Shown: piece after piece, positions 1-64,000 of the stretch
Layout: every line of letters begins with the position of its first letter
Numbering within the stretch: position 1 is the stretch's first letter
Origin: Sphagnum magellanicum
Lineage: Eukaryota > Streptophyta > Sphagnopsida > Sphagnales > Sphagnaceae
Length of the DNA stretch: 64,000 nt
Assembly (NCBI GenBank): GCA_021904315.1
Contig: CM038919.1
Span: 20,315,666 to 20,379,665, forward strand
Direction of reading: 5' to 3'
The notes under the pieces: model-generated
Told to the model about the DNA's origin: nothing
Seen by the model: only the letters and a program-made list of their open reading frames with translations
Database searches by the model: none
Made by a program: the position numbers and the translations under genes

Positions 1-94
1 CATGAAACAAACCTCTGAGTTTTTTGCAGCCAACTGTATAGAGAGAGACAATGACAGAAAGAAGAAATGGAAAGGAGAATCAGGGGTTAGTCAC

Positions 95-1989
95 CTCTTG
101 AGATGACTTGTCAGAGCTTCCAAGCTTACCACAGACAAAGCATTGGTGCATCTTGTACTTACAATTGGCACAAACAAAACCATCTCTCTGCATAAGCATG
201 AAATTAAATCAAAACTCCCATTTCAGACCAAATGGCAAAGGTTTACCCTCTCTGTCCTTTCTCTAATCATGATGAACCAAAAGCAATATTGAATACAAGA
301 GAATTGCCTCATCAATCTACTCAACCAAACAACAAAATTTGTAGCTAACAGACTAACACAAAATAGCACAAAGCCTTTTTGCTCCTATACATTGTATCTA
401 TCCAAAATCTGAGGACTCACCTCCACCACCTCTGGTGAGAGATTAAGGGATTCACACTTGGTTTGAGCCCCTGACAACTTTGTTACATGGAAGGACCGCA
501 TGCATAAACCATCACAACTGCCAGTTCACAGAAATTTTTAAAACAAGAAACGAAATTAGCCTGAACATGCATGAAGATTTCAGTATGGCTCTAGAGTTCC
601 AAATGACAAGTTTATTATCATTGGATGACTAAAAAAACAAGTTCAAAATCTGCATTATGAAGTCCATGGCTGCACTATTAGAACACAAACTTGCTGCAGT
701 CATAGAGGTTTGCTTAGCGACAAATTTGATAAATCAGTAAGTGATATGACAACAAACAGATCAATTAGGTTGATAAAATACCAAATCAGCTTGTCACCTT
801 CTGCAACCCCATCATCACAAAAGGTACAAACATCTGGCTCATCAATCCAGTCCAAGGGAAATACATCTCTCCCACTGTTTGGGAATCCCTCTTCTGCCAC
901 AGTGTCATCCATGGGTTCAAACACCACTTCGTCATGAGATTCTACATGAGGTCTCTTTTGAATGGCCATATCCTGTTCCTCATTTTTCCTCTTCAGAGCT
1001 CCATTGTCTTTTTGACCCATCACCTCTTGACCCTACAACAATCCAAAAGTACAGAGAGCCAGTGAGTGAACCAGTTCCAGTATTTGACCTGTTCTACATG
1101 CTTTTGACACAACCATTCTGTCCAGAAATTGGAGTCCCAGGACTGGTTTTAGTAGTCAGAACTGAGTGATTCATGCCATCCTCAAGCTTGTTGCCATCCT
1201 CCTCATCCTTCCTGATAGCAGCATTCTCAGTTTGCATGCTCTTGTTGCAAACCCCTGGCCCAGTGGCCAAACACCTGCATCAGAGAACCAAAAGACAAGA
1301 AACCTTTTGTGGTGAACTACGGTCTGTGCAATCATCTGCACACATCTAAAACCTAAAAAATTGATTACTGTCTGGATCCATGGAGTCACAAGGCAATCAA
1401 GAAAACTATTACAGACAAAAGAAGCCAAAAAATCAAATGTGAAAAGATAACCCCGAGAGACACAGAGAGAGAGACACACACACACGCACACACGCACACA
1501 CACACATACACACACACAAAATGAGGCACACATTCTCAATTGACAGAGCAAGTAGCAGAACACGACCAATAACCTCGCAGCTAGGACTAGTGGACCACAT
1601 TACAAGACGAGTTTTTCTTCCGCGAAGAAGAGATCAAATCACAGGAATGACACAGAATCACGAGCTGCTGGAAATCAATTCGCAAACGAGTTTAGGATAG
1701 GTTTATCGCACCTTGGAGAAGGCTCAGGATGAACAGGCCGTCGCCGTGTAGGCGGCGTTCCGACAACATCATCCAGATCGGCTGCCACAACATCCTCCAA
1801 CTTGTCCAGCAACTGAATCAGATCCTCTCTCTTTATGGGGCCATAATTGTGAAGAAGTTCCTTGAATCCGACACCTCCATCCCGAGCAGCAGTAGTAGCA
1901 GCGGCCGTGCTGCTGCTCCGCAGCATCCACGTGAGACGAGAATCTCCGTCTCTAGTCTCTTTCACTCCTTGCACAAAAGTGCGTGCCAT
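95..1989 (-). CDS. EDM2: EDM2-like PHD-finger protein, 5' exons only
   Basis: Partial gene running off the left edge. Exons read on the minus strand: 1989-1712, 1274 to about 1109 (this donor is uncertain), 1032-782, 517-421 and 187-95. Apart from that donor the phases agree. The last three exons give a PHD-type zinc finger: DVCTFCDD then GDKLIC, spliced to CDGLCMRSFHVT, spliced to GFVCANCKYKMHQCFVCG and KLGSSDKSS. The CLRSFHAT-like and HQCF.C..LGSSD blocks are hallmarks of plant EDM2 proteins, which are nuclear chromatin regulators acting on intronic heterochromatin and alternative polyadenylation. Exon 1 starts at the first ATG (MARTFVQG) and holds a short helical stretch (FKELLHNYGPIKREDLIQLL) resembling the segment that precedes the PHD in EDM2. 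I could not place the RFD-like domain that normally lies before it. Family assignment is firm; the N-terminal model is less so. Confidence 0.8.
1454..1519. repeat. GA/CA microsatellite
   Basis: Alternating GAGA and CACACA (with CACACG) units inside the first intron of the EDM2-like gene. Simple repeat with no other content. Confidence 0.9.
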
Positions 1990-4380
1990 CCTCCTCCTAC
2001 ATACTCGACCTGACTACGTAATGTCCGGATCACTGATAGCAGCAACACAAGAACCTATTGTCGAAGGCGGGAAAAAAACAAAACAAAAACAAATCAAAAT
2101 CGAACTAGCGCCTTCACAAGAAGATGAGGATACCAAGATACAATACACGGCGTGCAGCAATTGCGGGGCTCAAAAACAGCAACTTGGCGAGGAAAATCAA
2201 AACGAAAACACAAACACAGGTGTTTTCTCTAAGGAAAGGAAGGAGAGGGACGAACAGTAAACCAAGACCACAACGAAAAAGGAACCAGTAATACAGACGC
2301 AATAATGAACGGAGGAGGTAGTTAAGACATTCGATAGAAAGAGGAAGAAGAGGAGAATGCAATCGAATAGAAGAAGAAGAAAAAGGAAGTCACATTGCGA
2401 CGAGAGATGCGCGAGAAATGCAAGCATTCAGCTCTGTTCCAAGAGGCAAAACGCATCGCGAAACACCAACAAGAGAGCAAAAGGAAACATGCAAACACGA
2501 CGCCTCTTGAACCCTATTCACTAGGTACCTCTTCAATCCGGAGATGTAGGTACCTACGTACCTACGTACCTACCTCCTCGAATAGGTACCTAACTTACTT
2601 CTTCTTTTCCTTTTTTTCTGTTTACTTTTCACTTTTGAAGACGATAGGTACGGTAAAAGTAAAAAGCAAAAAGTTATGATAGGAAAAAGACTAGCTATCA
2701 ATTAAATTTGGCGAATCTTTCCATAAATTAGCAAAATTAGTCAAATTTACAGTTTTACCAAAAAAAAAAACATTTTCCAGGAATTTTGGCGATTTTTGGC
2801 TCCAAAAAAATGGTAAAAATTGTCAGAAAGAATCACTGATCCTATCAAGAAAAAAAATGATAGAAAGTGAATATCCTTCAAATGTGGACTACATATTAAT
2901 GCATTTTATTTTGTTTAAATTTTATTTTAATAAATTTTTATTAGGCTTAATAAAATCAATGGTGTGGTAAGATAACTTCCTGAATTTTCATTTAAAAAAA
3001 GCTAAATTCCAGAAATCCTCACATTTTATGCAATATGAACAATGAACATGTATATGATATTGTGTTTTAATTTTAAACTTTTTCACAAGGAATGTAATTA
3101 CTGGTTTTTTAAAAATTAATTTTAGTGTTCAGTTCACATAACATACATTACATTCAATTAAATATCAATTTATGTTGTGATTAATCCTTTTTAATTAAAA
3201 TTTTAGATCTAGTGTGTTAATTTTTATTTATTTATTTGGCCACAAAATGCTTTAGGGTTTGGTGATTTTATTCAATGTACTTCAATTACAAAACAAACTT
3301 GTATTGATAACAAATGATTGTACCCAAGTTCAAATGCCTTTGTCATTAGACCCTAAACACTAAACCCCTATTGTGACTATAGGGGAAAAATAATTATAAA
3401 ATAATTTTTTTATGCCAAAATAAAGGTGCCAATTAATTAAACTTTCTACAAGCTTTATTATGCATTATTAAACTTGAAGAAGGTTGGGATTTTTGTGTTT
3501 TTTTTAATGTGACAATTTACATTGAGTTTGAGCTCCTTAACTATTAGCTTGTGTATTTTGTTAATTAGATTTTTTAATTAAAAATTTCTGCTTTCTCAGC
3601 AAGTTTGCATATCTTTTGTTTGTTTACATTGGAAATTTTTATTTTTTATTTTTTCCTTCAACTAGATTCATTCTTGTTAGTTTGCATAATTTGAACACAA
3701 AACAACACCGACATTGCTGAACTAATTTACAAAACCCTAATACTCCATACCCTAGAGTTCTCCCATTACAATCACATTTACAAAAAACAAACTTTGTAAA
3801 TATTTTGTGCTACTAATGAATATGATAATGATTTTAAAGAATGATGTTTCTTACTAAAATGGACGAATTATCAAAAATTGTGTGACACAAACAAGAATGT
3901 GACTAAAAAGGAAATATATTGTACATAAAAAAGAAGATCAAATTGGTTTGTCTTAACATTTAAAAGTTAATTTTTAAATTTTAGAGCTAAAAAACTCACA
4001 TGCCAAAATTCAAATTTTAAAACATAATAATAATTTGGCACTTGTGTCTATGTGTCAAAATATTACAATAAATGAAAATTATTTTTGTTTGGGTACATAT
4101 TAACCTACAGGTAGTCTTACATCACTACTATGGTTTTAAAAAAAACTTAATTTTTGTTGGGTTGTTTCTAAACATTGTAAATATTCCATCCATAGTCCCA
4201 AGTGGGGGGAGGGAGCTACAACCACCCTATTGCTCAATAGTTGTGTAAAATATTGTAATTTAAAATTTTTTAACTAAGTAGGGTTGTATGGAATTCAAAT
4301 TGATTCTTGTAATTAAAAAATGAAATTGGTTCAACAATCGAAAATCTCTGGTGTTGAAAGTGCGAGTCTATTAAATATAG
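1990..4380. other. Promoter side of EDM2-like gene, then AT-rich spacer
   Basis: The first ~500 bases have balanced composition and are the likely upstream region of the minus-strand EDM2-like gene. A TACCTACG simple repeat lies near 2546-2574. From about 2690 the sequence becomes strongly AT-rich, with A and T runs and no credible coding exon on either strand. Confidence 0.6.
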
Positions 4381-6660
4381 GTAATTTTTTAATTCTTAGA
4401 TTTTTTTGAAAATTTTGGCCTAGCTAAATCCCTTTTCCTTTCTTGAGCAAGCAAAATTATTAATGTATTCCACATACATTTAGGAAATTTCTCTTGATGT
4501 TTTACATGTAAGCGAATAAAACCCAACAATTGGGGGGATTCCCAAAATAAGGTGCCTAGGACATGGCTATAACTTAACATTTTGGGAACATACTATGATG
4601 GCCTTCACCTATTGTAAAGAATGAAACAAAGGTTATCATGAATGTAAAGAATTGATAAAATTTTCATGTGTATGTGGAAGGTGCCTTACCCTTGTTAATT
4701 TGTCTACCACAATTCAACTTCTCATGCTCACCCTTCGATGCAACATTGTACCAAGTTTGATGTTCATATCATAGTTATGTTAAAAAAGTTACTAAGGTCA
4801 AGATTTTTTGGCACCATTGTGAGTCATTTGGCTTGTCGTGAGTCACTTTTCTTGCTTCTTGGGGGGAGGGGGGTTAGGCCTTCCTTTAATGATTTGATGT
4901 GCTACACTCATCTTTTTAGGACGTTGGGCTTTGATCGTTCTTGCATTAATTTTTCATTTTCAACAATATGATCACCTTACTTTTTTTCATGTGGTAGCAC
5001 ATGTAAAAATTGGTCGCACTATGGAATACCCATGTGATGTTACTTGAGGTCGTCCAATCACATGTCTTGCTTTTCGAGAATCTAGTAGTGCAATTTTATC
5101 CTCAAATGCAATATTTTTTTATGGACTAATTAAAGAAGCTGGAATTTACTTCACTTTTAACAAATGTTCCTTCAAATGTTGTGCAAACATGTTTTCACTC
5201 CTATGCAGGTCCAGTAGCAAGGGATTGGTTATCAGCTCGTCCTTAGCACCCCTTCATTTCGTTTATCTTTCACCCATTTTTTCACAACATTTTATATTCA
5301 TCTTGGTACCATATCCTATAGTTTCACATCTTTCATGATGCCAATATGATCATATCATTAATGATTTGGGTATACATTTGCTATGTTGTTTGTGTAGGAG
5401 TGAGTTCACTGTAGCCCATGATATGCTTCGAAATATTATTGCAACTATTGCATGAGAAAGTGGAGCTCACATACAAAGAGTGGTTTTTCACATTTTCCCC
5501 CACCACACACAAAGATGAATGGATATTGTCATCACCAAAGACAATTTTTGAACCTTGGCGAATGTTATCATTGGTGATCTAATTCATACAAATTTGGTGC
5601 AGTGTGCTTTGGTGACAACAGTGCATGCAACAATAGTTACCATTCAAAACAAGGCACGATCTTACACAAAATGAACATTAAGAAATGATTTCATTCCCCT
5701 TGTTATAGAGACCTACAGTTGTTTCCATCTTCATTTTGATTCTTTTTTTACTTCTTGTGTACATGCATGTATAGCTCGTCATCGACAAACCTCCTTGGTA
5801 CTTTCGATGTTTATATTTCATTATAGGCAATGGGTGTCAATAGCCCTATAACATGTGTAAGCCATCACGATTCTTTAGTGGGCTGTTAGCTTAATCACAA
5901 TTTTTCATCTTTTCCACACATACTAGCTAGTGCACTTCCATCAATAGTTAATTTGTGACATAGGATGCCCTTTTAACATTATGTCTTCCACTTCACTACT
6001 ACTTCATTACTATTGTTTTGATGGTCTTGGTTTTGCTTTCATGCGTTTACATTTGCATTGACAAGCCTTGTATTTTTTGTGGATGGATTTCCATCCTTGT
6101 ATATATATATTATATATAAGTTTTTCTTCTTGGATGTCTTACCACGCACAGAGCAAAACACACAAGATTTGAGGTCAAAACTCAAAAATTCACCCTAAAC
6201 ACTTCCATTTTTCCCCTTTGTACCAAGTTTGTCCCAAGTTGCATGAGTCACCCTATCATTTGCCCAAACATGAGGTGTACATCCCAGGTTTTTGTTTTTT
6301 GTTTTGGACATCCTGGGGTTTTAGTACTTTATAGATATCTTTAATAGACAAACAAAAGCACAATCATTCAAATTCTACAAGATCTTTGCTTTGGATAAGG
6401 ACTTAGAATGGGACAATTCTTGTAATTCAAGTCCCACATCCACACTCCCCACCTCAAGTTGGGCCTTCATTCGCAAAATGGCCAACTTCCCAATGGGTCT
6501 AGGGTTTAAGGTTTTAGGGTTTTGGCTTAACAAACCTTCTCCTCTCTCTTTCATGGGAGGGATATTTCTGACATAATAAGGTGCCCTCCAAATACACTTA
6601 GGAAATTTCTCCAGGTGGGCCATGGGTTCAAAAAGGGTGTAGGGCTAAGGATTCAGGGTT
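4381..6660. mobile_element. Possible worn transposable element, unclassified
   Basis: This stretch is less AT-rich than its surroundings and shows short, stop-broken peptide-like runs, for example GGRGVRPSFNDLM near 4860-4900 and KVELTYKEWFFTF near 5456-5495. Two short motifs occur near both ends (4477 and 6594, TTAGGAAATTTCTC; 4550 and 6574, AATAAGGTGCC), but in a different order, so they do not make clean terminal repeats. A CTCCCCACCTCAAGTTGGG block near 6445 resembles sequence often seen in plant copia-type LTRs. I could not identify a transposase, integrase or reverse transcriptase. The class remains unknown. Confidence 0.25.
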
Positions 6661-6744
6661 GTCATAATTAAGAACCCTTAACCCTTAATTGGAAACCCCT
6701 TTCACACGAGCAGTTCAATACTAAAATTGTACCTCTTGCAAGAA

Positions 6745-7345
6745 TCTTCATGTGTGGGAGGGAGTTAGGGTTTAGGGTTTTAAGGGATGCTAGTGTTAAA
6801 TGTTCTGTGGGAGGGTGTTAGGGTTTAGGGTTTTAAGGGATGCTAGTGTTAAATGTTTTGTGGGAGGGTGTTAGGGTTTTAAGGTTTTAAGGGATGTCAC
6901 TGTAATGCTCTGTGGGAGGGGAGTTAAGCTTTAGGGTTTAATGGACGCCAATGCAATGCTCTGTGGGAGGGAGTTAGGGTTTAGGGTTTTAAGGGACGCC
7001 AATGCAATGTTCTGTGGGAGGGAGTTAAGGTTTAGGGTTTAAGGGACAGCAGTGCAGTGTTCTGTGGGAGGGGGTTAAGGTTTAGGGTTTTAAGGGACGC
7101 CGGTGCAATGTTCTGTGGGCGGGACTTAGGGTTTAGGGTTTTAAGGGACGCCGGTGCAATGTTCTGTGGGCGGGACTTAGGGTTTAGGGTTTTAAGGGAC
7201 GCCGGTGCAATGTTCTGTGGGCGGGACTTAGGGTTTAGGGTTTTAAGGGACGCCGGTGCAATGTTCTGTGGGAGGGAGTTGGGGTTTAGGGTTTAAGGGA
7301 CGCTGGTGCAATGTTCTGTGGGAGGGAGTTGGGGTTTAGGGTTTT
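6745..7345. repeat. 12-copy ~51-bp minisatellite with TTTAGGG units
   Basis: About twelve head-to-tail units, each with TGTGGGAGGG, then GTTAGGGTTTAGGG, then TTTTAAGGGACGC and CAATG. Late units (about 7057-7320) are nearly identical; early ones are more diverged. The TTAGGGTTTAGGG core is two plant telomere repeats. The array ends about 85 bases before the METTL17 start codon. Because the unit is 51 bases (17 codons), it leaves an artificial open frame that should not be read as protein. Confidence 0.9.
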
Positions 7346-7429
7346 CCCTTTCTTCATCTATTTGCGCGAGCGCGCGTGCATGTGCGAGAAAGAAGAGAAT
7401 TCTGAGGCCGTTGTTGGCCTAATTTGGAG

Positions 7430-10400
7430 ATGGCGAACTCGGTTGCAGCAGAGGTGGGGCGCAAGAGCTTCACATTGGCGGGGCTGCAAGCAGCAGCTCG
7501 GCAGTCGCAGCGTCTCCTGCGACTTCCAACGTCTCTGCAATCGGCCATCTCTGCCTTTCTGGGAGGTGTGCAAAGCTGCTTTCTTTGAATCTCGTAGTCG
7601 GTGTGGTGTTTGTGTGTGTTTGTTTGTTGCGGACATTTGTTCTAAGTGTCCAAGGTCTCCCTTTCTTCAATCTTCGTATAAGGGCACAATTATGAGGCCA
7701 CAGTCTAATAATTTCTTTGATGATGATGACCTTTTTGCAGACATGCCCTCGCGAGAGCTGAAGCAAAATGTGGTGCGATTATCAGGAGCAATGCGAACGC
7801 GGAAAGGAGGAACGGTATTGTCTGTTGACATGGATGCAATAGAGGGTTCAGATGATGCACAGGTAGCGGTAGAGGAGTACATGAGCAGGAACACAGTCCG
7901 CACTCGCTTGAGTAAGGATATAATCTCCCAAGGAAAAGGACCCTTGCGGTATGAGTACAACGAGAAGACCACAGCCGCATATGTTGCTGCCCGGATGCCA
8001 GCTATCTATGGTACTATCTACCGTGTTTTATCAGAGGTTAGTGATTTTTCTCACTGTCATGGTCAAACCCTGGCAAGATTTTCCACATGGTTTAGTAGAT
8101 TAGGTTTTTCTTGTGTTGGAGATTAATGGTTAGGATTTAGGTTTTGTAATATTAAGTAGGATTTGTGGAAGTAGTTTCCGTGTGTTTTTTTCTGCTCAAG
8201 AGTCTTTGCAATGCATTGGAAGCAAGATTCAAGGTTCTTCCATGTTTTTTCTGTGAATTCATGGATGGTTTTCAATGTCCAATACTTCGTAAAATTGGCT
8301 CTCAATAGATCCATCTTTGTGAAAAGAGTTGGGTGGAATTGTATAGGTCTCATCACGACTGCCAAACTTCAATCCATCACATGTGCTCGACTTTGGTTCT
8401 GGGCCTGGCACAGTTTTGTGGTACTTCTCCAGAAGCATTCAAAACACCTTTGCACATGATGTGGCCGTTAGTCTGTGCTGCAGCTTTTCACCATCTGAGA
8501 GTGCAGCATCCAATGTGCTGTCAGTGTGCTGTCAGTCTCTAATGCTGCTGTTGTCATGCTTACCACACACTGCAATGCACAGAGTGTAGCTATATTTCTG
8601 TTGTTTGCTTATTCTAATATATGACAACCACAGGGCATTGCAGGAGGTGTGGCCTGGAGCGGTGGCTCATGCAAACCTGGTGGAACCATCACGGGCTATG
8701 GCACAGGCTTGCCGCAGTCTTTTGCAAGGTAGCTCTTATTAGTCTCTTGTTGGGAATGGAACAATCTATGGATGTTCTAGAGATTCTGCTGAAAATGTTC
8801 TCAATCTTGTGAAGAGCTGCGTAGCACTCTTCTTGCAGTTTGTATGTGTTGTAGTTTTCTGCTCAATTGTTCCAGGCTACTTGCACCAAATGCTCCTGGT
8901 CAGTACTGTTTATACATGTCAATCATTTGTTAGACATTGTATCATTGTACTACTATTTTTCCACTCATGGAGTCATTGTACATTGTTATTGTGGGACAAG
9001 GTGCTGAGCAACTACCTCTCATCAAGTTGCATCCAAGCCTCTCGCTTTTATCACGCAGTCTAAAGAAAACTGATCGGCAGCATGATCTTGTCATTTCTGT
9101 AACTATCCTGTACTTTCCTTTTGGCTTTAGTCTTGATGGAATTCTATTGAAGCCCACTTTTTGGTTCTTGTTCCCTTATAGTAACTAACTGCTCCTACAA
9201 TTTGAGACTATGTGGACTGTTTACATTCTTTTTCTTAGTTGTGGCTCTGTTTGGAATTGCTGGAAGTCTTATGCATTAGGAGAGTTGGTGACAAGGGATG
9301 AGCGTATCTCTACTGTGCGCCAGCTTTGGTCTCTCACACAAGATCTTCTTGTGAGTTTATAAACTGGAAATCTCTTGTAATTAGCACATCAGACACAAGG
9401 TTCTCAGTTGCCATCAAAGGTTTCATTTGTATGCTGAAAGGTGTCAGAGTGGAGACTGGAAAGCAACCCACAGGATCATTAGTGCCAGACTTCTCTTTGT
9501 TCAGCTGTCATTGCCTTGATGAGAATTGCTGGTTATGGAAGTTGGCAGTGTCTTGACTTAGTTTGATCAAAATCCTGTTCTGATCACCTTTGAGATAAAC
9601 AGGTGTTGATTGAGCCAGGCACCCCTGAAGGATCAAGCTTGGTGCGTGAGATGCGCACCCACATTTTGCAAATGGAAAAGAAGGTACAGCCATTAGCTGT
9701 TCTGGAGTCATCCCTTGTTGTAAAACAATAACCCAGTTTGCCAATATACCTTGTTGCAGTAGCTTGAATGAGGATACAATTTTTGCCTTAATTCATGGCA
9801 ATTTACTGCCCGATGACAGTATTCATTCATTTTGTGTTTGATAAACAGAAACTACGACGATCTGCTCAGAGTCAAGAGCAGGCTCCTGTAGCAGGGACAC
9901 CTGATAATGAGGCCAGCAATTCAACAGTAGGAGGTCTATCACACCACACTGAGTGTGGTGTGTTTGTGGTTGCTCCTGTAAGTGCAGACTTGCATTTATG
10001 GCATTCTTTGGGCTTTCATTACAGGCATCAGTATAATCACAATTAGTGGTTTGCATGAATACTCTATGATGGTTTACATGAATATTTGACACCATATTAT
10101 GTGTGCTTGATCTGGACTTCACAGTGTGCACATGATGGTGTGTGCCCTATGGATAAGACTGGTCAATGGTGCCACTTTAGTCAGCGATTAGAGCGCAACT
10201 CTGCCCAGCGCATCACCAAGGTAATCCCTCCTGATATTTGTGGAGCTTGCTCCCTTCACTTTGTTGTTTTGGGACCCTACTTATTGCACAAAGGGTGAGG
10301 TGCCTGGTGTTAACTCTTGTGACATACATGCCAGATTGTTTGCCAAACTCTGCAAGTTAGGTAGTTTTTTCTTGTGCCTTCACAAGTATCTCAGCTGGTT

Positions 10401-11022
10401 ATTTTACAAGTGTTTTGGCATGATTCTGTGCAGAGACATGGTACCTTGCCACTTCGTGCATATGAGGATGAGAAATTTTCCTTTGTAGTGCTGCGTCGTG
10501 GTACTCGGCCCCAGTAAGCTTCTTCAACTTGCAAAGCCCTAGCATGTGATGTAGAACTGGATTGAAGCACATAACTGACACCTCCTTTCCTTTTCCAGGA
10601 CACCATGGCCTCTGGATTCAGTAGAGATTTTGTCATCACCAGAACATGAGGCTGAAAATGACATTGAGCTTGAATACACTGATGAGCTCGAGTATGCAGA
10701 TGAGAATCAGGATATGGATTCAATGGTTAGTGAAGGGGACCTTGATCATGAATTTGAAGAGGAAGTTAACTCGGACAAGGATGAAGAAGAAGAAGAGCCA
10801 GAGCCTTTGGAGGAAGTAGCAGATTTGGGAGCTGGGTGGGCACGGATTGTACGGGCACCTATTAGAAGGGGCCGCCACACTGTTTTAGACTTGTGCCGTG
10901 CAACTGAGAGAGATGGGTCACAGGGGGCACTTAACCGTTTGGTGTGCTCACGAAGAGGGAAGTTTGCTGCACTTCACCCACAGGCTCGAAAAGCACATTG
11001 GGGTGACCTATGGCCTTGCTAG
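7430..11022 (+). CDS. METTL17: METTL17/Rsm22-family mitoribosome assembly factor
   Basis: Eleven exons: 7430-7565, 7741-8036, 8347-8420, 8634-8728, 9001-9098, 9267-9350, 9603-9683, 9849-9977, 10125-10220, 10434-10513, 10599-11022 (1,593 nt, 530 aa); phases agree at every junction. The family binds and matures the small mitochondrial ribosomal subunit. Landmarks: N-terminal FTLAGLQAAARQSQR helix; SAM-type loop VLDFGSGPGTVLW (residues 157-169); EVWPGAVAHANLVEPSRAM; a CAHDGVCP...WCHF block with Cys332, Cys338 and Cys347; EDEKFSFVVLRRG; an acidic stretch; Cys489 in VLDLCRATERDG; and the terminal HPQARKAHWGDLWP, as in plant homologues. The four cysteines match the 4Fe-4S ligand set known for METTL17. 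The start at 7430 (MANSVAAEVGRKSFTL) was chosen because it aligns with the plant N-terminus; the leader is nearly free of acidic residues, fitting mitochondrial import. The telomere-like minisatellite lies just upstream. Confidence 0.93.
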
Positions 11023-12931
11023 ATACAAATCCAGCTCATAGACACCAATACACAATGGTGCTGTAGTTCTTTCAGTTTGGAGTTCTGTTTCCAGGGAGAA
11101 TGAAGGCCAAAGTTTTCTGATCCAAAAGCCTGGGTTCTTCGATCATGCAATTCACAGCTCCTTTTCAACAGAGTTCAGTGCCAAAACTGCTATTCATGAG
11201 CCTCATTCTCCAGCTGCAGATAAATATTTGCTACAAGTGAGATCGTCATTACTTGGACTGTGCTCTGCTACCAACCTGCATCTGGCTGGCTATACACATT
11301 CAGTTGTGCACAGGGCAAGGTTCTCCAGCCATCAGTGATGCTTGTGACTCTGTCACATTCCTTAGCTCTTGTGCACCCATGCTGCTGCACCACAGAGCAT
11401 ATTGAAATGATGCATCTGATGGCAAGAAGCTGGAACTTCATTCTTTTGGGGTGAGGAGGAGGGCAAGGCAGATTCTGTGGTGAAGATGTGGAGCCCGAAG
11501 GAGGCAGTAGCATCTTCTCTTGATGCAGAGTGGAGGGGAAGCCCTGTGTACACATTTGGTTGTGACCACAGTGCACAGCATCACTATCAAGTCAGCACCA
11601 ATATCAAGTCCGATATGAGGCACTTAAGGAGATGTGGGTCACTCTTGTTGGTCAGGTTGAGGTAGTAGGTCGTACTGTCTTTCTTTCATCTTGTGCATCA
11701 GCCTATTGGTGATTCACTCCTTGGTGGTAGAAGGCCACTGAAGCACATAAGTTCAGCTGCTATGATGGTAAGGAATGAGGGCCTCATTTTTCGATGTTAT
11801 CTTGTTTGCATCTTACTGTCACGCTCGTTGCAAGCTTTGGAAAGTATGGGACTGCTGAAGGGTGATCCTAGCAGCTACTAGAGGATAAGAAATCATGGGT
11901 ATGGATTTTGATGTTCCATGTTGGACATCAAAATCTGACTTCTAGACATCACATTCATGAGTTCTTTGAAACATGGCAGTGAGAACTTGTATTTGTGTTC
12001 AAGGAAATCCCCATATCATGTGTGGTCTCCTTGAGGATAACTTAATCAAAGAACTTGACGCTAACAATCCAGTCAAGATCTGTGATTTCAAATATCTGTG
12101 ATATTTGTAATTGACATAATTGTTTACTTTTGGGCAGTTGTGAAAGATTAAGTTAATGTTTTGAATTCTACAAGGTGATCTGTTTGTAATCTGATGACCT
12201 TCTGCATGAGTGTGTTGTTGTTGGTCTGTTGTTGGATCACCTTTCAACAAGCTTTTGCTTTTGCATCATTCTCCATGCGCAGAGGGTGCCATCTATTTCA
12301 AACTTTATGTCCATTGAGTTTAATGTTTTTGCGTGTTGGTGCAATTGCAAACAAATATCTTACACAATTTCCAAACCTTTCATTGATCTTGAAATGTAAA
12401 GGAGAAGTTTTTTTTAAAAAACTATAATGGAAATAAGTTGAAAAAAGAGAAAACCGTAAATATATGTTTCAAACTTCAAGCAAACAAAGCTTTCAAGAGT
12501 TTGAGCTTTCCCCAAAAGACATGAACTCCTATTGAATTTCTTTTGCATCCAATACTTGGGCACTTGGGCTCTGCATTGCTCCACACTTAAAAAGGTCGGG
12601 ATATTGGATGAACAGATCTTTCCTCGGTTTTGCAATCAGTTGCCTTACGCAGGAGAAGGGGGCAAATCGTTACAAAAGCTGGAGAAAATCTGTTCATCTG
12701 ATTGGATGAAAAGAATGGGCTGACAGTACGTTCCTGTGGTCTGGTTTTCCGACATGGTTTTCAAGAGAAGGGAAAGGAGAGAGCACACATGCGAGCGAGC
12801 GAGCGAGCGAGAGCGATGGCGATCCAGCGAGCACGAAACTAGAATTTGTGAATGTGGGTGCAGGGGAAAGGAGTTGGATTCTGATGATTTGTATGTGATT
12901 AGTGCAAGATTTACTCAATTTTTTGGTTATT

Positions 12932-12982
<51 letters not shown>

Positions 12983-13002
12983 AAGCACCGTTTAGGTCAG
13001 CA
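11023..13002. other. METTL17 3' region and promoter of first glycolate oxidase gene
   Basis: The first part is the likely 3' UTR and downstream spacer of METTL17; I see no convincing exon in it. From about 12760 a GAGCGAGC-rich leader begins. From there to about 12910 it is recognisably similar to the sequence upstream of the second glycolate oxidase gene (about 19935-20100), so the duplicated unit includes promoter or leader DNA. Confidence 0.55.
12935..12976. repeat. (AC)n microsatellite in the leader of the first glycolate oxidase gene
   Basis: About twenty uninterrupted AC units ending 27 bases before the start codon at 13003. The second gene copy has no such array at this place. Confidence 0.95.
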
Positions 13003-16000
13003 ATGTCTTCTGAGGATCTGGTGAATTTGGATGAGTTTGAAGCTCTGGCCAAGGCCAAGCTGCCGAAAATGGCATTTGACTATTTTGCCTCCGGTTCAGA
13101 AGATCAGCATAGTTTGAGAGAGAATCGGAATGCATTCTCTCGCATCAGGTAATAATCTCCTTGCAGCAGCAACAACAACAACAACAACAAGATCCAGTTG
13201 GTTGGTTTGTTACAAAGTGGTCTTCCTCTCTCGTGTATTGTTGTCTTCTAGGGTTCTTTGATTTCCCCACACATTTCTCTTGAAAGATGATCAAAGCTGC
13301 TCCTCTTGCTGTTGTTGTTGAAGGACTGTTGTTGCAGTTCCTTTGCAATTCCAGTGCTGAATTCTGACATTTTCCCATTTGCAGTTTGGAGCTTATATTG
13401 TTGATTAGAGCTGTCTGCCTTTGTAGACCTGATGACGGAGCAATTGAAAACTATGTGTTTTTTTGGAGCAGGTTCCGGCCACGAATACTTGTGGATGTGA
13501 GTAATGTGGACACATCAACAACTGTTTTGGGTTTCCGAATTTCTATGCCCATCATGGTGGCCCCAACAGCTATGCACAAATTAGCAGATCCTGAAGGTGG
13601 CTTGAATGAATTTTTGGTTGTATGAATCCTTGGGTTGTCTCAGTGATTGTATGTATCACAGATGATTTCAGTCTGGTGATTGCTCCCTGACGAAGATTTC
13701 CAATTGAAAAAGTGGCAAATGGAACTTGTTGAGGGGTGGATGTTTTGCAGGTGAAGTTGCAACAGCAAGAGCTATATCAGCTGCAGATACAATCATGGTA
13801 TTTGCTCAAATCCCTTTGTTTGCTGGCATTTATGCCCTTACTCTGGATGCTTCTTTGGTTGCTAGTCTTTGTATTCTGGACACATGTACACACCAATTTT
13901 GTGTCTGTTCACATCATCAAAACTTGAATTTTATATAATCAGAACACTCAGAAGATTGATTGCTGAGGATTTTGTTGTGAATATGGAGCTCTTCTGGGTA
14001 TGGTGAATTTCTTGGAAGATATATTTTTTCTTGAAAATCAAATGCCTCATCAAGTAGACATGCAATCATGCAATTTCTGGATGGATTTGTGTACATCACT
14101 TTGTAGCATGCTTTGAAATGCTTGGACCTGATCATACGTGAACATGAGCATGGGATCCATGATCAAATAACAGACTGCATTGCAGTTCACATCTCTACAG
14201 TCCTGGTGGAGACTCTGTCTTGACACAATTCAGCTGACTAGATTTTCATGTATCCGGTAGTCATGGCATGCCTGACAGGTCTTATGTCCCAAGCTTTCAA
14301 GTGGAATTGGTATTCATGGGGGTTATGCAGATTTTGTCGTCCAGTTCCAGTTGCAGCATGGAAGAGGTTGCAGCAACAGGTCCAGGAGTTCGGTTTTTCC
14401 AGCTTTATGTAAGCTGAAAATCCCCTGTGATTGAGAACTTGTCCACATGGCTGTCTCTAAATGCAGAGAGGGGAGGACACCTTCAAAACTAGTTTACACA
14501 ATGCAAACCAGAGAATGTGAGTTAGAGAGAGTATACCAATCTATCCTGAGTTGTACAAAATGTGATACTCACCAACTGGGACTTTGCACTCTTTACTCAA
14601 AATGATTTATCACTAAGACAAAACTGCAACACAGATGTATGTGGCACCACTGATCCTGTAGTGATACAGGTCATAGACCCTGCGCTGGTTCACTTTTCAC
14701 ACTACTGGGTCCAGTTTGTGATCCAGTTGTGTGGCAGTTTTTGTGACAACCCTCAAATTTTTCACTCGTCAAATTCATTGAACGAACAGGTTTACAAGGA
14801 GAGACACATCACCACACAATTGGTGCATCGGGCAGAGGATGCAGGCTACAGTGCAATAGTGCTGACAGTGGATACACCACGACTTGGCCGCAGAGAAGCA
14901 GACCTCAAGAATAAGTCTGTATTTAAATTGAGCCAGAGTCTGCAGACACCTCCACAAAACCACCCTGCCAAAATGAATTCTGAAGTTTTTGACAGTTGAA
15001 AGCTGTTGGTAATGCCAACTTGCTAAACTTGGTAGGCATTGTGTTGCTGCAGGTTCAAATTGCCACCTCATGTGTCCTACAAGAACGTGGAGGGCCTCCT
15101 GAATGTTAACAACTTGGAGAAGGTGAACATAATCACCACCCACCTCATCAAGCTATGGAAGGAGTGAGAAGATCATAGCTCATGAATTATCCAAGAGTCA
15201 GTGTCAGTTTCTGTTAAGGTTCTGACACATTGGTGGTTTGACAGACCAGTGATTCTGAACTTGCTGCATGGGCAGATAACCTTTTTGACAGATCCCTCAA
15301 CTGGAAGGTGGGTTTCCCGGGTTCTTGCAAGGGGAGTAATTTTTCCAAATTTTCTTCAAGGAGAAGGAACATGGTCCAATGTGTAGATACCATGTCTTAA
15401 ATCACCTCTAATGCATTTGCACCAGAGGCTAACTGACTTGCACCACTGGCCCTAGGGTGTGGACCTGAATTCCAGATTCTCTCAATTGCAATCCTGGTTT
15501 TTCACTCCTATAACACAAGTGGTATCTTCAGGATGTCAAATGGTTGCAAAGCATTACCAAACTGCCTATAATTCTCAAGGGAATTCTGACTGTTGAGGAT
15601 GGTAAGTTCATGTGCCACAGTTCTGTTTGCCTACTTACATGGTATAAAGTTACGTATGTCTGCTGTTTTCATATGGTGTACAGTGATAATTTTCCAGAAA
15701 TTTACAGTGGCTTACTTGAGTAATCATGGCTGGCACATTTGGAACATGCCTGCAGCAATATTGGCAGTGCAGGCTGGAGCTGCTGCCATTATGGTTTCTA
15801 ATCATGGAGCTCGGCAACTCAACCATGTTCCTGCTACAATTTCTGTACTTGAGGAGGTTTGCCTGACAGACTCTTATCTTTCTCAACTATGATTTCACAG
15901 GCAGGTTACATCCGCTACTGAGTTTGCTCATATGGTCAGATAACCATCTGATAAGTTGGAAACATGAAATGTAGATTGTGAAGGCTGTGGGTGGGCGAGT

Positions 16001-16588
16001 ACCCGTCTTTCTTGATGGAGGAATTCGTCGGGGCACAGATGTCTTCAAGGCTCTTGCGCTAGGTGCATCTGGTGTTTTTGTAAGTGCTCATTAAAGTTTC
16101 CAGGAGAGCTCCTTTAACTAAATGGCAAAAAAGTTGCACATTAAAACCACTCCCATACTGCATCAGATGTCTGGTATTTGTAAGATCAGATGACACATCA
16201 CTCTTGTGTTTAGCTGATTGATGGATGTCTCAGAATGCTTAATCAAGATGATTCCTGACTGTAAACTGCCCACAAGCAAAAATACTGTAGAGGTGGAATG
16301 GTCATCAAAAAAGATCCACTTGCCTTGTTTGAGATCTATAATTGAAGGGTGAATCAAAGTCCTGATCAACTAAGTTCCTGACTGGTCTTTGGAGCACAGG
16401 TAGGGAGACCTTCAGTATTTGGACTTGCAGTAGACGGGGAGGCTGGGGTGAGAAAGGTGCTACAGATGTTACAAGATGAGCTGGAGCTCACAATGACACT
16501 CATGGGTGTCTGCTCAATCAAGCAAATTCGTAGGAATCATCTTCAAATTGGGCACGAGCATCACACAGCCATCAATTCAAAGCTTTAG
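13003..16588 (+). CDS. GLO: Glycolate oxidase-family (2-hydroxyacid oxidase), copy 1
   Basis: Eleven exons: 13003-13148, 13472-13596, 13751-13797, 14331-14408, 14790-14914, 15053-15122, 15245-15307, 15532-15601, 15756-15856, 15975-16079, 16400-16588 (1,119 nt, 372 aa), all in phase. FMN-dependent oxidases of this family turn glycolate into glyoxylate and H2O2 in peroxisomes during photorespiration. Conserved pieces: FDYFASG (Tyr27 = spinach Tyr24), [15 protein letters not shown] (Tyr132), [12 protein letters not shown] (Asp160, Arg167), IILKGIL (Lys234), SNHGARQL (His258, Arg261), [22 protein letters not shown], and a C-terminal SKL peroxisome signal. Odd points: the LSSWATSS block of standard plant enzymes reads ILSSSSSCS, so spinach Trp108 is Ser111; and the Asp after RQL is Asn264. 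Flavin and catalytic residues are otherwise kept, so it is probably active, perhaps on a different 2-hydroxyacid. Confidence 0.93.
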
Positions 16589-18870
16589 TATGTGTCCCAG
16601 CAGCTGGTCTTTCAGGAATTAGGGGTTGACCCTCTCAGACATACCATAAAAGCACACATCCGTGTAAAAATATAAAGTTTCATAAATTAAATGTTGAGTA
16701 AAAATTAAAATTTTAATTAGTTCCACAATATAATAGGATTATGTTCGTTTTCACAATCCAAATATAACTTTGGTATATAAGGTATGTATGAATAATAGGT
16801 ATTTTTTAAAATTAAGACAAATATAACATAGTTGATAAACTTTAGGTATTAATTGCTATTTTATGTTCAATCAATAAAAGGAAGGGGGTAAATTTATCAT
16901 CTTGTAATACATCATATATTGAATCCCAATAACAAATTTGGAATGTGAATCAATATGAATTTTTTCATTTTGTGATGGTTGTCATGCACACCAATATTGG
17001 CACCAAGATGAAACTCGCCTGCAAACACATAAGAATTCAAGCCCAAACACAAAAAGGAAAGCTATAAATATAAAAACGATACAAAAACAAGAAATCTATG
17101 CATAACACAAAACCTATCAAAATTTATCATCTTGTAATACATCATATATTGAATCCCAATAACAAATTTGGAATGTGAATCAATATGATTTTTTTCATTT
17201 TGTGATAGTTGTCATGCACACCAATATTGACACCAAGACGAAACTCACATGCAAACACAAGAAAAGAATTCAAGCCCAAACATAAAAAAGAAAGTCAGAA
17301 ACATAAAAACCTTACAAAAACAAGAAGTCCATGCATAACACAAAACCTATCAAAACATGAAATAACTATGTCTAGAATCCCGAATCACCAAAAGTGATTT
17401 GAGATGACATTCCATGGGATTTTATCCCAAAATCGAATATTTTGAATTGCGTTTGAATATTAGCACTTGGGTTAATCACTATGACGAATCAATTAGAATA
17501 TTAATATTATCCTTATGGAAAACACAATAGTTTATAATGCCATAGTTAGTTTTCACATTATTGTACCACTAATATTATTCCAATTTGGTAATTCAATCCC
17601 TTGTTGGAAATGTTTTAAAAGTAGATTGAAGCAATGTAAAATATATGGGTGGCCTTTTGTAGATTTTTTATATGCACCTAAAAATAAAAATGAAAAAACA
17701 TGAGCAATTTTTTAAATATATATATATATCTAAGGAGGGTGAGAAAAACCACTCCAAAAGTTATTTGATAAGCTCACCTTTGTTGGACAATAAAGTAACC
17801 CAACTTTTTCATAATGGGGAAAAGCTAATTATGAAAATATAATTTCAAACCTAATTAGAATAAATTTTGGAATCATTCTAACTATACCATGGGACAAAAT
17901 CTTCCATCAATCCAAACATTCATCCATTCACCTTCCATCAATCCAACGTTCATCCATTCATCATCCACTATATAATTTTTGTTTCACCTTTAATAATAAT
18001 AATTTTTAAAAAATCATACATTGTTTGGGACCTCATTTTGTTCAATACCCCAATTTTGGTCACACACATTAAAAATGGTCATATAGGCAACAATCTCTTC
18101 AACTAACGATGCATCCACACCTAATAATTAATTAAGTGTTAAATGCACGTTAAAACAAAAATAAACATATTCGATGTCCCACACCTCATATTACAAATAC
18201 AACATGGCATCTAACAGGCAAGTGATATTAAAATGTTATTAAAAAATGTGTTAATAAAAATAACAACTCACGTTAAAATAACATAAATAAATATAAATAA
18301 ATAGACTAAAATTGTAATGTTAATAAAGATGCAACAAATTAAGCAAATAAATCGATGTTTTTAACAATTTGAGAATATTTTTCTACACATTGCTATATAT
18401 GTGTTGGAGTTTCTATGCATCCTTTCATGCTTGAGTTTTATCATTCTCTATTCGAATGCTATATTTGCAATATATTTTATTTTTGCATTTCTCTATAAGC
18501 ACATAAGCGGTTTCACAATTTTCAATGTGATTGAGTTTTCTTTTGTGTATCACTTCACACTTAATTTGTTTACTCTTGAAATCGATCTTTTTCTTCTATA
18601 TATGATATTATATTATTACATTTATTTGTAATTTATAATTTGAATATCTTTGATGTTTTATTTACAATAATACATGTTTAATCAACATTTTGGGATCAAC
18701 ATAATGTTTAAATGACATTATTAAATTAATAATCCTTTAATGTCCTTTAAATGACATCCATAAGGATGATAAAATATTCAACATCCATGGAATTTGGAAA
18801 CACACATGGTGGTTGGTTACCATGGTCAAGAGTCCAAGTGGGTATAGTTCCAGTTAGCTTGCAGGACAGA
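16589..18870. other. AT-rich spacer between the two glycolate oxidase genes
   Basis: After a short 3' region of ordinary composition (to about 16660) the sequence is AT-rich and holds no exon I can support. It contains the 230-bp tandem duplication listed separately. Possible open frames here have random composition and no family resemblance. Confidence 0.6.
16891..17353. repeat. Two-copy ~230-bp direct tandem duplication
   Basis: Copy A (16891-17120) and copy B (17121 to about 17353) start at AATTTATCATCTTGTAATAC and end at AAACCTATCAA, with only scattered substitutions and small indels. The copies abut exactly. High similarity in an otherwise decayed spacer suggests a fairly recent event. 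No coding content. Confidence 0.9.
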
Positions 18871-18871
18871 G

Positions 18872-19905
18872 CCAATGAGTGAAAAAAGCATCCAATTGGA
18901 TGAGACTATTTTCGTAAATGAGTGAAAAAATCATCCAATTGGATTAGACTATTTTCGTAAATGAGTGAAAAAATCATCCAATTGGATGAGACTATTTTTG
19001 TAAATGAGTGAAAAAAACATCCAATTGGATGAGACTATTTTTGTAAATGAGTGAAAAAAACATCCAATTGGATGCGACTATTTTCGAAAATGAGTGAGAA
19101 AATCATCCAATTAGATCAGACTATTTTTGTAAACCAGTAAAAATATCATTCAATTGGATGAAACTAATTTTCCTAAATAAGCATAAAAACTCATCCAATT
19201 GGAAGAAACTATTTTCCTAAATAAGTGATAAATCATCCAATTGAATGAAACTATTTTCCTAAGTGAGTGAAAAAAATCACCCAATTGGATGACACAATTT
19301 TCCTAAACAAGCAAAAAATCATCCAATCGGATGCAACTATTTTCCTGATTAAGCAAAAATCATTCAATTGATGAAACTACTTTCCTACATAAGTGAAAAG
19401 TCATCCGATTGGATGGAACTATTTTCCTCTAAGTGAAAAAATCATCCAATTGGATAAAACTATTTCCTTGAAATAAGTGAAAATTCATCCTACTGGGTGA
19501 GACGATTTTCCTAAATAAATGAAAAATCATCCAATTGGATGAAACTATTTTTCTAAAGAAGTGAAAAATCATCCAATTGGAGGAAACTATTTTCTGAAAG
19601 AAGTGGGAAAAAGCATCCAATTGGATGAAACTATATTCCTAAAGAAGTGGAAAAAGTCATCCAACGCGATGAAAGTATTTTCCTTAAGAAGTGGAAAACA
19701 ATCATCCAATTGGATGAAACTATTTTCCTAAAAAAAGTGAAAAATCATCCAATTTGATGAAACCATTTTCCCAAAGAAGTGGGAAAATTCATCCAATTGG
19801 ATGAAACTATATCCCTAAAGAAGTGAAAAATCCATCCAATCCGATGAAATTATTTTCTTTAAGAAGTGGGAAAAATCATCCAATTGGATGAAACTATTTA
19901 CCTGT
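18872..19905. repeat. ~43-bp minisatellite, about 24 copies, with a palindromic core
   Basis: Head-to-tail units built from ATCCAATTGGATGAAACTA, then TTTTCCTAAA, then GAAGTGAAAAA. The core ATCCAATTGGAT is a perfect 12-base palindrome in most copies and holds a CCAAT box on both strands. Units vary from about 38 to 46 bases and decay is mild. The array stops about 340 bases before the start codon of the second glycolate oxidase gene, close to where the duplicated promoter similarity starts. Confidence 0.93.
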
Positions 19906-20241
19906 GGAACGGTTTTCCTAGAAGCTCCTATAAGCGCGCGAGAGAGAAAGGGAGAGGAGCGAGGGCAGGCGCCGGGGGTCGGGGGGGGACGGCGAGCTAG
20001 CCAGCGAGCACGATACTAGAATTTTGTGATTTGTGGGTGTGGGGGAAAGGAATTCGGATTGTTATGATTATGTGGGATTAGTGCAAAAGAGTATTCACAA
20101 TTGTGTGCATTTCATATAGATGTGAGTGGTTGGCGTGGAGGAGCAAAGCAGAAGAATTGACGTTGGAAGCAAGTGAAGAGAGGAGCATCGAATTAGAGAA
20201 AACAGAACAGACAAACAGTCGAGAACTGTTTTTAGTCAGCG

Positions 20242-23200
20242 ATGTCTTCTCAGGAGCTGGTGAATGTGGACGAGTTTGAAGCTGTGGCTAAGATCAAGCT
20301 GCCAAAAATGGTTTTTGACTATTTTGCCTCGGGCTTAGACGATGAGTATACTTTGAGAGAGAATCGGAAAGCATTCTCTCGCATCAGGTAATAATCTTCT
20401 TCTTCTCTGTAACAACAACAATAACAACGAGATCCAGTTGGTTGGTTTGTTACAAAGTGGTCTTCCACTCTCCTGTATTGTTGTCTTCTAGGGTTCTTTG
20501 ATTTCCCCACCTACTTCTCTTGAAAGATGATTACAGTTGCTCCTCTTGCTGTTGTTGTTGAAGGAATGTTTGTTGCAGTTCCTTTGCGATTCCAGTGCTG
20601 AATTCTGATATTTTCCCATTTGCAGTTTGGAGCTTACATTGTCGATTAGAGCTTGCTGCCTTTGTAGATCCAATGATGGAGCAATTGAAAACTTGGAAGC
20701 TGCTGCTTATATGGTTTTCTTGTGTGCAGGTTGCGGCCACGAATACTTGTGGATGTGAGTAGCGTGGACACATCAACAACTGTTTTGGGTTTCAGAATCT
20801 CAATGCCGATCATGGTGTCTCCAACAGCTCATCACAAATTGGCACATCCTGAAGGTGGCTTGAATTTTTTTTCTTGTATGCATCCTTGGGTTGTCTTGGT
20901 GATTGTATCACAGATTATTTCAGTCTGGTGATTGCTCCCTGATGAAGATTTGCAATTAAGAAGGGCAAATCGAACTTGTTGAGGGGCGGATGGTTGCAGG
21001 TGAAGTTGCAACAGCAAGAGCTATATCAGCTGCAGATACAATCATGGTATTTGTTCAAATCCTTCACTTGCTGGCATTTATGTGAACATGCATGCAGGAT
21101 CCATGATCAAATAGTGGACTAGATTGCAGTTCACATCTCTACAGTCCTGGTGGAGACTCCCCTCTTCACACAATTCAGCTGGCTAGGCTTTTGTGCATCG
21201 GGTAGTCATGGTTTATGTCCTGAGCTGAACTGGAATCGGTAATTATGAGGGTTATGCAGATTTTGTCATCCAGTTCCAACTGCACCATGGAAGAGGTTGC
21301 AGCAGCAGGTCCAGGGGTTCGCTTTTTCCAGCTCTATGTAAGCTGAACATCTCCTGTGATCAAGAACTGTCCACAATTTGTCCTGGCTGTCCAAAAATGC
21401 ACAGAGGGTGGGACACCAGTTTAGACAATGCAAACCAGAGAATGTGAGTTCAAGTGAGTATAACAATCTGTGCTGTCTTGTTTATACAAAATGTGATACT
21501 CACCAACTGGGACTTTGGGCTCTTTACTCAAAATGACTCTTATCACCAACACAAAACTCCAACACAGATATATGTGGCAGTGCTGATCCTGTAGTGCTGC
21601 AGGTTATAGACCCTGCCCTAGTTCACTCTTCACACTACTGGATCCAGTTTGTGATCCAGTTTTGTGGCAGTTTTTGTGACAAACCTGAATTTTTTTTTGG
21701 TCAAATTCATTGAGCTTAACAGGTTTACAAGGACAGAGACATCACCACACAATTGGTGCGTCGGGCAGAGAATGCTGGCTACAGTGCAATGGTGTTGACA
21801 GTGGATACACAACGAGCTGGACGCAGAGAAGCAGACCTGAAAAACAAGTTTGTATTCAAATTGAGCCCGAGTTTACAGACACCTCCATGCAAGATCACCC
21901 TGCCCAAATGGACTTTTGACGTTTTTGATGGTTCAAAACTGTTGGTAACACTAATTTGTTAACCTTAATAGTCATTGTGTTGCTGCAGGTTCAAATTGCC
22001 ACCTCATGTGTCCAAAAAAAATTTCGAGGGCCTCGTGAATGTTAACAACTTGCCAAAGGTAAGCATAGTCACCACCTCATCAAGCCATGGAAGGAGTATG
22101 AGGATAATAGCTCACAAATTGTCCAAGAGTTGGTCTCATGAGACTCTTTATAAGATTTTTGAATTTCCAGACCAGTACATGACTGATTCTCTCTGTGCTA
22201 CAAGGTTTCTCTTAAGTTTCTGACATGTTGGTGGTTTGACAGACCAGTAATTCTTCACTTTCTGTGTGGGCAGATAACCTTCTTGACAGATCCCTCAACT
22301 GGAAGGTGCATTTCCTAGGTTCTCTCAAGTGGAGTATTTTTTCTGACTTTTCTTCAAGGAGAATGAACAATGGTCCAATGTGTATGAACATGAACCATGT
22401 TTTGCATCATCTCTAACACACTTGTACCAGAGGTTATCGACTGGCCCTAGGTTGTGGACTTGAACTGTAGATTCTCTCAATTGCAATCCTGGTTTTTACT
22501 ACTGTAATATACAACTGGTATCTGCAGGATGTCAAATGGTTGCAAAGCATTACCAAACTGCCCATAATTCTCAAGGGGATTCTTAGTGTTGAGGATGGTA
22601 AGGTCCTGTTCCACAGCCCTGTTTGGCTACTTATGCATGGTATAGATTTTTCTGTGTTTGCTATTTTTATATAGTGCGCAGTGGTAATTTTTCCAGAAGT
22701 TTATGGTGGCTTGTTTGACTAATTGTGCCTGGCACATTTCAAACAAGCTTGCAGCAATACTGGCAGTGCAGGCTGGAGTTGCTGGTATTTTCGTTTCAAA
22801 TCATGGAGGTCGGCAACTGGACAGTGTCCCTGCTACAATTTCTGTACTTGAGGAGGTTTGTCTGGCTGACTCTTATCTTTCTCAATTGTGATTTCACAGG
22901 CAGTTTGCATCTGCTACTGAGTTTGCTCATATGGTCAAATACCCATCATGAAATGTAGATTGTGAAGGCTGTGGGTGGGCGAGTACCCGTCTTTCTTGAC
23001 GGAGGAATTCGTCGGGGCACAGATGTCTTCAAGGCTCTTGCGCTAGGTGCATCTGGTGTTTTGGTAAGTGCTGATTAAAGTTTCCAGGAGAGCTCCTTTA
23101 ACTAAGTGGCAAAAAAAATTGCACATCAACACTACTCCCTTGCACTGCATCAGCTGTCTAGAGTATTTTGTATGACCAGATGACACAACACTGATGTTTA

Positions 23201-23575
23201 GCTAGTTGATGCTTAAACAAGATGATTCCTGAATGTAAACTGAGACCATTAAATCCCACAAGCAAAAAATACTGTAGAGGTGTTATGGTCATCAAAATGG
23301 ATCTACTTGCCTTGTTGAGGTCTACATATAAAGGGTGAATCAGGATTCACAATCAACTAAGTTTCTGACTGTTCTTTGTGGCACAGGTAGGAAGGCCTTC
23401 AGTTTTTGGACTTGCAGTGGATGGGGAGGCTGGGGTGAGAAAGGTGCTACAGATGTTACAAAATGAACTGGAGATCACAATGGCACTCATGGGTGTCTGC
23501 TCAATCAAACAAATCTATCGGAATCATGTTCAAACTGAGCATGAGCATCACACAGCCATCAATTCAAAGCTTTAG
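20242..23575 (+). CDS. GLO: Glycolate oxidase-family (2-hydroxyacid oxidase), copy 2
   Basis: Tandem paralogue of the gene at 13003. Exons: 20242-20387, 20730-20854, 21000-21046, 21260-21337, 21723-21847, 21989-22058, 22243-22305, 22528-22597, 22755-22855, 22959-23063, 23387-23575 (372 aa). Every exon has the same length as in copy 1, and introns are alignable. It ends in SKL, so it should be peroxisomal. Kept: [41 protein letters not shown]. Changed: the Trp108 site is Ser (ILSSSSNCT); [12 protein letters not shown] reads [17 protein letters not shown] reads SPTAH, next to the flavin-binding loop. The catalytic Tyr, Asp, Arg, Lys and His equivalents survive and there is no frameshift or stop. 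It appears functional but diverges more from standard enzymes than copy 1 at conserved motifs. Activity and substrate are unknown. Confidence 0.9.
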
Positions 23576-26500
23576 TATGTGTCCCAGCAGCTGTTCTTTC
23601 AGGAATCAAGGGTTCAGCAGGCTCAGATTTACTGTAGAGGCACATATTTCTGTGCTGCAGCAACTAGACATTGGCTCGAAGAGAGCTATATGTGTCTTGT
23701 TAAAGGCAACATGACCTTGAAAACCTTTCCAAACTTTGGAGCCATGGAGTTCAGGGCCTGGCACTACACACATTTGCAGAGAGATGAATGGATCTCTCTG
23801 AAGTAAGAACATTCCTCCACCATCAGTTCAAGAAGTATTGTGCATTGTCGCTGCAACCTTGTTTTGATAATGGCTGAGTTGCAATACTCCAAATTTGCAA
23901 GCTGGTATATCTAGTTGCACAACATCAGGTTCTAGACTTCTTCACATAATGGTAGATCCATGTACAAGCACAAGTCTCATCTTTGTTTTGGTATCAATGG
24001 AATAATCTTCAGCTCAGCCACAAGGCCTCCATATCTTCCAAGAGTTTGACATCTAACATATCATCCGGGTGCTGCAGGGTTGCCAGGATTCACAATGCTA
24101 ATCCTTGACCTTATGGGAGACTTTATTATTCATTTTGCACATAAACCACAACCCAACATGTTCTTTCTCCATTTATGTTTCTGCTCATCTATATTTCTGT
24201 GAGTAACCTCCAACTGCTGAAAATCTGATTTACTTAAGACTTGGTAACACGAGGGGCATCTAGTGGTAATGGATCATAGCACAACACTATCAAAATTTAG
24301 AAAGTCACTAGTTTCTTATCTTCATATAATGTCTCATTATATAATTCATCGAGTAGTTTGTTAAGCTTATGTGTTTGTTCGAACATTTGTTTGAGCTTTT
24401 AATGAGATGTCCTTGGATCTTGTTATAATAAAACATTGTGTATTGTGATGGCGATTTCATAAAATGCTTCAAATTTACAAACCATAATCATTTGATAGAT
24501 AGATTGTTGAAAGATGTTTAACATAATTTATGATGACATAATTTATAGCATGGTGTTTATCAATTTGTCATGCAACACTTGATGAATGCGTTAATGAGAA
24601 TAATTCCATGAACTAATAATGGTGGCAAAGAACATAGAACTTCATGATTATGTAACAAATTATGTAATCTTGATTTGTCAAATATGGTTCTACGATATTG
24701 GTTTTTATATATTTTTAATTTTATAATTATGATTGAATTTTATGTTCATGGAATTTTGAAGCAACAAAATTTTATTATAATTTGCAAATAGTTTTTATGA
24801 GATTCATGTATTGATAACTTCAATCAATGCAATAAAATATGTTTATTCTCTTTGGGAAGATGTGGAACAATGGGTGAAAGAAATGTGACGATTGTGCAAC
24901 AACACTTAAAATTAGGTGAACAACTAAATAGGATAGATTTTTTATTTGTTTTAAGTTTTTGACATGTTAGATTAGTGAACATTGATTACACGATCTAACC
25001 AAATTTGGCAATCATGTAAACGTAACAATATTACCTAACGTTATAAATAAATAAATATAAAAATAATTTTATATATATATAGTTTGATTCTAATTCCTTT
25101 TCAAATCATTTGTTCATACATGAATAATTAAACCTAGATTTTTTTCACATTAAACATTCCACCAAGAGAACCATGACTCTCCAAAAATTAAGAAATTGGC
25201 ATTTAGGATCAAGTTTCAAAACTTTTATGATAGAAATTAGGTGAATTTTTCCTTTAAAATTAAATTATATCAAAATGAGGATTATCTTATTATTTTAAAC
25301 TAGGTATGAAATTAATCTAACCAATCAAAGACTTGATGTATATAAATGTGGTCTCTTATTGATTTCCAATTTCATACACATTAAATGTTTTTAATTTTGA
25401 AAAAAAAACTTATAAACAATGTTTCTATGTTATAATTAATTATGCAAAGCAGGGCAATAATGACAACAAAATGCAAGGCTTTTAATTCTTTAAATGTTCA
25501 ATTCTCAAAGGATGGATTACTAACACCATCATTGTCCATTGTTATCCATAAGTCAAATTCATTTATTAAACGATGTATTGAATAACATTTCACTATTGAT
25601 GAAACAATAATTACATGTCATAATTACATAAACAATGAAAAGGAAAAAAAAAGTTTGAAATTGAAAGTTGCCAAACAATGCTTTAAAATATTTGCACATG
25701 AAATAAAATTTGAGTCAATAGAAAAATGAAATTTTAAACTATGATAAAGTAAATAAATTGTATGTTATGTGAAATGTAGAGGTCAAAAATATTCATAATG
25801 ATCAAAACCTTATGGATTATTACATTTCAAATGTCCAATTTTAACAAAAAACTTACAAGATTACAAATGGTTAGTCCTTTAAAAAAATTACATTCAAATA
25901 ATGAGAATGATTTTTATTTTGAAGATAGTTGAAATTATTGAAAGTTTTATCATTCAACTAAACTTTGAAAATTAAGAACAAATTGGTATTTATAATTCAA
26001 AAAATTGAATCGACATAAAATGTTAACCTTAAGTTTCTTCACTCATTGTTAAAATTGAATAATGCATGAATTTTAAAACAACTCCCATTTCCTTTACAAA
26101 GTTCTTGTTGGATTTCATGTCGGATGCAGATTGTAAAATCGTAGATAAAATTTGAAATTAATAAGCTTCAAGTTGAACATTCATTTCACAAAAATATTGA
26201 ATATTTTGTTGGAAATTATGTAAAGTTCCAATGAATGTGATAATGAAAATTTACATTGTGATTCATCAAAATACATGATAATTTGAAAAAAAAATATCAC
26301 CAAACTATCATATATATCTGAATTTATAAACCAAAGATCTTAACAATTAACATGAATTAAAAATTTTATTATGTAATATTTTATAAGCTTTCATTAATTA
26401 CATTTTCTAAGAATTTCTACCAATCATTGTTTTACAAGTTCCTATCGACTATGGTTCTAAAAACTTATATAAAATATATATTTAAAAAATTTCACCAACT

Positions 26501-27400
26501 TTCTTTTAAAATTTTATATTAATTATCCTTGTTAAACCTTTTGCCAAATGTTTTTTTTAATCATCTATTTTTAAAATCATTAACTATGTCTTTTAAAAAC
26601 TTGAATCAATTATTTTTATTATTTTAAATTGCATTAAAAAAAGGTTCTATCACCTTTTTATATAATTTTTTTGTCAACCATATGTTTTAAAAACTTCTAT
26701 CAACTATCCTTTTAAAAAATTAATTAATTAAGTATTTTCAAACCTTTAAAGTTTTTCTTTTGAATCATTTAAAAAAAAATTCTAATCCTTAATGCTTATC
26801 CTTGTTTTTTTAACTTATCAAAATGTTACTTCAATTCAATTTTTTTCAAAAATTGATATAATTTTCATTATTGACATCACATGTAAATATCAATTCACAT
26901 TCATTATGCACTTTGATTTTAGTAAGAAAGGTTATGCTTATGAAAGTTTAAAAGAATTTTGGAAACAAAAATATAATATTTAACTTCCCATTTTTGTCAT
27001 TGGTTTTCGTCAATTTAAGTATTGGATTCTTAAACCTTAAGATTATTTACTAGTTAAAGTTTATTGGTGTATTTAATTGATACCCAAATTTTTTATATTA
27101 TATATGTTGTTTGAATTAATTATATATTGTTGGGGACCACCTTATGTTGTAGTGGTATACTTAGATAATCATGAAATCATAATTTTAGTCTTGTAGTCAT
27201 GCAAATTACTACAAATGATTATACTTACTATTGATGGTCAGATATGGTTAAATCTCCCTAGCAATACTTGCCAAATAATTAAAACAAAATAGATTCAAAA
27301 AAATTTAATTTAATATTTTAATTTTTTTTAAGGAAATATTCTTCTGAAATATTTTTTTTTTCCTTACAAAATTTGTAAATGTTGAATTGATTTTGATTTT
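23576..27400. other. 3' region of second glycolate oxidase gene, then AT-rich spacer
   Basis: Up to about 24250 the composition is gene-like and probably includes a 3' UTR; I see no exon with family resemblance. From 24250 onward it is very AT-rich with low-complexity A/T runs and no supportable feature. Confidence 0.6.
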
Positions 27401-27405
27401 TTTTT

Positions 27406-27612
27406 TTGTTTGGTAACAATGTTTATCTTAAATCTGAAATTGATTGGAATTACATTTATGCAAATGTAATGCAACAACCCGATCAATTATCATGTGGTCT
27501 ATTTGTTATTGCTTATGATGTTGATGTTGCGTTTAATTTTAATGTACAAAAATTAAAGTATGTGGTCTTTAAAATGAGACAACATTTGAAAAATTACTTG
27601 AATGCCAAATAA
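27406..27612 (+). pseudogene. Relic of a Ulp1-like (C48) cysteine protease domain, probably transposon-derived
   Basis: An open stretch of about 68 codons reads VMQQPDQLSCGLFVIAY, then DVAFNFNVQKLKYV, then KMRQHLKNYL. The Q..(D/N)..CG.F.IAY block is the catalytic Gln/Cys end of Ulp1-type proteases, and the MR.HL....L ending is typical of versions carried by DNA transposons. Only the C-terminal end is visible; the His and Asp part is not recognisable upstream. It sits alone in AT-rich spacer, so it is best read as a fragment of an old element, not a gene. Confidence 0.55.
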
Positions 27613-30600
27613 ATAACTCCTTTTCCTAAAATATGATATATTGAAAATATCTTCTTTAAAATAATACATCGAAAACAATCTTATCACCATAAAAAGGTAA
27701 GCCTCTAGTTTTCTTGCTTTAGTTTTCTTTTCTTTGAAATTACCCAATATTCTTTGTAGACTTTCACAATAATTTATTTAGAAACTCATTTTTAGGAACC
27801 TTATCATAGTCTTAAATCTCAAAAGCATTAGCATTGTGTATTGAATTTTTCCCTTAAGCAAGAAACCTAATACAAAAAAAAAGGCTTAGGCAAAAAAATG
27901 ATTTGGTGTTTTCTTCACAAAAACTAAGTGTTTTTTTTAAAAAATAACCTTTATTAAAAAAAAATGGTCGAACATTTTTTCATGCTTATACTATTGTTAT
28001 TCTTTCCATGTTGCGCTCACTAATTATGTGATTAATGTTGTAGGTGAATCAATATTTTGAAATTAATGTGCCCAACAATCGAGTGCTTGAGAGCAATGAA
28101 CCATCACATTATATCTCTCTCTTCCTTCCCCCTCTTTTCATATTTTATTTTTTCTAAAATTACAATAATAAAAAATATGTGGATAGGATGAAGGGGAATG
28201 CGAAAATGGTTGTGTACCAATGTGGAGCCCTAGTTATTTAAAAGACTCTAAAAAAACACTTGAAATGATTTGGAAATGGCATATTTATAAAAATTTATTA
28301 ATATATGCTTTTATAAAATAATAAATTTCATCATTTTATTGAACCATTTCCACTCAAAATGTTAAAGGACTGTTTAGTAAATTACATAGTAAAATGGGGA
28401 CATATTTTTGTAATAATGTTAGCACAAAAACATCATTATCATCATTTTTTCACATGTTTTTTTTTTTTTTCTTTTATCCACTGCATAAATTTTTCTATTC
28501 ATTTTTTTTTTTCACATATTCTTCTCTTTATTTTTTAATATTTCATCTTCATCAACATTTTTTTCACTTTCCTTTTAATTTTATTTTTTCAAACTTTATT
28601 TATCTTTTGAACTACAATTGAATTCATTGCACACCAAAATAGAGGGCATCCATTCACATTTACCCATACATTATTTATTAAAAATATATTTTTATGTCAT
28701 TTCATTATTCCATACTTTTTTATGATATATTCAATCATAAAATCAAGATGTACATTTCATGAGGTGTATGCTCTTTTCACTCATTCTTTACATTCAAACA
28801 CTTGAAACAACAATGAACCATTATTAACACTCAAACAATCTAAATATGTAAACATTCATATTGCATTCAAATCAAACATATAACATTTAAGCTTTATGAA
28901 TATGTATAAATATTTGTGCATTCAATTTAAATATGTAATCGAATTTCAATGTTCAATTGGAATATCAATTGGAGATTAATATGGAGCATGTGTGATAGTT
29001 GGTATGAGAAAAATGTTATGTTATCATCCATATTCATATGTCATAAAATTATGATTAATAGTTTAAGATTGAATCATTCACATTTGATAAATCACATGAT
29101 GAATCATTAAATGAAAATAAGAAAAAATAGTTTAAAAAAGTTATTTGTTATTTTTTTCAAAAAATTAATATTTAAAATATTTGTTTGAAGTTTTAATGAA
29201 ACATCATTTCTGAGGCACAAAATGATTTAAAATTTTTTATTGCAATTGTTCACAACAAAAGATTTGCTTTACACAAAAAAATTCAATTTTTTTATAAATG
29301 TTGTGAAGGGGCAAATATGAATCCTTTGATTTGATAATCCATGCAATAATTTTGTCACGATGATAAATGTATTAATCACATTAGTGTATTATAGCATGAC
29401 ATAAATGCATGTCATGACATGACATGATATAAGGTGGGATGTGAATAATATGACCATGGTTTAGCACAATGCACCAATTAAGGCTTAAATTCAATAACAA
29501 GTATAGTTGCCATTATTCACAAGTTCAATTACACACATGTTTTATATTTGTTTGTGAAATTCTTACAAGTTAAAAAAAAATATAGAACAAAGAAAACACC
29601 TATTATTTAACATCATTAATCTTAGTGGTATTTTGGAAATATCTTTATTAAAATCCATCATGTTTTTAAATTGGAATGAAATTGATGTATTCATAACTTA
29701 TTTGTTGAATATATTTTGCATGTCAAGAACATAATAAAAGCTTCTCATGTAACTAATTATTTTTGAAAGTTTTGTTTTAATTTGATGAATTATAGATTTC
29801 TATGCAAATTAAATGGAATGATGTATGTTTTGTAATGATTACAAATTACATGGTGTGTTTTTATATGTGCTTTTTGCAAGGTTGCTTTGTATCCTTCCAT
29901 AATGTGGTTTCAAATTATATTGATGACATTTTATGGTTTGACATAATTTGCATAATTTTTCATAGTTGTGATTCATTTATTAGCTTTGGAATGTTTAATT
30001 TGTCATTATAATCACATGTTTAAAAATCAATATGTAAAACTTAGATGTTTGTATGAATGTTTCATGTTAACAAAATGTGGTTGTGTGAAGGATAAAACAA
30101 ATATACAATTTGGAAAAACTATATGAATTTGACAAATAAAAAAATCGATAATGAATCAAAATTAAATGATTTTATTGCTTGAATAAAACATGATGCAAGT
30201 TTTAAAATGATACGGATTAAAAGTACAAAAGTCATAATGTGCATTGATGAGATTGAAGGGTGATGCCTTTAAAACATTTTCCTATATAATTTAATAAAAT
30301 CATTTAGAAATTCATCAACCATCTAAAAAATTACACCAGCTAAACTTTTTATAATTTCTTATTAAAGAAATTTCTAAAAGCTTTTATCAATTGTTATTTA
30401 AAAACCTTCCACCAAACACATTTTTAAAATTTTTTTGTCTTTCATGTCCCCAAAAAGATTTTATCAACTATTGTTTACAAATTTTCACTTACCACATATT
30501 TTAAAAGATTGATACATTATAATTAACATTTTATTATAATTATTTACAAACAATTTGTTTAAGTTTCATCCCTAAATTGTTATATTTTGTAATAAACATA

Positions 30601-31400
30601 TATTGGATCTAAAATTATAATTTATTGAAGGTGACAAATTGAAACTAATACTACCATTAGGTAACATTTGCATTCCAAAATTAAATTTTGAAATTATTTT
30701 GTCATGTGACAATAATTATCATAAATTAACAAACATCTTTTAATACCTAACATAATTATCAAATGTTGTGTGATTGAAGTTCTATGTTTCAATGTATCAT
30801 TAAGTAATGTTTGTGTGTATAAAACTTAGTTGTATTACACAATGTAACGACACTACGACACTAAACCCATTATAACGATGCATTAACGTATTAATGTTAA
30901 CTTGTATTATTATATTATCATAACTAGATATGTTTGTATTTAATTGAAATTGTGAATTTTGGTACCTACTACCTAATATATATATTATAGTTAACCCAAT
31001 TATATAATATGTGTAATTAATATAAAACCTTGGTAGCAAGGCGTTACTACACTTACAAATTGAATGTAAGGTAAAGCACAAGGGTGAAGGCATTATCAAA
31101 ATAAGGGCATGTGCAAGGCAACAACTTAGTGTTGCCCAATTTTGGTGTGAAAAGGAGTTCCAACTCAGGTAGAAAAATCCATTATCCTAGCAACACTTTT
31201 GTAAATGGGACTCTCCTCCGTGTGAAAAGGGGTTTACAACTCATGTAAAAAAATCCACTATCCTAGCAATACATGCAAATGGTGCTCTACTCCGTGTGAA
31301 TAGGGATACAGGCCACACGTGTTGGATTACTGTTATTCTCACTGGAGGGTAAGTAATAGTAACAGTAAATTTTATTTATTTACTTATTTACTTGTTTTTG
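27613..31400. other. AT-rich spacer
   Basis: Long A/T runs and low-complexity DNA. No exon, RNA gene or well-formed repeat that I can support, apart from short T-rich stretches near 28440-28580. Confidence 0.6.
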
Positions 31401-32750
31401 GGGTTTTGGGTTTTTGCAGCAACGGATAGTTACGAGATTAGTAACTAGTACGTTACTAGTAAACATACTAGTAAGTTGGGGGGATGCCCCCCCCCCCGCG
31501 TGTTGTTGTTACCGTTGCTGGCTTCTGCTTCCTTTTGCTCTTCCTCGCCTCGCGTGCTCTTCTCCTCTTCTCGCTCACGCTTCTTCTTGTCATCTGTTTT
31601 GTCTTCTTCGGGACGTTGCCTTCTCCTTCATTTTTTTTCTCTTTGTTTCGTCGCTTGCCACATCCCTATGTTGTCGCTCTAGAAACTCTTTGTTACTGCC
31701 TCGCTGTGATATAAAAAAACAAAGAAGTGTTGGTTGTAGAGAGACGGAGAGAGAGAGAGAGAGACACACACACACACACACACATACACATTTGGATGGT
31801 GGTGGGGTTAATGTCTTGGTGATGTGGGTGTCCTTGTTGCTCTAGAAACTCTTTGTTACGCTCTTTCTGTGACATAAAAAAACAAGGAACTGCTCGGTGT
31901 AGAGAGGACATAAAGAGACGTAGAGAGAGAGAGAGATATAGACAGAGACAGAGAGATTTGGAGGGTTGTCGGGGGTAATGTCTTCGTGATTCGGGATAAG
32001 GGTTTTGTTGAGAATGCTAGTTGGTTGAGAATGAGTTGTCAAGAATCTGCTGCACTGCTGGGTGCTTGAAGAAGTTTCTGGGAGAATGTTGAATGCTCGG
32101 TTGCTCTGAGAGAGAGACAGAGAGATAGAGAGACGATTGCTTGGTTTGGTGACTGCCGGACAAGGGTTTTGTTGCATTTCGGGACAAGGGTTTTTGGCAA
32201 GGATGCTAGTTGGTTGAGAATGGGTTGTCAAGAATCTGCACTGCTGGGTGATTGAAAAAGTTCTCGGATAATCTGGAATGCTCGGTTGCTCTCTGAGAGA
32301 AGAGGCAGAGAGGCACAGACAGATATGGTGGGTTGGAAGATAATCCGCAAATCTTAGAGAGCGAGAGAGTTTGAGGAATCTGCATTGGTGCATTGGCACA
32401 CTGGTGTAGAGGACGAATATGCCGAGCGTGCAGGTGGGTCTGAGTGCATCGCGCTTCATGTTATTGTGCCTCCTCTCGTTGCATCGTCGTCTCTGTGTTT
32501 TGGAGGTACAAACAGGAGCTTGAGGGTTGCACGTTTGTTTTGTTTGGGTGTGCGGCATTTGGGCTCATGGGTGGGGGATTCTCTGTACAGATTGGAGTCG
32601 AACTGCTGAGGTAAAAGCGCATGGTTGGAGGTTGGAACAGATATAGCTGGGGGTGGGAGAGCGAGTGGGGGTCGATTCACGCATGTTGTAACGGAGAAAA
32701 AAGAGAAGGAAAAGGAGGAGGAGGAGTACGACGAGAACAAAAGGAGGAAG
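31401..32750. repeat. Duplicated, GA-rich leader region upstream of INCENP
   Basis: Two pairs of imperfect direct repeats occur. One has copies near 31677-31760 and 31840-31935 (CTCTAGAAACTCTTTGTTAC, then TATAAAAAAACAA, then GTAGAGAG). The other has copies near 31990-32120 and 32179-32300 (ATGCTAGTTGGTTGAGAATG, then TTGTCAAGAATCTGC, then GAATGCTCGGTTGCTCT). GA and CA microsatellites are interspersed (31749-31790, 31924-31960). ACTAGTAAC/GTTACTAGT palindromic words cluster at 31427-31478, followed by a run of ten C. This is the likely promoter and 5' leader of the INCENP gene; the open frames in it look non-coding. Confidence 0.7.
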
Positions 32751-35311
32751 ATGTGGGGCATGATGGAGCATGAGTCACGGCTTCATCAAGTGCTGCATTT
32801 GTTTGAGGATCCGGTACTGAAATGCCGAAAGCAGTATGTGGAGCAGTACGTTCACTTGCAAAGGTCGCTGAATGAGTTTGTACAGGCAGCTGTGCAGCAG
32901 CTGCTACTACCCATGTCGGTAAATCCGTGCTTGGAGAAAGTGCAGCTCGACATTCCTCAGTCGAACTCAATGGATGCGAAGGCTGACAAAGAAGAAGAAG
33001 AGAAGTCTGTTCGGGTTACACGAACTCGAGCAAAACAGGTCGGAGAAAACGTTCCTAGGAGAACACAAGAGAGTACCACCCCTCCGCGCAAGAAATTGAA
33101 AGCTCATAAAGAGAATGCCCACCACCACTTCTTGCCAGCCTCTGAGAAGCAAGAGGTGATTCCACTTGAGGATAATCCTCATCAAACACCATGTAAATCT
33201 GGAAGGGAGTGTGATAATTCGAATGGTGTAGCTACACTTTGTGAGACGCCATCTTTTGGCCATAAACATAATAGTGTGGAGAGCTCTGAAAAGGTTGTGG
33301 AGAAAGACTTGGAGAGGATGAACAGCTGCTTGACCTCAGAGCAGGATGCTAACAACAACAGTGCAGATGGGTGCTGTTCATTTGAGTTCTTACCAGTAAC
33401 CACAGGTGACCACGCCCAAAAGACCCCTGTTCTCAGTGCAGGGCTGCGGCGGTGCAATGCCCTGGCTGAGGAAGATGAGAAAGAAAATAGGAAACCTCAT
33501 GTACTCCTCCACCATCACACACCCAAGGAGAGATTTTTGTCAAAATCAATGAAAAAACCTCTCCAAACAAGTGTGCAGCAGCAGCAGAAGGTGCTACCAG
33601 AGAATGCAAGGGGAAAGATGGTCCAGCCTGCTCAAGGTAATTCTTTTTCCCTTTTGCAAAATCTCTTGTGACTGCAAAACTCCTTGAATGATCTTTGCAC
33701 AGGTTCTCACAAAAACCATGTGCAAGTGAATCCATGGCTGTGTCAAGGATTTTCTTCAAGCATGCTTTCCTTTAGTACCTTGTGGGGGTTTTCTTATTGG
33801 GGTTTTTAGGATTCAAGCCAAAAGAAAATGATGTTTGGATGTGGAATGCTTCTTTGTGATTCTTCTTCAGCCTGTAGTAGTGCAAGACCTATGTGGCTAT
33901 GATGCCATAAACCATCACCTGGATGCTGAATGAATGGTTTTGTTTGATTTTCCAGAGAAAAAAGACAGCAGGTTTAATGGAAGGCCACTCTCCACAAAGC
34001 GAGCAGGGAGGCAATTGGCACTGGATCCCATTTCAAAGATGGAGCAATGTGATGATGCTTGTCCAACTCCAGAACTCATTGCAGAACTGGCTGATCCCAA
34101 TAGCATCACATCCTCAATAACAAAGAGGGGAATCTCACCCCTAGTTAATCCTTTCTTGGATGTAAGATCGCTGCTTTTGCAAGATGAGGCAGTTGAACTT
34201 GAGACCCCAAAGCAGCATCATGTCACAATTGCTTCAGAGGAGAAGATACTTGCCATGAGGTCAACCCAAGAAGAGAAATGCTCAAAAAAAGGATTGATGG
34301 AGACTGTCAGTTTACAAAGCAATGCTACAGACTTGGGTACTGAAGATCGTCTGTCAGACTGTATCTCACTGTCCGTGGCTGAGTTTCAAGCTCTGACATC
34401 TGACATCTGTGGAAAAGGAAACTTTGACAAGACAGTTGCTCCTGAACTTGAAGAAAAGCAATTTGGAATCGAAGGTGCAAATGGTTGCACCTTTCAGGTT
34501 TCAAACTTGGTCACAAAGGCAATTGAAGAGATTCCATGTGTTGAAATCGAGTCCTATGAAATTTCTCCCTACAAAGGATCATCTGACGAAGAGGATGAGG
34601 AGGATATTTATGATGAAGATGATGATGATGATGATGCACAAAAGCCCATACCTTTGTGGGCCAGGTACACCAACACTCTTAATCTGATCTTCAACATACC
34701 TTCAATTTTCTGAGGTAGATTGGATGTTGCAACCACCGACCTTTACTATATTATAGAGACAATTTGTAGTGTGTTAATGGTAGTTTTATCACTGTTGGTC
34801 CTCTCAGGCTTATTAGTATAGGCCTCTAACAAAGTGCTGACAAGTGAGTGCAGGAAGGAGAATTTGATGGCCGAGATCTTAAAGCTACAATACACGGACC
34901 CTGATACAATCTTCACAGCGGAGAAATCGTGCAGCTTGAATGATGGTAAGTTATGACAATTCTACTTGGGTCTATCTTCTGGATGATTGCAGACCTGAAT
35001 TTGTAGTAATATGGGTGAAATTCTTCAGGGCTCATTGAGAACATGAGCTTTCAGGTCCATGTGTATTGTCATGTTTCTGCAGTTTTGCAAGCACTCTCAC
35101 TCAGTCCTCTATTGCTCTCTTTGTTTTTGGACAAATAGTCTGATGCTATGAAATCTTCTGTGCAGTGTTTGGGACAAAGGGTTCCAAGAAGAGGCCAGAC
35201 TTTGTAAGACGAGGCAGCAGTGGCAACTGGCTTTCTGATAGTCTGACATCAAGAGAGGAAACGGAGTACAAAGTGAGCATGGGCTATGCTTTACCAGCAA
35301 AGATCCATTAG
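32751..35311 (+). CDS. INCENP: INCENP homologue (chromosomal passenger complex scaffold)
   Basis: Four exons: 32751-33636, 33956-34664, 34854-34945, 35166-35311 (1,833 nt, 610 aa), all in phase. INCENP anchors and activates Aurora kinase at centromeres and the spindle midzone; the plant form is also called WYRD. The C-terminus holds a clear IN-box: KPIPLWAR (residues 525-532), ENLMAEILKLQYTDPDTIF, LNDVFG, KKRPDFVRRGSSGNW (570-584). The paired serines before Trp (Ser580, Ser581) match the Aurora-phosphorylated TSS motif of animal INCENP. The N-terminus (LHQVLHLFEDPVLKCRKQYVEQYVHLQRSLNEF, written here as one helical segment of residues 10-42) probably binds the Borealin/Survivin-like partners. 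The middle is charged and low-complexity, with an acidic run before the IN-box. The start is the first in-frame ATG (MWGMMEHES). It is much shorter than flowering-plant INCENP. Assignment rests mainly on the IN-box. Confidence 0.88.
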
Positions 35312-36827
35312 ATTGACTTTCTGATGAAACATGTGAAGAGAAGAAAGAGATAGGGAGGGAGGATATGGAGTATGATGTGAGCACGATATGGAGTACATAC
35401 AAGCAAAGTGAGCACAACAGAACCAGATTCAGATGCTCCTCTTACTTCATCTCTTTCACCCAAAACAGAAACCATGTCTATTGCTAACTGATTTTACCTC
35501 AAAATTAGAGAAGAGGGTCAGTCATCTTCCCCCTCTTGTTGGTTCTTCAGATGATGATGCTGCATTTCTGGATTGAGGAGGAAGAGGAGATCATTTGAAT
35601 GATCCTCTGATCCTCTGCAAAGAGGATCAATCAATACACCATTTGATTCTCATTAGATTTCAATTAAAATTCACATTCTTTGTTGCAATTCAAAGAGACA
35701 AAAACAATTCTTCTCGTAGCCACAGCTGTAGTAGTGTGATTCTTCTTCTCTTCAGACTCAACCAACACAGTACATTCTTGTCTTGAATTCACATTCATTG
35801 TCATATTTCAAAGAAAAACATGCTTCTTGTTGTTGCAGCAGTTGGACAAAACATGCTTGTTATTGCAGCAGTAGGAGTAGGATAGATGCATGCTTGTTGC
35901 AGCAGCAAGCAGTAGGGTAGATTGGTGTTTGTTATTCAAGATGAAGGAACATAGCTGCAAAGAATCTATATAGCACAGGTATATATGCTGCTCTGCTATT
36001 GTTCTATGTTCATTCTATTGCAGCTTTCCTTCAATAATCTATGCATCTATGTTCTTCTTTTCTTTACCTTCAGTCTATATGCAGCTAGCTAGCTTCATCT
36101 TGAAGCTTCTTCTTCCTCTTGATCTCTGGAGAAGCAACAATCAACAAACACCCATCAAAAAAGTGTGCACCTCGTACAACTTCCCCTTCATCTCCTACAA
36201 TGCCCATCGGCACAATTGCCCTCTGAAGATGCTCTCCCCACGATACACTGATGCACAGTGAACATAGATGGTAGACTTTAGTTTGTCCTTATTGGAATCG
36301 CCTAAGTAGAAGGATGCAAAGATTAGAAGACGATCGATTCATCATTGTAGTCTTGTTCTTGTTCTTCTTCGTTTACTTGTTGTATCACTTGCTCGGACAC
36401 TCTCTTTGTTGTTGTCGTAGTGGAGGTCGAGCACCGATACATAATTGTCGGTAACAAGCGACAGAAGAGAGTTCCGAAACCCTAATCGTTGCAATCACAG
36501 CGAAGCTAAGCTGCTCGTGTCGAGAAGTGCTGCGGGGCTTTGGAAGCTCAAGGAGGAACAGGAAGATGGGTTCTTTTTCCAGGCCATGCCCTTTATGCTG
36601 AAGTTGGCCGATACGGAAGTCGATGGAAGAAGATCCGGACGAGAGGAAGGGCGCCAACAACTTCGGGAAGCACTATTTCCAACGGAAGAAGACGCATTGA
36701 AAGCCAGCGGCCTGGGCTAGAATCCTCCTTGAAACCAATCGTTCGGCTACTGGAACTTGGAAAGAGAACAAACAAACAAGCGCAAGTTTGTGATGGACCT
36801 CACGCAGCAGCAGCCCTCCTTACGACG
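35312..36827. other. INCENP 3' region and spacer
   Basis: Gene-like composition, including the probable INCENP 3' UTR, with CAG-rich stretches near 35820-35920. Open frames from 36445 onward are arginine-rich but show no family motif, so I treat them as the leader of a possible downstream transcript. Confidence 0.45.
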
Positions 36828-36875
36828 ATGAGATCTCCTCCTCCTCTTCTTATTCGGCGCACCGCTAAAGACATG
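36828..36875 (+). other. Candidate first exon of an unrecognised gene
   Basis: ATG followed by 16 codons (MRSPPPLLIRRTAKDM), then a GTAACA donor. The open frame continues upstream. This could be the first coding exon of a transcript that includes the exon-like blocks at 38711 and 38945, but I cannot link them by sequence and I do not recognise the protein. Confidence 0.25.
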
Positions 36876-36926
36876 GTAACAGACTTTCAAGTCTTCACTC
36901 TCATAGTTTAGCTTGCTTGGTTTGTT

Positions 36927-37088
36927 CTTTTTTCTCTTTGACTGAATTCTTGGGCGTCAGTCATGGCTTGAGGTACAAGTGAACTTGGCTCTTGTTGCCA
37001 TGCTTTTGTTTTCTTGGAGATGTTTGAAGGTTTCCATCGAGTAATTCCATCAAGTTTTGAGAGGACTTACACTTTTTGTGGCGACATC

Positions 37089-37163
<75 letters not shown>

Positions 37164-37420
37164 CTCTTTGGCTAACAGCTTGAGCGTCACGCTTGTATCC
37201 ATAGCTCGGCTTTTGTTGCTACTCTTTGTTTCCTTGGAAATCCTCGCTGGATCTATCTATGATCTAAACTTTGAGACAAGGATCTAAACTATAGACTAGT
37301 TGTTTTACCAAGTTCCAGTTTCGATTTCTTTCTCTTTGGCTGACAGACAGCTTGAGCATCACCACGCTTGTAAACATAAAACTCAGCTCTTGTTGTTGCT
37401 ATGCTGCTTGTTTCCTTGGG
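36927..37420. repeat. Three diverged copies of an ~85-bp segment
   Basis: Segments near 36927-37020, 37151-37235 and 37328-37420 share the order TTTCTCTTTGGCT, then CAGCTTGAGCGTCA, then GCTCTTGTTG, then TGTTTCCTTGG. They are separated by unique DNA and by a (GT)n(GA)n microsatellite (37089-37161). They look like old tandem duplications inside an intron or leader. Confidence 0.65.
37089..37161. repeat. (GT)n(GA)n compound microsatellite
   Basis: About ten GT units directly followed by about 26 GA units, uninterrupted. Confidence 0.97.
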
Positions 37421-38619
37421 GCTGATTAGATCATGAAATCCTCAATGGGATGTTATGAGATGGAACCTGATTTTGTTGATGGCATTGAGTTTTGTGGTTC
37501 CTTCTCTCCTGGTTTCCACAACCTGTTCTCAAAGTTTAGGCTTGCATTGGCATAGTTTGTGTTCCTATCTTTTGAATCTTATTGTTGCATAAACTGCACA
37601 GTCTACTTGTTTTAGTTTACCAAGTTCCAGTCTCTAGGGGTGTGCTCATGGTTTGCTTCTAGTAATCGGCTCTCTCTCTCTCTCTCTCTACTACACATAC
37701 TAACAAATCACACCCATGAATTGCTGGTATTGCATACAAGCCAAGCAATGGGGTGATTTTCAGGGTTTTTCCCTTTCTTTCTAGATTCTTCATAGTTTTT
37801 CTCTTTCAAAGCTGGCATTGTGCAGATGGTTCTCTCCTTTTCAAAAGGATTTCTGTAGCAGAGGTTGTGATTCATCTGGGCTGCTTCGAGAACCAGTTTG
37901 AATTATGGATACAAAACCTTTTGAATTGAAGGTTTTGCATGATGACCCTAATCATGCATTTGTGTCTTTGTATGCAATCTTGCCCACATCGCTATGCTTG
38001 ATGTACAATCAGATATCTGGGCTTATGCCATGAAACTTGATTTCTTTCCCATCATGTAGCACCAAGTTTTTGATGGGTGTGCTTGGGAATTGCCATGGCA
38101 AGAAAACCATATGTGGAGAGACTGGCCTTGACCACAACTTTTGCAGCATGATGCTCCTTAAGATAGATTCATGACATCATTGACTTTCTCTCCTGTGGAT
38201 TGGACCAGCAGGAAAACAATAGCAATGTATTGATGTTGACTCTCTTTTCTAAGTTGATTTTGTGATTCTGTTGATGTCTTAATTAAGTACATGACTGTTA
38301 AAAATAAGAGACCACAGAAGGAAGGGGAAGAGACAGAGTTAAAATGGAATTAATAGTCTAGTTCTGTTCTTTCCAATTGTGCAGTCTGAAGTTGGGAGGG
38401 GAGGCCATATTTTGGCCTTTTCTGACTTTTATATCCCAGAGTTTAAGCTAGAATGGACCAAGACTGTGCCAATCATCCATTTTCCATTGATTACATGACA
38501 TGGGTTTGGCAAACACTGATAGAAAGAAGACAAATTTATTGAATTTGGTCTTAGTAAAGCTTTAGAATGTGTAATATCACACTGAATCTCAAGTTATTAC
38601 AAGGTTTCACCATGAGTAG

Positions 38620-39083
38620 ATGCATTCTGGTTTTTTGACTCAAGAAAGTGTTCAAAATCAGGTTTGCTTAGCAAAGAGACAACTTGTTTGCACTTGTATC
38701 TTTCCTGCAGGTGTTGTTGATGCACCTTTCAAATCTTGCAAACCATTTTGTGAGGCTATCATGAATTTTGTGCAGGGTACTTCGCTTTTCTTTCCTTTGG
38801 ACATGCTCTACTTGATGATGCTAGGGTTACTGAGTTAATCACCATAATTAAATGCATTCTGATTTTTTTCATTTCACGAAAGTGTTCAATGTGTTGAATT
38901 GCTCAACAAAGCCACAACTTGATTGCACTTTTGTCTTCCTGCAGGTGTTGTTGATACACCTGCCACATCTTGCGAACTGTTTTGTGAGGCTATGATGCAT
39001 TTTGTGCAAGGTACACAACCTTTTTTCTTTCCCTTGAATATGCTTTACACGATGATGCAAGGGCAGCTGAGTTTGTAATGCAT
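38620..39083 (+). repeat. 232-bp tandem duplication carrying a 66-nt exon-like block
   Basis: Copies 38620-38851 and 38852 to about 39083. Each contains a TTCCTGCAG or CTTCCTGCAG acceptor, a 66-nt open block (38711-38776 and 38945-39010) and a GTAC donor. Both blocks are symmetric phase 1 and read GVVDAPFKSCKPFCEAIMNF and GVVDTPATSCELFCEAMMHF, each followed by VQG. In both copies the frame continues past the donor (FFPLDMLY versus FFPLNMLY) to a stop at a nearly matching place. I do not recognise the family. This may be a duplicated, perhaps mutually exclusive, exon of an unplaced gene, or a small terminal coding exon. Confidence 0.5.
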
Positions 39084-40253
39084 AATCTACAAAGCAAGCT
39101 CAATAAATGGACAAGAGAAAAAACAAATACAGAAAGAGAAGATAAAATCCACTATACAGAACTTTTTCCAGATTATAGGTTGCAGCCATCTATAGGAAGC
39201 AATGTAGAGATCAAAATACAAAGTTGAAGATACTGTTGTTGGTGTAATAATAGTCCTTCAAATAATAACAAGCACTCATGCAAAATGTTATGACACCAAT
39301 GTAAGTGGGAATATCTAGTCATTAATATGTTTCAAGCATGGCAGTCATGCAAAATGTTATGAAAAGTGGGAACGCTCAATTATTAATACATTTCAAGGTT
39401 GTTTTCAGAGGTCAAGTTGTGATGAACCAGATGGGATGACTACCTATGGACACATGAAAAGTAATGGAAAACAACAAACGTACCAAAAAGGTTTGATACC
39501 ACACCAACATTCCAAGCATCAATTGCAACTAACTTCCACAATATGTGGGTGTTCAAGCATGTAACTAACAGGAGTTGATGACTTGTGGGGGGAATGGAAG
39601 CCTCATTAATGTTGGTTGCCCTTGAAATAATAAATCATTTGTTTCTTACCATAAAATTGATTAGATTTTTGGGTTGTTCAAAACCCCAAGAAATGATTAG
39701 TTAATTATGTAGCAACATTGTTAAAATGAATTGGTTTAGACAAATGTGGTTTTGCAAACACTAGTCATTTAACAAAACAAATTTGAGGAGAAATTTTTTT
39801 GATGAAACATGCCCAAAGTATGCAAGGTTTTATGTAAGATCATATATGATTCAAAACACATGACTATTTAATTAATAATATGTAATGCAAGAAATGTTTG
39901 ATAGAAGTCATTTAGACAAGTAATTCTAAAGTGCATGATTAATCAAGTGTTATCAGAAGTCAACCTTGATTCCTCATGTGCATGTAATGTTTAGAAGGAA
40001 TTTACAAATTCTATCAATTTAATTATTGTATTTACTATATGAATTGTTACAATTGAAATTTCGGTTTTCATGGAAACAATATATTCTACATCCCTAACCA
40101 TCTGAATCATCCACATTTAGAGCGCATTTCATGACTAAATAATCAAATTATATACACTAAGTCCACCAAGTGTTGTATTTGAGAGCATGTAGTTCTGCAT
40201 TTGGTGATCAACTGCTGAAGATGGATGGGTAGCAGGACACTGGGCAAGAGCAG
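39084..40253. other. AT-rich spacer upstream of NAA60
   Basis: No supportable exon. A short duplicated segment (CATGCAAAATGTTATGA, near 39278 and 39346) is followed each time by AAGTGGGAA and ATTAATA. Confidence 0.5.
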
Positions 40254-42655
40254 ATGCACCATTACTTCTATAACGTGCAACAGGAGCTCATGCGGCAGAG
40301 TGGCAGTGTGCCTGGCTACACAGTAGGGATGATGCCAGTCCCAGGTTCTTCCTCCAGCTCTGGCACTAGTGGATTTGTGCCCTCAACTACAGCACCAGGG
40401 GTGCCGATTATAAGCCACCCTCCAGCCATTACGTATCGTCCAATCCGGCCTTCAGATCTGGAAGTTTTGCAAGAGATCCATGAGGCATTGTTTCCAATCA
40501 AGTAAGTTGGTAGCTGATACCTATCACCACTTGTCTATTCTCAATCTGCATATGCTGTTGGTGTCTTCAGTTTGCTTGTCTATCTCCCTCTTGACAAGCA
40601 ATGGATTCATTGCAGAATGAGTCCTTTTTATGAGGATGTCATCAGGATGTGTTTCTAAATTACTGAATAACTCAGTGATTGCGTGTACTGTAATGTCTCG
40701 CTTTAGTTGTAAGTGTTAAGGAGTTCTCCCTTATTTAGGTTAGCTGCTTTTTATTGGTGCCACATCTGAACATATGATGCTTTGAATCAGGTATGAAGCT
40801 GAGTTTTTTATGAATGTGGTCCATGGCAAAGGGATCATATCATGGGCAGCTGTGGACAGTAATAGATCAGATTTGCAATGTGATGAGTTAATCGGGTTTG
40901 TCACAGCACGTGTTGTTACTGCAACAGAAGGCGAGGTGGGTTATTTTACTCAATTTCGCCTTCACCTTAGTGCATTGCAGTTTGGACTCTTGTTAATCAG
41001 CTTCTACATTGCTGAAAAAGGACAGCAGCAACTATTTCTATGCTGCTGAAAGTTTTGAAAAAATGTTTTCAATCTTGAACTGTGTTTTCTCACTAGAAAA
41101 ATTGTTTGCTCAATATTTGCTTCAAATATACCAGATCTGAAAGAATTTGCAATATGTCCAGGCTGAGTACATCTTTGTCCTCAGACTTTTCTGTCAGTCT
41201 GTGCTGTCAGGTAGTATTTCCAATGTATGTGATAAGTCATGCTCTGGATAAATAGGTCAACTGCAAAAGATCTGTAGAGGAAGAATGTCATGTGTTGTCG
41301 CAGCTGTCATGACTCTCATCCTTATATTCTCAAATCTTTAAGAATATCCATTGCCAAAGTGAACAGGAGGACACAGAGTAAACTGTGTCCAAAGGGTTTG
41401 TCAGGGAATGGGACATAGTAATGTATCTCCTTGTTTCTGAGAATTTTTTTGGGTAGATTCTTCTGTTTGTAGGTCTGAAAACTGTTCTAAAGCATATTGT
41501 CTGTAATCACAGATAGATGGAGCAAAAAGAAAGTTTGATATCTTTGAAGAGGGCCTTGCAACAGTGGATGTATGGAATATTGTGCCAAGATACTCTGCCC
41601 ATAGTTTTGTTCATGAAGACTAGACTAGCAATGAAAACCAAGGGATGCTGTAATATTGATGCTACCTTGCATGATTCTGCAGCACAAGGCATTGTGAGAA
41701 AATGGATGGCTAGGTCATTTCCAAAAACCATTCCTGTGGTTTGATGTCTATCATGATGGTCCATGTGCTGCCTGCATTTGGATCCTAAGTATGTTGGTGC
41801 AAACAGCTGAATGGGGAGGCCCAATTTTCATGGTGGTGTGTAGGAGTCAGACATGCTGGGGTGTGAGATGCTGAAGACTGAAAGGTCACTCATTTACATT
41901 CTAACTCTTGGTGTGATCAAGCCATATCGCAATTGTGGCATTGGTACGAAGCCTTAAACCTTCAGCTACATTTTGTTTTGTTGGTTAGGCAGGGACATGT
42001 GGCATAACCGGAGAAAATGATTGTTAAGCTTTATCCAGAGTGGCACTCTTCTCTGGTAATCATAGAGCTGCTTATTTTGCACTCGTCAGCAATCCAGACA
42101 CTTAGGAAGTTGGTAATACCTAGGGAGCTCTTGTGTATGTTGGTGAGCAGTATTGTAACATAAAATTGAGTGGCAAGGCGACTTGCATGTTGCACTGGGT
42201 TCAAGAATCTTTGGATGTTTCTGTTTGTTGGTTGCAGCATCTGCACTGGTGTGGGAGGTGATACACTATGCATCTCGCATCTCAACTTGTAGAGCAGTGT
42301 ATCTGCATGTGATATCATACAACCAGTCTGCTATACATTTTTATCAGAAGAACATGTTTCATTGCCTGCGAAGGCTTCACAATTTTTACTGCATTGAAGG
42401 CCGCTATTATGATGCTTACCTTTATGTATATTATGTCAATGGTGGACGCTCACCATGCTCTGCTGTGTATCCTCAACACCTGAAGTACGGAGTGCTTTGT
42501 CTTTCAGTTGATAATGTGCTGTGTTTATTGCAAAGGCAATGTCATACCCTGTAGAACTGCGACTCCTTAACTGTCCTTGTGTCAGTGACCTTTTGACAGT
42601 GTTCACAGGATATGTCCGGAGTTTCTTCACATCGATGGCATCAAGGCTCTTCTAA
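40254..42655 (+). CDS. NAA60: NAA60-type N-alpha-acetyltransferase (GNAT family)
   Basis: Five exons: 40254-40501, 40791-40935, 41844-41943, 42238-42466, 42586-42655 (792 nt, 263 aa), all in phase. NAA60 (NatF) acetylates the N-termini of membrane proteins facing the cytosol; the Arabidopsis relative is MCC1-like. Signature blocks: ITYRPIRPSDLEVLQEIHEALFPIKYEAEFF, split across the first junction; SWAAVDSN and DELIGFVTARVV; SLIYILTLGVIKPYRNCGIA with the acetyl-CoA loop R160-x-x-G163-x-A165; YLHVISYNQSAIHFYQK; FHCLRRLHNFY; and VNGGRSPCS. The end, GYVRSFFTSMASRLF, is an amphipathic tail like the one that tethers the family to membranes. The first ~60 residues are a Ser/Pro-rich extension; an in-frame stop lies just upstream of the chosen ATG unless another exon is spliced in. 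The last intron has U12-type signals. Confidence 0.92.
42467..42585 (+). other. Probable U12-type (minor spliceosome) intron of NAA60
   Basis: The 119-nt intron starts GTATCCTCAA, close to the U12 donor consensus RTATCCTTT. It carries ACTCCTTAACT about 12-22 nt before the acceptor, close to the U12 branch-site consensus TTCCTTAAC. It ends in TCAG with only a short pyrimidine stretch. The phase (2) joins SPCSAV to DLLTVF, matching the family alignment. Confidence 0.75.
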
Positions 42656-44400
42656 AGCCAAGTGTGTAGGATACTTTGCAAAGCTATGAAGGAGTTGGTG
42701 CACCCACAAGGCAACCCAGGGTACATCATAAAGAATTGGAGCTGAAGATCATGAGTCCTGTCCACCTTGGACCTTGTTGAGCATGTTGGTGTAAACATGG
42801 GATTCATCCACACCCTGTCATGGGTACAACCAAACTCTAATGGGTGGTATGGATTGATGAAAGAATTAATGAGTTGCAAAGTATCAACATTGAACAAATG
42901 GACCAAGCCATGGGTTAGCCATGGTTCTTACAGGTAATTTCTTTACTATGTAGTGTATGTCATGCTGCTTTGAGACATGCTCGTATTTAATGACCAATTG
43001 TAGAGAGCTAAATTCTAGGTTCTGGTTTTTCTACTGTGGATGGAACATGTGTTAGTTCTGTTCAGTCATGCTAATGTATGCAGTCTCATAGCCCTTCTCA
43101 GCATCTCAGTCTGTGTCCTGCCATCTTTTGCTATTCCTTTTCTTTCTCTTTGGTATCTCTTTTGTGAATGGAGCAAAATTGAATTGTAAGAGTTATAGGA
43201 TGGATATTCAATGGAATACAATGGGTTTGGACTGGTTAGTAATGTTTCTTCATTGTTTACTGTACCAATGTGACTAGTTATCGGGTTGGTTGTTTGCTAA
43301 GGCATTGTAGCACACCCTCTGTAACGAAAACCCTTTTTTGTTGTTCCGTAAATTGTTTTCTTATTGCTGTTCTGGTGCATCACTAATTTCACTGGTTTGG
43401 TATCTAATGTTTGCTAGTCTTACATTGCTGTATGGAAAGCCTAAACCCAAAAACTGTCTTGTAGGATCAACAGCGGTTCATTTTGTGCAAGTACTAAACT
43501 AATGTACAATTGACAACATATCCATTTTTCTGTGAGTTTCTATCATGTAATTTGTATGCAAATCATTTATCCTCAACATCAAATCTAACATCAAACCCTA
43601 AAATCTAGCAGCTGAAAAATCCAGCCACCTGGGTGGAATTGAGCTTGGAGGTGGAAAACTGTTGAGGAGACAACCACAAAAGGGTTCTTGTGACAACATC
43701 AGGAAGATCTAATGGTCAAATTACTCATTGTAGCTTGAACAAAAGTTGCCAAAAAAGGTTTTGAAATTTTGCAGTTGAAGTTGTCATCAGATTGTAAAGC
43801 ATCATCGCATTTTAAGGGACGCCGAAGAGTCTTCAAAAAGGCATGGATTTGTGCAGCAGCTTGCAATAATAGTGAGATGCCTTTCTTGGTCGTGGGGATG
43901 CGTAGAAATACAGAAAGCCAGCAAAGGCCACTTTATGGGCTTCAGTTCGGACACTACTGAGGCCACTTTTGTGGTCTCAATGTTGCTTCAGGAAATTGAT
44001 CGCGCTCCTGGTCGGCTCTTCTCCTGAGCAATGTTTTTGTTTTTTTGTTTTCGGTTCCGGCGAATTTTCACACCGCGGCGACAAAAGACAGAAATCCATT
44101 GCGAATTGAACAAGGGTTTTTTTTTTTTTGGGGGGGGGGGGGAGGGGAACAATTACACAAAAGTTTTTTGCTCAAGACGTCTTTTCCAGAAGTTAGAAGT
44201 CGCCTTTTTGAGACAATGAGTTTCCTGTAGGTCGCCAGAACTAGGCAGGATTCCCAGAAAAAAAATCTACTTTCTTCTTGTCTCTCTCTCTAGCTCAATT
44301 TGGCTCATTCCTCTTGTGGATGATCGTCGCCAGTCCACCTACTTGACAAAAATGAGTAACAAACCCTGCTCCTGACTCGAAGATTTGGTGCCGATTTAGT
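42656..44400. other. NAA60 3' region and spacer
   Basis: Gene-like composition with probable 3' UTR. An open frame at 43769-43960 shows no family resemblance. A run of T then G (44117-44142) and CT-rich DNA near 44280 follow. Nothing else I can support. Confidence 0.5.
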
Positions 44401-44426
44401 TCAGCGATATTCTTCCTCGCTTTCTC

Positions 44427-46880
44427 TTGTGCTTGAATGCGCGTTTGCTTAGAACTTTACATTACCTTCTCCTTCAAGTATTTGTTGAACCCAAGTGCTG
44501 CAGTTTCTGTGTAATACGGATCCTGTTCTGTGGAAACCATCATCAGCCATTTTCCTGGGGGACAGATTCTTACCCTCCATCATCATCATCATCAGCAGCA
44601 GCAGCAGCAAGTGATCATCGCACTATTTCAGCTACTCCCTTCCATCACACAAGGTATGCCTCTGCTCCTGTCCTCATTTTCTAACACGCTAGGAGTCTGC
44701 TGTAATTAAAGAAAAATTTGGGCGTTATGGATTGCCAAGTATGTGAAAGGATTCCTGTGACAGGTTATCTATCTTCATCGATTTGTAACTGTCCCAAAGT
44801 CAAGGATGAAGCCATGGGCTAGCTTATTGTGGTTGTGCTAGATGCTGTATACCCATGCTATCCAACCCAGCTACTACTATGAGGATTCATAGATAAACCG
44901 GCCATTGAAAAGCATTAGGGTTTGCAAGTCGTTGAGGGGGGAAGGGACGATCCAACTTAGCAGTTGTTAGAAGACTTGCAGGTTCAGAAAGGAAGAGTCC
45001 TTAGGGCTATAAGAGTGAAGAGACACCATGTTACACTTGGTATCTAGAGACTATGCCATGTCAATCTTTCTTGCTCTTGAAGGAGACCAAAAACCCTAAA
45101 ACCTGACCATGATTGATGGGTGTTGTCTTTTCACCTGCAACTCCTGGGTAAATTTGTGAACCATGCATGGCAACAATTGATGGATTCCACAATAACATAT
45201 GATCCCAACAATTTTTTTTATGTCAAGTTAGATAGAGATTTTTGTATGGAAGTGTCATGTAATGAAAGCAATCTTGTGTTGGACATTTTGCCAGAGTCAG
45301 TAGAGTGTTCAATATCGAAGCAGATTTAGTCATTATGTGTCTCACAAGAGAGCCTTTTAAAGCAATTTTTTCTCATTTACAGATTCTCACCATTGACTGC
45401 CTGCCTTCACCTGCTTTGTTAGGGGACTATTACAATGTGTAAAAGCACTGGGTTCATGTAGGTTGAAGCATGGTGTTGGCGCAAGGGTTACTACTGTGTG
45501 CTTACACTGTGACCACCATTGCTGTTCTCAAACGTGCTGGTTGGATAACGTATGTATCTTTTTCCCTTTGTCTCTCTCTCTTTTTTCAGGCCATGATGAA
45601 GCCTGTAGCTTCATGAATAGGCTTTATGTCAATCTTTCTATTACCATATATGAAGCAGCAGTAGGGCTGATTGATCTCTGGTGCCATATGCTATTTAAAC
45701 TTTACAAAATCAAGCTGAAATTCTAATAGAACATATATTTTTGGGTGGCTTAGAAAAGCTCGATCATATGGAGATCTGTGATCTAATGGATGTCATTAGA
45801 CTTACATATCCTAGAAGCCATGATTGTAATGGGCTTTGTGCACCATCAAACAATGCAGAGTACATCCTCGGAATGTGAAGAATGAGAGGGTGCGAAAGGT
45901 GTTTGAGGCTGCCATTAGTTTGGGTGATACCATTGTCTGTAAGGTAACTTTACACTATTCTCTGCCTTCAATGTACTGAATGACCAGAGTTAACTTATGA
46001 CTCTAGGATTGCTCTCTTAGTGATTTTCAATTGGTTGCATTGATGAAGTGATGCAATGTGTAGAGACTAGGGCAGAAAATTTATTTCCATTTTACAAGTA
46101 GTATTTAAACTAATTTGATGTGTGGTTGCCATAGTCATAAGCATCAAATTGAACTACAAATTCTTTCTTCTGTTATTGCAGTCAGTTGAGATGATTGATT
46201 TGATCAAGGGGCGAGGGTCTGAAGATGGAAGGTAGCAACTCATCCCCATCCCTTTGTTGGGTTCTTGGCAGCCATGGAAAACATATGTTACATCTTCCTT
46301 ATCCCAAATATATCCACTATCTTGATGTACTTTGAGAGCTCCAATATATGTGGAGTCTAATTTGCAATTTTTTTGTTAGGATCAAGTGACCATCTGGGAA
46401 GATGGTGTGCTGTCAATATTTCCACCTGATGCATTGCAGCCTTGCAGACTTGGTACCTTCCATAATGGCCTATGTTTTCTTGTAAAGAATTGGAACTTAC
46501 ATAAGCATTAGATGTGGTAAGAATATCTATCTTCTGTGCATGTAGAAAGTCATTGAAGTGTAATGCTCCAAGTATGCTCCAGGACCCCACTTACCATGGT
46601 CTGTGTTCTGTACTTTGTGAGTGGTTGCAAGTGCTTGGAAGCTGTACCTGCAGATTTCCATCAGCTCAATGCGGGATAATGTAACAAATTTGTTTGTGTC
46701 GTCTTACTGTTGCTTGAGAACTATGATACTACATGATGCTCCAGTTATGGGCACTTCGACAAACATACTGGGGACTCTCATCCAGTATAAGTTGAGCTTA
46801 ACCAGTGTGCAGGAGGTAAGTATAGAGGATGGTACTGCTGTCCGTGCCTTCTGCCGCGTGAACAAGGGCAGAGCCTGAGG
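44427..46880 (+). other. Exon-like blocks of an unrecognised, possibly degenerate gene
   Basis: Several blocks have good splice signals. 44427-44653 is an open leader with Ser and Ala runs, ending at CACAAG before GTATGC. 45462-45549 reads LKHGVGARVTTVCLHC. 45590 onward reads GHDEACSFMNRLYVNLSITI. 45859-45943 reads VHPRNVKNERVRKVFEAAIS then LGDTIVCK. 46182-46231 reads SVEMIDLIKGRGSEDG. 46621 onward reads AWKLYLQISISSMRDN. The blocks at 45859 and 46182 join in phase and look most like real coding sequence. I cannot name the family, and stops between blocks prevent a single continuous model. It could be a gene with unusual splicing or a decaying copy. Confidence 0.3.
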
Positions 46881-48094
46881 TTGAGGGTGGAAGGCACTGA
46901 CAGCAATGCCTTCTCCTTCATAACAAATAGCAATGCCTTCTCCTTCATGATACCTTCATAACAAACTGTCAGATCACGTATGTTGGTTGAAGGTCAAACC
47001 GTCAAAATCAATGCTCCTAGAATACATGAAGGATATATCATCTGAGAAGAATATGGGCAAACAGTCAGGATTGCATTTATTCTTATCAATTCCTTAGCTT
47101 CACCTCTGCATAAGGGAAGAGATGTATTTGCTAATGCTTTGCTTAGTGCTTTGCTAGTTTGCTTTCTATTGCTGCTTACTGGAAGTTGAAGTAGCCGATG
47201 ATTCACATTCCAGGAATTTGACATCAGTTTAGTAAATCAGACCTCATAATCATGGAGAGCAGCAATGGACATTGCAACCCTGCTTTTGACACCTCTGTTG
47301 ATTTCTTCAGCATGCCAAGACAAATTTTACAGCTTTCCAGCCCGATTTCCATACTTGCTGTACATTTTGACTCTGACCTTGAAATGGGGCAAATTTCTGG
47401 AAGTGTTAATTTTTGAGCTCAATTTTGGAACCTAATTCTATCGCATGGTGGATTTTTTGTTTTAGCCCGTTCTTTTTATTTCACTTTTTTAATTTCTCAA
47501 TTGTTACAATAACCAAGAAACTTTGCAACAACCGAAGAGCTTCCAAAAAACAATGTATGTGCACGCATTTGCTGTGGTAAAAGAGAGTTTCAATTTTATG
47601 TTATCACTACATTATTCAATCCACTTTTGCAGGTTTACGGGTGGGGATATTGGAAGAATTAACATTATTCCTTGTATGCAATAAAACACTAATAGAAGTT
47701 GAAATGGAAATTGTTGTTGGGCATGTTCTAAGGTGCATTAAGCCAGGGGTTGCATATTGCAAAAAAACCATTTTGATTAACAAAAATGATGTCTTATTAC
47801 ATCTCATAATTTGATGCATGCATCGTATTATAACAATGATAAATACATTACTTTATGACAATACAAAAAGTTTAAAATGGGATTGAAAATTTATATACAT
47901 TTAAAATTATCTATAAAATCATGACCCATTCAGCCTTTCTTTCAAGCCTAGTTGGCACCCTATTCATCTCGTCATGCCCTTTTTTATGTTATTTATGGAG
48001 TCCCAAATATTCATGACCAAACATCGAAACTCAACATGAGACTCACAAAGGGGCAACCAATCACAATTGAGAGTTGCTCAATTAAGTCTATGAT
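46881..48094. other. Spacer
   Basis: Mixed composition to about 47380, then AT-rich. No exon, RNA gene or clear repeat that I can support. Confidence 0.5.
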
Positions 48095-48780
48095 GTTACA
48101 TGGGTTTTTTTAATTGTAGGGTTATAGGTTTAAAGTTATAGGGTTTAGATGTTAGGGTTTTAGGTTAGGGTTAAAATTGAGGTTTTGGGGTTGAAGTTTA
48201 GTTGAAAAGGTTCTTGGGTTTTTGGGCTTATATTTAAGGTTTAGGTTTTGGGTTTTAGTGTTTGGTGTTTAGGTTTTGGGATTTTAAGGTTTATGTTAAA
48301 AGTTTTTAGGGTTTAGGTTATAGAGTTCAATTTCTAGGGTTTAGGGTTTGGGGTTTTTTAATTGAGACTTTAGGGTTTAAGTTATAGGGTTTGATTTTTA
48401 GAATTTAAAGTTTGGGTTTTGGGTTTTTGGGTTTGACCTTTAAGGTATAAGTTTAAAGTTTAAGCTTTTTATTTTGGTTTTTAGGGTTTAAATTTGAAGT
48501 TTTTTAGGTTTTTAGAATATAGGTTTTAGGGTTTGATTTTAAAATTTTAAGGTTTAAGGTTTAAGTTTTAAAGGTATGGTTTGTGCCCATGTAAAATGTT
48601 GAAGTTATAAACTACTTTCTACAGTTGGGGTTAGGGACCATGGTTTAAGTTATGGATTAAAATTTTCTGACAAACCAAATTTTAGGGTTAGGGTTTGTGT
48701 GTATTTAGAATGATCAAGGGCTAGGGTCAGTGTAAAAAACTGATGCAAAAGGGTTAGGGTTTTGATGTAAGCTAGGTAGA
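48095..48780. repeat. Degenerate interstitial telomere-like region
   Basis: Dense, imperfect TTTAGGG and TTTAGGTT units on the plus strand (for example near 48145, 48300, 48337, 48370 and 48680), drifting to TTTTGGG and TTTAAGG. No longer-period unit is evident, unlike the minisatellite at 6745. It has the look of an old telomere-sequence insertion or expansion that has decayed. Confidence 0.75.
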
Positions 48781-51700
48781 AGGTAAGAATTTAAGATTTA
48801 CACAAAAAAATTCATGGGAAAATTATATAATGAAAAATATCCTTTATTAAAAAATTACTTTTCATTTTCACTTGAACACAATAAATGTTTTTCTAAAGAT
48901 CTAGTCATGTCTCTTTTTCTAGGAGTGATGATTTTAACTCATTTTCAAGTGATGAAGAAATATTTGAAAATGTGGATCAAAAGACTACCATGTTTTTCAA
49001 TGTGCATTTTTCACTACTAACTTTGGGGATATTATCAATGCACATGAGATGGGAGGAGGGGAGTATTCAATCCATGGACTTGGCTATTGGTGTTTAAGAT
49101 GCGTTGATCTCAACGCGAGCCACACAAACATTGTTCAAAAGTTTGACCAATTTCCTTTTGGTGGTTGATGGAATTTGATAAATATGTTGAACTAAGATTA
49201 ACATATTAAAAAAAAATGTGCAGTTTATTCCTTGCATAACATGATGCTAGAATCCTTCAAGCATACTTTCAAGATTCAAGCTACTAGCTAAAACATGGTT
49301 GTGGGTGTTTTTGTGTTTTCAGATAGGTGAATGAACTTACTTTGCCATGACATTGTTAGAGGAAGACGAGATTATCATTCTTATCGTGCTCAACCTTTTG
49401 ATTCTTCTCAAAGTAACACAGAAGATGAAGCATATGTTGACATGGAGTCGTCTATGGTCAAGACCAATTTCAGCAGATGCTATTTGAGGAATGGATTTCC
49501 TAGCAAGGAGAGTGGGTGGGATGTAACATTGTTTAAATCTTTAACATGTTGCCATAGAACATAACATGGATGATCATTATATGAATGTGTTTATGGGTTA
49601 ACTAGGTCATGGAGGTGATTCATCAAACATTATGATGAATGTTTCTCACTAAGTATCCGCAAAAGTACACAAGATTTGCTTCTCAAGGATCATCAAAGTA
49701 CAATGTTTGGTGGTGTGGTAGAATAACATGCACCTTGCTAAGAAGGTACACCCAACCACTAAACATTTAGTTAACAATTTCTTTTAAGTACCAGTTCAAA
49801 TGGCACCTTGTTATACAATTGTATTGTATCAACATGTTTCCTCTCCTTTTTTGTCATGCTTGAGTTAGCATAGAACTATTGTAGAAAATACTTGTGGCAA
49901 CATCTTTGTTTCATCTTTATTATTGTTGATAGGTTTTTGACCTACGAATGATGGCATATTGTGATGTAGGAATAAATATTATCAAGAGTTTTAATTATAC
50001 AATTAATTGGGAACATGAAGTGTGATTTGGAAATCTATAACATATGAAATTTTTGTGAAGATCTTTTGCATAATTAAACATATATATTACTCAATTTTCC
50101 CAATGGAATTATATTTCATTATGAAACTTGATAAGTTGAACTTATGAATATTTTATGTAATTATGTTCTTAAAATCATAAGACAAGATATATCAATATAC
50201 CTAATTAATCAATGTTTGTTGCATTAAAGTAATGTTATGATTTTTGCATAAATGATGTATCACAAATGATATATTGAAGTGTTAAGATTTCCATTCTAGC
50301 TTTTCATACATTATTTGAATTTAATTTTTTTGTAATTAAGTTAATTTTATCATTGAGATCATTAATGATGTCAATAGAAAATTCTTATATATATCATTAA
50401 CATGGCCAAATTGAAGTGACAAAATTTAGTAACCACGGTAAATTTGTTGAGAAGATCAACAAATTAATTTAGTTTAGAATGCCACATATTATGAATGACC
50501 AATTGTTGAACTCATCATTAAATTTAATAAAAAGCCCAAATCACATCCTTCATAAGTTTTTGTTGTTTCACAATCATCAATAAGACTATGTGTAAGTCAA
50601 TTTTGGCAAATTTATTTACCAATTTATTGTTGGTTTGTTTATAGAACTTTCACACAATTATTACTAATGAATAGTATTTTTCTTGTTAAGATTATGCATC
50701 ATGTTGTTGATCACACAATCACATGTGTGGACATAATAAGTAATGTTGTAAATCAAATCGCAACACGCACATCATTGAATTAAAAGTTGCAATTTTTATT
50801 TATTTTTAAATGTGTGCATTATGGTCGTGACTAGGTGGATTTTCCAAGAAATAGTGGAATGGTAGAATGTGCAAAATGGTTTGATTTTATGACCATCATG
50901 AAGTTAATTTAACATTATGCACTTTTCACCCATAATGGATAAAGTTCATTTAACACTATCCACTTTTCATTCATAACAAACAATTATGGTGTTAAGAAGG
51001 TCCTTTTAATAATGAAACATATGAAGGTGTTTATGTACACTTTTTTGGCTCTAATTCTTTCAACAAGTAATCAAATGCAATTATTTTCAAAAACATTAAT
51101 GCAAATAAAATGTATGACCTTACACCATAATTTTCTTCATTTTATTTCACATTTATGTTCTTTTCTATTATTCATATAATTTCAAATATATATATTCTTT
51201 TTCATATTTGGTGTTCAAGTCTATTTACGATTAAGGTTGGATTGAGGTAACTTTTAGTGTTTTTAATTATAATTTTTTTATTGAACATTTGACATTAAAA
51301 ATTAAACAGATGTGCATATATGATTAAATTAACCAAAAAAATGCTAGTTTTAAACATAGGTATTCAAAACAATTCTTTAAAAAATTTGTTTATTTAGTTT
51401 TCAAATTTGATTAACTATCCTATCCTTGTTTGTTAAAGTCAAAACTTTATTCATGAATGTGATGGAAATTCAAAATTCAATATTGAAACAAGTATTTATG
51501 AATTTAAAACATAAATTTTTGAAGACTAATTTATTTGAAGGTAGTCATTTCAAAATATATTTGTTTGAAAAATTGTATGGAAAAATGAGATTATTTGATG
51601 GTACTCCTCTTAGACATTTGATCCATTCTAAATAATAATGTGAAACATGATTATATTGTAAGAGTTACCATGGAAAATCAATGTACAATTATGAAAAACT

Positions 51701-54700
51701 TTCTTTTTTCCGAAATATTTTATAAACACATAAGATTATCCACTTGTTTGAAAAAATTAAATGGGGTGACTAATCTTGAAAATAATATTTTTTATAAAAT
51801 GGTTAAGTTATTTACAGATGACATTGTCACCCTTCATGAAATGATGTTGCATTATTTTACAAATGACAATACAATTTGCTATTGATTTGAAATTTTTCAA
51901 TGAATATATGTTATCTCAGAAGTTATTAGATGTTGTGCACAAACACATGATCATGTTAACATTGTATATCAAGCTAGTCATGATATGAACATATAAAAAT
52001 CATATGAATACAATAATTAACAACAAATGAATTTTTAATTAATAAAATTAAGGCTTATTGAAAAGTAAAGGTATTTATCTAATAATAAAAAATGATTATT
52101 TGTCACACAACCCTATCATCATCTAATTTTAATTCGAAATAAGATAACACATAATGGTTAAAACATGATATTGATAAAAATTAATTCTAACCCATGAAAT
52201 TCAAACTTGAAAAAAATGAATTCATCATTTCATTCAATTTTGTGATGAAATTTCATAGCCTAATGATTTTTTTGTAGAATAATGAAATAATATGAAATAA
52301 TATTTTTTTAAAAAGTTTTTGTATAAAAAAGTAAAATTTTCCCCAAATTTAGACCCAAAAACTACCTAGGTCATCAACTATAACAAAAAATTTGAATTAG
52401 TAATGTTTGGAAAAGTTTGTTCTTGCATTTCACTTTTATCATTTTGATCTTTGTGAAGTTTTTATTAAAAAACTACTATTAGATTTTTCATTTGAGTGAT
52501 AATTTTAATTATGATTATGATGTAATATTTTGGTGATATATTCTTTTTTTAATGATTTGGATTTTTAAAATGTTCCAATTAATATATGTTCCCAAATTCA
52601 TAGGGATTTATCATTTTGCCTCATTTTAATTTATTACTTATGCATAAGTGTCTGCTTCTTTTTTTACTTCAACATTTTTTTGCCAATTTGACAAACTTTG
52701 AAATTTCCTTTTTGTGTTCTATGTTTTTTTATTAAATTGTTAAACAATTTTGATCATCATAATTTTAGTGTCATTTCTTTCGTCAATTTCAAAACTTTGA
52801 TTACTTTAGAGATTGCATCATACATGCATTATTTGTTGATGTATTTGATTATTAATCATGATAATGGGGGAAATGTTGAATTCAATGAAGTTTTCAAGAC
52901 TAATATTTCGTACTATCTTAAAATTCAATAATTTCCCAATTATTTATGAGGAAAATGTTTTAATTAAAATTTCCTTCTATAGATGTTTACACACATAAAG
53001 TTGGGTTGTAGTCATGCATCAATGGGAACTTTACATGCATGTTAATACAAACACCATGATTCATTACCTTTTAATTTGTCACAAGTGTCATGGTTAACTT
53101 TTTAAATATCTATCTATCTATAGTCATTATTTTCAAACAAAATCCTTCACATTAATCCTTCACATTCACATTTAAACAAAAACACATTCAAGAAATTATT
53201 ATTAATACCTTGAAAGCATAGAATTACAATTGGTCATCTACCTCCCAAATAAAATAGACTAACATCTTTTTTTCCATCATTGATAAGATTTATTATGCAT
53301 TAAATCAAGGATTAAAAAGGTTTCCAACTAACTAACAAGGGATTTTAATGCAAAAACAAAAACTTTATGGGTACATTCACAAGTAAATGAGCCATAAAAC
53401 ATATAACCAATGTTTGGTTTTTCATGTTTTAGTGTTAAAAATTGTATTAATATTGAATTTTTTTAAAAATGTGTAGTTTATATGATCTGGTTTTTAATAT
53501 ATTATGAAAACTTGTGAAATAATTTGAAATGAATCTAATGAGGATAGAGTACTAAAAGCCATTCTAACCAATGTTTTTATTACTTAATGTACTCCTAAAT
53601 GATTTTTTAAGGATTTGAAAATGACCTCTAGGGAGATTCCTAAAATGTATTTATAATGCAACATGTTTTTGGGTCAATTTTTTTAATAACTTACAAATGG
53701 AATATTTTAAATATATGTTAAGAGTATTTTTGCATAAATAGTCACATAAGTCCTTATTCAAGGGTCACCTTTAATTCATTAATCTATGAATTCATATGTT
53801 GTTGTTGTTAATACATGATGAACCATTCTTGAGCAATTATTCCAATGATTATCCCAACAAGATTGTAAATAAGACTGTGGTATAACATGACATGTTTTCT
53901 AGTAACTTGATAAATAGTAGAAACCCTCTAAAAATTTCCCAAAAAAGGATTGCAAAACAAACCTTCAACAATTGAAATAGTTAACTTTATTTTTAAATGG
54001 AAAAGTCATCAAAGCATCAAGAATTTTTTTTATAAAATTAATGAAAGCTTCATCAACTTTTGCATGTTCCCTGTTGAATCATTGCATTATTCACATCACT
54101 TGGACAACATTTTTATAAAAACACACACACACACACACACACCCTCCTCTTCAAAATACTAATTCTAAAAGCATATTCCTTCCTACTATAATTCAAAGGG
54201 GAGGTGGGAGGTGTGACCTCCTTTTCTTTTCTTGCTAGCTTACCTACATTTAAGGAGGATTATGAACATATCTTTTTTGAGCTTGTAAATATGAACTCGT
54301 TTGTGATTAGCATGCTTGTATAACCTATTTGAATGTGTTATAACCCATCAACTTTCCCAAAACACCCTCTTCAAAATTTCAATGTGTTTTTACACACACA
54401 AACTTTTGCACATTCATAATCAAACTCATTCTCATACACGCGCACAAACACTCAAACACAAATGATTACTTTCACATGTTTACTAAATGGGGAAAATGTA
54501 CTTTACGACATTTTTACCATTCATTATTAACATGAAATAATAGTGAATGGTAACAAAGTCTAATTGTCCACATCAAACATTTAATGCAAAAAAGGTTTTT
54601 GGTTTGTTTTTGTTAGAACAATTGTAAATTTGGTGCTCATTAGATAAGGTGGTATAATTTTTTGAAAGGTGGTATAATAACCATATATATTTGGATTTTG

Positions 54701-54900
54701 AAGGCCCACCTAATTAGCTTTCATGGGAAATGGTCAAATTCCATTATGAATTTAAAAAGCTAACGATCCATAACCAAAGTGAATGGGCTAGGATAAAAAT
54801 GAAATAACCCAAACAATTATGAGGCATTTTCATTTTGTTTTGGTGTTGAATTAATTGGTGTATGCCATCACCGTCAAATTGAGTAGGATAGCTCCCAACC
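48781..54900. other. AT-rich spacer
   Basis: Mostly low-complexity AT-rich DNA. A better-composed open stretch at 49331-49564 (MNLLCHDIVRGRRDYHSYRA) has no family resemblance that I recognise and may be a transposon relic. An (AC)n run lies at 54119-54141. Nothing else is supportable. Confidence 0.5.
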
Positions 54901-54939
54901 TTAAAGTATTCCGATCAATGTGTAATTAAAAAGGTTATC

Positions 54940-55450
54940 CTTATAAAGGTCATCACAAAATGGGAACTAAAGTGAACCAAACCTTGAACTTTTGAAAAGC
55001 TTCTTCTTGTGTATCACCTCAAATGTATTAGTTTACAAGGGTGTTTTTCAAATCAAATGGAAAAATTGAATCACCATTGGTATAAACAATCCTTCCCATT
55101 AAGAGCAATCCCCCTGAAAATGTTGTTTTAATCTTGTTATCTTCATTCAATGGCAACTAATGGTAGTCATAATGTAAATCCAAAGTGTTGAACACCATGG
55201 CTTCCCCAAGGGCATCAAAGATTTCTTCAAATAGGGGATGGAACTTTTGTTAGAACATGTCAACTTGTTCACCAATCTATAATCTTCACAAATGTGGTGG
55301 ATTTTCCAATTATAAAAAATGCCCTTGGTTGGCATCATTGTTGTTGAAGGATACTCACCATTAGACAATTTTACCAAATTAGTTTTTAGCAATTTTTCTC
55401 TTTGAGCTTAAAGCAATAACTTTACAATATTTGTCATGATTCTCACATTT
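54940..55450 (-). pseudogene. Ty3/gypsy reverse transcriptase relic
   Basis: Read on the minus strand, with stops and missense changes: ICEDYRLVNKLTCSNKSSIP (cf. CVDYRALNK.T...YP), then VFNTLDLHYDYH, then LPLNEDNKIKTTF, then, after more decay, FPFDLKNTL, then DTQEEAFQKFKVWF. The order matches the palm and the start of the RNase H connection of plant gypsy polyproteins. An in-frame stop replaces the Gln after DYH and the catalytic YMDD region is not visible. This is a non-functional remnant. Sequence up to about 55860 may belong to the same element, but I could not confirm it. Confidence 0.75.
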
Positions 55451-56333
55451 CACCTCTTATAATTAGTAGACCAATATCCAATTCCCATGTTTTTGTAATC
55501 ATTTGTACATTGGGCTAAGGTGATGGAATATCCCTATACTTGAGGTTGAAGGTATGGACTATGATTGTTATGCAAAATGTGGGGTGGTGTCAAATTGTGT
55601 TGGCACCTTCACATCACCAACTTCCTTTACATCACCCAAAAATCCCTCTTGGCATTCTTAATCCCATAATTGCCAAGGATGTACAACTTGATTTGTCTAA
55701 CATCACCCCTTGCTTGCATTGACATGATTGTCCTAGTTGTGAATGCAGTGTAATGAAAGTAGGGTGATGCATGGGTTTAATTGGACAATTTATTTTTGTT
55801 TTGCCAAATCCAAACTTAAAATCCATGTGAACCAATTAAGATTCATAACATGCCCCAATATGTGCGTGCCTATTTACACCTTTTGAAAGATTTAACATTG
55901 TAATACTGCTTGTGAAAAACCCCATGGCTTGTTCCCTTTAATTGGCATTATGTTCCTCGATGCACGATGAATTGGCATCTCAAATCATGGTTGGTCATGC
56001 ATCCCAAAATGCATGAGATTGAGGAAAATTTTAAAACATTAGTAAGGTTATTTGTGAAAGTCCCACCCTATTAACCACAACTAAACATGTTTGATTGACG
56101 TCTTGGATCCAATATGTTGTCCACCAAGCACATGGGTGGCCTTGGAGTGAGCTAATATGTTCACTAGATCACCTTTATTGGTGTTAAGTTAATCCACATC
56201 CATCAAAATTGATGGGCATATGAATCGACTGTTGCACGTCCACATGTACACTAACTCATTGATCCAAGCCCAAATTATTTCTATAATTTCATACAATCAT
56301 CAAGAATAAGATTTTGATGCTTTCAATCAATTG

Positions 56334-56364
<31 letters not shown>

Positions 56365-57530
56365 TCTAACAAATGTCTTCGCTTCATGTTATTTAAATGA
56401 GAATGATTTTATTTTTCCTAACTTGAAGTTCCATTCTTTGAACTATAAGTTGAAATGCAAAAGATTGTTATATAGTGTCTCTTAATTGCTTCATAAAAGA
56501 CTAGCAAACTTAAAAATTTTTAAAACAACAATTTCTTCATTCATCTTTTATATTTTTTGACATTAAAGCACAAATGCATAGTAACCATAAATGTAAGTTG
56601 CAAGATTTACAAAAATCTATAACCATGTGTCACATGGCTTCACATATCCTATGCAAATTTGAAAAGGAATTGAAAATCTAGATCTATTGAATGGTGGTAA
56701 CGCATACATGTGACATGACTACATGAATTAATACCATACACAAGTTGAAAAATAGTTATCGATTGAATGTTACACTTTTTGCTAATTATATGGTGATTGC
56801 CTCTTACAACTCTCATGCAACTTGCTTGCAAAATCAAAATACAATTCAATTTATTGGATTGCCCAATAAGCTTAGTTTCACATATTTTTTGGCACCCATA
56901 TTCAATACATGGGGGGCTGCCAAAGAATATGTTGAGGGATGTTACAAATGCTATAAAAGTTAATGTTTTCAATAGATGAAAATTAAATTTCATGTTCTAG
57001 AATTAATAGAAGTGGAAATAATTTCATGAGTCAAAAATTTTTATGATCATGGATTATGAATGTCTAGTAACTAAATCTTTTCTTTGAAATCATTTAACTT
57101 TTAAATATATAAACCTCATCATCAATAGTGCAAAGTAACATGAAGCCCAAGTGATTTTATATTGATTAATAATTTAGTCCATGTGTGCAAATAAAGTTTT
57201 AAAAATCACACACAACAAAAAAAATATCTGGCAATGATTTTTTTTTGGGGGGCAAAGTCTTCATTCTTTCAGGGTTGGAATTCTCATAATTTTCGAGCGC
57301 ACAAAAATCTGATTTCTACCTATACTTAAGGGTTTCAAAAATCAACAAACATGACCCAAATTTGGCAGATTATGGAAAAAAAATAAAATTAGCTAGTGCC
57401 ATATTTCTGTAGTGGGATTCCAAACTTCCAGTAGATAGCCATTAATACACTTGGAATGAAGCTTAAAAATTTTGAACAACTTTAATATCATTACAAGTTC
57501 ATAACCAAAATGTGGCTAATGTACCTTCTT
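55451..57530. other. Spacer, probably part of the worn gypsy element on its left side
   Basis: Contains a run of about 24 A near 56335 and AT-rich DNA. No intact coding sequence or clear terminal repeats. Confidence 0.4.
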
Positions 57531-57531
57531 G

Positions 57532-57668
57532 TGGATGATGATGATGATGATGATGATGGCCACTATGTTCTAAATCTCAATTTTGAGGAGGGGAGGAAAA
57601 AAATGAGGATGATGATGATGATTGCCACTATGTTCTAAATCAAATTTTGAGGAGGGGAGGAAAAAACA
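57532..57668. repeat. Two-copy ~68-bp tandem duplication with GAT repeats
   Basis: Each copy has a (GAT)n run, then GCCACTATGTTCTAAATC, then TTTTGAGGAGGGGAGGAAAAAA. The copies differ mainly in GAT number. Confidence 0.85.
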
Positions 57669-58149
57669 AGTCTTCTTCCCATGCAAATCTGGCTTGAAAA
57701 AAAATGATACCCATAAACTAAACTTAAGATTTCAAGGACAAGAAACTTGAAAGAAAGAAAGGAAGAAGAGGATGGATGGCATTTTGGGGAAAGGAAATGA
57801 ATTGTCACAAGATGTTTACTTAGTCAAAAGCCCATTTGAGATGGGCCAGACAACAACAACACACCATATCATGTCTGGGGCTCCCTTTGCCCCCCCAAGT
57901 AAAGAAGACTTGTTGTGTCTTGATTCTCCAGTAGTACACAACACTAGTAGTAGTGTCTTTAACATATTCTGCTGCTGCTATTGTGGGACCTAGAAGAAAC
58001 AAAATATGTGTAAGTAGTTTTGTCTTATGATCTTACACGCTTTGTTGCCTCTCTCAACCCACTACTACTACACTTTGGCTTATGTGTGCAATCTTTGAAT
58101 GATTCAAAACGGAGATCAAGCTGCTGCTGTGTTCCTTGCAGTCATTACA
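57669..58149. other. Spacer with a small uncharacterised open frame
   Basis: An open frame of 73 codons at 57772-57993 (starting MDGILGKGNELSQDVYL) has balanced composition but no recognisable motif. I would not call it a gene without transcript support. Confidence 0.3.
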
Positions 58150-58444
58150 GATTCATGACTCTCTCTCTCTCACAAGCCAGCTGCTGATTCAAGCGTTTTT
58201 TTTTTTTTTTTTTTTTGTTGGGTCAGATTTTTCTTAGTTTCTCAGCTGCATCTAGATTCATGCCTCTCTCACAAGCCAGCTGCTGATTCAAGCGTTTTTC
58301 TTTTTTGGTCAGATTTTCTTAGTTTCTCAGCTGCATCTAGATTCATGCCTCTCTCTCTCAAACCAGCTGATTCAAGCGTTTTTTTGTTCATTCAACTCGT
58401 TGGTTGGGTTGTCAGATTTTCTTAGTATCTGAGCTGCATCTCTT
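58150..58444. repeat. Three-copy ~85-105-bp tandem repeat upstream of the 59121 gene
   Basis: Three units, each running GATTCATGCCTCTCTC, then AGCCAGCTGCTGATTCAAGCG, a T run, GGTCAGATTTTCTTAGTTTC, then AGCTGCATCT. T-run length varies (about 21 in the first unit). This is probably promoter or 5' leader DNA. Confidence 0.85.
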
Positions 58445-59120
58445 TCTGCAAGGGATTCGAGGAATACTCTTTAAAGAAAAAAGCGTTCAAATCCTCCACT
58501 TTGCAAAACTTGGTTCGTCACCATAATATACTTTATGAGCTTCATGTTTCTGAGGATGACTTCTGGGTTTTCTCTGGAAATTTGACTTGTCTCTGTTGTA
58601 GGGATACTGCAACAACCCTCGAGATATTCCACTGATATATAGCAGCTGCAGAACGTGATCTGTGTGTCTCGAGTTTATTGCAGAAGTATTTATTCTCGAT
58701 CTTAGTGTTTGCAATCTAGAATATAAGGATCCTCTAATGCTGCTTCTGTGTGTGGGCTTCTAATCTACGAATTTTAACAACTCTCCATGTTTTGCAGTTC
58801 GATCTCCTCAAAAACTTATAGAAAGCCCACTAAGGCCATTATTTTCTTCTGTCGTGATCTGAGACTAGATGAAGATGCTCCAGATATTTGGATTACTGGT
58901 GTTGATTAGAGCGTAGATCGCTGACTTGGAAAGATTTAATCGCAGACCTCGACCTTGGTTCAAGCTTTGAACACTGGAAGATTTAGTACTATAGCGTCCT
59001 GCTCTAATTCAGAAACTCCAGTGCGGATCAGTTCAGAGTAACAACTCTTGGAGATAGCTTCAAGCATTTGGATGTTCTGAAACGAAAGATATCTAGTTCG
59101 TCACTAGCAGCATCTGAATC
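58445..59120. promoter_or_regulatory. Probable 5' leader or promoter of the 59121 gene
   Basis: Balanced composition with no supportable exon; it leads into the ATG at 59121. No distinct TATA element could be assigned with confidence. Confidence 0.35.
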
Positions 59121-61125
59121 ATGAAGCTGGAAGGACTCAGCCGTGGAATTAATCTCAACAGCTTCGTGTCTAACGTTGTAATAGGCCTGTACCATCTGCT
59201 AGCAGCTGTGTGTGGCATCAGCAGCAAAATTCCCTCGTCATGGAAGAAACTTTTTGCAGCTCCAGCAATCAAAATAGAAAACCAAGCCTCAGTGGATGCG
59301 GAACTCAAGGGGAAACATGCATCGGAGGTCGACGACGGAGATGGATCGCTAGAATCGGGCTCAGCAGAGAACGACAGTGCGTTTTTCGAGAGGCTGGATT
59401 TTCTGGAACAGAGGTGGAGAGAACGTAGGGGAAGAGAAGATTCTGAAGCGGACTTTCATGAGACCACCGGACCACATTACCCCTGTGCACTGATGTTGTC
59501 ATTCACTTGCGGCCTCTCAGAGATGCAGGAAAGGAAATGGGTTGAGAGGCTCAAGAATCTCTATGGTTTTGCTCCGCAAGTTGAGAGATTAGCGTTCTCC
59601 ACTGTTGTACAGACACAAGCATGGACGTATGATGATCTTCTATGTCATGCAGAAATTATTCTTCTGCAGGCTAATGAGGATGATGATCGCAGCACTTTGC
59701 AGTTGGATAGTTGGGGACTCTTGCTCAACTCCACTGGTAAGCTGGTATGCTTACCGCAAGAATAGCATGATTCTCTGCAAAAAACATTAGCCATAATTTG
59801 TATCAAACCCAAAGAAAGAGACAAAGTCCTTTCTGCAGAGCTTTGTGTCAATAGGAAAATTATCTTGCTGGTGGGTTAGACCAAGCATTCAGCTTCCTCC
59901 TCTTCACCTTGTTGTGGTATGGTGTAAAAAACTGGATTCAAAAAGACAAGGAGAAGCCGGTCAGTTGTGCATGTTTGCAGATACTGTGACACCCTTCTTT
60001 TCTTCCTGCTGCACACCAACTGCATCACTCCTCTCCTAAATGTTTGCGTGAACACAATCAATCCAGATCTTGATGGGCTTTTGATGAATTTCCTGCTAAC
60101 CCATGATCTGATGTGCTGGTATGACCAGGGAAACAGGTAAAGCTGTTGAAGCTTCAGGGGATTGATGTGCCTGTCATCACCAGTGTGGTTCAAGTATGTG
60201 GTATGTAAGCACAAACAAGTTTTGTTTATGAGTTTTCTGTTTGTGTTTGCTGTGTCATGTACATGTTTGCCTTCTTCTATTCATGTGCATTTCTGTGCAT
60301 CTATATTTCAGATCTTTCAACCACAAAAACATTTGCTCCTCCACTTGATCCCCTGCCGTCCCCATAACCTTAGATCCCCCAATTTAAAGCCAGCTATGTC
60401 CAGAGTCCATGGAGACAAGTGGCCTATGGATGCTGCAGCCTGATACAGATTGAACAAATCCTGATGTTTTCTTGTGGTCAACCTTAAAGAGCTTTGCATA
60501 TGGCCAGTGGCAATGCATATGATTCTATTGGATTGGGATAACAGTTCCTCAAATTTCTTTAACTTGCAGCTGATACACTGGAAATAGAAGGTGTCCACTT
60601 GGAAGGCGTGCAGATATTGGCTTCGACAAATGATCATATCACAAACTTGTTGTCCATATCACGGATTTCAAGGGTAAGAAACATACCTCCATTCCAGCGC
60701 TACCGAGTCTCTTTTTCTTTTTCTGGGTGTCTGGTCTGACTCATTATACTTTGCCCAGAACATCAAGAAAAGGATTTAACAAGTGCAACTGGTGTTGCTG
60801 GGTTTGACAGGGAACAAAAGGACCAGTGCTGACAGTACAGTGTCCTTCAGAATATCACAACCGAGGACTGCAAGTTTATGCTGCCAAGCCTGTGAATATA
60901 GATGGCTCTTACATATCCGTACATAGTGAACCTGCACATGTATCGGTTGTTGATGTTAGTGAATCAAGCCTTGGTATGATGATCAAGACACCTTTGCCTC
61001 TTCCCATCCCCGCCATCTATGAACTTGATAGCTGTCTCTATCTTGAAATTGCAGTTTGGTCCATGGTTGGAGTCACTCTTTTGCTTATCTTTAGGAGACT
61101 ACTGAGAAAAGGTTTGCAGCTATGA
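59121..61125 (+). CDS. Unrecognised membrane-associated protein upstream of the SDP1-like gene
   Basis: Four exons: 59121-59736, 60129-60200, 60570-60673, 60811-61125 (1,107 nt, 368 aa), in phase throughout. I do not recognise the family. The first exon has an N-terminal hydrophobic stretch (VVIGLYHLLAAVCGI), then an acidic and charged region (residues about 60-115), then a folded-looking part (YPCALMLSFTCGL, RKWVERLKNLYGFAPQVERL). Exons 2-4 read VKLLKLQGIDVPVITSVVQV, TLEIEGVHLEGVQILAS and PVLTVQCPSEYHNRGLQVYA, giving a beta-rich look. A single transmembrane helix (EIAVWSMVGVTLLLIF) near the C-terminus is followed by basic residues (RRLLRKG). The SDP1-like start codon lies 16 nt after the stop. 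A GT...AG pair could fuse the two frames. Function unknown. Confidence 0.75.
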
Positions 61126-61141
61126 GTGTAAAGAGGGCCGC

Positions 61142-63892
61142 ATGACATTTTTGTTCAAAGTTTTGATTAGAAGCACAAGGTGTTTTACTTCTGCTCTGTA
61201 TATGCTGTGGACAGATCCAAGTACTTGGGTTCTGATGGTCCTTACTATGGCAATACCCATTGCCCAAATATCTTGGTCCATGCTATTTCCATCACCTGGC
61301 TCTACAACTGCAGCAGTGGTTGGCCAGGTGCTTGGCTGGATATTGGGTTGGTTGACATTGCAACTTCTGGCCACAAGGTATGTGAAAAACTTATCTCAAG
61401 TAGAATCAGATTCTGAGTGCTTTAGTTCATGTGAACTGCTCTTACTTATGTGGTGTAGGGATATTGAGAATTCATCCAGCATTTCAGAATTTACACACTA
61501 AGGAATTCTCATCAGATGTTTGCTGTTGTAGTAATGCTTCTCACCCTAGCAAAACCTAGACAGAGTTCTGAATCATACTTTTCCATCAGTAGTCCTTTGC
61601 TTCAGACCTAACCAAACATGTTGTTACAGGTACATGTGTCACATCGTTGAAGGGGAAAGTGATGGCAAATGGGGTTGGAAGATTTGGAAACCATGTGCAG
61701 CATTTGCTGCTGTAGTGTTAGTGTCATTCCTGTCTTGGACACATGTACTTGGTCCTAGGGCAGTACTTGTAGTGACAGTGGCAACCGTGATCATTGGTTT
61801 CGCAATTTGTAGAAGGAGAAAGCATTTGGGCTCTCATAAAGCAGTTGAGATCACTTCATGTCATGCTTATTGGACAAAATTGATGGATGCATCTATCACC
61901 TATGATGAGTGGGCCCAGGCAGCCAGCATGCTGGTTCCTGAGGGTGACTTGAATGAATCGATGCTTTATGATGAAGCCTTTGTACAAGGCAAGCTTTCTG
62001 AGCTGCAACAGCGACGGATGGAAGGCAGTGTGCAAGAAATAATCTTTTCCTTGCGAGCGGATCTGTCTCGTAATCTAGGCAACATGTGTAATCCACAGCT
62101 GCACATCAGGAGACAGCAGATTCCACGACTTGTTCATGAGTATCAGAATGAAGTCAGGTAAGTCTGTTCGCTGGTTGTTTCTGCAGTACTCTTGTGCAAC
62201 TATGTGGAGTGGCCTGGATTCATGCTCTCTATATTGTTTCTATGTTTCTATGCTGGCACTTTAATATGCCGTGACTGAATCTCATGGGTATGTGATACAA
62301 ATCTGGTTACAGAAACCACCTCCATGCAATATGTGAAATGAATCCGGAGGAGTTCACATTGGAAGAAAAACTCACCTGCATGATGGAAACACGGCAGAAT
62401 TTTGGTCGAACTGCACTTGTGTTCAGTGGAAATGTTGCATTTGGAACATTTCATACATCAGTCTTCCGAACCTTGGTGGAGCACCAACTGCTTCCAAGTA
62501 TAGTGGTGGGGGCCAATGTGGGAGCCATTGTATCTTCCTTTGCAACCACCCGCACATCAGCAGAACTCCAATACTTTTTCGATCATCCAGCACCTCCAAT
62601 GCAATTCTATGAGAAGATGTGTGCTGCATATGTTGCTGCATATCGCTTGAGCACCCAGGATGCTAGCACCTATGAAATTGAGAAGCTGCAACAGAGCATG
62701 CAGGACTTGATTGGGGACCTAACATTCGAGGAGGCATTTGAATTATCTGGTCGTGTTCTTGGCATTTCAATACCTGCTTGCCGGCTGGGAAATCAGCCTT
62801 CACAGTTCTTGAATTACTTGACATCTCCACATGTGGTCATATGGAGTGCTGTTGCTGTCTCATGTGCACCCCCTGTTGGTCTGCTCACTTTCCCGGAGCT
62901 CATGATCAAGAACCGGGCTGGTGAAATTGTTCATTATTTGCCCCCTACAAAAGTAAGGGATTCACACCATTATATGTGAAGCAGATCAAAATGCTATGAT
63001 TTTACTTCAAGCATGTAGGGTTGCTGCTTCTTCACAATGTCTTGTCAAACACTGCACAAGATTCAAGCCACAATTCTGGATCTCTTCACATATGCAAGAG
63101 ATGGAAAATATGTTGAAGTGGACATGTCTGTGAAGTGCAGATGACAGCTGCAAAGAGGCAGGGATGCAATCCCAGCTTAGAGACTGAGCTGCCCTTGCAA
63201 AAACTGAGGGAGCTTTTCAATGTTAACCATTTTATCATCAGCCAGTCAAGTTCATACATTGCACCATTATTGCATCTCAAGGAGACCATTCAGGCTCACG
63301 GTGGCCTCAGAGGCAAGGTGTGCAAAATCTCTGAACACTCACCAAGCTTCTGAAAGTTGTCAAGTGAAGAGCTTGGAACTTTTGTCAGCTCCTGCTCCAA
63401 CACATACTTCATTTTTCACAGATTTTTTAGAATGGTTTGCCTGAATTTTGGGTGAACAATTAGATACTTATCTACACCTACCATTGCGAGCTGATGAAGT
63501 CAGTGGGTCATTAAGGCAGATCATCACTGCTATTTGTAATGAAGGTGCCGGTCTGACAGCTCATTTGATATCAGTTCAAGTTGCCTACATGTTCAAATTC
63601 TGGATTTAACGATAAGCATTGATGAAGTTGATAGCAAGGCATCTGACCGCTTCCATTGCTCATCTCCATTGTGCTGAAGTAATAGTTTTTGTGTTTTAGT
63701 CTGTAGAAATTGCTCCAAGAATCTGAGAATGGTTGCATTTCCTGACAGTTAGCAAAAATGGCTGAGATAGAGACAAAGCACCGGTGTTCTCAGCTTGCCG
63801 ATTTGGGAATTGAGATGGGGGGGTTCACAAGCTTATATGCCCAGAATTGGGAGGGTGATATCAACATCGTCCTTCCAATGGGTTTTTCACAG
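61142..63892 (+). CDS. SDP1-like patatin-domain protein with altered catalytic residues, 3' end outside window
   Basis: Exons: 61142-61377, 61630-62157, 62313-62952, 63141-63317, 63749-63892, continuing past the right edge; all in phase (575 codons so far; SDP1 is about 825). SDP1 is the oil-body triacylglycerol lipase of plants. Matching blocks: ITYDEWAQAASML, LSELQQRRMEGSVQEI, LRADLSRNLGNMCN, LNYLTSPHVVIWSAV, LRELFNVNHFIISQ, IAPLLHLKETIQAHGG, KHRCSQL and AQNWEGDINIV. The N-terminal half has about four hydrophobic segments (residues about 26-140), more than usual for SDP1. The nucleophile motif GSSVG of SDP1 reads GANVG (Asn323), the SGGASLG oxyanion loop reads SGNVAFG, and the catalytic DG reads QG (Gln475). 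Frame and splice sites are intact, so it looks like a pseudoenzyme and not a decayed gene. The start at 61142 (MTFLFKVLIRS) aligns with the SDP1 FRVLFCRS region. Confidence 0.9.
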
Positions 63893-64000
63893 GTAACCAT
63901 GAATTCTTATTTGATATTCTTGTCTTATTCTCTTCAATTTGTGTAGAAATGCTTAGTTTCCTATCTCATGTTGGACATGTTAGAATACATCTGATCATAA

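Follow-up and report, generated by a model that had tools for sequence, protein, structure and literature searches.

The window analysed here, a 64,000-nucleotide stretch of Sphagnum magellanicum DNA (C13:20315666-20379665), contains a gene related to the triacylglycerol (TAG) lipase SDP1. The gene, which we call C13, comprises ten exons, the last of which lies outside the window, and encodes a protein of 1066 amino acids (aa) in which DUF3336 and patatin domains follow an N-terminal module (N-module). Its paralogues C14 and C5 and the canonical SDP1 genes C3 and C18, all from the same genome, serve for comparison. The exons are as follows.

59121..59736, + strand: exon 1, with the start codon, a hydrophobic segment (aa 15-33) and the first part of the N-module; the same stretch is present in C14 and in S. 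fallax P0123
60129..60200, + strand: exon 2, N-module
60570..60673, + strand: exon 3, N-module
60811..60973, + strand: exon 4, N-module
61215..61377, + strand: exon 5, with a hydrophobic hairpin (aa 324-342 and 352-370); P0001 starts at the corresponding Met in C14
61630..62157, + strand: exon 6, with a second hydrophobic hairpin (aa 391-409 and 415-433) and DUF3336
62313..62952, + strand: exon 7, with the end of the DUF3336 region and the greater part of the pseudo-patatin domain
63141..63317, + strand: exon 8, holding the lost Asp site
63749..63892, + strand: exon 9, 144 nt, of equal length in canonical C3 and C18
64266-64859 in window numbering (L009:6932-7525): exon 10, beyond the window

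All nine introns are of the GT-AG type and the frame is kept. An earlier note on this DNA had described an intact frame with correct splice sites over five exons; the frame and the GT-AG sites stand, whereas the exon count is ten. The exon at 62313, taken there to begin in phase 0, is in phase 2, its first base completing a codon. Reading frame 1 from 62313 was rejected because it runs into a stop. We also dropped a longer first model in which exon 4 ended at 61111. The end was set at 60973 because the C14 frame breaks in the longer form and because the donor site after 60973 is common to C13, C14 and C5; some genome searches, namely those for canonical genes and for dispersed copies, used a C13 query with the longer exon 4.

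Proteins from other Sphagnum species have the lengths of the modelled products. S. fallax P0123 has 1066 aa and is 96.7% identical to C13, while S. jensenii P0121 has 1084 aa, as in C14, to which it is 97.6% identical. P0001, on a 3512-base contig, aligns gaplessly with the spliced C14 protein from residue 324 to the end (99.87% over 761 aa), so C14 appears to be transcribed, with the splicing that the model predicts; judging by its crossing of introns, P0001 is probably a transcript. The C13 stop lies at codon 1067 (64857-64859 in window numbering; L009:7523-7525), which ends the protein 27 residues before that of C14. P0123 has the same early end, which points to an old change. Elsewhere in the window, open frames at 12724-13152 and 14550-14999, 10579-11022, and 42159-42554 match FMN-dependent dehydrogenase, mitochondrial ribosomal Rsm22 and a GNAT acetyltransferase. 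Rfam at gathering score and a tRNA search gave no match within the 64,000 nt.

The open frame at 62296-62979 translates to SGNVAFGTFHTSVFRTLVEHQLLPSIVVGANVGAIVSS. Where SDP1 has the nucleophile elbow GxSxG, C13 has GANVG (62509-62523, + strand), and codon AAT at 62515-62517 places an Asn at the position of the nucleophile Ser. The oxyanion loop reads GNVAFG (62428-62445, + strand) in contrast to GGxxxG in canonical SDP1. Both departures had been claimed in the earlier note and were read again at these positions, although the Asn, numbered 323 there, is residue 617 of the full protein. That account contained neither the upstream N-module nor a third replacement, the loss of the catalytic Asp: canonical DGSLE is NPSLE in C13 (63168-63182, + strand; AAT CCC AGC TTA GAG, with the Asn codon AAT at 63168-63170). 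The Asn codon at the nucleophile site is AAT in both C13 and C14 and AAC in C5. The nucleophile, general base and oxyanion loop are described as having roles in ester hydrolysis (PMC12871566), and C13, judged by its sequence, appears to have lost catalysis.

The surroundings of these motifs are SDP1-like, as had been proposed. DUF3336 (PF11815) was detected in the exon 6 piece of C13 with 56.6 bits (cut-off 25) and in P0123 with 65.3 bits, and Patatin (PF01734) in exon 7 with 33.6 bits (cut-off 27.7). Patatin scores of the relatives are 28.5 bits in P0123, barely over the cut-off, and 31.9 in P0124, compared with 77.8 in canonical P0134; the profile gave no hit in P0003 with E values up to 5 allowed. 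In a whole-genome Patatin profile search (E 0.001) canonical C3 and C18 were found, whereas C13, C14 and C5 were missed. NCBIfam yielded nothing above its cut-offs, a PDB search with exon 7 gave a single weak patatin match (E 0.16), and the AlphaFold model of P0123 is poor (mean pLDDT 45.3).

A search of the genome (438,994,042 bases) revealed three intact genes of the non-catalytic kind, C13, C14 and C5, each with an open ten-exon frame. It also answered the earlier note's question of whether a canonical SDP1 occurs in the same genome, as there are two, C3 and C18. C13 is 51% identical to C3 over 543 aa, and the four downstream introns have identical phases in C13, C3 and C18. The divergent C5 paralogue lies at C5:23041-23047 kb (L041) on the minus strand with an open frame. 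Its predicted product, modelled from the genomic sequence, comprises at least 1341 aa, with the stop slightly further on in the same frame. Among the best 120 of 470 hits we found no C5 orthologue, though S. fallax and S. jensenii are present there; their orthologues may be unannotated.

A segment of the C14 gene, with its introns, also recurs in the genome as at least 15 dispersed copies, which are 96-98% identical to it (L024-L038, one locus per copy; also L044, L047-L049 and L052-L066) and lie on contigs C1, C2, C3, C5, C7, C8, C9, C10, C11, C16 and C17. All 15 stop at one exon 6 base (L040:4816) and start at 2403, 2901 or 3577-3584, with a shared repeat extending beyond the gene part. Three annotated S. 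magellanicum proteins join the C14 piece to other domains: P0168 (PF11904), P0172 (PF02183 and PF00046) and P0175 (all three), families that we take to be HD-ZIP and ANKRD13-like. The dispersed pieces look as if a mobile element had captured a fragment of the gene.

Catalytic residues were compared in an alignment of 166 rows, consisting of C13, C14, C5 and 163 proteins drawn from two hit sets, the best 120 of 698 in one and the best 120 of 470 in the other. The nucleophile Ser is absent from 10 rows, all belonging to the non-catalytic group (C13, C14, C5, P0001, P0002, P0003, P0121, P0122, P0123 and P0124), and every one of the ten has Asn. The Asp is replaced by Asn, Gln or Glu in 9/9 covering rows (P0002 ends before the site), and the oxyanion loop starts with GN or GH in 10/10 compared with GG in 156/156 others. 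These remaining 156 rows keep Ser, Asp and Gly-Gly throughout; since only the best 120 of each hit set were aligned, exceptions elsewhere are possible. Besides P0003, the Asn relatives come from S. fallax (P0123), S. jensenii (P0121, P0122) and Ceratodon purpureus (P0124). The earlier note had proposed to seek the GANVG motif in related genomes, and proteins with the GxNxG pattern do exist in other mosses. Among the best 120 of 470 hits, none of the rows, canonical or otherwise, bears the name Physcomitrium.

Conservation was further counted by column over eight non-catalytic rows, leaving out P0001 and P0002 as near copies of C14. Among the 260 columns with at least 98% conservation across the canonical set of 156, all eight rows keep the residue in 123 and depart from it in 58. 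For the core (P0134 residues 101-600) the corresponding figures are 236 conserved columns, 112 kept and 49 changed. Changed columns cluster within 12 residues of the motifs (17/49, versus 43/236 of the conserved columns; p 0.0014 by resampling), also when the motif residues themselves are excluded (13/45 versus 39/232; p 0.017). In sixteen of the 49 changed core columns the eight rows agree on a single replacement residue, a pattern that hints at a new constraint.

In a 37-row tree computed without the catalytic columns, the eight non-catalytic rows form one branch (support 100/100). Ceratodon P0124 and P0003 are placed with the C13/C14 group (97/92); outside it falls C5, a long branch that drew a warning from the tool. 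Sphagnum and Ceratodon belong to different moss classes. As Ceratodon lies inside the non-catalytic clade, the Ser-to-Asn state is most likely older than the divergence of Sphagnum from Ceratodon. The subfamily may have originated within mosses or earlier: a constrained tree placing the eight rows together with seven moss canonical rows was not rejected (p-AU 0.359), nor clearly one with six liverwort rows added (p-AU 0.088), some of these rows being called moss or liverwort from their tree position. P0133 groups with liverworts in the tree.

Upstream of DUF3336, simple hydropathy analysis identifies five hydrophobic segments in C13 (aa 15-33, 324-342, 352-370, 391-409 and 415-433), compared with two in C3 and one in C18 by the same measure. 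In C5 the first such segment is at 257-275 and not at the protein start. Pfam matched no family upstream of DUF3336 in P0123 or the C5 piece, and reported DUF3336 and Patatin alone in P0123 and P0124. A profile search with the N-module retained 23 proteins at E ≤0.01 among 7995 scored, of which 11 were retrieved, with P0001 read in addition; we call the module moss-only in the sense that no other group is named among those 23. The final stretch of the module is present in Ceratodon P0124.

One of the 23, Physcomitrium P0176, has the N-module and a hydrophobic hairpin joined to other domains without patatin. Its annotated name is HMA domain-containing and it carries Pfam domains of the TPR type. 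A direct BLASTP comparison of P0176 with the window N-module gave 32% identity over 46% of the module. Two more Sphagnum N-module loci lie away from patatin or SDP1 matches, at C5:19876100-19877300 (L079) and at C6:3104896-3105561, the latter known from match rows alone. P0176 and these two loci share with the window protein a 'DPQSTLQLGSWG'-like block, which has the form TLQL..WG in the window protein. L079 entered the search at E 3.1e-4 and was then itself a profile row; the connection from the SDP1-fused module to these proteins is thin at some points. The window gene appears to have arisen long ago, when a moss module was fused to a shortened SDP1.

Selection was estimated from paralogue pairs within one genome by a simple method (Nei-Gojobori), which gave an overall dN/dS of 0.21 for C13 and C14 (bootstrap 0.15-0.28) and of 0.15 for the canonical pair C3 and C18. 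By part, the C13/C14 values are 0.22 for the N-module, 0.08 for DUF3336, 0.11 for patatin (bootstrap 0.04-0.23) and 0.23 for the tail. The linker with the hydrophobic hairpins (aa 319-448, about 61215-61853) is less constrained, at 0.56. A codon model of the DUF3336-patatin core in five genes yielded an omega of 0.106. Over the whole alignment, dS of C5 is saturated relative to C13 and C14 (3.0 and 3.7). Purifying selection acts on the patatin and DUF3336 parts of C13. For the dN/dS comparison raised in the earlier note, values are far below 1 and frames intact, here between paralogues and not orthologues. Together with the GxNxG relatives in mosses and canonical C3 and C18 beside it, this agrees with that note's proposal of a retained non-catalytic SDP1 paralogue; its label of seed-oil lipase is unsuited to mosses, which have no seeds.

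Strong purifying selection across the patatin domain would also fit a protein in which catalysis persists by another route, whether with a different nucleophile or as an acyltransferase. The pPLAIII proteins, a different patatin subfamily, resemble C13 in having a patatin domain that lacks GxSxG. They carry GxGxG in its place yet are treated as phospholipases (PMC7284883). At the nucleophile, however, pPLAIII has Gly and the C13 group Asn, with GxNxG in 10/10 rows. Moreover, Ser, Asp and the oxyanion Gly are all replaced in every covering row, and conserved columns near the motifs changed more often than columns overall (17/43 versus 49/236, p 0.0014). On balance, we regard continued catalysis as improbable.

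Alternatively, the N-module and membrane segments may do the work, the patatin domain being retained only for its fold or for docking and playing no part in lipid metabolism. That the module occurs without patatin, in P0176 and the two further Sphagnum loci, speaks for this explanation, but constraint in the C13/C14 pair is strongest on DUF3336 and patatin, ahead of the N-module, and we find this explanation hard to credit.

A recently dead gene drifting towards a pseudogene could likewise account for the end of C13 27 residues before that of C14 and for the relaxed linker. The early end is, however, also found in S. fallax P0123, the frames of C13, C14 and C5 are open with an overall dN/dS of 0.21, and the Asn is common to Ceratodon, which makes recent decay very improbable. 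The chance that the catalytic codons result from faulty assembly or sequencing is negligible: nothing was found to speak for it, and proteins from other species and sources have the same residue.

C13 is very probably a selected, non-hydrolytic pseudo-lipase. Lacking nucleophile, general base and normal oxyanion loop, the protein would be unable to hydrolyse TAG. It is predicted to sit in the membrane of the endoplasmic reticulum (ER) or of lipid droplets, where the kept DUF3336-patatin surface, suggested by the strong constraint on both domains, may still bind lipid or partner proteins. C13 might then regulate lipolysis or serve as its scaffold without catalysis of its own, for instance in a pair with the catalytic SDP1 proteins C3 and C18. 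The step from a protein that is bound to one that regulates is one that we infer. As mosses appear to have retained the gene intact over a long time despite the lost catalytic residues, it probably regulates or organizes fat metabolism rather than carrying out the breakdown. The reading that we favour, and consider likely, is an ancient, selected, membrane-bound moss pseudo-lipase of SDP1 type, probably a lipid-binding regulator or an SDP1 partner. Its link to SDP1 or lipid droplets is suggested by homology and precedent, and that the window protein acts on SDP1-dependent lipolysis in particular we propose only tentatively.

If correct, an inactive sister kept beside active SDP1 would offer a genetic handle on the regulation of plant lipolysis, as ABHD5 does for ATGL, and a C13-type protein would be a natural test of the roles of DUF3336 and the patatin fold apart from hydrolysis. 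SDP1 is the main TAG lipase of germinating Arabidopsis seeds and has homologues in Physcomitrella (PMC10671748). Suppression of SDP1 is reported to increase oil content in several crops. No catalytically dead SDP1 or moss pseudo-lipase is described in the titles and abstract openings among the matches listed, a set outside which most subscription papers and all bioRxiv preprints fall.

Compared with known systems, C13 shares with the SDP1/SDP1-LIKE lipases the order of DUF3336 followed by patatin and the downstream intron phases. It differs from them in the replacement of Ser, Asp and oxyanion Gly, and in that the canonical N-terminus gives way to the N-module with extra hydrophobic segments. 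That N-terminal module is what it has in common with the moss N-module proteins (P0176 and the loci at C5:19.876 Mb and C6:3.105 Mb); unlike C13, P0176 has no patatin domain. The closest functional precedent is ABHD5 (CGI-58), a co-activator of the patatin lipase ATGL that is thought to lack lipase catalysis. Its nucleophile Ser is Asn153 (PMC9694394), an Asn at a position analogous to that in C13, and it regulates and activates ATGL (PMC8850477, PMC4706320); the tie to a patatin lipase is that of ABHD5. ABHD5 has an alpha/beta-hydrolase fold, whereas C13, known from sequence, has a patatin domain, so the likeness is one of analogy. This precedent and the kept surface are what favour a membrane-held regulator of SDP1-type lipolysis that binds lipid or a partner. 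A bolder version, which we think unlikely, is that before the split of Sphagnum and Ceratodon mosses fused a membrane-anchoring module to an emptied SDP1 and so arrived independently, by the same Ser-to-Asn change, at a plant counterpart of ABHD5 within the patatin fold itself that would pair with active SDP1, at the ER or on lipid droplets, and so switch TAG lipolysis.
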